A DNA stretch of 64,000 bases from Hysterangium stoloniferum (taxonomy: Eukaryota; Basidiomycota; Agaricomycetes; Hysterangiales; Hysterangiaceae), in NCBI GenBank assembly GCA_015178975.1, contig WHVD01000041.1, positions 496,001 to 560,000 on the forward strand. Reading direction: 5' to 3'. Every line of letters starts with the position of its first letter. Position 1 is the first letter of the stretch. Of the stretch, positions 1 through 64,000 are shown one piece after another. The notes beneath the pieces are model-generated. The model was not told where the DNA came from and searched no databases. It worked only from the letters and a program-made list of their open reading frames with translations. Made by a program: the position numbers and the translations under genes.

Positions 1-583
1 CGGAATTCTTAGTATGAGACTTCTGGAGGCGTAAGAGGGTATTCTGAGTCGGTATTCTGATTGCCTAGTGACTACAACTACAGCGGGTTTATATACAAGT
101 AACAGGTGTCTAGAAAATACTAACTGGGAGAAGAGCGGAACACGGTATTGACAAATAAACTTGACTAGGAATGGGAGGTTACTATTAGTTCGGAGGCCGT
201 GAAATAACCGAGAGCAGAATTACGAAGAAAGGAAATAGTTCGAGGGTTACAATATATATAGACATATGTGAAACATAGGAAAGAGCGGATCATCATAATA
301 AAAGGGACGTATCAGAGTTTAACCAGATAGTTCGAGTATATTTTGACATGGGTGTAAATGGAGTTTGATCACTGCAAAAGCATATGTCAGCATCGGGGGC
401 CAATGGTTTCTGATGTGATGACTTGAACGGTAACTTGAATCGTCGAATAGGTGGTGATAACCTCGGGGACCGATAGGGCTGCGACACGGTCATAACAGGA
501 AGCTATGTTTCAGAGGCAGCCTAAAAGAATACTCAGAAAATGACCCAGGGTGAATTATGAAAAGACATAGAGGTATGGTAAAT
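1..583. other. Unannotated left edge
   Basis: No coding or repeat signal that I can support. The only open frame, of 66 codons, has no recognisable domain or splice context. Confidence 0.4.
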
Positions 584-613
584 CCTAACCCTGACCCTAA
601 CCCTAACCCCTAA
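584..613 (+). repeat. Short interstitial telomere-like tract
   Basis: About five CCCTAA-type units, one with a CCCTGA variant. The CCCTAA orientation is the one expected on the top strand at a left chromosome end, but about 580 bp of non-telomeric sequence precede it. It is therefore an interstitial or subtelomeric remnant, or a short healed break, rather than a cap. Confidence 0.7.
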
Positions 614-732
614 TAACAAAGTTTAATGTAGATAATATTCACTTTTAAGAGCATATAACATAATATAAAGCATTTCACACATAGTATTTGACGTTTTTTA
701 GAGCCTCTCATCCACAAGTACAGTTGTTTCAG

Positions 733-851
733 TGTCGTGGCAGTTACCTTCCTAATTAGGAAGTGCTGCGCAGGTCGCGGCAGTCAGCCTAATTAGGAAG
801 GACAACTGCCATGACTTGCATGGCTTCCTACTTAGGAAGGTAACTGCTGCA
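733..851. repeat. Inverted repeat / hairpin, MITE-like
   Basis: Positions 740-763 and 824-847 are inverted copies matching at 23 of 24 positions, with weaker pairing outside. The palindromic core TTCCTAATTAGGAAG recurs in the loop near 787-802. The RNA or single-stranded DNA would fold into a strong hairpin. No transposase or clear target duplication was found. Confidence 0.65.
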
Positions 852-1140
852 ACATGCAATTTTTTCATGTAAACCTAGAACCCATGTCATTTAGAAGTTA
901 TATTTTATTATTTAAGACTTTAATAAGTTAATTTGAGAATTAGTACCACTCAAGGAAGGGCTAAAACTAAGTATGTGCCAATTAAAGTGGTGCACAAGGT
1001 ATATTTCAGCAGGAAAATGTATACTAGATGTAACAGTGCTCATGTTTTGATGATATAATGTCAAATATAATTTTATTTTGGTAATTTTCAATACAAAATT
1101 GATGAAGTATCTACTGATTTTGAAAAAAGAAACATGTCGC

Positions 1141-1615
1141 AGCACTTGCGCAGCAGTGCGACACCCTGCGCGGCAGCATGACACCCTGCGCGGCAGCGTG
1201 ACACCCTGCGCGGCAGCGTGACACCCTGCGCGGCAGCATGACACCCTGCGCGGCAGCTTGACACCCTGCGCGGCAGCTTGACACCCTGCGCGGCAGCATG
1301 ACACCCTGCGTGGCAGCATGACACCCTGCGCGGCAGCATGACACCCTGCGCGGCAGCATGACACCCTGCGCGGCAGCATGACACCCTGCGCGGCAGCATG
1401 ACACCCTGCGCGGCAGCATGACACCCTGCGCGGCAGCATGACACCCTGCGCGGCAGCATGACACCCTGCACGGCAGCATGACACCCTGCACGGCAGCATG
1501 ACACCCTGCACGGCAGCATGACACCCTGCACGGCAGCATGACACCCTGCACGGCAGCATGACACCCTGCACGGCAGCATGACACCCTGCACGGCAGCATG
1601 ACACCCTGCACGGCA
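1141..1615. repeat. 20-bp minisatellite, about 24 units
   Basis: Tandem units of ACACCCTGCGCGGCAGCATG, almost without length variation. The last eight units (from 1461) share TGCACGG in place of TGCGCGG, a CpG-to-CpA change. Earlier units carry private variants: GTG at 1181 and 1201, TTG at 1241 and 1261, TGG at 1301. Because 20 is not a multiple of 3 and the unit has no stop on the minus strand, all three minus frames stay open. Those frames are a by-product of the repeat, not evidence of a protein. Confidence 0.92.
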
Positions 1616-2358
1616 CTTTCCTATAGCCCGGTCCATGAGAACCGCCCCCGGCTGTACAAATCAATGATCCCAGGACCTCCGGTACCGAAAATGTAGGTTG
1701 GGCACCAGTCAATTAAGGCAAAGGACCGTGAAAGTGTGGCAATTTGTAACAGTGTCGTTTTTCAATTTTATCAGCCGCAGATCACACTGCTGGGGTGAAC
1801 TATTTTTGTGTACCACAAAATCCATCCCAAGGAGATGAACTTTAAGCAATATTTTTTGGTACCAAATCTTACTTAAATATAGAATTAAAGGTAACCTTTT
1901 GGTTGAATTTAGTTTGTCAGCAAATATCTAATATTGTGCATGCCAAAATATATCCAAAAATGACCTTTCATCGGCAGTGTGACCACATAAAATGAGACAT
2001 TTAAGGCAATATTAAAAGGAAATAATAGTTGAACAATTAGATGAACTTTTGTAAGGCCCAAAAGTATGACATTTTATTTTTCTGACTTTTTCAGTCAGTA
2101 CTTAAATCCCATTTCTAACTTAGGTGTCATTTTGAAGATGGGTCATTGTCACAACAGGACACCTTTAAGAGTGAAATTTAAGTACAGTATAGGATTGCTC
2201 CTTGTACATGCAGAAACACAGAGGCCAAGTTATGAATTCTTAGATCTTGAATGTCAATAATGCTACATTTCATCTCAACTCTTCTGGAGTTGTGATTATT
2301 GATGAAGATGTTATTCTCACACTTACTGCTGAATTACAAGTTCTATTCAATATTTATC
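1616..2358. other. Intergenic, nothing recognised
   Basis: AT-rich sequence with short open frames only. No domain, RNA gene or terminal repeat was found. Confidence 0.4.
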
Positions 2359-2363
2359 ATCAC

Positions 2364-3007
2364 TGTTATGACCCGTGCACTTGGCACACCGTCAGCCCTG
2401 ATCGGAGCTCACACAAACCTCCAATCGCTCACAAACCGTCAGTAAACTGACTAACCCCATTTAGCACATCCATTGTTCCAGATTGGTATTTTCTGTCTGC
2501 CCTTTCTATATAACCAGTTTATGCCTCTTTCCACTTCCGTAGTAGTCTACGTCCAGATTTGTAATGTTCCGTCTATCGGTCTCCATCCTCGCATCACTCT
2601 ATATGTAGCTCTGCCTTCTCCATTAGTATTTTCCTTTGTTCTGTTTTCATTTGGATAAGCGCCGGACTTCCATATATATGCCACTCATGTATTATAGTAT
2701 TAGGACAATCAGAATATCAACTCAGAACACTTGTATACCTCTCTCATAGTCCCACTCTAGTATTCCACTCCTGCCTTGCTTGCACTCGTACACTCTCAGT
2801 CTCTGACCTTGCAACCCACTACTGTCCTTTGGCTTCCAATCGGTGACTTACCAAGAGGACTATTCGATCAGATTGGTTTTCTGCCCACCTGAAATTTAAG
2901 GACATCCAACAGTAACTTGCAAGGGTGCAGCACATAACCTGAAGCCAAGTCCTTCTGTTTGGTCCCCATCAGTCTTCCAACATCAGTCAGTTTTTCTGTT
3001 CTTAACA
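2364..3007 (+). mobile_element. Solo LTR, Gypsy type, 644 bp
   Basis: Begins TGTTATGACC and ends TTCTTAACA, flanked by the 5-bp target duplication ATCAC at 2359-2363 and 3008-3012. Near its 3' end is a GCAAGGGTGCAGC..GAAGCCAAGT block. That block recurs in the LTR tails near 13300, 23550, 41330 and 52170 and marks this Gypsy group. There is no internal region, so it is a product of LTR-LTR recombination. The intact target duplication suggests moderate age. Confidence 0.85.
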
Positions 3008-3186
3008 ATCACTTTCAATAATCCTCTGACCAATCAGCTTACTCTTCCAAATATTATCACTTGTCTTTTGAATGAGAAAGTGCAACATAATCATCACATC
3101 TTATATGAAACTGATGAAGCTTTCAATGTATGAATTGTCATGTAAGAGTAATATCTGCTGGAGGTGCAGATAGACACTAGAGTGAA

Positions 3187-3562
3187 GAGGATGGTCAACT
3201 TCTTGAATATACAAAATTTTACTAAAAAAACCTTTTTTAAGTGAGAATATTCCTTTTGGCTATAACTATATATTCTATGAGCTTATACTGTATTTCATTA
3301 CCCAAAATTTTATCTTTAAGACATGTGTGCCCTTTTAAAATATGCACAAATGTCATAGTTAAACAAGATTATGTATTTGGGTTATGACCATGACATTTAT
3401 GCATATTTAAAAGGGTATACAAGTCTTAAATAAAAGCTTTTGGGGTAATACAATATAAACTCCTAAAACATGTGATCATAGCCTGAAGAAATTGTCTCAC
3501 TTAAAAATATGAAAACTTTTTCATAAAATATTGTATATTCAATAAATTGTGACTATCCTCCT
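3187..3562. mobile_element. AT-rich foldback MITE
   Basis: The two halves are imperfect inverted copies. Outer ends GAGGATGGTC and GACTATCCTC face each other, then TTGAATATACAA and TTGTATATTCAA, then long AT-rich arms around a centre near 3375. It is non-coding. A related end sequence, with ATCTGCTG..GTGCAGA followed by ACACTAGA, occurs near 44095. Confidence 0.65.
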
Positions 3563-3994
3563 AACAAGTGGTGGGAGTTGATAGGATTATAGTATAGGAC
3601 AGATGGGTTGGGGTCCTATCAGTTCCCAGGCATGGGTCTTAACAACCCAGGAGTAAGTATGTATTCACACCAGGTGCAAAGGCTGATGTCTTTTAAGCTC
3701 AATAAATTCAAAATGTGTATAAAAGTATATAATTGTGAATAATAAATGGTACTTAATCATTGTAAAATGAGTTTCTCTAGGCCAGATCAATTCCTCTGAT
3801 AAATTGTCAATGCAGAGCAAATTGTGGGGGCTTGCCCCCCGGTCCGGCCTTGATCTAAACATTGCCGCAAAAGGGGAGGTTGCTTATGTAAGGGGGTGCT
3901 GGATTTGCGGTGCCTCTATCTTAGGGTCGGAATAGTCTCCTCTTGAAGAAACCTCCGGTTTAGTACCGTACGATACCTGACCGCCAAGTCTTCA

Positions 3995-4800
3995 ACGTGC
4001 GGTGCATATACCAACGAATGGGGCAAAAGCGCCGAGAACCCCTCTCGAATTCCTCTCGAAATTGCTAAAGAACTTGCTGCTGTGCGTCGGCCCGGATCCG
4101 AGTTGTCTGGGTGTGAAGCTCATTGGACTAGGGGGATACAATGGTATGGGTATGTCGTTACAGGATATTCTGGCAATATATAGCTATGCGACTCAAGCTC
4201 TGGACAATATGAAAATTGGATACGTGACACTTGTGCGGTGCGTCCCTGCGTATGATTTGTCGTATGGAGCAGGTGAGCGGGTCGATGTGTCTTGGATGTA
4301 TCTCCCCGGCTATACCGGTTCCTTGAATCAGCTCATCTGAACTTTTGTCGCAGGCAAGCAAAACCGCTGGCAAAGCCGCGCAGCATGACGATAGTCCTAA
4401 AGTTCTACGTCCCCTTCTTTAAAAACTCCTAAGCCTTTCTTGAACGGCGGATTGTCCTCACTGACAAGCGAAGCGGACGAGCCCATTAAGAAAGGAAGCA
4501 TCGACGCTGCCCTGTTTGATTCCTCGTGGATTGCACATCCGGACACTCACATGCAACGCCGCATAGACTCGGAGCAGGGAAAGACCACTCGATGCAGCAG
4601 TGAATGCTGGCGTGTTGTATCATCAAGCTGGGGCGGGCATGTCGGTGTCGGTGAGGTACACAGACTATCCTACTGCGATATGAAGAACCTTGTGAGTACA
4701 CTATCGGATGAGGCATGTGATTATCAAGCTGGGGCGGACATGTCGGTGTCGGTGAGGTACACAAATTATCCTACTGCGGCATGAAGAACCTTGTGAGTAC
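3995..4800 (+). pseudogene. NADH:flavin oxidoreductase (OYE) fragment
   Basis: Translated pieces match the C-terminal half of the OYE genes at 7652, 38118 and 47320. A GGYNGMGMS..YVTLVRCVPAYD stretch near 4120-4260 corresponds to [45 protein letters not shown] stretch near 4440-4550 corresponds to [28 protein letters not shown]. It lacks the N-terminal half and the reading frame is lost several times. An approximately 95-bp segment ending GAGTACACTAT is tandemly duplicated (about 4612-4705 and 4718-4802). A sister fragment lies at 34484-35280. It is a decayed partial copy in convergent orientation with the TM gene. Confidence 0.75.
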
Positions 4801-5179
4801 ACTATTAGATTAGAGATGAGACATGTATTAGTTTCCTGATAACATCGCACAAGTGATGCAGGAATACATACGGTTGCCCTTTCATGAGCAACTATGTACA
4901 TGCGAATACAGATTGTTGATCGGCTCTCACAAGTTTCGAGTGCTCTGCTGCGACGGCCTAAATTCGATGATTCAACTCTATACTATGTTTGCAGTACACC
5001 TTGGTTGACATTGCTTTCCCGTCCATATTAAGTATGGCTAGTTTACAAACCACTTAAAGCCTAATAATTTAATCTGTGAACTCGTGTGAAGCGGATATAT
5101 GCAGCAGAATGAAAAAGAGTTCATCCAAGGGTACATCGACACTGAAAAAGTGCATTAATGTTCAATAATCTGAATCCTA

Positions 5180-7031
5180 TCATTGACTTCCGCCTGTTCG
5201 ATTCTTGTAAGCCGGCGGTAACTCAATCTCCTCAATATCATCCGCAAGATCAGCGTGCTGATACACGCTTCCCCGAGGCACTGGAACGGGCAGATCACCT
5301 TTCCGAGGCTCTGGGGGTACATTTGGAGGAGCTCCAGCAGCAGGCATTCCTAACGCCGAAGCTCCAGCTTCCCCTCCCGCCAGCAGAGCTGCATCGACCG
5401 GGTAGTTCACTTGAGTATCGCTGAATGAGCCTATAGTCGAGTACGTCGATGAATTTCTTGGCACCACCGAGTCTGTATACACTCCTGCAACAGTACCGTA
5501 TGCCACTGTTGTACTTGTGCTCGTTGTTGCGTCTGACATCGGGTATCCTGATTGGCGCGCAGGCGTGGTATCCCCCATGGAAAACTTTGAGCGATCCCCC
5601 GGACTATGTGCGTCCATATATGGGGTGGAGGGCAATCTATGATAGCGTCCAGGAGAGCCTTGCGCTGTCCCAGCTGGGTCATACCGGGATCCGATAAATC
5701 CCTCTTGTGCATCGTATGGAGGCGTAAAGGGCATGATCTCCCCGGCAGTAAGGTCGACTTTATTCCAGTCATAACCAGGTGCGAGCTTTTTGCGCGTACG
5801 ACGCCTTCGGAGGTAGAAGAGAGCACTGAGGCCAAGTACAGCGATGAGGACCGATACACCAACGACTGCACCAATGATGGATGTTGTGGTATTTGAGGAA
5901 GACTTGGGGCCTGGTGAGCTACTGGCCGTGGCCGTGGTCGACGCAGACGACGTCAAAGTACCACTCTGACCTTGTCTACATGAAGGCTATTCATTTCTGA
6001 TGGCCTTAATAAATGAGTGAGAAGATAGCTCACGTGCTACTTATATGGCTAGTACTATCGCTGGCTACAGATTGTAGACCACCGCAGTTGAGGTCTGCAG
6101 TGCCAAGTGTGGTCAAAAGATTAGTCGACGCAGCGTAAACACCATTCCTGTAGATGTAATAAGAGAGGCGGCCCTACAATACCCTGATTAAGGAAGTGCT
6201 TACGCGTCGCTGATAGATGCTAGATAAGAGTATTAGCGGCGTCTAAAAGATCAGTAGCGGTGCCGTACCTAACAATGTTATTCCGGGAGATGTGCGACTT
6301 ACCCAATTATAGGTATCGAACTGTGGGTCTAACGTTACGTTTGCTACAACAGGTTGGCCAAGGCGGACCACGGTGATGGTATAAGGGCGTGTCCCGCCTT
6401 TGATTAGAAGGGGGAGAAATGCACAGGATTCTAGGGTCCTAGTGGTGTTCGTCGTAACTGATACGGGGGATGTAGGGTTTTGTGCATGACAAGTGGTGTT
6501 TCCAGTACCTGGAAATTGGTGATCAGAAACGCTCGATGATGAGAAAACTAGGGCTATTGGACGTACCTGTTACGGTAAGCAGGTTTGGCCCCACACCACC
6601 CGCATTTCCGTTTGCATCCGCCATACTCAGAAGGAGTGTTGCGCCTGGGATAACGTCAGCAGAGAGCGGAGCGTGATTGACATGGTACTCGCCGGCAGGA
6701 TGATCGACTGTCCAGAGAAGGTTCTGAGGGTCACTACCCAGTGTCTGAACGGTAGTTATGCTGGAGCCCTCGTAGGCAAACATGGTGTACGGTGGTTGGG
6801 GTACGACTGGCCCCTTTGCAGTGACGAAGATTCGAATCTGGGCACATTCCGGGAGATTATTGGCAATGAGCTACAAAGAGAGACGTTATCAGCAACTAAA
6901 CATAAATGCTACGAAGCACTTGCTGGTGTTGTGAAGCCCCAGACAAATGCTGGTTGAACATCTGCGTATGAGGGAGCTAAGAAAAGGGTGGAAACCACAG
7001 CGAGAAAACATTGTCTTCGTGATGAAAGCAT
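5180..7031 (-). CDS. Secreted/single-pass TM surface protein, copy A (6 exons)
   Basis: Exons: 7031-6924, 6870-6567, 6508-6269, 6219-6204 (16 nt), 6147-6034, 5975-5180; they total 526 codons. The start at 7031 gives a signal peptide (MLSSRRQCFLAVVSTLFLAP.SYA) followed by DVQPAFVWGF. The lumenal part has LPECAQIRIFVTAKGP, SDPQNLLWTVDHPAG, LLLSMADANGNAGGVGPNL, a Cys-containing KGGTRPYTITVV block and LLASISDANG. A Ser/Thr-rich stalk, one TM helix (about residues 294-316), an RRRR stop-transfer and a Pro/Ser/Tyr-rich cytoplasmic tail follow. I know this layout from hypothetical surface proteins of agaricomycetes; its function is unknown. Intron 1 (6923-6871) best fits a GC..AG intron with donor GCAAGT. 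Positions 6645-6692 could be a further 48-nt in-frame GC..AG intron. No disruption was seen. Confidence 0.8.
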
Positions 7032-7651
7032 TAGGATAAATAGAAGATATAGGGTCAAGGTTGAAGTCAAGAGCAAAGGATATCAAGGATATAAGGTTAA
7101 GTCCACAGCCTGCGGGGCATCGAACCAAGACGCCGAGGCAAAATGGAGTGGTTGACCGAGGATTGCTGACAAATACCAAAGCACCAGTATTGCCGTTCTG
7201 GGCGGAAGGTTGCTTTTTGCGTTCCCCGAACCCTTTAAATTGGCGCGCGGGTGTCGTATATAACTACCAAGGACTTGAAAAGATTTTATGATACTTGGTT
7301 AGCAGGATAAGAGCCTAGTATCGAGAGAGAATGTGCGATCATTTGGAGCTAGCATTTATTAGTCGCAGATACACTTTATTATCTCCCAATCCGTTTTCGG
7401 TCACAAGGGGCAGATTATGCAGCCAAGATATAGTAACGCCCAACATGATCCCATCATACTTATGACCCACTTCTATGTACAGCGTTTTCTGTACGGAGCG
7501 TCTAAATATGTCGTAAGAGTGGCTGCGCAAATATACAAATCTATTGTTAGATAAATAGTGGTGTATCTAATGGGTTTGGAAGCTGGATTAAAGAAGCAAA
7601 TAATCAAGGGAATAGGCTAAAGAAAGGTATCAAGAATAATCTTGGTTCATC

Positions 7652-9012
<1,361 letters not shown>

Positions 9013-9782
9013 TATTTAAAGTGTTCTACTAGTTGAATATGTTTAAGAGAGAAGCTGTTACTGGTGGATTTGAGCTGAGAGATAGCCAACCTTGGCCTCT
9101 TTATATGATTCTTGACTCCCATGGAAAAGTTGCGAAAGGCCTTAGGACTCGCATGGTCTCTACAACCGTATGTAAGGTAATGTGGTTTTGATTGTTAAGC
9201 TGAGAGGGAAAAACAATAACAGAGAGCCTCCTTCGTGAGCATCATCAGTCCTCCTGAGTCAGGGATATTTACCACGCTTCGTTTTGAGGATTTACGCCAG
9301 AATTTGGCAGAATTTCTAAATATCAACCAAATATTGTATTCGTAACTTTAAACTTCAGCCGTTCAGAAATAAATTTAATGACCACGCTTATGACAAATTT
9401 ACATTGTGTATTCTCCAAGTAGCCCCTCAGAATACCGAAATTCCATTTAGTTTGCATTTTGCGGCCCCAAAATATCCACCATCAAGCTTATTAAAAATAC
9501 AATGAACAAAAATATATTGGCACAGTGAATTACAAGTCTGCAGTATGGCATAACTAAGAAAAGTTGTAATAATGTGTGAGGCTTCTGTGCTCGCAGTGTA
9601 TGTCAGCTTTCTGATCTGATTTGGAAGCTTCAGTGCCAAAGAGGTGCAAGATGACGTGTCCTTGATATGTGAACCCATCCATGACAAGTTTTAATGCTTA
9701 CCATTGTAGTTGTACCCAGTGCAAGGGCTGCTAGGTAGAATTCAGAAAATCATCAGCCAAGTCCGGGTATAGAGCAAGCCAT
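9013..9782. other. OYE upstream region, shared by blocks A, B and C
   Basis: Aligns with 39659-40573 and 48853-49766. A lacks about 147 bp present in B (about 39889-40033) and C (about 49073-49220). The A junction CATCATCAGTCC against CATCAT..CTTCATCAGTCC in B and C suggests loss between short CATC repeats, or a small insertion in B and C. No coding signal. Confidence 0.55.
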
Positions 9783-10381
9783 TGACACTTACCTCCTCAA
9801 CCCTTAGCATTTCAGCCTTCCAGTTGATTCAGCTAAGTATCATCTCCAGTCCCAAATCATACTACTTGCTCTACTTGAAATACTAGAGCACCCTAACAGT
9901 TCATGTGAGGGTGCAACACATAAGTTGAAGCCAAGCTCCACTTATTTTGTAGAATACAAACCCCCCAGTTATGTAAGTACAAAATACCTGTTAGCCCTCC
10001 AACATCATTTACCCTCTTGTCTTTAGACTTTAGATCTTAACAGTGAGAGAAACAACATCTTATGAGATTTTATGATAATGCTGCAGTGTAGGTTGTTTTA
10101 TTCATGATATGGAGAGGTTTGTCTTTTACCTGACAGATGGTTCTTTTGTGCCTCACAGCACATTTGCCAGCTCTGTTGAGTGCCTTATTCAGTTTATTAA
10201 AGCATAATGTGGTCTATATTCATTGCTGAAAGTCTGTGTTACTTTCATACATTGCACAATGATGAATGACTGACATTTATAGAGTGATAAGCAAGTGGTC
10301 ATATTTACCATGGTGGGTGATCATTCTGCATGATCATCACTCTTGTTCTCCCATGTCAATGTCAGTGATATAATGGATCAC

Positions 10382-10750
10382 TTATTCCCATTGTGACTCA
10401 TCAGTAGAATGATACTGGGGTAAAGACATCCAATCATATTTTGAATCTTTAAGCTCTCTGACTATCATTCTATCACTCATGTGGGGCAAGGTAAAGCCCA
10501 ATCTATCAATGATTCTCAATCCAACAACTAATAATATCCACTCACTGGGCCTTTGTTCCTTCACATTGAATATTTTTTGCATTGTCTTTCCTTGTTCCTC
10601 TATCCTAGTTTCAGGTTGATAATGAGCCTTACACCTTTTGTAAGTTATCTTGACTTTTATTTGCTTCAAAACATCATTATCCTTCCTAGATGTAGTCATG
10701 GTTCTTCTGACATGCTGTGTTAGGGTAACACTAACAAGGCTACCAAACAC
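10382..10750 (-). CDS. Hypothetical ORF in segment E
   Basis: 122 codons with no recognised domain. Its C-terminal half (GEWILLVVGLRIIDRLGFTL-like, then MSDRMIVRELKDS, ending STDESQWE) is conserved in the E copy of block C (49929-50111). It is mostly absent from block B, which has lost about 90 bp. The first codons (10718-10750) come from the nested LTR, so the native start is probably inside E. It is a weak candidate; it could equally be an eroded exon of a former transposon gene. Confidence 0.3.
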   Translation of the reverse strand: MFGSLVSVTLTQHVRRTMTTSRKDNDVLKQIKVKITYKRCKAHYQPETRIEEQGKTMQKIFNVKEQRPSEWILLVVGLRIIDRLGFTLPHMSDRMIVRELKDSKYDWMSLPQYHSTDESQWE

Positions 10751-11263
10751 AAGACAGCATATAGAAATATGAAGTGAGGAGAGGACAGCTCAATGACAGG
10801 GGAGATCACACTTGTCTTAGTGGGATTCCTAAGAGATTGAAATTAAAGACTAGCTATGTACAGGTCTACTATTTATACTATTTATTTAATATCTTTTTAT
10901 TTATTAGAAATTTGAGAAAAACACTAAAATGGCTTGTATGCACCCTACAGTGTATAGCCATGCTTTTGGCACTTATGTAAGCCCACTGGTGCTGTGTAGG
11001 TCCGCACAGCACACTGGCACTTGTGTAGGCACCAACTGCAGGTGCAGTGCTGGCACACAAGGAGGCCCCATGGATCGGGATGTAGACAGCACCATCGGCC
11101 TTATATTGGTGCCATCATTTGCACTGTGCCACCACTACATCACATTGCAGTGTTACTGTGCCACGCTGCTTTTCATGTGGGTGGCAGTACAATTATGTAA
11201 TCACATGCCTTTGCCTGTAGGTGCATATATAAAATAAAATAAAATAAAATCAATACCCTGACA
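10718..11263 (+). mobile_element. Solo LTR (family M), 546 bp, nested in segment E
   Basis: Begins TGTTAGGGTAACAC and ends ACCCTGACA, with target duplication TGCTG at 10713-10717 and 11264-11268. It contains an AT-rich TATTTATACTATTTATTTAA region and an AAAATAAAATAAAAT tail. A second copy at 50867-53328 sits at a different site with its own target duplication, so the two insertions are independent. Confidence 0.88.
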
Positions 11264-11430
11264 TGCTGTGTCATGCAGCTGGCCAATGACATCTTCAAGA
11301 GTATTAGGAGATAGCTAAGGGGTTTAAACACAAAGGGGGTAATTTAAGTCAATATTCAAACTGAAGAACTATAGCATGCATGATAGGTTTTTTATATAAA
11401 TGTATAATGGATAATCAGAAGGCTGATCAA

Positions 11431-13372
11431 GTGTTACAACCCATGCTCAGAACCCTGAAGGACCCCCAAGTCACCTGACATTACTCCACATTCTTGGATT
11501 CCCATCAGATACTGGATTTCCCTTTTGGGATGTTTCCTTATATCTTGATTGGTATGACCCATATGTCCAACTATGTTATGTCCTTTCATCCTAATATGTA
11601 TTTTCTGAATAGGAGGATATCTAAAAACTATTAAGTATACCAAATTCTAATATACTCTAAAGGTCATTTAAACATCTGGGATGTGATTCAAACATAATTT
11701 GGTTTTTAAAACTTTCAAAAAGTTTTAAACTCTCTCGTACATTACAAAATAAGGAGGGTGTTTATAATTACTATAATCTCAAATATTTACTAATAAAAGT
11801 CTTATTTTTACAAAACTCCATCTTTAAATAGTGATATCTCATCTGAAACAATTATATCATCAAAAAACAACCATCAGAAATAGTTCTCCATATTACATCT
11901 TATACAACCCATAGTTATTTAATAAATTCCATTGTATATAATTTCCTTCCTTTTACAGATGCCTACTAATACTTTATTAGTACTTTGTTTTTTAAAAGTT
12001 GTAATGTAGTTATTTCCATGTAAAATATGTAAAATATTGTTGGAAATTTTTCATACTACAGCTGTCTTTATTAAGTAAAACCCCCTATATATTTTGGGTA
12101 TGTTGAATCAAGTAGAAATCTGTTCAGATTGACAGATCCATTCTGAAGTAATACATATGTATTTAGAGGTGCCAATGATATACATATGCATGGAATGGAC
12201 TATCTAAAGGTATCTATTTTTTAAAAGTATTAGTGTTTCAAATTACTAATTTTTTTTATTGTCTACTTGTGTCTGGAAAGATTCTTTAGTTTGTAATGTA
12301 TGAGAGAGTTTAAAACTTTTTGAAAGTTTTAAAAACCAAATTATGTTTGAATCACATCCCAGATGTTTAAATGACCTTTAGAGTATATTAGAATTTGGTA
12401 TACTTAATAGTTTTCAGATATCCTCCTAAAGAATCTTTCTGCACATGAGTAGACAATAAAAAAAATTAGTAGTTTGAAACACTAATACTTTTAAAAAATA
12501 GATATCTTTAGATAGTCCATTCCATGCATATGTACATATATCATTGGCACCTCTAAATAAATATGTATTACTTTGGAATGGATCTGTCAATCTGAACAGA
12601 TTTCTACTTGATTCAACATACCCAGAATATATAGGTGATTTCACCCAACTAAGAAAGCCACAGGACAAAAAATTTCCAATTATATATCACATATTTTACT
12701 AGGAAATAACTACAGTTTAGCTCTTAAAAAACAAATTAACAACAAAAGTATTAGCAAGTATTTACATAACTTGGAAAACCATATACAATAGGTTCTATTA
12801 ATTGACTCTGAATTGTTTAGGATGTAATATGGAGAATTGTTTCTTATGGTTAGTAGTAAACAATATAATAGTCTCAGAGGATATATCACTATTTAAAGAT
12901 GGAGTTTTGTAGAAATATAAATTTTACCAGTAAACATCTGATATTATAATGATTACAGACAACCTCCATATTGGAAACCCACACCTGTCATATTTCCTAA
13001 TAGTGATAGTCTTGTTCTACTTTAGGTAGTTTCCTTGTCTCCTCATTAGCATGTTCAGATGCTGGAAGTCCATATAAATACTGAGTTGTAAAGTAGATAC
13101 AGAACAATCAGAATATTGACTAAGTCACTCCTACCAGTCCTTCACCTTTCTCTTGGACTTCCGATCTTTTCCTCTCTCTCCCTTTGCCCTCGATCAACCC
13201 AGGGAGTCTGTCAGTTTGCTTGCTGTTGGGATTCCTGATAGATAAGTCTTTGCACATTTGAAATTCAAGGACAACTGATGGTACCTTTGCGAGGGCACAG
13301 CACACAAGCTGAAGCCACGTCTTTCCGTTCAGACCCCATTGGAGTTCTGACCTCACAGCATGCAACTTAACA
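11431..13372 (+). mobile_element. 5' LTR of the gag-bearing Gypsy element, split by foldback DNA
   Basis: Starts TGTTACAACCC exactly where block A homology stops, and ends GCAACTTAACA just before the gag leader. The marker block GCGAGGGCACAGC..GAAGCCAC lies at about 13290-13320. About 1.36 kb of AT-rich foldback sequence (11611-12970) interrupts it, leaving roughly 580 bp of LTR. The left boundary is inferred. Confidence 0.55.
11611..12970. mobile_element. AT-rich foldback DNA with P-Q-P'-Q' layout
   Basis: P (11611-11745) recurs inverted as P' (about 12296-12427). Q (11745-12296) recurs inverted as Q' (about 12427-12970). P-Q-P' alone would be a MITE with ends GGAGGATATC / GATATCCTCC; Q' is an extra inverted copy of its interior. 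No coding capacity. Confidence 0.7.
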
Positions 13373-13408
13373 GTATATTCTGACTTCAAACTCGCAAATC
13401 CATCCACC

Positions 13409-14641
13409 ATGCCTCCAAAGAAGAAAGATGCCAAGCTGACTGGTGAAGCAGAACCTTCAACAATTCAGTCCCCATTTTTGTATTTGGCCAAAGCAACACC
13501 ATCCCAACCAGGCAATTCCAACACACTCTGGTTTGTAGAAGTTGTAGGTGATGATGATGAAGCAGGTAACCCGGCAGATCCCAATCCTCAAGGGGATCCA
13601 GAAGACCCACCTGTTAAAGACTTAGCCAAAATCCTGTCCCAGACCTTGGAATCCCTTACGGAATATTTGAAAGCAAACACTGGTAAAAGTAAGGATGCCT
13701 CACAATCCTGAGTCAACAAACCTGAACCTTTCACTGGTCAAAACCTGAAGAAATTATTGACCTTCCTTATGCAGTGCTGATTCAATTTCCAGGATTGCCT
13801 AGCTGCCTTTGAATCAGACTCCCAAAAGGTAAATTTTGCCCTCTCATACCTCAAGGACTCCACAGCAGCTTGGTTTGAACCTGCATTCTCCAGTCTCACC
13901 TCTGAGAACCCCGACTGGCTCCATGATTGGAATGCCTTTGTTGAGGAACTCAAAACTAATTTTCGCCTGTACAATCAAGTTGGAGATGCTGAGATGGCAC
14001 TCTCTAATCTCAAGATCAAGGAAAACCAATGGATCACTGACTACATTGTACAATTCAACAACCTGGCCACATGATGCGACTGGGGTGATCCTGCCCTCCA
14101 TTACCAGTTCTATTCCAGACTTCCATCTCGTCTTAAAGATGAAGTATCTAAAGGTGAAACCAGAAAACTGAAGACATTGGCACTTATGCATCTCAAGGCT
14201 CAAAATGCAGATGCTCATTATTGGGAAAGATGTTTGGAAATTAATTGCAAAAACCCGCCAGACAAATCCAACAAAAACCCCAATAATAAGTCTGCCAATA
14301 ATAAATCTGGAACACAAAACATTGGTAACAATGAAAACAAATCTGAGCAGAAACCTGATAACAAGGGTTCAAACAATAATCAAGGGAATAAGGGCAAAGG
14401 ACAGCAACCCGGCAAGTCACAAACCTCCAGAAAGCCCGATCTTATTGGCAAACTCGGTTCTGATGGGAAACTCACTCTACAGGAGAAACAGTGCTGTATA
14501 GACAATAATCTCTGTTTGTTGTGTGCAGATTCTGGACACTGCATTGCCAACTGCCCCAAAGCAACTAAAGCCCAATCCATGAATTCCACTTTGACCTTCC
14601 AGCTGACTGACAAGCCAGCCTGCAAGTCAAAAAAAGAATAA
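13409..14641 (+). mobile_element. Ty3/Gypsy gag fossil
   Basis: Gag of a Gypsy element behind its 5' LTR and a short leader. It has an N-terminal MPPKKKDAKL region, a capsid-like stretch including a WLHDWNAFVEEL-type motif, an Asn/Lys-rich linker and one zinc knuckle CLLCADSGHCIANC near 14510-14550. A protease-like VDSGSTHCFID signature begins just downstream (about 14795) and is cut by the LTR inserted at 14838. The gag is broken at a few places. Related gag copies lie at 55320-55870 and 56752-57672. Confidence 0.8.
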
Positions 14642-14837
14642 GCAACTCTCTGGACTCTGTGCAGATAGGGAGTTGCATTGAATCTCTCCACACACCAGAG
14701 ACTTTCTGACTTAACACATCCACTCGTTATGATCCCAATTCTCTGTTTATAGATCTTACATCAGAACCCCTCATGACCCTCATTTTTTGAGCTCTTGTAG
14801 ATTCTGGCTCAACCCATTGTTTTATAGATACACATTT

Positions 14838-15282
14838 TGTTATGACCAGAAAATCCCGCTGGACTCCAGGCACTAACTTGTATGCACCCATGCCCTATAC
14901 ACACCAATTGTCAGTTTACAGGAATTCCTGCCTGGACTCCGTACGTCAGACTTGTCCACATTTGACCTTGTTATGTCGTGTATCAGTCACTGGAATACCC
15001 CTGGACTCCACCTCTGTCTATGTCCGACCTCGTCCCACGCATTAGTCACCAGATCCCGCTCAGAAACCCATCATCACTCTAACTGAGCCCCATTCCCGTT
15101 TTAGTCAAATGACCTGTCACGATTCGGACTCTGCTCCCACTCCGTTTCCCGCTATGGTTTATGATTTGTCACGATTCAGACTCCACTCCATTCCATCCCA
15201 TTCCTAACACCAAATTTGGTGTTTACTATTCCCGTTTTATGTTTGCTAGTTTCATTTCATTATTACTGGATTTGGTTCATCC
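14838..15282 (+). mobile_element. LTR1 family LTR, 3'-truncated
   Basis: Begins TGTTATGACC and follows the LTR1 sequence seen at 16364, 20993, 41270 and 51604 (GGACTCCAGGCACTAACTTG, then the TTTGGTGTTTACTATTCCCG region). It stops near GGATTTGGT at 15282, inserted in the protease region of the preceding Gypsy element. Confidence 0.8.
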
Positions 15283-16363
15283 GACCCAGCATCCTCAGAA
15301 CTCCCAACTTGCGGTTCTTCATATATATAGCTGCCATACTCTGCCAGGAACTTCCAAAACTCCTTGCGGAGTCTGCAAAGTTCCTTTGCCACCACAATCT
15401 GGACTTTGTTGCTCTTCCGGAGCAACTCATTTTGGGCCTCTATGCCCTCGGCGATCCATCCCAAGACCTTGTCCAACCTAGAAAACCCATCTGAACTGCT
15501 GATGTCCTGCACCCCGGACCCCATGGCCTGCTCATGAACCAATGAGCACCTCACTTTGAGGTGCACACACTGGTAACAGCCCAGACCCTGCCCAGACTTT
15601 CAGTTGCATTCTGTGTTCCGGTCATTACAACCAGAACACCACAGGTCATTCCGTGTCGGTAGGTGGACTGTGCCACCTTCCTTGCCTTCTGTTGATATGG
15701 TTAGTTCCCTGGACACTCCCACAGACCCAAGACTTACCTTTTGGGGGCTCTCCGGCTCCCCCTTGGACTCAGACTCGACTTCTGTCACCTTGCACTGAAA
15801 ATACCAAGTCAAAAATGACAAGTTGAAGAAAAAGAAAGGGGACTTACCTTGCCCGCAACTACCATGGCCCTCTCCACAGCCACCTGGGCTTTCTCTGTGG
15901 CAACCCACACAGCCTCTTCCTCATCCCTCATCCTTTTCTCCTCTGCTGCTTTCTCTGTGGCCAAAGCCACCTGGTACTCTCTGTCCAGGGCCTCCTCGAC
16001 CTCCCTGGCTTCCTTCTCCACCTCCTCTTGCTGTCGTTGTTGCTCTTCCCGCTGTGCCAAGATTTGGGCAGTGGTGAGTGGCACCCAATAGATGTTGCCC
16101 ATGGAGGGCCCGGCGGTTGGTAAAGGCTTTCATGGTGTTGGTTTTGGACCCATATTTGGCAAAGATGGGGGAAGTAAAGAAGAAGAAATGTCATTTTTTC
16201 AAATTTTTATATAGGCTCATCGTGTCTGAACCTTACCTTCCAGATCACATGACTCTTTGACACATATGTGTAACTGACATGACTTTTGACACATGCGTGT
16301 AGCCAACAAGAACCTTATCTAGGTCTAGAGCCTCTTTGGGACTTCGGCATAAAGGGAGGGTAC
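15283..16363 (-). pseudogene. Spliced antisense accessory gene: coiled coil plus Cys-rich motif
   Basis: Lies between two LTR1 copies, on the opposite strand to them. Reading leftward from about 16170 it shows a Lys/Pro-rich start, a strong Glu/Gln/Arg-rich coiled coil (REEQQRQQEEVEKEAREVEE), and a GT..AG intron at about 15798-15850 (donor GTAAGT, acceptor TTTCAG). A zinc-binding-like motif follows, C-x2-C-x6-C (CSGCNDRNTEC) then C-x2-C-x6-C (CYQCVHLKVRC), and last a second helical region. A homologue lies at 30990-32040. The Cys pattern resembles short Cys-rich proteins found in repeats of agaricomycetes. Its first frame does not run cleanly from the apparent start, so it is probably decayed. 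Confidence 0.55.
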
Positions 16364-16978
16364 TGTTACGACTGGAAACTCCCGCCGGACTCCAGGCACT
16401 AACTCGTACGCACCCGTGCCCTATACGCACCAATTGTCAGTTTACAGGAATTCCTGCCCAGACTCCGTGCATCAGACTTGTCCACGTTTGACCTCGTTAT
16501 GTTGTGTATCAGTCACCAGAATACCCCCAGACTCTGCCTCTGTCTATGTCCGACCTCGTCCCACGCATCAGTCACCAGATCCTGCTCAGAAACCCGTCAT
16601 CACTCTAACTGAGCCCCGTTCCCATTTTAGTCAAATGACCTGTCACGATTCAGACTCTGCTCCTGCTCCATTTCCCGTTATGGTTTATGATTTGTCATGA
16701 TTTGGACTCCACTCCATTCTGTCCCGTTCCTAACACCAAATTTGGTGTTTACTATTCCCGTTTTATGTTTGCTAGTTTTGTTTCATTATTACTGGATTTG
16801 GTATGTCATTCATTCCACGGTCTATTTAGTCTGGCAGATGTTGTACATACAATCCAGTCAGAAAATCGGCTTAGATTCCCCCCAGTAATCTAATACATTT
16901 TCCACTCTAAACTCCTACTTGAATTACACCGCTCACAATAGTTGGAGCCCATGGGCTTCGGCACATCTATCTCCTTCC
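16364..16978 (+). mobile_element. LTR1 copy following the antisense gene
   Basis: Starts TGTTACGACTGG after a purine-rich AAAGGGAGGG tract that would serve as the polypurine tract. Continues through the TATTTAGTCTGGCAGATG promoter region and the GGAGCCCATGGGCTTCGGC block, then is cut at about 16978. With 14838-15282 it may form the two LTRs of one element carrying the antisense gene. Confidence 0.7.
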
Positions 16979-17106
16979 ACTTCCCATCCCTGCCATCCAC
17001 CTAACTGCTAACCTTGCTCTTTGTAATGGGACATGCCCATTGTCCAATCGTGTATTTGTTGATTAAAGCCTGTTTACTCTCTACCATGATGAACTGCAAG
17101 GGCTAT
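16979..17106. repeat. Dispersed repeat shared with 44494-44624
   Basis: CCACTTCCCATCCCTGCCAT.. through ..ACTCTCTACCATGA.. is nearly identical at both places. Here it joins LTR1 to TM-gene copy D; there it sits between the arms of a large inverted repeat. No function seen. Confidence 0.6.
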
Positions 17107-17278
17107 TGGGTGGGCTTGTTACAGTAAATAGGTTTGGCCCCACACCACCAGCATTTCCATCTGCATCCACCATACTCAGAAGGAGTGTTGCACCTGTGAT
17201 AACGTCAGCAGAGAGCGGAGTTTGATTGTCATGGTACATACTCGCTGACAGGATGATCGACTGTCCAGAGAAGGTTCT
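17107..17278 (-). pseudogene. TM surface protein gene, partial copy D (left piece)
   Basis: Matches exon 2 of the TM gene (LLLSMVDADGNAGGVGPNL). The other piece is at 20204-20580. The two are separated by a Gypsy pol fragment that replaced about 11 bp of the exon. Copy D lacks the signal-peptide exon. Confidence 0.75.
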
Positions 17279-20203
17279 ATTATCAGCAGGTTCCCATGTG
17301 CATTCCTCTTGAGGGTACCCTTTCCATTTCACTAGGTATTGTAGTTTTCCCCTTGCCAATCTGCTATCTTTGATATATTCAACCTCCCATTCAGGAGTAT
17401 CTCCTTTAACAACTGGAGGAGGCCTAATTGGAGGCATCCTCCCTTGAATTGTGTCCTCCTGGAAAGGCCTGAGCTTCGCTACATTAAAGACTGGATGGAT
17501 TTTCATGGAAGAAGGCAATTTCAACTCATAGGCATTTGGACCAATAACTTTGGTGATTTCAAAGGGTCCATATCTCTTGTCTTCTAGTTTTTTAGATGGC
17601 CTGTCTGTCTGAATGTCTCTGCCTTCTAACCATACTTTATCTCCTGGCTTATAGATGTCTGCCTCTTTTCTAGACTGGTCATAGTACCTAGCCATATCAT
17701 CAGCAGATCATCAGCAGCCCTATGGAGTGCAGCTTCTGCATCTTTCCTTGCCTCCTGCATGTCTTTAATAAACTGCTCCACAGATTTTATTTGGCTACTT
17801 CTGAAAGGCTCAGTCCCCAATCTAGGATGCCTGCCATTATTCAGAATAAAAGGTGTCTGCCTAGTAGATGCTTGAACTCTGTTGTTATGGCAGAATTCTG
17901 TTAAAGACAACCATTCTGCCCAATCATCCTGTCTGTGATTCACAAAGAGTCTAAGGTATTGTTCTACCTCCTGATTTACTCTTTCTGTCTGGCCATTTGT
18001 CTGAGGGTGATAGGCTGTAGAAGCTGCAACTTTGATCCCTAGGATTGAATTCAGCTCTCTTGTGAATTTTCAGACAAACTGGGGTCCTCTGTCACTGATG
18101 ATCTGTAAGGGGAGACCATGGAGTTTCTATACATTGACCCTATAGAGCCTGGAAATGCCGCACTTATCACATCCTTTGGTATAAGATGCAACAAATCTGG
18201 ACATTCCTGGCCATCAGTAATTCCTGGAGACCAATTCTAAGGTTTTCCATCTGCCTGGGGGGCCACTGGTATGAGCATCATGATGCAGTTCAACAATCTG
18301 CCTTCTAAGTTCCATATCCTTTGGCACATAGACTTTCCCTCTGAAGAGAATGAGACCCTGTTCCTCTGCCCCCTCTGTGCCTTCAATTCTTTTACTTCCT
18401 GACTTTTTCAGTTCTTCTACTGCCTTGGCTGCAACTTCTTCCATATCCTTGGCCTATCTGATTTTCTTCAGCAGATCTGTCTCCTGTCCTACTAATGTAG
18501 CATGACTCTGTTTAAGAGCTTGGATCCTGAAATAAGAAGGCTTGAGAAGGGTAATATCCCTCTCTCCTTTCCCATGATCAGGTCTTCTGGATAGAGCATC
18601 TGGTTTTAGGGAACTTTTACCAGGCCTATGATGTAAGGTGAAGTCAAATCTGGACAAAAACAGGGACCATCTAGCCTGCCTCCTATTAAGTTGTTTGGCA
18701 GACATAAAGTACTCTAGATTTTTGTGGTCTGTCCAGATTTGAAAGGTATGACTGCTCCCTTCAAGATAGTGCCTCTATTCATCCAGAGCTCTAATGATAG
18801 CCAGCATTTCTTTGTCATGGATTTCATAATTTCTTTCCACTTCATTCAGACTCTTAGATAAAAAGGCTACAGGGTGCCACTTTGTTGAATGAGTAATGGT
18901 TGACCTGGATATATTAATATCTTACTGATGACTAATCATCTCAGTAGTAACTGGTTCTTAATAGAACTACTCTTAATGGCCTGATAGCTCAGGGGTTAAG
19001 AGCACTAGACATGTAGTCCAAACTTAGTGGTTGGTGGTTCAAATCCACTTGCCATCTGGTCCTTCCTGAGACAAGACAGCACCTGTTGCAAAGTTAGAAC
19101 TGTCTGCCTCTAACTTGTAGGGTTTGCTGTCATCAGGAAAGACAAGAATTGGAGATGAAGTGATCTTGTCCTTCAGGCCTTGAAAGGCTGCCTTTTCTTC
19201 CATAGTCCACTTCCATGCTGTATCTTTCCTTGTCAGATTATGAAGGGGTCTGGCTATTTTTGCAAAGTCCTGGATAAACCTTCTGTAGAAGTTGACAAAG
19301 CCTAGGAAAGATTGAATCTCCTTAACTGTGGTAGGTTCTGGCCATTTGGAGATACCCTCTATCTTCACTGGGTCCATAGAGATGCAGCCATGTGAAATGA
19401 TAAGTCCAAGATATTCAATCTTTTCCTTTTCAAATTCACATTTTTCTGCTTTCAAATAAAGCTTGTTTTTCTCCAATATTTCAAAGACCCTCTTGACCAC
19501 TTCTCTATGTTGTTCCAGAGTGTTTGTGAAGATAAGAATATCATCCATGTAGACAATGACAACTTGACCATCAATCAACTCTATGAACAAATCATTCATC
19601 ACGGTCTGAAATGTAGCAGGACTATTGGTAAGACCAAAGAACATGACCAATGGTTCAAACAGTCCTCTATTGGTTCTGAAAGCTGCTTTCCATTCATCTC
19701 CTTCCTTTATTCTGACATTGTTATAGCCCCATCTGACATCCAACTTAATGAAGTATTTGGCTCCCTTTAACTTGCTGATAATGTCAGAGATGAGTGGTAG
19801 AGGATAGGAGTTTTTGATTGTGATGTCATTTAGCTTTCTGTAATCCTGGACCAATCTTAAAGAGTCATCCTTCTTCTTTATAAAGAACACTGGAGATGCC
19901 ATAGGAGACTTGGAGGGTTGGATCCTTCCACTTTTAAGGTTCTCTCCTAAGAATTCATCCAGTTCCTTCTGCTCATGTGGTGCTAAAGGATAGAGCTTGC
20001 TTCTAAAAGGCTCTGATCCAGGCGTCAATTCAATGGCATGATCCCAGGGTTTCTTATCTGGCAATCTGTCAAAGACTCTTTGGAGAATATTCCCTTGAAC
20101 TGGTGATAACATTTTGGAACTAGTTCCTCAAAGGTTTTCTTCTGGTCTTGTTTATGAGACTCCTCCACCAACTTCTGTGATACAGTAGAAGTAGCATTAG
20201 TAA
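17279..20203 (-). mobile_element. Ty3/Gypsy chromovirus pol fossil without LTRs
   Basis: Order on the minus strand: reverse transcriptase with the YMDD active site (ORF 20112-19039), RNase H with a [10 protein letters not shown] motif, integrase pieces, and a C-terminal chromodomain (YLVKWKGYP..ECTWEPADN, about 17279-17400). The chromodomain places it in the chromovirus group. It is broken at roughly half a dozen points and has no LTR at either end. Both ends lie inside TM-gene copy D. A tRNA-like insertion sits at 18883-19050. Confidence 0.88.
18883..19050 (+). repeat. tRNA-like insertion in the pol fossil
   Basis: About 162 bp inserted between neighbouring pol codons, bounded by CCACTT at 18877-18882 and 19045-19050. 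It begins TGTTGAATGAG. Its 3' half carries a Pol III A box (TAGCTCAGGGG, 18985-18995), a GCTC/GAGC D stem and a B box (GGTTCAAATCC, 19036-19046). The anticodon stem pairs poorly and the 3' acceptor strand is missing. Either a tRNA-derived SINE or, on the minus strand, a truncated LTR ending CAACA with an embedded tRNA-like sequence as in the TRIM at 29473. Confidence 0.6.
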
Positions 20204-20580
20204 GTACCCAGTGTCTGAATGGTATTATGCTAGTGTCCTTGTAGGCAAACATGGTGTATGGTGGTTGGGGTAGCACTGCAAGGCAAAATGGAGTGGTTGA
20301 CTGAGGATTGCTGACAAATACAAAAGCACCAACAGTATTGCCCCTCTGGGCTGAAGAGTGCTTTTGCATTCCACAATCCCATTAAATTGGCACGAGCGGG
20401 TGTCATACATAATGTGCACCCCTACCAAGGACTTGAAAAGATTTTATGATACTTGGTTAGCAGGATAAAAGCCTGGTATCAAGAGAGTGCGATCATTGGG
20501 AGCTGGCATTTATTAGTCACAGATACACTTTATTATCTCCCAATCCATTTTCAGTTACAAGGGGCAGATTATGCAGCCAA
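20204..20580 (-). pseudogene. TM surface protein gene, partial copy D (right piece)
   Basis: Continues exon 2 (..QPPYTMFAYKD) and the 5' flank seen at 7150-7430. The signal-peptide exon is deleted between GGTAGCACTGCAAGG and the flank. Block C shows a similar deletion at the same place, so C and D may share a common ancestor copy. Confidence 0.7.
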
Positions 20581-20992
20581 GAAAAGTCCCCTTAGTTGGG
20601 ATAATTTAAGTGTTTTGGTGTTAAATTTCATGCCTCACTTAAATTCGGGATAGTGCGGGATTACATCTCAGCAGCTGCTATGAATGGATATATATGTTGG
20701 GCTCAGGCTCAAAAGCTGTTACATGTATGTTGATTTATTCCTCAAGGGGGGTAGAAAAGAGGGTTATGGCTAATGGCCAGAAATTTAAATATTGCAACCT
20801 TGACTCAGGATGAGGTACTGGGTGCCATTATGTAACAACTCAAGGAGACCTTCTGGGAATGGGAATGCACGAAATAATATAGTAGCCACTGTTTGCTCCG
20901 GGGTGTTTGAATTTCATTTACAGTAATGTAGGCTGGTGACTTAAATCTAATGCGGTTGGTGGCAAGTAGTCAAGTAGTGCTCCAGGGGGAAT
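20581..20992 (+). mobile_element. 3' internal part of an LTR1 element
   Basis: Runs from copy D into the LTR starting at 20993 and ends in a purine-rich CCAGGGGGAAT tract, as expected for a polypurine tract. Short pieces of open frame, but no domain I recognise. Broken. Confidence 0.45.
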
Positions 20993-21187
20993 TGTTACGA
21001 CTGGAATTCCCGCCGGACTCCAGGCACTAACTTATATGCACCCACACCCTATACACACCAATTGTCAGTTTACAGGAATTCCCGCCGGACTCTGTACATC
21101 AGACTTGTCCACATTTGACTTCATTACGTTGTGTATCAGTCACCAGAATACCCACCAGACTCCACCCCTGTCTATGTCTGACCTCAT

Positions 21188-21333
21188 TGTTGAAATATAG
21201 TATATATTTAGTTAGTAATCTTGCATTCTTATGTAAATAGATAAGGTAACTACTGTATAGCTGCTTAGTAATACTAATGCTTTTTGTTCACGTCCACGAC
21301 GTACTGATGCATACCTGTGCTCTAATTCTAACA
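21188..21333 (+). mobile_element. Copia-type solo LTR, 146 bp
   Basis: Begins TGTTGAAATATAG and ends AATTCTAACA, with target duplication CTCAT at 21183-21187 and 21334-21338. The small size and TGTTGAAATATA start suit fungal Ty1/Copia LTRs. Inserted in an LTR1 copy, so it is younger than that LTR. Confidence 0.85.
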
Positions 21334-21822
21334 CTCATCCCACATGTCAGTCACTGGACCCCGCTCGGAAAACCCATCATCCCTCTAACTGAGCCCTGTT
21401 CCCATTTTAGTCAATAACCTGTCACGATTCAGACTCTGCTCCCGCTCTGTTTCCCATTATGGTTTATGACCTGTCACAATTTGGACTCCACTCTGCTCCA
21501 TTTCCTGTTATGGACAAATGCTCTGTCACAATTCGGACTCTGCCCCATTCCGTTCCATTCCTAACACCAAATCTGGTGTTTACTTATCTTGTTTTATGTT
21601 TGCTAGTTTTGTTTTCATTATTACTGGATTTGGTATTGCATACACTCAGCAGTCTATATAAACTAGCTAATGTTGTACATACAATCCAGTCAGAAAATCA
21701 GATTAGATTTCCTGCTCTAAACTCCTCTCTGAGAATACCGCTTCGCTCTCGTCGGAGCCCATGGGCTCTGACTCTCCTATTGCTTGACCTCTGACTTTAT
21801 TGTCACTCGACCTCCAACTCTA

Positions 21823-23429
21823 CAGTGGGTCAAAAAACTGCCCCAATGTTTGTGCATTTTAGAAAGATTGATATTGTGTGAAGGAATGACATCAGCAAAA
21901 ATTCTGAAAAATTCACATAATATACTAGCACATGTTGGCTATCTACCAACTTAAGAAATCATGTGATTCCAATCAAAACTCATTGCTCAATAAATCAAAC
22001 AAAATAATCACTCATTGGGGCAGTTTTTTGACCCTCTATTATTTTACAATCTAATACTTTGTATGACCCCCCTTTGCCTTTAAAACTGCCTGTATCCTCC
22101 TAGGCATGCTTTCTATTAGCTTCTGACATGTCTCTGGTGGTATTTCAGTCCACTCCTTTGCCACCCTGTCCCATAATTTATGTACTCCTTTGGGTGATAT
22201 GTCATATTGTTGGAGTTTGGCCTTGAGGTGTTGCCAGAGGTGTTCAATGGGATTTAGATCAGGGGATTGGGCAGGCCAATTCATAGGAATGATGTTATTG
22301 TCAGATAACCACTGGTCTGCCTTTTTTGAGGTATGTTTTGGATCATTGTCCTATTGGAAGTACCACTTATCCTCAGCCATCTCCAAACTTTCAATGCTCT
22401 CCTCCACTCCCTCCTCCAAAATCTCATAATACTGCACTGTATCCATGTTCTTCTGCACCTCTATCAGCTTCCCCACCCCATTCCAGCCCATACACCCCCA
22501 AACAATCAAGTTATTCCCCCCTCCATGTTTGATAGTTGGTGTGGTGGTCCTGTCTGATACTGGTTCCCCTTGTTGCTTCCAAACATATACCTTCCCATCT
22601 GACCCAATCCTATTGATTTTTGTCTCATCAGTCCAAAACACCCTCTTCCAGTCCTCCATAGTCCAATTTTCATGGTATTGGGCAAACTTTAGATGTTGCT
22701 GACGATGAGACCCCTTGAACATAGGGACTTTCTTCTTTGTTGCTGACCTAAAGCCAGCTTCCTTCAACACATTCCTAACAGTCTGAGGAGTGACAGAGGT
22801 AGATATGATGGAATTTATAAATTGGGTGGCTTGGACAGCATTGTCAAGCTTCCCAGAGCTGATTTAATGGATAATTGACTGTTTATCATAAGGGGAAAGC
22901 TTGGAAGAATGGCCACCAGGATGATTTTCCTTATCCCCCTCTATCTCCCTACTGATCCTGCCAATAGTACCCTTCCCCAGACCAGTCCTAGCTTGAATTT
23001 GACACTGGGAATACCCCTCATTGAGGAGAAAAATAACAGAAGAATGCTTTTCTGCAGAGATGGATTTCATAGTGGTGGTAAGGAGTCAAGGAGATGAATG
23101 AACAAAGTTCAGTATGCCAAATTGATACAAATAAGGTCACATGACATGTTGATGATTCATATGATCCACTCCTACCTTATACTGGTGTGTAATATTGAAA
23201 ATCAGAGAAAATAATAGAGGGTCAAAAAACTGCCCCCAATGAGTGATTATTTTGTTTGATTTATTAAGCAATGAGTTTTGATTGGAATCACATGATTTCT
23301 TAAGTTGGTAGATAGCCATCATGTTCTAGTATATCATGTGAATTTGTCAGAATTTTCGCTGATGTCATTCCTTCACAGTATCAATCTTTCTAAAATGCAC
23401 AAACATTGGGGCAGTTTTTTGACCCACTA
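21823..23429 (-). mobile_element. Tc1/mariner-type transposon, 1607 bp, with long terminal inverted repeats
   Basis: Flanked by TA at 21821-21822 and 23430-23431. The ends read CAGTGGGTCAAAAAACTGCC and its inverse. The inverted repeats are about 220 bp (21823-22045 and 23207-23429). Each repeat also carries a near-copy of the terminal motif, inverted, at its inner end (about 22012-22036 and 23217-23240). The transposase ORF is on the minus strand between the arms. Inserted in an LTR1 copy. Confidence 0.92.
22051..23070 (-). pseudogene. Tc1-like transposase with two in-frame stops
   Basis: A single frame of 340 codons from ATG 23070 to 22051, interrupted only by TAA at 22864-22866 and TAG at 22351-22353, with no frameshift. 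An N-terminal helix-turn-helix region (QCQIQARTGLGKGTIGRI) is followed by the DDE_3-type core. The core has WTDETKI for the first Asp, DNDPKHTSKKA for the second, and WPAQSPDLNPIEHLW for the final Glu, with the Asp-Glu spacing of Tc1 itself (DD34E). A related relic is at 55879-56751. With two nonsense codons it is probably inactive but recent; the stops could be read differently only by suppression. Confidence 0.92.
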
Positions 23430-23632
23430 TACATCTCTCGATCTCTGTGGCTTTCCTGCCATCAGTCTCACCAACTCTCGACCTATTGTCTGTCTCCCTG
23501 GGCTCCCCAGGTTTCCCATCTGCCCATCTGAAATTGGACGACACGATCTTGCAAGGGCACAGCCTATAAGCTGAAGCCAAGTTCTACCGGAACATCTGTG
23601 GGTTCCCTGGAACCCTCCGTGTATGCACCTTA

Positions 23633-24640
23633 ATAGGAATCCACGAAATAAAATGTTGAAGATTTCTTTTTTTTTTTTTTAAATAAGTTCAAAATACAAT
23701 AAATAGAACACTTTGCATCTGGACCTCAGTAATTCATGAATGGCTAAATGTTCCATCTTATTATGCAAACTCATGGGCAATGCCAAGAGCGAATATTCTT
23801 TTTTTTATTTAAGAAAAAATAAAAAAGCCTATAAGTTTTAGTGACACACTTATGTAAACTAATGGCACATCCATCAATGAGAACTTGCACATTTCAAACC
23901 TCTCCTGGACCTTAAAAATATTGTGAATTGTGGAGTATGTTCTTTTAAGATATATTGAAACATTCTACAAAAATTCCTATACAACTATATGGTCTAGTTG
24001 GGTAGTTTGAGCCCTTAAATTTGCTTAAAATTGGGCTTAAAACTAAGCTTGGCTAGCTTAGTTCAGCCTTTTTGCGAACTTAGTGATCACTTATGCCTTA
24101 ATCTAGTTTAATAAATTATTACTAGCTTAAATAATTTGATCATATTTTGTGTGTGATATTTTTATTCTTTTCTATAAATTTCCTCTTAATTAAGGCTGGC
24201 AGATGGCAGCTTGGCCAATTCTTTTGTGGAGGGCAGGTGATATATGATCTGATTACCCTGTTGACTATAACCCACATTATATAAATATCAAACTGAAATC
24301 ATTGTGTGTTCAAATATCAAAGTGATTGATTTTTTCAGCTCACAGACAACCAATCACCAAATATTCATTGCACACCCTTTCTGAACCGCACTTGATTATA
24401 TAAATGACAGCAACGAATATGGCAACTACATTGTGCCTTCCATTCTCAGCAGTGCACCATTGTCAGTTATCAAACCAGATCCTTTTAACTGACCTTCGTC
24501 TCCGTATAACACTGGGGACAATAACAACATCACATCCTCATGAAATATTGCATCTCTCACTTTCTCGATTCACCTCACCTGGGCACCCACACCAAATAAT
24601 CTGAAGAATACAACTCATAATTCACCATGTAGCCTATTTT
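23633..24640. other. AT-rich intergenic sequence
   Basis: Includes poly(T) tracts near 23667-23680 and 23800-23815. No gene, RNA or element ends that I can support. Confidence 0.4.
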
Positions 24641-25560
24641 TGACTGTGAGTCCCATTTCAGTTGTTTTTGCTTCAGAATCACCATGCTAACAGGACTTCC
24701 AAATATATGCAGATGTGACAAATCTTGTTTCTCCTCCCATGATGTTTTCAAATGGTGTATGTCTGCTATTCATATGAGTAGGACTACATTTTCTAAGGTA
24801 CACCATAGTTTTACCGTGATAGACCACAAAAACTTAGGAAGCTTTAATGCCTGATCGCACTCCTTCCATTATTGTCTGTATCCCTCATTCCACAACTCCA
24901 TCTTGTTGCAGCATATAAGGCACCAAAGGTAAATAATGACATTCCCTTGGATGACAAATAGCTCCTAAATTCTGAATTTATTCCATTATCAACCATGACT
25001 CCCTGGACTTTCATGTTGAATAGCATTTCGAGTTGAGCTATATATTCTTGTATTTTTCACACCACCTCTAACTTGCTTGCTAATGTTTTGAACCATTCAG
25101 CAGGACAAAAATTGTCAACTATTATAATCATGTAGCGTTATTATCAGAACTCATCATTTCCATCAGAACTGCAAGATCCATATGCAGTAGCTCTCCTTTC
25201 TTGGCACCCTGGTTCAACTGGTTTTGAATGGATTCCTATGATGTTTTCCCTCAATACACACAATACAATCCACCTCAAGGTGCATATTTTCCTCAATCCT
25301 GGTCGCAAAATGACACACAAGATTTTAATAGCAACTGTATTCAGATGACCTAGTCACTGATGCTGTCTCATCACATCACAACCCATATTGGCTGAGTATG
25401 CTATAGGTGCATTCTCCAGTCGATTTTTTAATTCTTTGTCTGACAAATTCACATATTCACATACTGTGGGTGGACAAACGACCCAGAACAATATGATACT
25501 TGCTGCCAACTGGATTCAATGGACAAACATGCTTATGGTAAAGGACTACTTACAACACTA
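24641..25560 (-). mobile_element. Ty1/Copia integrase relic
   Basis: Scattered minus-strand matches to Copia integrase: a CIEGKHHRNPF segment (GKxxRxPF region) near 25250, KLPKFLWS near 24830, and DLSHLHIFGSP near 24710. Heavily broken and old. No LTRs identified. Confidence 0.6.
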
Positions 25561-25734
25561 TCAGAGTTATTTACCTAGCTTATTCATGCATGAAGATACA
25601 TTCATCTAAATTCAACCAGGTATGTAGGTGCTCATTTAATGCTGTATTATATGCCTCAGGCTGTAAGTGTAGTCTCTCCTTGTGTCCATGTTGGGAGACT
25701 GCTATATAGCGTCAGAGTCCCATCTCATGCATTA

Positions 25735-26834
25735 CAGCTGTTCCAAGTACCTAAGGTGGAGTTCAGAATTTTAAAAAAATCCCACCACAGACAAATTGTG
25801 CTGTATCTCAGGAAAGGGACCCAATTAAGACAAAATTATTTGGGGTGTGTACTAAATAGTATAGTTCTATGTATTTATGTATATAGTTGGCCTTATGAGA
25901 TGCTATTTAATATTCAGTGAAGGTTCCCCTTCATTCAATTCTTGCTATATTTGCATATAAGCTGGTGAAATTAATACTATGTATTGTATCCAAACATTAC
26001 CTGAGTTGTGAGGCCTAATACTACCTTTTGAACAAGTTATACTACATACTATCAAGTGTGCATACAGTAAGTGGCACAACTTGTTCAAAGGGTGGTATTA
26101 AGCCTCATGGAAGACATTCGACCAACCCCAAGAGAGATGTTTAACTGGAGGATGGCGTGAGCCGTCATCCCCACATCCAAAGCCAAACATTTTTCCTCCC
26201 CGCCGTGGACAGCCCCCATTTACTGAGGCACCCAGAGTCGGCGAGACGGCGTATACCATTGGAGTGCGAGGAATCAAGGCAAGCCTTTCCTGTAATGAGG
26301 ATGAATGTGACTAACAGCCATCAATAGGAATCCCTTCAGCTCGTCCAAGCTGGGATGAGATAGACTTTGATTCTGGCCAGCGCCGAGTCATCTCCTTTTG
26401 GTTTTTTGTTCCCGCATTCCTCATTTTAAATGTCTACTTTCACATCCAATTGTTGATATTTGGACTTTTATTCTTTCCTTCACGGATTTGTTCCCAATGG
26501 CGTTGAATTTCTTTCGACGTCATCAAAATTTCACGAAAAAATTGAAAGATTCTGGACGCCAAAAACTAATCGTTGATCTAAGCGCCACCAGCTTATATGC
26601 AAATCGAGGAAGAATTGAATGAAGGGGACCCATTGGGCTGGTAGTTCACTGAATATTAAATAGCATCTCATAAGGCCAACTATATACATAAATATGTAGA
26701 CCTATATAGTACACACCCCAAATATTTTTGTCTTAATTGGGTCCCTTTCCTGAGATACAGCACAATTTGTCTGTGGTCAAAAGCGGAATTTTTTTTTAAA
26801 CTTTGAACTCCGCCTTAGGTACTCGGAACAGCTG
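25735..26834. mobile_element. TA-flanked foldback transposon carrying foreign DNA
   Basis: TA at 25733-25734 and 26835-26836; ends CAGCTGTTCC and GGAACAGCTG. The arms are long inverted repeats sharing AGTACCTAAGG and the ACAAATTGTGC..GGGACCCAATTAAGAC region. Compared with the related element at 32779-33458 (about 680 bp), it carries about 470 bp of extra sequence at 26118-26588. No transposase. Confidence 0.8.
26118..26588 (+). other. Captured host-like segment inside the foldback element
   Basis: Absent from the sister element. Its second half (26352-26588) recurs at 29884-30105, outside any such element. Both copies encode a short LNFF.RHQN..SGRQKLIVDLSA peptide after a DLFPM segment. It may be a 5' exon of a host gene acquired by the transposon. 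No known domain. Confidence 0.55.
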
Positions 26835-27152
26835 TAACTCCTGATACAGTTGGGACACCGTACTGAGGTTGCTGGCCAAACAAAGCTAGCATTTAATTTC
26901 GGGCCTCCGATTATATTCATGTCTCCTCGGGGCCGAATTAATAAGAACAAGAACCCACCACCTATTCTTTTGACTAGCAGCCACACAACCGGTTGGCACC
27001 GGTCCACCGTAGTTCGGGGATCTGGCCTAAAGGTAAGTAGCTGGAAGAACTTTGGGGCAAATTCTCACACCGCCACTCAGCTACATAAGACTTCCCCTTC
27101 CTTCTCTGTGGACAATCTACCTTCTAACGCTCACTCCCACCTACTAGCTGAA

Positions 27153-27567
27153 ATGTCTTCCAATGACTCGCCTAAAGAACACACGCGACCCACCATGGTA
27201 CTCTCCCGATCTTCGCATCCTTGTTCCCTAACTGATGTTGAGATAACCATCCAGTTCAGATCCCAAGCCCCTGCGCGTAGACAACAGGCCACGCGAATCG
27301 TGCACTGCACCCCACATCTCACCCGCCCATATGCCTGCAACTGGGCCTGAGGAACCAGAGGAGACACCTTCAGGTGTAATGGAGGGCTCAGAGGAGGAGC
27401 CTGAATCCTCCACCCCGGTTACCCGTATCACGCTTGATCCCGTCTCCACACCCGGTTTACCGTGGTTCTTAAAAGTGCGCTTCAAAGGCAAGACATGCCT
27501 CCTCATCCCGCCAGAAATTTTGCAATCCAAGGAGTACAATGATCTGTTGGAAGTTGGTGCAGGTTAG
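27153..27567 (+). CDS. Hypothetical protein, structure uncertain
   Basis: Two overlapping plus-strand frames with normal-looking codon use: MSSNDSPKEHTRPTMVLSRS from 27153, and a Pro/Glu-rich frame from about 27331 that ends LIPPEILQSKEYNDLLEVG at 27567. A frame change between about 27240 and 27330 is needed to connect them, through an unseen intron or a frameshift. The last codons abut a possible donor (GCAG/GTTAGC), so the true 3' end may be further downstream. No family recognised. Confidence 0.3.
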
Positions 27568-27908
27568 CTTCTAATCCACACCTATTTCCCTCTAACTCCT
27601 ATACCCTTGACTTAACGTTGAGCCAGAATTTACCCAGGATGATCACACTTATAGGATCCTGCCATATGGGTTTGGATTTTGGGGCACCAATGGCAATATG
27701 TGCGGCACTCTTATATTGGCACGACCACGTTTCAGTGCCTAATCCTTTTGTAGTTTTCCTTACTTGGCCATGCCTCTCAGCAGACCTCGCAGTCGTTCAC
27801 GTGATCCTTCCCCAGGTCATTCAACGGATCCTTCCAATTATTATTAGTTCGTTAAGGTTTAGTTATCTCCATCCGCACGACTGTCTTACGAAGTGATTAT
27901 TTAGTAAT

Positions 27909-28108
27909 ATGGATGACCCTGAGATCCCAGAGGAGGAGTTGCTGTTTCGAGCACGCTTGACGGCACTGACGGGCATCTACGGCCGGTATGTCATGCATTA
28001 CTGTAATAATCACAAATTATGCTGATGATGAACAGTCGTTTCCGCCAAAAAACAATGAACTATGTAGACCCCCACAAAACACTGGACCTCCCCCAGCGTT
28101 ATAACTAG
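27909..28108 (+). CDS. Small two-exon ORF of about 49 aa
   Basis: Exon 1 27909-27985 (MDDPEIPEEELLFRARLTAL..), intron 27986-28035 with donor GTATGT, branch-like GCTGATG and acceptor AACAG, exon 2 28036-28108 ending at TAG. The junction joins CG and T to an Arg codon and keeps the frame. Acidic N-terminus, basic C-terminal half (RFRQKTMNY). No family recognised. It could be the 3' exons of a longer gene that includes 27153-27567. Confidence 0.35.
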
Positions 28109-29467
28109 TGGTCGTCGTTATAGCTATAGTACAGTTGGCGGAACATCCACCTCTGTTCTCAAGCGATAACTCTCCCTACCATGTATTGACATACTTTCTA
28201 TTTCCTTTCCCGTTGTCTGCTGCTATGCATTTCTTCGCATTCCCTACAAATACTGCTTGCCTGTCAAACTAACAATCAAAGAGGAATTCTTCTTATAGTC
28301 TAGTTCCAAATTATAAATACTGCACTTACACACGAAAATTCCTGGCGCAGCAGGCATGCTTAACGATCGTCGAGTCTGCTAAAGAAACATGTTGTGTTCG
28401 CTATCCTTTCATGTAAGATTTTGGCTCACGTAAATGTTGCTGTCTTGCTTCCAGCCTTATTACAATAATAACAGTACTCACCTTCAGTTCCAATGAATTG
28501 CTTTATGTATATCCAGGCATTATCCATCCCCTTAGAATTAGCGTGGTCGGATTGACATAAGAATTTGTATCACCGATACAAGTCACGAGAATGTGAGTAA
28601 AACCAAGAAAAATAGATGTTTTGCCAACCGCAATGACAGATAGCTTTGAATTTAATTATAATAGGACATTAGTGTCGCTTTGTCGCAGTGGACCAGTCTG
28701 TAGCCTGTGCTGAATGTCTTCTTGAAGTTAGCCCACAGCAGCCACTAGAGTATTATATAGGTGTCCATACCATGCAAGTTTACTTGGGGATCCCTGAGGT
28801 CACGTTCGCGGGTGCGTGTGCAAGGCGGCGGGTGGCGAACCTTCGCGTTGGGGGCTCCGAATCGTATGCAGGGCCTCAAGAGTTTTCCGTCAGCAGTCAG
28901 CCAATATGCCCTACATGCCAATATGCCCTACATGCTTCCGTTTATCTCTTAGTCCAAAGACGTCTTGGCAAGTTAGAGTGAGAGTGAAAAAGGGAACTAG
29001 TTATTGATCATGTACGGGGCTAGGAGAGTGTACTCGAGAGCAGTGGTCTATATTCCCCCGTTCCATTGCAGCAGTATCTCTGTGTTTTAAAATGCTTATA
29101 TATTCACATTTTCACCGAGTGGCAAGCCCTAAAATATTCCAATATTTATCCGGATCCCGCCCGAGTCCTTGCTGGCACTTATCGATCAAGTAAACTACTT
29201 ACTTTGGGTTGATACGTACAATCGCATGACCAGTATGACAAAAAGGCTTCGCATTCTTATGACAGAGTTATCGACAGGTAATAGCGCGGCAGCTATTCTC
29301 TTAGATCAAGGTGTGATTACCTCGGATAACACTTCAAGTTATCGCTGCACAGAGTCTAACTTAACGGAAACAGCATTCGTGGATTCCATTGAGGTTGAGA
29401 CAGTCCATTTCCATCTCTGTTGATTCATTCCTCCCGTACAGGATCCTTGTGAGGACGTGCTACTCTG
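28109..29467. other. No supported gene
   Basis: Only short open frames (for example 29169-29423), without domain or splice support. A 17-bp unit CAATATGCCCTACATGC is tandemly duplicated at about 28902-28935. Confidence 0.4.
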
Positions 29468-29495
29468 AGATATGTTAAAAGTGTAGATAATGAAT

Positions 29496-29566
29496 GGCCA
29501 GACTGGGGATTGAACCCAGGGCTTCTGCATATATAGCAGGGGTGTTAACCATTACACCACCTGACC
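29496..29566 (-). tRNA. tRNA-like sequence in the TRIM 5' LTR
   Basis: 71 nt with a complete cloverleaf. The acceptor pairs GGTCAGG with TCTGGCC, including G-T pairs. The D stem is GTGT/ACAC, the T stem CTGGG/CCCAG around TTCAATC, and the anticodon stem pairs at 4 of 5 positions. The A box TGGTGTAATGG and B box GGTTCAATCCC are strong. The anticodon loop TATATAT has A where U33 should be, so it is probably not a functional decoding tRNA but could act as a Pol III promoter. The nominal anticodon is TAT. Confidence 0.7.
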
Positions 29567-29778
29567 CTGGGAAGCACTGCTAGCATTACTCAATCTAACA
29601 CACTCCCTTAATGCTAGCACTCAACTATACTATAAGCAGATATAGGTCCTCTCTGGCTCTTTTGTCCAGACTTGTCCACTATACCACACACAAATATAGC
29701 TGTTCACTCTACACACAGGAACCATGCCCTATAGCACACAGCGGGGCCCATAACCTGTTAAAAGTGTAGATAATGAAT

Positions 29779-29849
29779 GGCCAGACTGGGGATTGAACCC
29801 AGGGCTTCTGCATATATAGCAGGGGTGTTAACCATTACACCACCTGACC
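29779..29849 (-). tRNA. tRNA-like sequence in the TRIM 3' LTR
   Basis: Identical by eye to the copy at 29496-29566, with the same cloverleaf and the same odd anticodon loop. Confidence 0.7.
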
Positions 29850-29883
29850 CTGGGAAGCACTGCTAGCATTACTCAATCTAACA

Positions 29884-30110
29884 AGATAGACTTTGATTCT
29901 GGCCAGTGCCGAGTCATCTCCTTTTGGGGTTTTTTGTTCCCGCATTGACTTCTCTTCCTCATTTTGTCTACTTTCACATCCAGTTGTTGATATTTGTATT
30001 TTTTATTCTCTCCTTCCCAACATGGATTTGTTCCCAATGATGTTGAATTTCTTTCAACGTCATCAAAATTCTGGACGCCAAAAACTAATCGTTGATCTAA
30101 GCGCTTTGCC
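29884..30110 (+). repeat. Second copy of the segment captured at 26352-26588
   Basis: GACTTTGATTCTGGCCAG..GTTGATCTAAGCGC matches the foldback cargo with scattered differences and a short length change. It borders the TRIM directly, and the TRIM target duplication AGATA lies at its edge. The open frame 29893-30168 spans it but has no known domain. Confidence 0.6.
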
Positions 30111-30985
30111 TAATTCCTGTGGGCAGCTTCAGATCCCTTGTAACTTCAAGGATTTTGTCAACTTCTGAATTTTCAGACTTTTGGAATTTTTGGATCTTTG
30201 TGTTAGAATGAAAAAGATGGAAGGGGATTGGGGCACAGAATAGTGACCCTAGTGGACAAATAGACCACCACTCCGGCACAGACATATACTGGTTACCAGA
30301 AGTAACTGAACTCATATGACCACATATTGGACAGAGTCACAGACATCAATAGGGACTATTATTAATAAATACATGTGGGCACTTAGGGTTCTGAACCACA
30401 CATTCCAACACTCTGGACATTTCTGAACCTCCAGGCTTCTTCAAAGATTTGCCCTTTTCTGGACCTTTTTCCAAAGATTTTCCTACTACCTCCAGTGTAC
30501 ACTTTAGGATATCTATATTAAAAGGGGAGTAGTGATTAGCTCTTTGTCATGTTTTAGTTCCAACCCCTTTGGATTCACCTCACAACTCCCTGTTCACCCC
30601 CATGTCTCTCAGCATAATTAGTGTCTCATGAGTCATTGCTTCTGCCTTTCTGCCCTTCTGAACTCTGTTATGGATCTTTTTGGAGGTCTGAGCTTACATT
30701 CAAGTATCTGTTTAGTGTTGTCTGCACTTGGTTGCATGTCTTTCAGCCCACTCATATTTTTGGACTGCTTTGGAGCTCTAGAATATTCTCATGACCTCAT
30801 TTAACCTTTGTCTTGATTTTGACCTTCTGAATCCTTTCCAAACCTTTTTATGGCACTTTGTCAGAACCTGACCCCTTTCCTCTGACACCTCACTTTCACT
30901 CCCTTCAACCCTGATCCACCTCTGAATGATTTCTAGGCCATACAATATTTTAACACATTCTGCATGAACCCTTATGCAGATCATG
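30111..30985. other. No supported gene
   Basis: Low-complexity C/T-rich top strand. Minus-strand frames may be distal parts of the Cys-rich gene relic to the right, but no motif was seen. Confidence 0.35.
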
Positions 30986-30989
30986 GCCT

Positions 30990-32040
30990 CCTTGGGAAAT
31001 CAACCCTAATGGTGGGGGATGTGAAGATCTGTTCTTGGAAACTCCTCAGAATATTTTCTGGCTATATTATCAGTTACTGACCAATATTCCATACTAGAAA
31101 CATCTGGAACTTCCAATTGGTTTTCTGGAATATTCCCAACATGAATCCCTTTGTCCCTACCAAGCCTCTTCCCCTTGCCTCTCTCTAGTGATGGAATCCA
31201 CAGCATTTGATGAGGATAGTTTTCCCCATTGAACTCCTCCCAGAGGCCTTCCAACTCTCCCAACCCTAAGCTCACCTTTGGACTCCCAGCTTGCACCCTT
31301 CCAACTTGAGCTCCTCAGCCCAGTGCTGCATCCCATCAGCAACAAGGGTGTTGAGTAACCCAACCAATTTCTTGGAAGCCAAGGCATGCCTCTCTGGGGC
31401 CTCTGCAATCTGAGTGGACTGCTCCTCAGACCCCCAAAGACCCCATCACCTGTCTCCACCTCCACCACCAAGCTACATTTGAGCAAGGGAAACAACTAGG
31501 TCTGTGGCCAGTCTTCTTCCAACACTGCAAGGAGTGATCCTTGCAGTGGTTACAAGGGTTGATAGTCTCTGACCAGATGGGCCCGCATTTGTTTTCTGTT
31601 ATGCTAGTTAGTTCAGAACCCAATGGCAGAGTCTGAAACTTATCTCATGGCTGGAAGGCCCAGTTTCCACCTCAGATCCTGGCTCGACCCCTTCCACCCA
31701 TTACTTGCTTCCTTAAAAATTAGCATTGTATAATTGAGTCTCAACCCACTTACCTTTTTGGAAGCCTCTGCCTCTTGCTGTTCTTGCTCTGTGGCTTCTT
31801 CAGCCTCAACTTCACACATCATCTGCTCCTCCTCCTCCTTATGCAGGCACTCTCCCTCCTACCATCTCTTTTCCTCATTTTACATGCATTTCTGCCTCCT
31901 CTCCTCCATTTGCTGCTTCAATTGGGATTGGTTTAGAGGATGAAGGAGGAGCCCAAGGCTTTCAATGCTCCAGCTAGTCATAGGGGTGTCTTGGAAGGTC
32001 TGGGAGTAGGCTTAGGCTGAGGTTGCATGGTGCTAATGGG
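30990..32040 (-). pseudogene. Second copy of the coiled-coil/Cys-rich accessory gene
   Basis: Same order as 15283-16363. Near 32025 it starts with a Lys/Pro/Thr-rich MQPQPKPTPRPSK. A Glu-rich helix (EEEEQMMCEVEAEEATEQEQ) ends at a donor GTAAGT near 31757. The acceptor is near 31714. A motif CNHCKDHSLQC then C-x2-C (CFPC) lies near 31490-31560, and a helical tail follows. Frames are broken in several places and the last Cys of the second half is not evident, so it is a decayed copy. Confidence 0.5.
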
Positions 32041-32190
32041 AAGAGTTATAAAAAAAGAAAATTCATTGTTTTAGGATTTTTCTCACCTGAACAATCTGCT
32101 ACCAGGGTTACATGATTTATTGACACATGCCCACAAATCTCTTCCATGCCTTTGGCCTTCTTGGGAAATCAACCTTAATGAGGGAATACT

Positions 32191-32580
32191 GTGTTAAGTG
32201 CAGGAAATCTACCCAGATTTTCTGGTGAATATTCTGAGGACTTTCTGGAAATAGTCCAGGGGTTTCCCAGGAGATAGTCTGGGGAGTAGTCTCCAAGGTT
32301 TCCAGGACATCATCTGGGGGGTATCAGAATATTACCAGGGTATGAGGAGGACTTGACTGTCCCCTCACATGATTGTTGGATTGTAACTTCAAACAGGTGT
32401 TGGTCTGGGTACTCTGAGGAGTCTGAGAATATGTGAGAGAACCAGAAGTTGGAAGACCTGAGGGCTCCAAAAATACACTGGGTGAGGATAAGTAGTCAGA
32501 TGACACAAAAGGAGGTTGAGTTACAGGGTATGAGAAGGACTTGGCTTCAGCTTAGATGCTGCACCCTTGCACACATGTTT
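32191..32580 (-). mobile_element. Gypsy LTR, end next to the Cys-rich gene
   Basis: Read on the minus strand it contains GCAAGGGTGCAGCATCTAAG..GAAGCCAAGTCC and ends GCACTTAACA at 32191, like the other LTRs of this group. The 5' boundary on the right is not resolved. Confidence 0.5.
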
Positions 32581-32778
32581 GGGTGACCTTATTTCAAGTT
32601 GACAAATGTTCACATGAGAAGTGTAGATAACCAAAGCTCTGAGGAGTTCTAGATATTGAGTGTACAGAAAGAACAAAGGAGTAGATTAGACTAAGTCAAG
32701 ACTACTTTGAGACTAATTCAATATACAAACTCGAGAGCTAAGTACATGTTTGCAGATGACTATATAGAATATCTGTTA

Positions 32779-33458
32779 CAGCTGTTCCGAGTACCTAAGG
32801 CGGAGTTCAGAATTTCAAAAAAATCCCGCCACAGACAAATTGTGCCATATCTCCAGAATGAGTGGCAATTAAGGCATAATAGCATTCTCTGTGTATGATA
32901 TTGTATGGATCTATGTATATATATATATATTTTCCCTTATGACAGGCTATTTAATATTCAGTGAAATATCATTGCAATGGTTCCCTTTCATTCAATTATC
33001 TGTATATTTGCATATACGCTGGTGGAATTAATACTATGTATTGTATTTAAACATCAGCTGAGTTGTAAGGCCTAATACTACCTTTTGAACAAGTCATATT
33101 ACTCACTATCAAGTGTGCATACAGTAAGTGGCACAACTTGTTCAAAGGATGGTATTAAGCCTCACAGCTTAGGGAATATTCATACACAATATATAGTATT
33201 AGTCCCACCAGCTTATATGCAAATCGAGGAAGAATTGAATGAAGGGGAACCATTGCATTGATATTTCACTGAATATTAAATAGCATCTCATAAGGCCAAC
33301 TATATACATAAATATATAGGCCTATACTATATAGTACACACCCCAGATATTTTTGTCTTAATTGGGTTCCTTTCCTGAGATACAGCACAATTTGTCTGTG
33401 GGTTGAAAGTGGAATTTTTTTTAAACTTTGAACTCCACCTTAGGTACTCGGAACAGCT
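32779..33458. mobile_element. Foldback transposon, about 680 bp, sister of 25735-26834
   Basis: Left end CAGCTGTTCCGAGTACC after TA at 32777-32778; right end GGTACTCGGAACAGCT. Long inverted arms and the same internal CTACCTTTTGAACAAG / CTTGTTCAAAGGATGG pair as the sister, but no cargo. Non-coding; mobilised, if at all, by an unknown transposase. Confidence 0.8.
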
Positions 33459-33892
33459 CATGTAAGTAATTAATCACTTTTCTTTTTCTTTCCTTTTTTA
33501 AAAATAAATCAATCTTGATTTCATCATGTGCTACCTTTCAAACAGCATCACTGAATTAACAGTGAAGTACAGTTTCAGGTATACTCAAGTGGATGAACAA
33601 TAAAAAGGTGTCACCATCACTGCCACCACCCAAAGCTTTGCCTGGAAAGATGCCTGGTTGGTATTTATTGACCATCGGGATCAGTGTTGGTCATCATCCT
33701 CTCAAGTGCTGATGGGTCCTTCATCTTTCCTATACATATTATATTACTTTTTTTTTTTTTGATTAACAACAGGAACCAAACAGCGTGGGAAAGGCCATCT
33801 CATTACATAATACAGAGAGGTGCCAGTGTGGGATAGGTGTCTAAAGTATCCCGCGAGGGCAGACGGAAGCAAAATTCCTTAAATTTGGTGAA
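33459..33892. other. Intergenic, nothing recognised
   Basis: AT-rich; poly(T) at about 33748-33760. No gene supported. Confidence 0.4.
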
Positions 33893-34483
33893 CTAAGTTT
33901 CTCTAGGCTAGATCAATCCAGCTTCGTCTATATGTCATGCTAAGAGGAGAGAGCTGTATGGTTGGGTAGGGGGGGAGCTTTAGCTCTCCACGTATGCGTG
34001 GGAAGACTCACCGCTCGGGAGGGCGGGTCCTCTCTCGCAGTACAACTCTCATTCTCATTTAGTATTTAGACTAGTCATCTAACATATACTAAATCAATTA
34101 AATTTAATAGCGTCCAAGTTTTGACCCAAGAAAAGGGTGGGTGGGTGAATTAAAACAGAAAGAATTAAGGAAATAAAGTGTGAATGAATGCAATTTTCTC
34201 AGATACTGTACTGACAGAGATGTCATAGTAAAAACAAAAAGGCGTGCGACTCCTTCATATGCTCGGCTGGACGTTGAGTGCCAAACTACTCCCGGCACGC
34301 AGGGATCGTGCGGCACTCGATACTATTCCTCTGATAAATTGTCAATGCAGAGCAAATTGTGGGGCTTGCCCCCCACGGGTCCGGCCTTCATTTCCGCAAA
34401 AGGGAGGTTGCTTATGTAAGGGGGTGCCTCTTGAGGAAACCTCCGGTTTAGTACCGTACGATACCTGACCGCCAAGCCTTCAA

Positions 34484-35280
34484 CTTGCAGTGCATATACC
34501 AACGAATGGGGCAAAAGCGCCGAAAACCTCTCTCGATTCCCTCTCGAAACTGCTAAAGAACTTGCTGCTGTGCGTCGGCCCGGATCCGAGTCATCTGGGT
34601 GTGAAGCCTCATTGGACTAGGGGGATACAGTGGTATGGGTATGTCGTTACAGAATATCCTGGAAATATATGCGACTCAGGCTCTGGATAATATGAAATTG
34701 GATACGTGACACTTGTGCGATGCGTCCCTGCGTATGATTTGTAGTATGGAGCAGGTGAGCGGGTCGATGTGTCTTGGGTGTATCTTCCCAGCTATACCGG
34801 TTCCTTGAATCAGCTCATCTGAACTTTTGTCGTAGGCAAGCAAAACCGCTGGTAAAGCCGCGCAGCATGACGAATAGTCCTAAAGTTACGCCCCTTCTTC
34901 AAAAACTCCCAAGCTTTTCTTGAACGGCAGATTATCCCCACTAACGCGAAGCGGACGAGCCCATCAAGAAAGGAAGCATCGACGCTGCCGTGTTTGATTC
35001 ATCGTGGGTTGCGCATCCGGACACCCACATGCAACGCCGCATAGACTCGGAGCAGGGAAAGACCACTCGATGCAGCAGTGAATGCTGGCGTGTTGTATCA
35101 TCGATCTGGGGCGGGCATGTCGGTGTCGGTGAGGTACACAAACTATCCTACTGCGATATGAAGAACCTTGTGCGTACACTATTAGAGATGAGGCATGTGA
35201 TTATCAAGCAGGGGCGGACATGTCGGTGTCGGTGAGGTACACAGATTATCCTACTGCGACATCAAGAGCCTTGTGAGTAC
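34484..35280 (+). pseudogene. OYE fragment, block B
   Basis: Sister of 3995-4800, with the same C-terminal OYE pieces and the same internal tandem duplication of about 95 bp (near 35097-35180 and 35200-35285). Independent small losses show that it too is decaying. Confidence 0.72.
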
Positions 35281-35659
35281 ACTATTAGAGATGAGACATG
35301 TATTAGTTTCCGATTAACATCGCACAAGTGATGCAGGAATGCATACCATTGCCCTTTCATGAGCAACTATGTACATGCGAATACAAATTGTTGATCGGCT
35401 CTCACAAGTTTCGAGTGCTCTGCTGCGACGGCCTAAATTCGATAATTCAACTCTATACTATGTTTGCAGTACACCTTGATTGACAGTGCTTTCCCGTCTA
35501 TAGCTATATCAAGTATGGCCAGTTTATAAACCATTTAAAGCCTAATAATTTATCTGTGAACTCGTGTGAAGTGGATATATGCAGCAGAATAAAAAAGAGT
35601 TCATCCAAGGGTACATCGACACTGAAAAAGTGCATTAATGTTCAATAACCTGAATCCTA

Positions 35660-37517
35660 TCATTGACTTCCGCCTGTTCGATCCTTGTAAGCCGGCGGTA
35701 ACTCAATCTCCTCAACATCGTCCGCAAGATCAGCGTGCTGATACACGCTTCCCCGAGTCACTGGAACGGGCGGAGCACCTTTCCGAGGCTGTGGGGGTAC
35801 ATTTAGAGGAGCTCCAGCAGCAGGCATTCCTAACGTCGAGGCTCCAGCTTCCGGTCTCGCCAGCAGAGCTGCATCGACCGGGTAGTTCGCTTGAGTATCG
35901 CTGAATGAGTCTATAGTCGAGTACTTCGATGGATTCCTTGGCACCACCGAGTCTGGATACGCTCCTGCAAGGGTACCGTATGCCAATGTTGTACTTGTGC
36001 TCGTTGTTGCGTCTGACATCGGATATCCTGATTGGCGCGTAGACGTGGTATCCCCCATGGAAAACTTTGAGAGATGCCCCGGACTATGTGCGTCCATATA
36101 TGGGGTGAAGGGCAAGCTATGATAGTCTCCAGGAGAGCCTTGCGCTGTCCCAGCTGGGTCATACTGGGATCCGATAAGTCCCTCTTGTGCATTGTATGGG
36201 CTAGGCGTAAAGGGCGTGATCTCCCCGGCAGCAAGGTCGACTTTATGCAAGTCATAACCAAGTGCGAGCTTTTTGCGCGTACGACGCCTTCGGAGGTAGA
36301 AGAGAGCACTGAGGCCAAGTACAGCGATGAGGACCGATACACCAACAGCTGCACCAATGATGGATGTTGTGGTATTTGAGGAAGACTTGGGGCCTGGTGA
36401 GCTACTGGCCGTGGCCGTGGTCGACGCAGACGACGTCAAAGTACCACTCTGACCTTGTCTACATGAAGGCTATTCATTTCTGGTGGCCTTAATAAATGAG
36501 TGAGAAGATAGCTCACGTGCTACTTATATTGCTGGTACTACTGCTGGCTACAGATTGTAGACCACCGCAGTTGAGGTCGGTATTGCCAAATGTGGTCAAA
36601 AGATTAGTCGACGCAGCGTAAACACCATTCCTGTAGATGTAATAAGAGAGGTGGCCCTACGATAACCTGATTAAGGAAGTGCTTACGCGTCGCTGACAGA
36701 TGCTAGGTAAGAGTATTAGCGGCGTCTAAAGGATCAGTAGCGGTGCCGTACCTAACAGTGTTTGTCCGGGAGTTATGCGACTTAACCAATTATAGGTATC
36801 GAACTGTGGGTCTAGCGTTACGTTTGTTACAGCAGGTAGGCTAAGGGGGACCACGGTGATGGTATAAGGGCGTGTCCCGCCTTTGATTAGAAGGGGGAGA
36901 AATGAACAGGTTTGTAGGCCATCAGTGGTGTTCGTCGTAACTGATACGGGGGATGTAGGGTTTTGTGCATGACATGTGGTATTTCCAGTACCTGGAGATT
37001 GGTGATCAGAAACGCTTGATGATGAGAGAACTAGGGCTATTGGACGTACTTGTTACGGTAAGCAGTTTTGGCCCCACACCACCCGCATTTCCGTTTGCAT
37101 CCGCCATACTCAGAAGGAGTGTTGCGCCTGGGATAACGTCAGCAGAGAGCGGAGCGTGATTGACATGGTACTCGCCGGCAGGATGATCGACTGTCCAGAG
37201 AAGGTTCTGAGGGTCACTACCCAGTGTCTGAACGGTAGTTATGCTGGAGTTCTCGTAGGCAAACATGGTGTACGGTGGTTGGGGTACGACTAGCCCCATT
37301 GGATTGACGAAGATTCGAATCTGGGCACATTCCGGGAGATTATTGGCAATGAGCTACAAAGAGAGACGTTATCAGCAACTAAACATAAATGCTACGAAGC
37401 ACTTGCTGGTGTTGAGAAGCCCCAGACAAATGCTGGTTGAACATCTGCGTATGAGCAGGGAGCTAAGAAAAGGGTGGAAACCACAGCGAGAAAACATTGT
37501 CTTCGTGATGGAAGCAT
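35660..37517 (-). CDS. Secreted/single-pass TM surface protein, copy B (6 exons)
   Basis: Exons 37517-37407, 37353-37050, 36991-36752, 36702-36687, 36630-36517 and 36458-35660 total 528 codons, without interruption. The start at 37517 gives a signal peptide (MLPSRRQCFLAVVSTLFLAP..) then DVQPAFVWGF. Ectodomain, TM helix, RRRR and tail are as in copy A; a DGLQTCSFLPLLIKGGTRPY segment keeps the family's Cys. Intron 1 again has donor GCAAGT, and the 48-nt in-frame GC..AG candidate is at 37138-37185. Differences from A are scattered substitutions and codon-sized indels, as expected for two copies held under constraint. Surface location is inferred; the function is unknown. Confidence 0.82.
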
Positions 37518-38117
37518 TAGGATAAATAGAAGATATAGGGTCAAGGTCGAAGTCAAGAGCAAAGGATATCAAGGATATAAGGTTAAGTCCACAGCCTGCA
37601 GGGCATCGAACCAAGACGCCGAGGCAAAATGGATAGGATTGCTGACAAATACCAAAGCACCAACAGCAGTATTGCCGTTCTGGGCGGAAGAGTGCTTTTT
37701 GCGTTCCCCGATCCCCCTTGAAATTGGCGCGCGGGTGTCGTAATAATGTGCACGCCTACCAAGGACTTGAAAAGATTTTATGATACTTGGTTAGCAGGAT
37801 GAAAGCCTAGTATCGAGAGAGAATGTGCGATCATTTGGAGCTAGCATTTATTAGTCACAGATACTTTATTATCTCCCAATCCGTTTTCGATGAGAAGGGG
37901 CAGATTATGCCGCCGACATATAGTAACGCCCATCATGATCCATCATTTATAACCCAATTGTAAGTACAGCATTTTCTTGTAAGAGTAACTGCGCAAATAT
38001 ACAAATCTATTGTTAGATAAATAGTGGTGTATCTAATGGGTTTGGAAGCTGGATTAAAGAAGCAAATAATCAAGGGAATAGGCTAAAGAAAAGTATCAAG
38101 AATAATCTTGGTTCATC

Positions 38118-39658
38118 TCAAGCTGCAGTAGGATAATCGCTATATCCAACCGACAAAGCGACACCAGGCACGTAGTACAGATGCTTGAAATCAAGCACCG
38201 CATCTAATGCCTTTCCCTGCTCAATGCGACGCTGCAAATCTGGATGGCCTATCCATGGAATACCGAAAACACCCGCATCAATTTTGCCCTCAAGAATGAG
38301 CTGGTCTGCCTCGCTGGGCGTGAGTCCACCGTTGAGGAAGAATTTTGAGTTCTTGAATAGCGAGCCATAAGATTCTACGACGTCGTGCTGGGTGGCTCTC
38401 AGTTTCCCTAACGAGAGGTTGAGCGCCAGGGCCCGTAGAGCGTGAATAGATACTTAGGAGAGACTTACCATCGAAAGAAATGTCATACGCTGCGACATAG
38501 CGAACCAGGGTGACATACGCGACACGCATCTCATCAAGGCCTTTGATGGCATGTGTGTATGTCTCCAATGTGTCTTCCAGCGACATGCCCACATCGTTGT
38601 ATCCTCCTGGGGTATTAAGTTTCACGCCTACGCGATCCGCGCCCCAAACCTCGATAAGAGCTTTAACAACTTCAAAAAGGAACCGGGAGCGGTTTTCAAC
38701 ACTCCCGCCCCATTCATCAGTTCGTTTGTTCGATGTATTGTCGAGGAATTGGTGAACCAAGTAACCGTTTGCGGCGTGTACTAGGTATAAATAGTTAGTT
38801 GAGGGGCATTTTATTGACACGGTATATAAACTTACATTCAACTCCGTCAAAGCCTGCCTCCTTTGCCTTCATCGCAGCATGCTTATACTGTGCGACGATG
38901 ATACGAGGGTCGGGGATTTCAGTAGGCTGTTAACTGAGTTGAGAAAAATTGGTCTTCTTCAATCTTGGCTCAATACGTACTGTTACATATCCGGGTTGAC
39001 CAGGTAAAGTGCGGAATTTACCCCCACGGGCGGAAACAGCGGATGGTGCCCAGACAGGCTGTCATAATAGTATTTATTGAGTGAGTGAAAGGTTGGATGT
39101 GGAACAGGTGACATACCGTGCCGGCGGCCTTTTGTTCAGGCATATCTGGATGATTAACACGACCCACTAGAATTCCTGCTGTCAGAATTATGATAACTTT
39201 GACACTTTGGATAAAATCGTACAGTGCCATAGCTGGGCGAACATGTGGCTACCAGCCTCATGGACGACGTCTGTGATATTTTTCCATGCTGCAACATGTT
39301 CGTCATTCCAAATGCCAGGAGCATGTTCCCATTCACTCCTGTACGATAATCGATGTTAATTATAGAATAAAATAAAGGGGATCTAATCAAGCGCGGGTAC
39401 ATACCCTTGACGTGTGATAAGAGCGCCTTCGGAGACTATCAGACCTGCACCACCTTGAGCGCGCTGTTTGTAATATTCAAGCATTGTGTCGTTAGGGACA
39501 GTGGTCGGGAATGCTCTGTTCCTCGTTAACGCTGACATGACATTTCCTATACGTTCAAAATAATTATAAGTCGTTGTCAAGGTAGAGAAATACGTCTTGT
39601 GCGTACGGTTACGGAGGAGGATGGGGCCAAGCTGGAGGGGTGAACTGATTCCAGACAT
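38118..39658 (-). CDS. Old Yellow Enzyme-type NADH:flavin oxidoreductase, copy B (8 exons)
   Basis: Exons 39658-39607, 39546-39405, 39338-39223, 39166-39117, 39058-38981, 38926-38836, 38780-38469 and 38407-38118 give 377 codons, the usual size for fungal OYEs. OYEs are FMN enzymes that reduce activated C=C bonds with NAD(P)H. Visible motifs: MSALTRNRA (residues 21-29, FMN site), [16 protein letters not shown] (from about 100), [22 protein letters not shown] (178-190, with the substrate-binding His and Asn), [11 protein letters not shown], and [14 protein letters not shown] near the C-terminus. For exon 4, acceptor ATTCTAG is preferred over an upstream GACAG because it restores LWHLGR, the family sequence. 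It lies about 600 bp upstream of the TM gene on the same strand. Substrate and pathway are unknown. Confidence 0.9.
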
Positions 39659-40573
39659 GATTTAAAGTGATCTACTAGTTGAGTGTGTTTAAGAGAGAAG
39701 CTGTTACTGGTGGATTTGAGCTGAGAGATAGCCAACCTCGGCCTCTTTATATGATTCTTGACTCCCATGGAAATGTTGCGAAAGGCCTTAGGACTCGCAT
39801 GGTTTCTACAACCGTATGTAAGATAATGTGGTTTTGATTGTTAAGCTGAGAGGGAAAGACAATACCAGAGAGCCTCCTTCGTGAGCATCATCTTGTCATC
39901 GAAGGCACATGGCGTCTCTGGTTCCCATCAAACTCAACAGCCCAAACACTTTTGGCTGACACGTAGCAGCTTCATAAGCAAACGCTTTATAAAACTGATT
40001 AAAAACACAAAAGAAGCGCAACTTAGGTTGCTTCATCAGTCCTCCTGAGTCAGGGATGTTCACCGCGCTTCGGTTTAAGAATTTACGTTAGAATTTGGCA
40101 GAATGTCGAAATATCAACCAAATATTGTATTCGTAACTTCAAATTTCTGCCGCTCAGGAGTAAATTTAATGATCACGCTTATGACAAATTTACATTGCGT
40201 CTTATCCAAGTAGCCCCTCAGAATACCGAAATTCCATTTAGATTTAGTTTGCATTTTGCGGCCCTAAAATATCCACCATCAAGCTGATTAAAAATACAAT
40301 GAGAAAATATATATATTGGCCCAGTGAACCACAAGTCACCAGTGTGGCATAGTTAGGAAATTTTTTAATAATGTGTGAGGCTTCTGTGCTCGCACAGTGT
40401 ATGTCAGCTTTCTGATCTGATTTGGAAACTTCGGTGCCAAAGAGGTGCAAGATGACGCGTCCTTGATATGCGAACCCCATCCATGACAAGTTTCAATGTG
40501 CTTACCAAGGGCTGCTAGGTTGAATTCAGAAAAATCGGTGGCATCAGCCAAGTCCGGGTCCAGGGCAAGCCAT

Positions 40574-42240
40574 CATGACACAGCGTGTCGGAAGAACCAT
40601 GACTACGTAACAAGGAAGGGATTGTGTTGTACTTGGATAATGACGTTTTGAAGGAAATAGAAGTTAAGATAACTTACACAAAGGCTGTAAGGCTTATTAT
40701 CAACCAGAAACAAGGATGGAGGAGCAAGGCAAGACAAAGCAAAAAATATTCGATGTGAAGGGCGAAGGCCGGGTGAGGGGATATTATTAAGATTCAAAAT
40801 ATGATTGGATGTCTTTACCCCAGTATCAGTCTACTGATGAGTCACAATGGGAATAAGCGATCCGTGATATCACTGACATTGACATGGGAGAACAAGAGTG
40901 ATGATCATGCAGAATGATTACCCACCATGGTAATTAAAATATGACCACTTGCTTATCACTCTATAAATGTCAGTCATTCATCATTGTGCAATGTATGAAA
41001 GTAACACAGACTTGCAGCAATGAATGTAGACCACATTATGCTTTAATAAAGTGAATAAGGCACCCAACAGAGCTGGCAAATGTGTTGTGAGGCACAAAAC
41101 AACCATCTGTCAGGTAAAAGACAAACCTCTCCATGTCATGAATAAAACAACCTACACTGCAGCATTACCATAAAATCTCGTAAGATGTTGTTTCTCTCAC
41201 TGTTAAGATCTAAAGTCTAAAGACAAGAGGGGAAATGATGTTAGAGGGCTAACAGGTATTTTGTACTTATGTTAGGATACACACTCAGGCCGGGTTTCCG
41301 GAGAAACCCGCGGGATATCCGGTAGGACTTGGCTTCAGCTTATAGGCTGCGCCCTCGCTAGATCGTGTTGTCCAATTTCAGACAGGTGGACGGGAATCCC
41401 GGGGAGTCCGGGCGGGGGTTCGTGGGTCGTGAGTCGTAGGTCGTGAGTCGAGAGTCGTGAGTCGAGATAGTCGAGAGAGATAGATGCGCCGGAGCCCGTG
41501 GGCTCCGACTAGTGCGAGCGGTCTGATGAGAGTAGGGTTTTAGAGAGGAAAATGTATTAGATTACTGGGGGGAATCTAAGCTAATTTTCTGACTGGATTG
41601 TATGTACAACATCTGCCAGTTTATATAGACCGTGGAATGCATGACATACCGAATCCAGTAATAATGAGACGAAACGAGCAAAACATAAAACGGGAATAGT
41701 AAACACCAAATTGGTGTTAGGAACGGGACGGAACGGAGCGGAGTCCGAATCGTTACAAAGCATAACCCATAACGGGAAACGGAGCGGGAGCGGAGTCCTA
41801 AATCGTGACAGGTCATTTGACTAAAACGGGAACGGGGCTCGATTAGAGCGGTGATGGGATTCTAAGCGGGTCCGGTGACTGATGCGTGGGACGAAGACGG
41901 ACATAGACAGAGACGGGGTCCGGGGGAAGTCCGGTGACTGATATGTGTCTTAATGAGGTCGAACGTAACGAGTCTTGACGTAACGGAGTCCGGGCGGGAA
42001 ATCCTATAAACAGACGATTGGTGCTTGTAGCGCGTGGGGGCGTACGAGTTAGTGCCCGGAGTCCGGCGGGATTTGTCCGGGTCGTAACAACTTACATAAC
42101 TAGGGGGTTCCAATTCTACAAAATAAGTGGAGCTTGGCTTCAACTTATGTGTTGCACTCTCACATGAACTGTTAGGGTGCTCTGGTATTTCAAGAAGAGC
42201 AAGTAGTATGGTTTGGGACTGGAGATGATACTTAGCTGAA
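40574..42240 (-). other. Segment E, block B (right end lost)
   Basis: Begins CATGACACAGCGTGTCGG after the AGCCAT flank, in the same orientation as block C. It is interrupted by the solo LTR at 41270-42089 and ends at ..CTTAGCTGAATC, where the inverted-repeat region starts. Part of the E ORF is missing. Confidence 0.7.
41270..42089 (-). mobile_element. Complete solo LTR1, 820 bp
   Basis: On the minus strand it runs TGTTACGACCC..GTGTATCCTAACA. Target duplication ACTTA at 41265-41269 and 42090-42094. The empty site survives as TTTTGTACTTACATAACT in block C (about 50514) and inverted in block A (about 9967-9984). It has a TATA-like TATATAAAC on its sense strand and a GTCGTG-rich degenerate tandem tract in its tail (41420-41490). 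This copy defines both LTR1 ends. Confidence 0.93.
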
Positions 42241-42244
42241 TCTC

Positions 42245-43240
42245 AGCACTAGTACTGCTGCACATTCTAGGTCTGACCGGATGGAGATGTGAAGTCTCGC
42301 GTTACGCCGAATTTTTCATTGCAGTTGAACACTACACGTTACTTCACGTTTCTTTTCAACAGAATACAATTTCATCTACGTGACGCTTGGAAGAACAACG
42401 TGTACCATTGAACATCACATGCACGTCATATTAACAGATATTATAGAACTCGATGGTCAGCTGCTGTTGGCAGCGGGTCCATGAGATTCTTTTTGCAAGA
42501 GACTGCTACCTCACCAAATCGTCCTTAACTCTGTCTCGTCTTGCGACTAGTCACTCATAGCTGTCAGTTATTCACGTCCCACGTAGTCTGCTGTGAGCTC
42601 AATGGGAAGTGGTGTGCCAATCTGACTTGAGGACCAGTGGTGGAGAGGCGGTATTCTAGGAAGTGACTGATACGCCAAATTGGAGTTGCTCAATCTCTCA
42701 AGCTTCCACAACCCTCTCTTTTCAAATGCAATAACCACATGCTTGGAAGGGATTGATGACTGATTACCACCCCGCCATGACCTTGTCCCCCGTACAGATC
42801 CACATTTACGTGTTGGGCTTGAGCTTATGCAAGCCATATTGTCAGTTGCCGCAACTCCACAGGCATGGATTGCATTTGAAAGGTATATACCCGTCAGTGT
42901 CATCCTTTCGCTGTATGGTCATTATCTCTAAGACTTCCCAGTTTCATTCAGGGCCCACAACACCTGACGACATGTCTTGCTGCTTCACTGCACTGTTCTT
43001 CCGCCACGATATTTTGACATGTGGCGTTAGTCATGCACATTGTCCAATGTAGAGGCATAGCAGGCACAGCTGTTAGATGCAGCATGTCCATCCTGCTCAC
43101 TTGAAGGGGCAAGGGTGTACATCGATCACTTCTTTCTGCCACTAATTTGAATGCCACAAGTCGACGCAGCCCGATCTTCGTCACATTGCAAAACTGTGAA
43201 GCCTATTGGCAGTTGTTAGCATCGCAATTCACAAATGTGA
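42245..43240. repeat. Large inverted repeat, left arm
   Basis: About 1 kb matching in reverse to 45330-46345, with many substitutions. Shared landmarks are GGTCTGACCGGATGGAG at 42270 against CTCCATCCGGTCAGACC at 46291, and CATTGTCCAATGTAGAGGC at 43038 in reverse at 45503. An 111-codon minus-strand frame (42568-42903) has no recognised domain and is not kept in the other arm. Confidence 0.75.
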
Positions 43241-45329
43241 CTTACTTCTTCAAAACTCGAGGAGGAGTATTAGGTATAATGAGTATTAAAGAAGTAAGTG
43301 CTTGTATGAAGAAGGTGAGACAGAATGTCTCGAAAAGACGCAATGCGTCATATTGTTCAATCTCCTCTCAAATGTACTATTATATACACGTAGTATAGCT
43401 AGTGGATCTCTCAGTGAACGTTTAACTGTTGAGAGTAAGTGATATGTCTATTGCCTCATCACGAAGCAAAACTTATCTATGTATTTAGTACTTAAACATC
43501 TTTAGGTATTGTATAATATAGCAAACGTTTAACCGCTGATATACTTAAATGTCTTTACATAGTTAGCTGTTGTTACCTCGTTTAATGCCGTTGTCCTCGG
43601 CCTTCCTCGGATTATGATGGTCGAATAAACAGCATTATTAATTGATGTTTCTTTGTCAATACCGCGCCACTCAGTATCGTATATGACATTCTGGAAAATT
43701 GTTTGGAACCTTGTTTTTTGCTGGCATACACCAACAGATCCGGAACTAAAAATCAATAAAAGTCACATACATGGCTGCTCTACTCTTGCTCCCACACCAT
43801 GCACTCGCAAACACCACAAACGCCATAACAAGAGAAACAAATTGTAGATGTACTATTCTTGGGAGGAACGGGATGGACGCTGCCAACTTGACTTTTGATC
43901 ACCATATGTTGGTACTATTCATGACTAACCATTGAACATGAAGACAGTATCGAATACTCTAACTGAAATTTGGTGGGAGAGCCCATGAGATAGCCTTTTG
44001 GGAAAGTGTTGTATCAGTGTCAGAACACATTATCTAGCCAGCACGCTAGTTGGTAGATACATAGCACCGTTGAAGGCGTTTTGTAAGACTAGTATCTGCT
44101 GCAAGTGCAGACAAACACTAGAATGAGTGATGGGGAACTACCACTACTTGATTGAAAATCCACATGTACATAATATATACTAGTGGGGAACAATGGGAGG
44201 TGAGGACAATGGGATGTGAGAACATAAAATGTGGATAACAATGGAACCAAACATTACCAAACTGCCGTGTAGGGAGTGTCACTCCCTTACAGTTTGCGGC
44301 TGAATGCGTAGTATAGCATGGTGGAGATATAGTATCCTCATGCGCCCGTGAAAGTTGCAGCGCAAATCATGCTGAGCTCTGAATGAGTGAAGTCGACGGA
44401 AGCCGCAAAGTCAGCTCTTACCAACTACGCACACATTATAGTATTATCCCAAACTGCTCTCTTTTTTTTTTGCAACATACATCTCATCCATTCACTTCCC
44501 ATCCCTGCCATCCACCTAACTGCGAACCTCGCTCTTTGTAATGGGACATGCCCATTGTCCAATCGAGTGTATTTTTCGATTAATGCCTGTTTACTCTCTA
44601 CCATGACGAACCGCAATGTGAATGAAAATACGATGCAGTCTCATCCCTGGGTAAAGGGGTGATTTTCTAACTCCAATGTTTCAATTAATATGACTTGTTC
44701 TTGAAGACAGTATAAAGATATTTGACAAGGGCAGTATTGACTAACAGCAAAACCATTGCTAATCATTCTAAGGAACTTGGGATGGCATTCCAAAAAGACA
44801 GTAATGGGAATGAGAGAGGCACCGGGCTTCCTATGATAGGCTGTTTCCTTCAAAATGTATGAATTGCTCCGACACTCATTGTCCGCCGCAAATACTATAG
44901 CAGGAAAAACAAATTGTAAGCGCGCGGTATTGACAAAGAAACACCGATCTAATAACGCTGTACAAAATCCGAAGATGGCCGAGGAGAACAGCATTAAACG
45001 AGGTAGCAACACATAACCATGAAGGACGTGATTCCACAAAGGTACATTGCGGTATTATTTGCCTATCTTTTACAGCGAAAACTACATATTTAATCGTGCC
45101 AGAATTCTACTTACCAGACCATTAGCCAGGTGTAAACTTGATACTGTCCTCGCCGCGTTGCTGAAATGGGTCCAGCAGGATCGTTAACGGACTCGATACA
45201 CGCAATACCAGAGCACAGACGATTAGCATGAGCTATGACCAGTGATATACTTCTTTCAGCTGTCCACGAGCCTGAACTACTATGAGACTAAGTGGGCGAT
45301 AACACGGCGGAGGATAATGGGACGTACGT
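43241..45329. other. Spacer between inverted-repeat arms
   Basis: No gene supported. Contains a copy (44494-44624) of the dispersed repeat at 16979-17106 and, near 44090-44150, a fragment related to the MITE end at 3149-3190. Confidence 0.45.
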
Positions 45330-46345
45330 TCGTTAATCGCGAGCCAATAGGCTTCACAGGTGGGCAATGAGACGAAAACCGGGCTGTGTTGAACAGTAAC
45401 TTGTGGTGTTGAAATTGACGACCGAGAAATGATTGATGTACAGCGTTGCACTTGGAGTGAGCAGGATGGAAGGATGGACATACCACATCTACTTGCTGTG
45501 CCTCTACATTGGACAATGTGTATGACTAACGCCACATGTCAAAATATCGCGGCGGAAGAACAGTGCAGCGAAGCAGCAAGACTCATCGTCAGGTGTTGTG
45601 GGGCCTAAATGAAATAGCGAAGTCTTGAGATAACCACCATACAGCGGAAGTATGACACTGACGGACATATGTGGTACACCTTGCAAATGCAACTCATACC
45701 TGTGGAGTTGCGGCAACTGACGAATAGATTGATATCATAAGCTCAAGCCCAACACGTAAACGTGGATCCGTACATGTGGTAGAAAGGAGAAGGTCATGGC
45801 GGCATGGTAGTCAGTCATTGATCCCTTCCAAGCCCGTGGTCATTGCGCTTGAAAGGAGACGGTTGTGGAAGCTTGAGAGATCCAGCAAATCCAATTTGGC
45901 GTATCGGTCGCTTCCTAGAATACCGCCTTTCTGCCACTGGTCCTAAAGTCCTATCGGCACACCACTTCCCATTGAGCTCACAGCAGAGTACGTGTCACGT
46001 GAATAATTGACAGCTATGGGTGACAGGTCGCAAGACGAGACGGAGGCAACGGTGATTTGGTGATGTGGAACTTGATCGCAATCTCTTGCAAAAAGAATCT
46101 TATCAACCCGCTGCCAACAGCAGCTGATCATCAAGTTTTATGTGTGTTAATATGACGCGCGCATGTTGCTGAAGGGTACGCGTCGTTCTTCCGAGTGTCA
46201 CCTAGAAGAAATTGTACGACGTTGAAAAGAAACGTCAAATAATGTGTAGTGTTCAACTGCAATGAAAGATTGGGCGTACCGCGAGATTTCATGGCTCCAT
46301 CCGGTCAGACCTGGAATGTGCGGCAGTAGTATGCTGAGATACGCA
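45330..46345. repeat. Large inverted repeat, right arm
   Basis: Inverted partner of 42245-43240 (see there). It ends about 100 bp before block C begins. Confidence 0.75.
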
Positions 46346-46449
46346 TTCTTGGTGGATCCTGTGACCTTTCTTTGAGGACAATCGATGAACGGACAGAAGT
46401 CATACGAGTGGGAAGTGACTGCAGGAAGAGCCACGGGAAAGTGCCGCGC

Positions 46450-46715
46450 AGGGGAGATTGGTGATCAGAAACGTTTTGTAATGAGAGAACGTAGGCTATT
46501 AGGCGTACTCGTTACCGTAAGCAGGTGTGGCCCCACACCATCCGCATTTCCGTTTGCATCCGCCATACTCAGAAGGAGTGTTGCGCCTGGGATAACGTCA
46601 ACAGAGAGCGGAGAGTGATTGACATGGTGCTCGCCGACAGGATGATCGACTGTCCAGAGAAGGTTCTGAGGGTCACTGCCCAGTGTCTGAACGGTAGGCA
46701 AACATGGTGTATGGT
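46450..46715 (-). pseudogene. TM surface protein gene, exon-2 remnant (block C)
   Basis: Retains SDPQNLLWTVDHPVGEHHVN and LLLSMADANGNADGVGP. Exons 3-6 are missing on the left. On the right the sequence jumps from GGTGGTTGC to the upstream flank, removing the signal-peptide exon as in copy D. Not functional. Confidence 0.82.
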
Positions 46716-47319
46716 GGTTGCGAGGCAAAATGGAGTGGTTGACCGAGGATTGCTCACAAATACCAAAGCTGATCATCTCGGCTCTGACGATGCAAAGAGG
46801 CAATAAGGGCTTCTTCAGAGGACCAATATAGAAGAATGAGATAAAGCAAAGCACCGACAGCATTGCCGTTCTGGGCGGAAGAGTGCTTTTGCGTTCCCCG
46901 ATCCCAATAAATTGCGGGCGGGTGTTGTATATAATGTGCACGCCTACCAAGGACTTGAAAAGATTTTATTATCCTTGGTTAGCAGGATAAAAGCCTAGTA
47001 TCGAGAGTGTGCGATCATCTGGAGCTAGCATTTCTTAGTCACAGATGCAATTTGCTATCTCCCAATCCGTTTTCGGTGACAAGGGGCAGATTATGCAACC
47101 AACGCCCAACATGATCCATCATACTTATAACCCACTTCTATGTACAGCATTTTCTGTACGTAACGTCTAAATATGTTGATAAGAGTAATTGCGCAAATAT
47201 ACAGATCTATTGTTAGATAAATGGTGGTATATCTAATGGGTTTGGAAGCTGGATTAAAGAAGCAAATAATCAAGGGAATAGGCTAAAGAAAGTAGTATCA
47301 AGAATAATCTTGGTTCATC

Positions 47320-48852
47320 TTAAGCTGCAGTAGGATAATCGCTATATCCAACCGACAAAGCGACACCAGGCACGTAGTACAGATGCTTGAAATCAAGCAC
47401 CGCATCTAATGCTTTTCCCTGCTCAATGCGACGCTGCAAATCTGGATGGCCTATCCATGGAATACCGAAAACGGCCGCATCAATTTTGCCCTCAAGAATC
47501 AGCTGGTCGGCCTCGCCGGGCGTGAGTCCACCGTTGAGGAAGAATTTCGAGTTCTTGAATAGCGAGCCGTAAGATTCTACGATATCGTGCTGGGTGGCTC
47601 TCAATTTTCCTAAACGGGAGGTTGAGCGCCAGGGCCCGTAGAGCGTGAATAATACTTTGAAGAGACTTACCATCGAAAGAAGTGTCATACGCTGCGACAT
47701 AGCGAACCAGGGTGACATACGCGACACGCATCTCATCAAGGCTTTTGATGGCATGTGTGTAGGTCTCCAATGTGTCTTCCAGCGACATGCCCACATCGTT
47801 GTATCCTCCTGGGGCATTAAGTTTCACGCCTACGCGATCCGCCCCCCAAACCTCGATAAGAACTTTAACGACTTCAAAAAGGAACCGAGAGCGGTTTTCA
47901 ACACTCCCGCCCCATTCATCAGTTCGTTTGTTCGATGTATTGTCGAGGAATTGGTGAACCAAGTAACCGTTTGCGGCGTGTACTGGGTATAAATAGTTAG
48001 TTGAGGGGCATTTTATTGACATGGTATATGAACTTACATTCAACTCCGTCAAAGCCTGCCTCCTTTGCCTTCATCGCAGCATGCTTATACTGTGCGACGA
48101 TAATACGAGGGTCGGGGATTTCCGTAGGCTGTTAACTGAGTTGAGAAAAATTGGTCTTCTTCAATCTTGGCTCAATACGTACTGTTACATATCCTGGTTG
48201 ACCAGGCAAGGTGCGGAATTTACCACCACGGGCGGAAATAGCGGATGGTGCCCAGACAGGCTGTAATAATAGTATTTATTTGAGTGAGTGAAGGGTTGAA
48301 TGTGGAACAGATGACATACCGTGCCGGCGGCCTTCTGTTCGGGCATATCTGGATGATTGACACGACCCACTAGAATTTCCGGTGTCAGAATCATGATAAC
48401 TTTCAAACTTGGGATAAAATCGTACAGTGCCATAGCTGGGCGAACAAGTGGCTACCAGCCTCATGGACGACGTCTGTGATATTCTTCCATGCTGCAACAT
48501 GTTCGTCATTCCAAATGCCAGGAGCGTGTTCCCATTCACTCCTATACGACCATCGATGTTAATTATAGAATGAGATCTAATCAAGCGCGGGTACATACCC
48601 TTGACGTGTGATGAGAGCGCCTTCGGAGACTATCAGACCTGCACCACCTTGAGCGCGCTGTTTGTAATATTCAAGCATTGTGTCGTTAGGGACAGTGGTC
48701 GGGAGTGCTCTGTTCCTCGTTAACGCTGACATGACATTTCCTATACGTTCAAAATAATTATAAGTAGTTGTCAAGGTAGAGAAATACGTCTCGTGCGTAC
48801 GGTTATGGAGGAGGATGGGACCAAGTTGGAGGGGTGAACTGATTCCAGACAT
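47320..48852 (-). CDS. Old Yellow Enzyme-type NADH:flavin oxidoreductase, copy C (8 exons)
   Basis: Exons 48852-48801, 48740-48599, 48541-48426, 48369-48320, 48260-48183, 48128-48038, 47982-47671 and 47609-47320 have the same lengths as in copy B and give 377 codons without interruption. FMN- and substrate-site motifs are conserved ([58 protein letters not shown]). Here the alternative exon-4 acceptor has lost its AG (GACAC in place of GACAG), which supports the ATTCTAG acceptor for the whole family. Its former TM-gene neighbour is destroyed, so the two need not work together. Confidence 0.9.
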
Positions 48853-51230
48853 GACTTAAAGTGTTCTAGTAGTTGAGTGTGTTCAAGAGAGAAGCTGTTA
48901 CTGGTGGATTTGAGCTGAGAGATAGCCAACCTCGGCCTCTTTATACTGCCATGGAAATGTTGCGAAAGGCCTTAAGACTCGCATGGTTTGACAACCGTCT
49001 GTAAGGTAACATGATTTTGATTGTTAAGCTGAGAGGGAAAAATAATAACAGAGAGTCTCCTTCGTGAGCATCATCTTGTCATCGAAGGCACGTTGGCGTC
49101 TCTGGTTCCCATCAAACTCAACAACCCAAACACTTTTGGCTGACACGTAGCAGCTTCATAAGCAAACGCTTTATAAAACTGATTAAAAACAAAAAAGAAG
49201 CGCAACTTAGGTTGCTTCATCAGTCCTCCTGAGTCAGGGATGTTCACCGCGCTTCGGTTTAAGAATTTACGCCGGAATCTGGCAGAATTTCGAAATATCA
49301 ACCAAATATTGAATTCGTAACTTCAAATTTTTGCCGCTCGGAAATAAAGTTAATGACCACGCTTATGACAAATTTACATTGTGTATTATCCAAGTAGCCC
49401 CTCAGAATACCAAAATTCCACTTAGTTTGCATTTTGGGGCCCCAAAATATCCACCATCAAGCTTATTAAAAATACAATGAACAAAAATATATTAGCACAG
49501 TGAACCACAAGTCTGCAGTGTGGCATAACTAAGAAAAGTTGTAATAATGTGTGAGGCTTCTGTGCTCGCACAGTGTATGTCAGCTTTCTGATCTGATTTG
49601 GAAGCTTCGGTGCCAAAGAGGTGCAAGATGACGCGTCCTTGATATGTGAACCCATCCATGACAAGTTTTAGTGCTTACCATTGTAGTTGTACCCGGCGCA
49701 AGGGCTGCTAGGTTGAATTCAGAAAAATCGGTAGCATCAGCCAAGTCCGGGTCCAGAGGAAGCCATCATGACACAGCATGTCGGAAGAACCGTGACTACA
49801 TAATAGGAAGGAAAATGACGTTTTGAAGCAAATAGAAGTCAAGATAACTTACAAAGGGTGTAAGGCTCATTATCAACCCGAAACTAGGATGGAGGAACAA
49901 GGCAAGACAACACAAAAAAATATTCGATGTGAAGGGACGAAGGCCCGGTGAGTGGATATTATTAGTCGTTGGATTGAAAATCATTGATAGATTGGGCTTT
50001 ACCTTGCCCCACATGAGCGATAGAATGATAGTCAGAGAGCTCAAAGATTCAAAACATGATTGGATGTCTTTACCCCAGTATCAGTCTACTGATGAGTCAC
50101 AATGGGAATAAGTGATCCATTATATCACTGACATTGACATGGGAGAACAAGAGTGACGATCATACAGAATGATCACCCACCATGGTAAATATGACCACTT
50201 GTTTATCACTCTATACATAAATGTCAGTCATTCATCATTGTGCAATGTATGAAAGTAACACAGACTTGCAGCAATGAATATAGACCACATTATGCTTTAA
50301 TAAACTGAATAAGGCACTCAACAGAGCTGGCCAATGTGTTGTGAGGCACAAAACAACCATCTGTCAGGTAAAAGACAAACCTCTCCATATCATGAATAAA
50401 ACAACCTACACTGCAGCATTACCATAAAATCTCACAATATGTTGTTTCTCTCACTGTTAAGATCTAAAGTCTAAAGCCAAGAGGGGAAATGATGTTAGAG
50501 GGCTAACAGGTATTTTGTACTTACATAACTGGGGGGTCCAATTCTACAAAATACAACTGCTAAATGCCAGATTTCGGGCTTGGCAAGAGATCATTTTTGG
50601 TAGCTCCCATGAGGATGTCGAAATATGCATGGTGATCAAGGTTCTGAGTGCAATTGCATTACAGTTGACTAAATTTATTATCTTTCAATTTTTCAGTTGT
50701 TAGCGTCATGTTACACACCACGAATTTATTTTACTCACTATCCCAACATTGAGTGGAGCTTGGCTTCAACTTATGTGTTACACCTCACATGAACTGTTAG
50801 GGTGCTCTGGTATTTCAAGAAGAGCAAGTAGTATGATTTGGGACTGGAGATGATACTTAGCTGAATTATTAGGGTAACACTAACAAGCCTACCAAACACA
50901 AGATAAAACACAGAAATATGAGGTGAAGAGGGGATAGCTCAATGACAGGGGAGATCACACTTGTTTTAGTGGGATTCCTAAGAGATTGAAAATAAAGAAA
51001 TGAGTATGTACAGGTCTACTATTTATACTATTTATTTAATATTTATTTAGTATTGTTTATTTATTAGAAACTTGAGAAAAATACTACAAACGGATTGTAT
51101 GCACCCTACAGTGCATAGCCACACTTTCAGTGATTATGTAAGCCCACCCTGCACTGTGTAGGTCTATGTGGCATGCTGGTGCTTGCGTAGGCTCTGACTG
51201 CAGTTGCAGTGCCGGCACACAAGGAGGCCT

Positions 51231-51586
51231 TGTTGAGATAGACTCGAGTGCCCAAGTCTATGTCAAGTCTATATGACAATGCTAAGTAGTATCACCCTAC
51301 TCTATGTCAAGTTAACACAACCATACCAAGCCATTACATGCCTTGGACACATATACCACTATTGTAGTTACTTTTCTGTCACATATCCGAAACCTATTTC
51401 GCTAGCACAGTAGCAGCCTCATACCTCAGTTGAACCACTCTTACTGTACATGTCGACTGAGGTATGTTATTATTCCTATAGTTTCAGTTACAGTCAACTC
51501 ACTAAGATATGTTGTAGCATACTTTGTTACAGGTAACAAATATAGTCAAACCACTCTTATGTGTTGACTGAGCATACTTTGTTACA
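51231..51586 (+). mobile_element. Copia-type solo LTR, 356 bp, nested in LTR M
   Basis: Begins TGTTGAGATAGAC and ends ACTTTGTTACA, with target duplication GGCCT at 51226-51230 and 51587-51591. Contains short internal repeats of an AACCACTCTTA..GACTGAG motif. Confidence 0.85.
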
Positions 51587-51603
51587 GGCCTCCATGGGCA
51601 CAC

Positions 51604-52948
51604 TGTTATGACCGGACAATCCTGCCGGACTCTGGGCACTAACCCGTATGCCCCCACGCACTACAAGCACCAATCGTCTGTTTATAGGATTTCCCGCCTG
51701 GACTCCGTTATGTCAAGACTCGTTACGTTCGACCTCATTACGACACATATCAGTCACCGGACTTCCCCCGGACTCCGTCTCTGTCTATGTCCGTCTTTGT
51801 CCCACGCATCAGTCACCGGTCCCCGCTTAGAATCCCGTTACCGCTCTAATCGAGCCCCGTTCCCGTTTTAGTCAAATGACCTGTCACGATTTAGGACTCC
51901 GCTCCCGCTCCGTTTCCCGTTATGGGTTATGCTTTGTCATGATTCGGACTCCGCTCCGTTCCGTTCCGTTCCTAACACCAATTTGGTGTTTACTATTCCC
52001 GTTTCATGTTTTGTTAGTTTCGTTTCACCATTACTGGATTTGGTATGTCATTCACTCCATGGTCTATATAAACTGGCAGATGTTGTACATACAATCCAGT
52101 CAGAAAATACTGTTAGGATACACACACAGGCCGGGTTTCCGGAGAAACCCGCGGGATATCCGGTAGGACTTGGCTTCAGCTTATAGGCTGCGCCCTCGCT
52201 AGATCGTGTTGTCCAATTTCAAATGGACGGACGGGGATCCCGGGGAGTCCAGGCGGGGTTCGTGGGTCGTAGGTCGTAAGTCGGGTCGTGGGTCGTAAGT
52301 CGGAGGTCGTGGGTCGTGAGTCGAGTTGGTTGAGAGAGATAGATGTGCCGGAGCCCGTGGGCTCCGACTAGTGCGAGCGATGTGAATCGAGTAAGGTTTT
52401 AGAGCGGAAAATATTATTAGATTACTGGGGGGAATCTAAGCTAATTTTCTGACTGGATTGTATGTACAACATCTGCCAGTTTATATAGACCATGGAGTGA
52501 ATGACATACCAAATCCAGTAATGGTGAAACGAAACTAACAAAACATGAAACGGGAATAGTAAACACCAAATTGGTGTTAAAAACAGAACGGAACGGAGCG
52601 GAGTCCGAATCGTGACAAAGCATAACCCATAACGGGAAACGGAGCGGGAGCGGAGTCCTAAATCATGACAGGTCATTTGACTAAAACAGGAACGGGGCTC
52701 GATTAGAGCGGTAACGGGATTCTAAGTGGGGACCGGTGACTGATGCGTGGGACGAAGACGGACATAGACAGAGACGGAGTCCGGGGGAAGTCCGGTGACT
52801 GATATGTGTCGTAATGAGGTCGAACGTAACGAGTCTTGACATAATGGAGTCCGGGCGGGAAATCCTATAAACAGACGATTGGTGCTTGTAGTGCGTGGGG
52901 GCGTACGGGTTAGTGCCCGGAGTCCGGCAGGATTGTCCGGTCGTAACA
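51604..52948. mobile_element. Inverted LTR1 composite with one target duplication
   Basis: 51604-52110 is an LTR1 piece on the plus strand. 52111-52948 is a complete LTR1 on the minus strand. Both outer ends are LTR 5' ends, TGTTATGACC and its inverse. CACAC lies at 51599-51603 and 52949-52953. The plus-strand piece stops about 40 bp after its TATATAAAC box, close to where U3 should meet R. The arms share private variants, such as GGACAATCCTGCCGGACTC, so they derive from one template. Confidence 0.85.
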
Positions 52949-53489
52949 CACACAGTGTGAAGCACTGTGTCTGTCAGGGTGTAGGTGGTGGCATCGGCCT
53001 TGAGTCAGTCACTATTGTCTGGCTGTGCCAATGTTGTGTTGTGTCGCTATATCACTGCGTGGCCATATTTGGGATGTAGGCAATGCTGTTGTCATTATGT
53101 CAGTGCTGTTGCTTGACTGTGCCACCACACAGAATGTGCAAATTGTGACTATGCTGCATGCCTGTGCATCACAACAGCATGACTACTTTCAATGGCAGTG
53201 GCAGCGGTGCACTTATGTAATCATTCTTGCGCTGTGCCTGCACTGCTATATGCACATGTAAATATAATAAAATAAAATAAACCAAAATAAAAAAATGGCA
53301 AATATATAATCTATATATTGCCCTGACATGAATCAACTGGAAGGCTGAAATGCTAAGGGTTGAGGAGGTAAGTGTCACAGCTGGCCAATGACATCTTCAA
53401 GAGTATTAGGAGCAAGCAAAGGGTAATTTAAGTTGATATTCAAACTGAAGAACTATAGCATACATGATAGGGTTTTTATACAAATGTAT

Positions 53490-53825
53490 AATGGATGATC
53501 AGAAGGCTGATCAAGGAAGTGAGAAGTTGTGACAGGTCAAGGGAAGTGGGAAAAGGAATAAGGATCAAGCTAAGACTAAATGTGATGAAACACAAGTATT
53601 CTAAAGGTTATGAGGTGGAAAATAAAGCATACACATATGTAGAATGGGTAATGGGAGTCTCAGGATGGAGATAGGATGGGATGACCAAAAAGGTAATCTA
53701 CAGAGAAACATATGTCAGGATGCTGCAGGCAGTGACTCCTGGGTCTGGGATACTGATACTGGGGTGCCAGAGGGTTATGAGGGTAAAGCCAAGTTGTGGG
53801 GGTCTGAAATGATAGGATCCTAACA
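53490..53825 (-). mobile_element. LTR fragment, TGTTAGGATCC family
   Basis: On the minus strand it starts TGTTAGGATCCTATCATTTC at 53825. The LTR at 54648 opens with the same family sequence in the opposite orientation. Its left end is not resolved. Confidence 0.45.
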
Positions 53826-54189
53826 CTCACCCATTTTGTGTGCATTCAGTAGAGAAGACTTAGCATCCTGCTACACAGCATTCTGGACCTCAACTGGTAG
53901 AGTGTTCCTGGGTTGTAATGCTTCCACAATCATGTACATAAAAAAGTAATAGTACATGCATGTGTTTGTACTGACACCTAGTTGTCACTCAACTGTAGCA
54001 CAAGTGATCACATGGTCAGATCCAAATTACTAAAGTCCTGGGCTGAGCACAGACTGGAGTGTGTGCTTCAGGATGATTCTAGCACTGCTTAATTGGTAAT
54101 TCTTTCAAAGTTGGTAGATTGTCAGAGATACAATAATGATAATTGTGGACAACACCAAAGGAATAACACTTGTATAACAGATGGAATTA

Positions 54190-54640
54190 TATATATTTAA
54201 AATAAGAAACTTTAGTACAAGTAAATATTTGTTAAGCAGGGATGGGCTGGCTGGGACTTGCCTTACCAAGTCCCCATCTCAATGGCTTTAAAAGCAGCTA
54301 TGCATTCCACACCACAATAAGATCCAGCAACATTTTTTTGTTTCTTTAATACCCATAATACCACTCCAGAACCAAGGACAAAGGCAGAGCCACCAACACT
54401 ACAGTGGGTATCTAACCAGTTAGCTCAATTGGAATTGGAGTAAACCAGAAGTTGAGTATTGATGTTGCCACTTAGCTTGACTTTCAGAGCTCAAGTTCTT
54501 TTTAAGTATTGTATAACATGAATAGCAGTGTGCCAGTGAGATATGGAGTAAGAATTGAGGAATTGGGTGACTTGTTGAACAGCATAAGGGATGCCAGGTC
54601 AAGTAGAGATGACTGGGTATAGTAGTCAACAAATTGTATG
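54190..54640 (-). mobile_element. Ty1/Copia RNase H-region relic
   Basis: Minus-strand matches to the Copia C-terminal region (VTQFLNSYSISHWHTAIHV-like, then a GSAFVLGSGVVLW..KKQKNVA stretch). Broken and old. It lies between two LTR fragments of opposite orientation. Confidence 0.55.
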
Positions 54641-54647
54641 TACAGTG

Positions 54648-55285
54648 TGTTAGGATCCCATCATTTTGGACCCCTGTGACTTATTTCTCACTAGAAAACC
54701 CTCATCATCTCGTTATTGGAGCTTCCACCCACAACATTACCCCTTGTGGTACCTCTGATACTTGTTTACATATAGTACACTCCAGCCCCATTCTGTCTGC
54801 TCCATCTGCTCCTCCATGTTCCATCTCCATGTATACTCTTAGTTGCCACCTAGTATTGTTTCTTAGTACCATACATTAGTTTCTATCTCTCTCCACCTCA
54901 TCATCACTCCCCTTTGATCCATCCTACACTTTGCTTCTCTGATCAGTCTTCCAATCACCTGTCTCAATGTAGTATAAAGTTCTTTCCATATACACTACAG
55001 TTCTTCAGTTTGAATATCAACTTAGATTAGCCCTTTTTAGTTTTTTGCCTTTTCTCTCATTGCTACATTCTTGAAGAGTGGTCTTTGGCATGTCACAACC
55101 CTCTACTCTTTAACTTTAGTGATTCAGACCCCCAGTTGATTAAGCTAAGTGTCAATTCTACTCATATCATACTATCTGCTCTGTTTCAAATATCAGAGCA
55201 CCCTGACAGTTCATGTGAGGGTGCAACACATAAGTTGAACCCAAGCTCTGCTATGGTTATAGAGTTGGACCTCCCAACTAGCATG
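54648..55285 (+). mobile_element. LTR, TGTTAGGATCC family
   Basis: Starts TGTTAGGATCCCATC. Its tail carries GAGGGTGCAACACATAAGTT..CCAAGCTC, the same tail seen inside segment E (9915-9955). The 3' end near 55285 is estimated. Confidence 0.5.
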
Positions 55286-55319
55286 ATTTCTATCATCAGC
55301 CCCCTGATTTAACTCGTTT

Positions 55320-55870
55320 CCTATCATTGGCCATCTGAACTTGACAAGATAATCGGAAACTCGTTGATTGTCCTTCATCTTGAGCGTCATTAGTTCGTTT
55401 TCTGCTTCGCCGGATTGATCATAAGGTCCGAAATTAGTTTCCAGTTCTTCCACGAAAGCATCCCAGTCGTCGAGCCATACGGGTGTCTCGTCGGATATTC
55501 CGGATAGTCCGGGTTCGAACCAATCCTGAGCGGTATCATTGAGATATGAGAGCGCAAAATTGACTTTTCGACTGTCGGATTTAAAAGCATTGGGTCGATC
55601 ATGGAAACTGAAATGGCATTGGAGAAGGAAATTCTTCAATTTTTTCGGATCCTTGCCGGTAAATGGTTCGGGTTCTTTGACTCCGGTGCGGGATGATTCT
55701 TTGCTATCCTCAGCGGATTTCAAATAGTCAGCGAATTTCACAATGGAGTTGATAAACAACATTTCAGTCGGTTCGTCGGGAGATTTCTTTTTTGATGTCT
55801 CCGGCTGATCTTCTGCTTCGTTGTCGGAAGTATGGGGATCATTGGGATCAGCATTTCCCCTCTTCCCAGC
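55320..55870 (-). mobile_element. Ty3/Gypsy gag fossil, truncated
   Basis: The minus-strand open stretch has EPFTGKDPKKLKNFLLQCHF, WLDDWDAFVEELETNFGPYD and DNQRVSDYLVKF, a capsid-type Gypsy gag diverged from the other two. It is more GC-rich than its surroundings and less broken, so probably younger. It is cut at the left by LTR material and followed on the right by a Tc1 relic. Confidence 0.75.
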
Positions 55871-55878
55871 TTAGATTT

Positions 55879-56751
55879 TAGCACAGTGGCTCAAAAAACT
55901 GCCTTAATGTTTTGTGCTTTTGTAAACATAATTACATGGGAATGATCTAGCAACCTTCAAATGATGACTTGGTGGTGGGATAAAATGGTCTTTTGTATCC
56001 AGTTATGAGAGCCACCCACCATTGATGTGAATCCAATAAAGATCTTGGGAGAAATAAATATTTAGAGTTGGTGGTGGATCGGGACAGTTTTTTTAGCATC
56101 ATTTTATCAAATGCATTACAGTCATGTAATATTTGGTATTGCCCTCCTGGCCCTTGAATACAACTTGTAGTCATCTAGGCATGCTTTCCCATAGGTCTTC
56201 AGTGATACTCTCCCATTCAACTGCTGCCCTTTCCAACAATTGCCAAACACCCAATGTTGGCACATCATATGCTAAAATATCATGCTTCAAGAGAGTCAAA
56301 AGGTGCTCAATTGGATTGAGGTCTGGAGATTGTCTAGGTCATTTCAAAACTGTGATTTTCTAGTCTTTAAATCACTTTGGGCAATTTTGGAGGTGTGCTA
56401 GTCATTGTCTTGTTGGAATATTAATTCCCTTGCCAGGAATTTCCAATCTCTGAGCACTCTCCAGTAGCTCTCCCTCCAAAATGCTGAGATATTGGTGATC
56501 CATCTTCCCCTCAACCTCAGAAAGAACCTCAGGTCCATTCCAGCCAATCCATCCCCAGACCATGATTCAACCTCCTCCAAACCCTATTATTGCCTCCACC
56601 TCCCTATCTCCAAATTATTCTCCAGGCTTCTTCCAGTAATATGTGGACCCATCTGACCCAAACCCATGGGTTTGGTCTCATATAACCAAATGACCCTCTT
56701 CCAGTCCTCTACAGTCCAGTTTTCATGCTTCTGAGTGAATGCCAGATTGGG
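55879..56751 (-). mobile_element. Tc1-like transposon relic, 5'-truncated
   Basis: The left end GTGGCTCAAAAAACTGCC matches the terminal motif of the element at 21823. The minus strand carries transposase pieces: ENWTVEDWKRVIW near 56690-56730, QDND at about 56400, and a C-terminal part near 56130-56220. It has several stops and frame changes (stops near 56343 and 56304, for example) and no N-terminal third. It abuts a gag at 56752. Confidence 0.75.
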
Positions 56752-57672
56752 TCCAAGTTTGCCTGTGAGGTCTGGTTTTCTGGTTGTTGCTGTTTACCAG
56801 ATTGCTGACTTCTACTGCTGTGACTGGAGTTGTTGTTGGAAGACTTCTTATCAATCTTCTGGTCAGATTGTGTGGAATTTGAGTTGTTATTAGATGAGCT
56901 ATTGTTGTTGGGCTCATTTGTCAAGGACTTATTAGTCCTGTCTGCAGGATTCTCATGGGAAATCTTTGTGTGGGTGCAGAGTTGCCCCATTGACAACATG
57001 CTGTTAGGTTGTTGAACTGCACAATGTAGTCCATGATGCACTGATTGTCCTTCATATGAAGATTGGTGAGGCTGTTCTTGGCTTCTCTGGTTGGAATGTA
57101 TGGGCCAAAATTCATTTCCAGTTCTTCAATGAATGCATCCCAATCATGGAGCCAAATGAGCTCTTCTGAGGTGAGTCCACTGAATGCAGGTTTGAACCAT
57201 TTTAATGTTGATCCTGAGAGGTATGAAAGTGCACAGTTGACCTTTTGGGACTCTGGTAAATGCAGCTGGTTGATCACACAAATTGAAATGACACTGCATG
57301 AGAAAGGTTGACAATGTATTAAGGTTCAAGCCAGTAAAAGGTTCCAGTGCATTGACTTTTGATCAGATGGGTTCCTGGACTTTCTTATCATTGGCCATGC
57401 TATAATTTATTAGTGTCTCCAAAGTCCTTGCTAATAACTCAGGAAGTGGGTTCCAGGGCTTCAGAGGGTTTATGGGTTCCAGTATAGGGGCATTGCTATC
57501 TTCATCAGCATCCACAGATTCTTCTGAGTTCCATAATTTCCTTGAAAAATGATTCATCCATGAGGGTCAGCTTGGCCAGTGGTGTCTGGGTAGTGTACAG
57601 GGCAAGTGGGGATCAGAGAGTAGCAGGTCCTGGTATATTTGACTGTTTAGACACCTTCTCTCTTGGAGGCAT
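56752..57672 (-). mobile_element. Ty3/Gypsy gag fossil
   Basis: Minus strand, starting MPPREKVSKQSNIPGP and closely related to 13409-14641. Has a WLHDWDAFIEELEMNFGPYI motif and an Asn/Ser/Gln-rich linker. The zinc-knuckle end is lost at the junction with the Tc1 relic. Broken in several places. A leader or LTR tail with CTTCAACTTATGTACTGTGCC lies upstream near 57780-57810. Confidence 0.75.
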
Positions 57673-57884
57673 TACAGAAAATGATCTGTGAGATTGGATC
57701 AGAATACACTGTTAAGTTCAGGGCTTATGGGCAGAAATATGGGGAAAGCCTGTGGGGGTTCCAGGGACAATAGGATCTGGCTTCAACTTATGTACTGTGC
57801 CTTCATATTATTGTTGGGTCCTAATGTGAGATGGGTATGGGTATCCCAAGGTCTGTTATATATTTTGTCATTTCTAGTTTATAG

Positions 57885-58074
57885 CCAAATTGGCCTTCAC
57901 CATAATGGTATCAGGGTGCTCTTGACCTGGTATGAGCTGTAGGGTGCTTGCCAAATTGGCCCTGGCCTGTATGGTGCCTCTGGTCCTAGTATTAACTCCC
58001 AGGCATCCAATACCTGAAGCTGAAGTACCTCTGCCTCCTTGGACCTTCCCAGATCACTGAAGGTACTTGCCAAA
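57885..58074 (-). pseudogene. Out-of-frame remnants of the NLR TPR array
   Basis: TPR-coding DNA continues past the NLR stop codon: GCCAAATTGGCC..ATCAGGGTGCTC units are readable to about 57885, next to the Gypsy gag leader. About 8 bp are missing from the unit near 58110 (CTAGTACCC where others have CTAGGTCCAGAGCACCC). This changes frame and creates the present stop. The array was therefore once longer. Confidence 0.75.
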
Positions 58075-61000
58075 TTAGCCTTGGCCAGAATTGTGTGAGG
58101 GTACTAGGTTGAACTGTTGGGCTTCCAACACCTGAAGCTGAAGCACCTCTGCCTCCTTGTGCCTTCCCAGATCACTGTAGGTCCTTGCCAAATTGCCCTT
58201 GGCTTGTATGGTACCTGGATGCTCTGGCCCTAGTATAAGCTGCTGGGCTTCCAGCACCTGAAGCTGAAGCACCTCTGCCTCCTTGGGCCTTCCCAGATCA
58301 CCATAGGTACTTGCTAAATTAGCCTTGGCCTGTATAGTGCTGGGGTGCTCTGGTCCTAGTATGAGCTGTTGGGCTTCCAGGACTTGAAGGTCGAGGACCT
58401 CTGCCTCCTTTGGCCTTCCCAGATCAATGTAGGTGCTTGCCAAATTGGCCTTGGCCAGAATGGTGTGAGGGTGCTCTGGTCCTAGTATGAGCTGTCGGGA
58501 ATCCAACACCTGAAGCTTAAGCAACTCTGCCTCCTTGTGCCTTCCCAGATCACTGTAGGTCCTTGCCAAATTGCCCTTGGCCAGAATGGTGTGAGGGTGC
58601 TCTGGACCTAGTATGAGCTGTCGGGAATCCAATACCTGAAGCTTAAGCACCTCTGCCTCCCTGTGCCTTCCCAGATCACTGTAGGTGCTTGCCAAATTGC
58701 CCTTGGCCATAATGGTATCAGGGTGCTCTAGACCTAGCATGAGCTGTTGGCCATCGAACACCTGAACCTTGAGCACCTCTGCCTCCTTGGCCCTTCCAAG
58801 ATCACTGTAGGTACTTGCCAAATTGGCCTTGGCCTGTATGGTGCTTGGGTGCTCTGGTCCTAGCAGTAGCTGCTGGGCATCCAACACCTGAGACTCAAGC
58901 ACCTCTGCCTCCTTGGGCCTTCCCAGATCACTGTATGTCCTTGCCAAATTGGCCTTGGCCAGAATAGTGTGAGGGTGCTCTGGACCTAGTATGAGCTGTT
59001 GTGCTTCCAACACCTCAAGCTCAAGCACCTCTGCCTCCTTGGGCCTTCCTAGGTCACAATAGATCCTTGCTAAATTGACCTTGACCTGTATGGTGCCTGG
59101 GTGCTTTGGTCCTAGTATTAGCTCCTGGGCTTCCAAAACCTGAAGCTGAAGCACCTCTGCCTCCTTGTGCCTTTCCAGATCACTGTAGGTCCTTGCCAAA
59201 TTGGCCTTGGCCTGTATGGTTCCAGGGTGCTCTGGTCCTAGTATAAGCTGTCGTGCTTCCAAGACTTGAAGTTCCAGCACCTCTGCCTCCTTGGGCCTTT
59301 CCAGATCACTGTAGATGCTTGCCAAATTGGCCTTGGCCAGAATGGTGTGAGGGTGCTCTGGACCTAGTATAAGCTGTTGGGCATCCAACACCTCAAGCTG
59401 AAGCACCTCTGCCTCCTTGTGCCTTCCCAGATCACTGTAGGTCCTTGCCAAATTGCCCTTGGCCTGTATGGTGCCTGGATGCTCTGGTCCTAGTATTAGC
59501 TGCCAGGCTTCCAGCACCTGAAGTTGGAGCACCTCTGCCTCCTTGGGCCTTTCCAGATCACAGTAGGTACTTGCTAAATTCGCCTTGGCCTGTATTGTGC
59601 TGGGGTGCTCTGGTCCTAGTATGAGCTGTCGGGCTTCCAAGACTTGAAGTTCCAGCACCTCTGCCTCCTTAGGCCTTCCCAGATCACTATAGGTGCTTGC
59701 CAAATTGGCTTTGGCCAGAATGGTGTGAGGGTGCTCTGGACCTAGTATGAGCTGTCGGGCTTCCAACACCTCAAGCTGAAGCACCTCTGCCTCCTTGTGC
59801 CTTCCCAGATCACTGTAGGTCCTTGCCAAATTACCCTTGGCCTGTATGGTGCCTGGGTGCTCTGGTCCTCGTATTAGCTGCCAGGCTTCCAGGACCTGAA
59901 GCTGGGGCACCTCTGCCTCCTTGGGCCTTCCCAGATCACAGTAGGTACTTGCTAAATTAGCCTTGGCTTGTATGGTGCTGGGGTGCTCTAGTCCTAGTAT
60001 AAGTTGTCTGGCTTCTAAGACTTGAAGTTCCAGCACCTCTGCCTCCTTGGGCCTTCCCAGATAACAGTAGGTACTTGCCAAATTAGCCTTGGCCAGAATG
60101 GTGTGAGGGTGCTCTGGACCTAGGTTGAGCTGTTGGGTTTCCAAGACTTGAACCTCTAGTACCTCTGCCTCCTTGGACCTTCCCAGATCACAGTAGGTGC
60201 TTGCCAAATTGGCCTTGACCTGTATGGTGCCTGGGTGATCTGGTCCTAGTATTAGCTGCTGGGCTGCCAACACTTGAAGCTGAAGCACCTCTGCCTCCTT
60301 GGGCCTTCCCAAAGCATTGTAGGTACTTGCCAAATTAGCCCTGGCCAAAATGGTGTCCGGATGCTCTGGACCTAGTATGAGCTGTCGGGCTTCCAAGACT
60401 TGAAGCTCCAGCACCTCTGCCTCTTTGGGCCTTCCCAGATCACTGTAGGTGCTTGCCAAATTGGCCTTGGCCAGAATGGTGTGAGGGTGCTCTGGTCCTA
60501 GTATGAGTTGTCGGGAATCTAACACCTGAAGCTTAAGCACCTCTGCCTCCTTATGCCTTCCCAGATCACTGTAAGTCCTTGCCAAATTGGCTTTGGCCAG
60601 AATGGTGTGAGGGTGCTCTGGACCTAGCATGACCTGTCGGGCATCCAACACCTGAAGTTTAAGCTCCTCTGCCTCCTTGTTCCTTCCAAGATCACTGTAA
60701 GTCCTTGCCAAATTGGCCTTGGCCATAATGGTATCAGGGTGTTCTAGACCTAGCATGAGCTGTTGGCCATCAAACACCTGAACCTTGAGCACCTCTGCCT
60801 CCTTGGCCCTTCCAAGATCACTGTAGGTGCTTGCCAAATTGGCCTTGGCCTGTATGGTGCTTTGGTGCTCTGGTCCTAGCAGTAGCTGCTGGGCATCCAA
60901 CACCTGAAGCTCAAGCACCTCTGCCTCCTTGGGCCTTCCCAGATCACTGTATGTCCTTGCCAAATTGGCCTTGGCCAGAATAGTGTGAGGGTGCTCTGGA

Positions 61001-63899
61001 CCTAGTATGCGCTGTTGTGCTTCCAACACCTCAAGCTCAAGTACCTCTGCCTCCTTGGGCCTTCCTAGGTCACAATAGGTCCTTGCTAAATTGGCCTTGG
61101 CTTGAATGGTGTCAGGGTGCTGTGCACCCAGCACACTGTCTCTCTTTGACAACAACACTTGCTGCATGCCATTTGCAATTTCCCAGTGGCCAAATTCTCT
61201 CAATATCATTGAAAATTTGCTAAACATGTCATCATAATAGACCTTTAGATCCTTCCCACCACTGCTTCTGCTTCTAAATGCCTGAATGTGGAGTACAAGA
61301 TTCCGTCGTCCTATAATATCCTTCATATTACCTCCAGCTGGGATAGCCCCTACTAAGACAGCTCTTGCTGTGCATATATAAAGAGAATTATTCCCCCTCA
61401 AAGCTCTGTCTCTACTCCATGCATGAATCACAGGATGCATTGTCCAAAAAAGAGACCCATATGCATCATCACCTTTGAATAGCAAGGAATAATCACATAA
61501 TACTTGCATTGCCTGCCTAAATTCCATCCTTGTCCATTCCCCATTCTCATTACATTTAAGCAAATGAGTGGGAAGATCACATGTTGTAGTTTGCAGTTGT
61601 TCATCATCTATCACTGGGGGAACTGACTCTGCAGCATGTTTGAATATTTTTTCCATGATATTCTGATGATGAAAGAAACTTAATACTCTGAGAATGAATA
61701 GGGCATTCTGTGCTCTTTCAGGAAAGATGACTGATGTTTCAATGAGATTATATGACACATTCAATGCACCATACACAGTGTGGTTGTATCTGGATGCTCC
61801 TTTCAGAGAAGGATGATCAGCATCCAATAGGTTTGATGTCTGTGTTTGGTACATTTTCAAATAATCACCAAGTGTACACAATCCTGCAGATATTGTTGCT
61901 CCTGCAATGTCCACAGCAAGGGGCAAGGAGCCTACAGTTGTTACAATATGTTTTGACATTGTAACCATTGTACTATCAGAAACATTTTGAAGCTTTGCTG
62001 CTATCTGAAATAGAGAAATAGCACTGTCTTCATCCATTGGTAGAATTTCAATGGATGATTGTACATGAGCCATAAGAACAGGACTCCGGCTTGTAATTAG
62101 GGCATGGATCAACCTGAGTTTGTCTAAATATTGAAGGATTTCATCATCCATCCCATCAGCATTATCAAATATAAGAAGCCACTTCTTTCTATTATGAGAC
62201 AACCATTCCAGAACTGCATCACTGGACCTTTCAACACCTTGTGCTCTAACATCAGGATCATCTGCAATACTGGCAAAACTATTTTGTAAGGTCACTGTGT
62301 TTGTGGCATCAATCCAGATAACTCTCCAATAGTTACTGATTCATTAATCAGAATCTATCAGACAGACTCATTGAAGTGGCTTGTTGCTTACTAGTCATTG
62401 GCCAGCACCTCTTCAATGAATTTCAAACATATCTGAGTCTTCCCAACACCTGCCATCCCATATAAAAGGAAGTGCCTCCATGGCTGAGGATTATTAGGGG
62501 TAAAGAATTTCCTCAGTGTTGAAAGATATTCTCCCTGTCCCAAGAACCTTGGACTAGGACGGAGTTTCGCCCTATATGTCATTCCTGTAGACTCCACCTC
62601 TATTGTACCAAATGATATTAATATGCAAAATATTTAATAGATATTTCTCACCAGCATAGTCAAACTTAGACCACCGGAGTTGTATTGGAGGTAGTGCTTT
62701 CTTGATCATATCTTGAATGGTGGTTGATATGAAAATGAAGTCATCATCACTTTGAGATGCAAATTTGGTCATCCCATTATGATCTTTAGACATCCCTACC
62801 ACCTCCATATTGGCCCCTGAAATCATTGCAGAAAATTTGGGAACAATCTGCAAACGGCATTGTAAATTTGTACAAGGCCATAAGCATATGGAGGCTTACA
62901 ATCTCAGAACTGTTATCAGGAAGAACGGTCTTAAGGGTCTCATGAAAAAATTTGGTATGAAAATTTGCACTTATTGCACTGTAAGAAGAAGATTGCTGCT
63001 GCAACCACTCAGAATTAGAAACCAAGTGTTTCAACAACACATTATTAGTTTTGCTGGATAGCGATGCAAGTTTCAGCAATTGATTAGCAGGGTTGGCAAT
63101 GGCAGTGGTGCCTTGATGTGGTGTGGCGAGGAATAGAATACCATATGTAGACAAAGCTATCCATTTGTGTTCGACCAGGTGACCTCTGTGTGCCTGACTG
63201 GCTTGTATCAAAGCCTGACAGGTATCAATATTGAATTACAGCCGGACAATTATTACAGAAATAAACCTACGTGTTTGAGAATAATCCCGCCGAGGCTGTG
63301 CGGAATAAAAATTATGGGCCGTTTCTGGAGCACCTCCTATGAGGAAACGACAAATTCGCTAGACTTGAGTTGTACGAACCGTAGTATTTGAACTCGCTCT
63401 TAATGCAGCCAAGCGTGCAAGGAAATTCTCTGCGTGATCATCCAAGGTCTGCGTGGACGATGTAGCCGTGCTCGAGGTGTAGGCATCATAACCATATGTC
63501 AAAATCCGAGCGGACGGTACATCCAGGGGTAAGAAATCGCGAAGCCAGAGTTTACCGTTGTCTGCTGTCCACGATGCTTCACGATGTCCATCCAAGCCGT
63601 GGATGGCCACGATACTGTAAAAGACGTAATTGAGTCTTGGTGGACAATAAAAATTGATATTTGATTGCTTACTCCACTAACGGAGAAATACCTGGTGTAA
63701 GCTCCTTGATGCCGAAACCCTGAGAGCGGGTTTGTTCTTGAGGGTAGGATTGGATTGTATCACGTACTAGTCCGACTGAAGGCGAAAAGGAACCTTTAGA
63801 CTGTAACTGCTGCGGAGAGATCAGAAAAGAACCCAGAGGTTCTGACTCTGCAGGGTATAAAAGAAGGGCTCGTTTCAAACGCTTAAAGATAGGAATCAT
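58075..63899 (-). CDS. NOD-like receptor: alpha/beta-hydrolase - NB-ARC - TPR (7 exons, about 1835 aa)
   Basis: Exons 63899-63673, 63614-63380, 63336-63271, 63214-62900, 62847-62652, 62599-62392 and 62335-58075 total 1836 codons. N-terminal hydrolase-like domain: VAIHGLDGHREASW (about 78-91), ILTYGYDA, PIIFIPHSLGG with Ser168 (relatives have GHSLGG, so the GxSxG motif begins with Pro here), STYGILFLATPHQG, and DHNGMTKFAS with His304. NB-ARC: Walker A GMAGVGKT (394-401), Walker B WLLIFDNAD (468-476), GSLPLA (551-556). C-terminus: 24 TPR units of 42 aa (about 828-1835), consensus AKANLASTYSDLGRPKEAEV and so on, of the kinesin-light-chain type. Such STAND proteins act in fungal non-self recognition and programmed cell death; that role is inferred here. 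The last unit is altered by an 8-bp loss. Confidence 0.92.
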
Positions 63900-64000
63900 T
63901 GTTTGGAAATTTGCTCGTGGTGAGGGGTGCTGGTGTAACCTGCCTTACGTAACGTGCGGTGGATAAAGAGTGACAAGTCACCAGGCTTTGTGTGCGCAGT
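63900..64000. other. NLR 5' flank
   Basis: About 100 bp upstream of the proposed start. No TATA box or other motif that I can support. Confidence 0.3.

Follow-up and report, generated by a model that had tools for sequence, protein, structure and literature searches.

The element at positions 29473-29883 of the window, a 64,000-nt stretch of Hysterangium stoloniferum DNA (contig WHVD01000041.1, positions 496,001 to 560,000), is very probably a Helenus-type (TRIMp3), non-autonomous LTR retrotransposon of miniature size, propagated by the cycle proposed below. It is 411 bp long and consists of a 128-bp LTR, a 155-bp interior and a second 128-bp LTR. This anatomy, with two identical LTRs and an AGATA target duplication, had been outlined in the initial annotation and is confirmed by repeat comparison and sequence reading: 29473-29600 and 29756-29883 are 128-nt direct repeats of 100% identity. 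On the minus strand, the LTR opens with TGTTAGA, closes with CTTTTAACA and is followed directly by the primer site GGTTATGGGCCCCGC; the placement of this site and of the polypurine tract means that the minus strand is the sense strand of the TRIM and of its tRNA-like sequence alike. In the window, no ORF of at least 150 aa overlaps the interior. The features are the following, the A-box-like and B-box sequences being assigned from the box consensus:

29468-29472, no strand: target-site duplication AGATA, past the 3' end of the element, matching 29884-29888
29473-29600, minus: 3' LTR, 128 bp, identical to the 5' LTR (direct-repeat comparison)
29495-29566, minus: tRNA-like cloverleaf of the 3' LTR (ARAGORN, Rfam)
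29601-29611, minus: polypurine tract TTAAGGGAGTG, adjoining the 3' LTR (by eye; a similar tract in family 2)
29601-29755, minus: non-coding interior, 155 bp
29741-29755, minus: primer-binding site GGTTATGGGCCCCGC, complementary to the anticodon arm of initiator tRNA-Met
29756-29883, minus: 5' LTR, 128 bp, TGTTAGA...TTTTAACA (oriented by primer site and polypurine tract)
29760-29763 (5' LTR) and 29477-29480 (3' LTR), minus: T4, candidate Pol III terminator, LTR nt 121-124
29778-29849, minus: tRNA-like cloverleaf of the 5' LTR, anticodon loop TATATAT with A33 (ARAGORN, fold, Rfam)
29789-29799 (5' LTR) and 29506-29516 (3' LTR), minus: B box GGTTCAATCCC (sequence against consensus)
29832-29842 (5' LTR) and 29549-29559 (3' LTR), minus: A-box-like TGGTGTAATGG (sequence against consensus)
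29884-29888, no strand: target-site duplication AGATA, ahead of the 5' end of the element (read from sequence)

The tRNA-like character of the LTRs is recovered by three approaches. ARAGORN calls a tRNA-Ile(tat) on the minus strand at 29495-29566 and 29778-29849, the Rfam tRNA model, a search proposed at the outset, gives 46.8 bits (cut-off, 29) in both LTRs at these same coordinates, and the 72-mer folds into a cloverleaf at minimum energy. The minus-strand cloverleaf first described for each LTR therefore stands, its length becoming 72 rather than 71 nt once the discriminator A is counted, and the A at loop position 33 is indeed present in the loop TATATAT. A decoding tRNA needs U33, and a loop with A33 is ill-suited to decoding; where a functional tRNA gene has U33, the LTR sequence has A33. 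Between 28500 and 31000 of the window, Rfam returned no RNA family other than tRNA at E values up to 1, and hence no 5S rRNA.

The primer site GGTTATGGGCCCCGC is complementary at 15 of 15 positions to one initiator tRNA-Met gene (locus L081), in the anticodon arm (nt 25-39 of the gene as written). The initiator tRNA-Met pattern has three matches in the genome (L081, L082 and L083), all intronless and with different trailers. The tRNA-like sequence, for its part, is not complementary to the primer site: in the window family, their longest exact complement is just 4 nt.

A TRIM built on a tRNA-like LTR had been proposed as an invention parallel to Cassandra. This was right in kind, though such elements had already been published in 2024 under the name Helenus (Kojima, 2024; PMC10886601), with hosts given there as rust fungi, three named Agaricomycetes, animals and one plant. 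Fungal Helenus elements are described in that paper as having 5-bp duplications, primer sites matching the anticodon loop of initiator tRNA-Met and Copia elements as the proposed mobiliser, the last because the primer sites resemble each other, the duplications have the same length and one internal sequence matches across two rust species; use of Pol III is stated there to be without experimental proof. The window TRIM has the structural Helenus features that we tested. As in the published accounts of Helenus, it is shorter than 1000 bp, carries two LTRs, each with a tRNA-like sequence containing A and B boxes, as well as a primer site and a polypurine tract, makes the 5-bp duplications of the fungal elements, and has a primer site of the commonest fungal type, directed at the initiator tRNA-Met anticodon loop, with which its own tRNA-like sequence does not pair (PMC10886601). 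Copia is the likely mobiliser of the fungal elements there and a supported candidate here, and in both cases the tRNA-like copies inflate tRNA counts. The predicted Ile-UAU type, however, is absent from the LTR tRNA types named for fungal Helenus in the portions of PMC10886601 on which we draw.

The window TRIM belongs to a mobile family. Its 39-nt tRNA core has 217 matches in the genome at up to 3 mismatches (reversed control, 0), so that the two repeats are not a local duplication devoid of other genomic copies. Nor is the cloverleaf missing elsewhere: ARAGORN finds a tRNA in 98 of the 108 full-length LTRs of the fetched stretches (97 Ile-tat, 1 Thr). The first 100 of the 217 listed places correspond to 72 insertions, 46 with one core, 24 with two cores about 283 bp apart and 2 with three; the 46 are not all solo LTRs, several having a shortened or altered second LTR. 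Stretches for closer reading were picked from the best matches and the perfect-core hits, and are thus biased to young copies; the 66 that were readable gave 69 groups, two of which are parts of one broken element on contig C141. Complete LTR-interior-LTR elements make up 31 groups (29 with exact 5-bp duplications), solo LTRs 25 (22 with duplications), tandem LTR-INT-LTR-INT-LTR forms 4 (all with duplications) and odd forms 9 (3 with duplications). The tally first suggested as a check thus gives 31 full elements, 25 solo LTRs and exact duplications in 58 of 69 groups by script, with 55 different sequences, to which reading by eye adds two further 5-bp duplications and one of 6 bp; two solo LTRs with a common left flank are not independent. 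The LTRs are identical in 24 of the 31 complete elements, in line with the recent transposition initially proposed, and differ at 1 position in 5, at 2 in one and at 14 in one. On C141 (L102, C141:38100-40200), one TRIM is nested in the tRNA-like part of another, with an inner duplication GCAGG; in the outer, broken TRIM the LTR is followed by a different interior, Z, which is also present at C79:292126 (91.5% over 153 bp).

This census bears on two other identities for the element. Real tRNA-Ile(UAU) genes, duplicated locally and immobile, would account for the good cloverleaf and for the tRNA-Ile call by ARAGORN, but we consider this extremely improbable given the 217 core matches, the exact 5-bp duplications, the solo LTRs and tandem forms, the primer site, the polypurine tract and A33; local duplication is rejected by the copy census. 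A SINE mobilised by LINE machinery would likewise be a short interspersed element with a tRNA-like Pol III-type promoter, but here the TG...CA LTRs, 5-bp duplications, tRNA primer site, polypurine tract and absence of a 3' tail leave next to no chance for that identity, which is rejected by the element structure.

The genome also contains a second, diverged Helenus family, found via three primer sites 317-318 bp apart on contig C4. Its unit (L105, C4:60296-60640) has a 251-bp LTR, a 66-bp interior and a tRNA-like sequence scoring 48.6 bits, and its 40-nt core has 223 genome matches at up to 3 mismatches (control, 0). Family 2 occurs in tandem arrays and is clustered on C35, C109, C14, C60, C182 and C137, whereas family 1 is dispersed: among the first 100 listed places of each, same-contig neighbours lie less than 20 kb apart in 49 of 58 cases in family 2 (223 places) and in 1 of 23 in family 1 (217 places). 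The two families align locally across the block that starts with the tRNA-like sequence and finishes at the LTR end, with a score of 75, whereas 300 shuffles score no higher than 44; they also align in the interior, across its first 40 nt, and, by eye, agree in the first 7 nt of the LTR, their LTRs being otherwise unalike. Because the copies of family 1 are almost the same in sequence, covariation in the cloverleaf was sought between the two families: pairs 5 and 6 of the acceptor and pair 3 of the T stem are changed on both sides with pairing kept (by eye); separate origin from two tRNA genes could be an alternative source of these paired changes. Family 2 retains the tRNA-like sequence, the B box (the same 11 letters in both families), a T4 and the primer site, with TTTTC coming after its tRNA-like sequence.

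The initial reading of the element as a TRIM with a tRNA-like, putative Pol III-type promoter in each LTR is supported, and we infer from the sequence that the window TRIM could be transcribed by Pol III. Within the family, the B box is exact in 48 of 56 copies and altered in 8, with 5 rare changes in 11 sites, so that no constraint on it is seen, and the way in which copies were selected accounts, at least in part, for the unchanged A box. The tRNA-like sequence is followed by ATTTTC in 31 of 56 family 1 copies and by ATTATC in the window copy; the LTR end CTTTTAACA is retained by the window copy and by 52 of the 56. In the window element, the T4 of each LTR are the sole TTTT sites on the sense strand. 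This counts against a full-length Pol III RNA, because T4 also lies in the 5' LTR and read-through is required; two of the three initiator tRNA-Met genes have longer runs (T7 in L082, T6 in L083), while the stretch read at L081 has only T4. Alternatively, the genomic RNA might be made by Pol II, the tRNA-like sequence being a passenger or acting at another step, and Pol III producing at most short tRNA-like RNAs that end at T4. The T4 after the tRNA-like sequence in both LTRs, the T4-only trailer of L081 and the 8 of 56 copies without an exact B box are in keeping with this possibility, which we nonetheless regard as rather unlikely: two families with otherwise unalike LTRs have the block from tRNA-like sequence to LTR end (75 versus at most 44) and the primer site in common. 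Such sharing is what a promoter in this block would predict, although two families could also have a Pol II R-U5 region in common.

Mobilisation of the window TRIM by Copia elements is supported, not proved, by two kinds of evidence from the genome sequence: a chimera with an element encoding a copia-type Gag, and Copia elements behind the same primer-site motif. The chimera (C135:369312-371028; L039:1226-2942) reads LTR-Y, TRIM interior, TRIM LTR, Y interior, LTR-Y, and GCCAT stands on both sides of the whole unit (by eye). LTR-Y, present in two copies, is 120 bp long, starts with TGTTAGATT and ends with CGAACA; the Y interior carries the initiator tRNA-Met primer site of the TRIM and a 265-aa copia-type Gag (Retrotran_gag_2, E 3e-29) with a zinc knuckle match just above its cut-off. 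The two LTR-Y are spaced by 1597, the sum of 1314 and a single TRIM unit (283). That the chimera lies within a single duplication suggests that the TRIM and a Gag-only Copia element were reverse-transcribed together; this is the simplest reading, the alternative being recombination after insertion at the common primer site, and the link between TRIM and partner rests on one clear chimera. Y itself is a family, with 14 LTR-Y pairs 1309-1314 bp apart among the 40 matches scored, of 347 candidates. At about 1429 bp, it carries the Gag frame and has no space for pol. The Gag frame is free of stops in 24 of the 28 matches with at least 95% identity that cover at least 259 of 265 residues, from 148 Gag matches listed overall, many of them broken. 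Y thereby resembles the TR-GAG elements of plants, which are Gag-only LTR elements, with the difference that Y is the chimera partner of the TRIM and not the TRIM itself.

In other families, 377 LTR/primer-site junctions were counted (BCAGGTTATGGGCC, 59 matches; ACAGGTTATGGGCYCNGD, 318; controls, 0). When 159 of the 377 (the 59 and the first 100 of the 318) were compared with the best 150 of 1270 RVT_2 candidates, 16 lay 1.5-4.5 kb upstream of an RVT_2 on the same strand, against 1 with strands flipped; among the matches listed, six are exactly 3379 bp from RVT_2, each in a 1416-aa open frame. The one Copia LTR that we read is 305 bp long, with TGTTAGA at its start and TTTCAACA at its end, and the primer site behind it pairs with initiator tRNA-Met over 14 nt; at this junction, no further similarity to the TRIM was found beyond the LTR termini and the primer site.

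A second class of unusual products points to the plus-strand step. Four insertions have LTR nt 47 (TAATGG) as their exact first base and a normal right end, intact to AACA, with the duplications ATCAC, GTTTT, GTCCG and GAAGG; two were flagged by script and two by eye, where the match had extended into the flank. An insertion on C168 reads INT[34-155]-LTR-INT-LTR, with a 6-bp duplication AAGAAT (by eye). The 10-mer before LTR nt 47 agrees with the polypurine tract at 7 of 10 positions, a score reached by 3 of 274 positions, and the 10-mer before INT 34 at 6 of 10, reached by 7 of 274, the true tract included in both counts. By purine count only, the break points are ordinary (equalled by 130 and 54 of 274 positions, respectively), and INT 138/139 also scores 7 of 10 against the tract, yet no insertion was seen to start there. 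Both starts are best read as plus-strand priming at look-alike sites, since an internal plus-strand start followed by transfer would yield products with nt 47 and INT 34 ends. Could the element RNA instead have its 5' end at nt 47? This identical end recurs in four insertions whose duplications differ, and the purine content ahead of it is unremarkable. The right ends, however, run fully to AACA; nt 47 falls within the A box, not where Pol III would be expected to start; the two break points are among the positions most like the polypurine tract; and the C168 product, with its 6-bp duplication, agrees with plus-strand priming but is not easily explained as an RNA start. An RNA end at nt 47 thus seems distinctly improbable, and we retain secondary plus-strand priming.

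Together, these observations can be arranged into a cycle. The tRNA-like sequence of the 5' LTR would recruit Pol III, which would pass the short T runs of the 5' LTR and stop at T runs in the 3' LTR; the resulting RNA would carry a repeat at either end. This RNA would enter Copia-type particles made of the Gag of other elements and, as the integrated chimera suggests, may at least once have been reverse-transcribed jointly with a Gag-only Copia element. Minus-strand DNA would be primed by the 5' half of initiator tRNA-Met, to which the 15-nt complementarity points, and plus-strand DNA would start at TTAAGGGAGTG, with occasional mispriming at look-alikes leaving integrated products with common exact ends. 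A Copia integrase presumably inserts the cDNA, generating the 5-bp duplications observed, and recombination between LTRs would produce the solo LTRs that carry such duplications. More tentatively, and with somewhat less than even confidence, we propose a parasitism on three levels: the putative Pol III TRIM would be packaged with the RNA of the Gag-only Copia element, the particle perhaps being formed by the intact Gag of the latter, a third, autonomous Copia would provide reverse transcriptase and integrase, and template switching at the common initiator tRNA-Met primer site would give heteromeric cDNAs that integrate as units.

Compared with known systems, this genome contributes (i), a second family; (ii), the TRIM/Gag chimera; (iii), by-products with fixed break points and (iv), long-frame Copia elements behind a common primer motif. 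In the portions of PMC10886601 on which we draw, neither a chimera with a Gag-only Copia element nor secondary plus-strand starts are described. Their occurrence in one genome means that steps of mobilisation can be read from DNA, and the two families (217 and 223 core matches) illustrate the extent to which elements of this kind may raise the number of tRNA genes predicted. Cassandra and the window TRIM both carry a promoter sequence of small-RNA-gene type in each LTR and both form tandem arrays, but Cassandra uses 5S rRNA, belongs to land plants and has reported Pol III transcripts (PMC10886601), whereas the window TRIM is tRNA-like and fungal. The TRIMs of Boletales are also non-coding elements with two LTRs in fungal genomes; the portions of PMC5689174 on which we draw mention no tRNA-like LTR for them, in contrast to the window TRIM.

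Elsewhere in the window, Ty3/Gypsy remnants lie at 17081-20112, with frames for reverse transcriptase, a Tf2-type SH3 and a chromodomain. Two pairs of frames that resemble each other were also noted: Ser/Thr-rich frames with one hydrophobic stretch (5180-5956 and 35660-36439), and pieces of a flavin oxidoreductase (38290-38850 and 47492-48052, one of the pair domain-scanned). Finally, a 1406-aa open frame of tetratricopeptide repeats, with 22 TPR_10 stretches, extends from 58075 to 62295.
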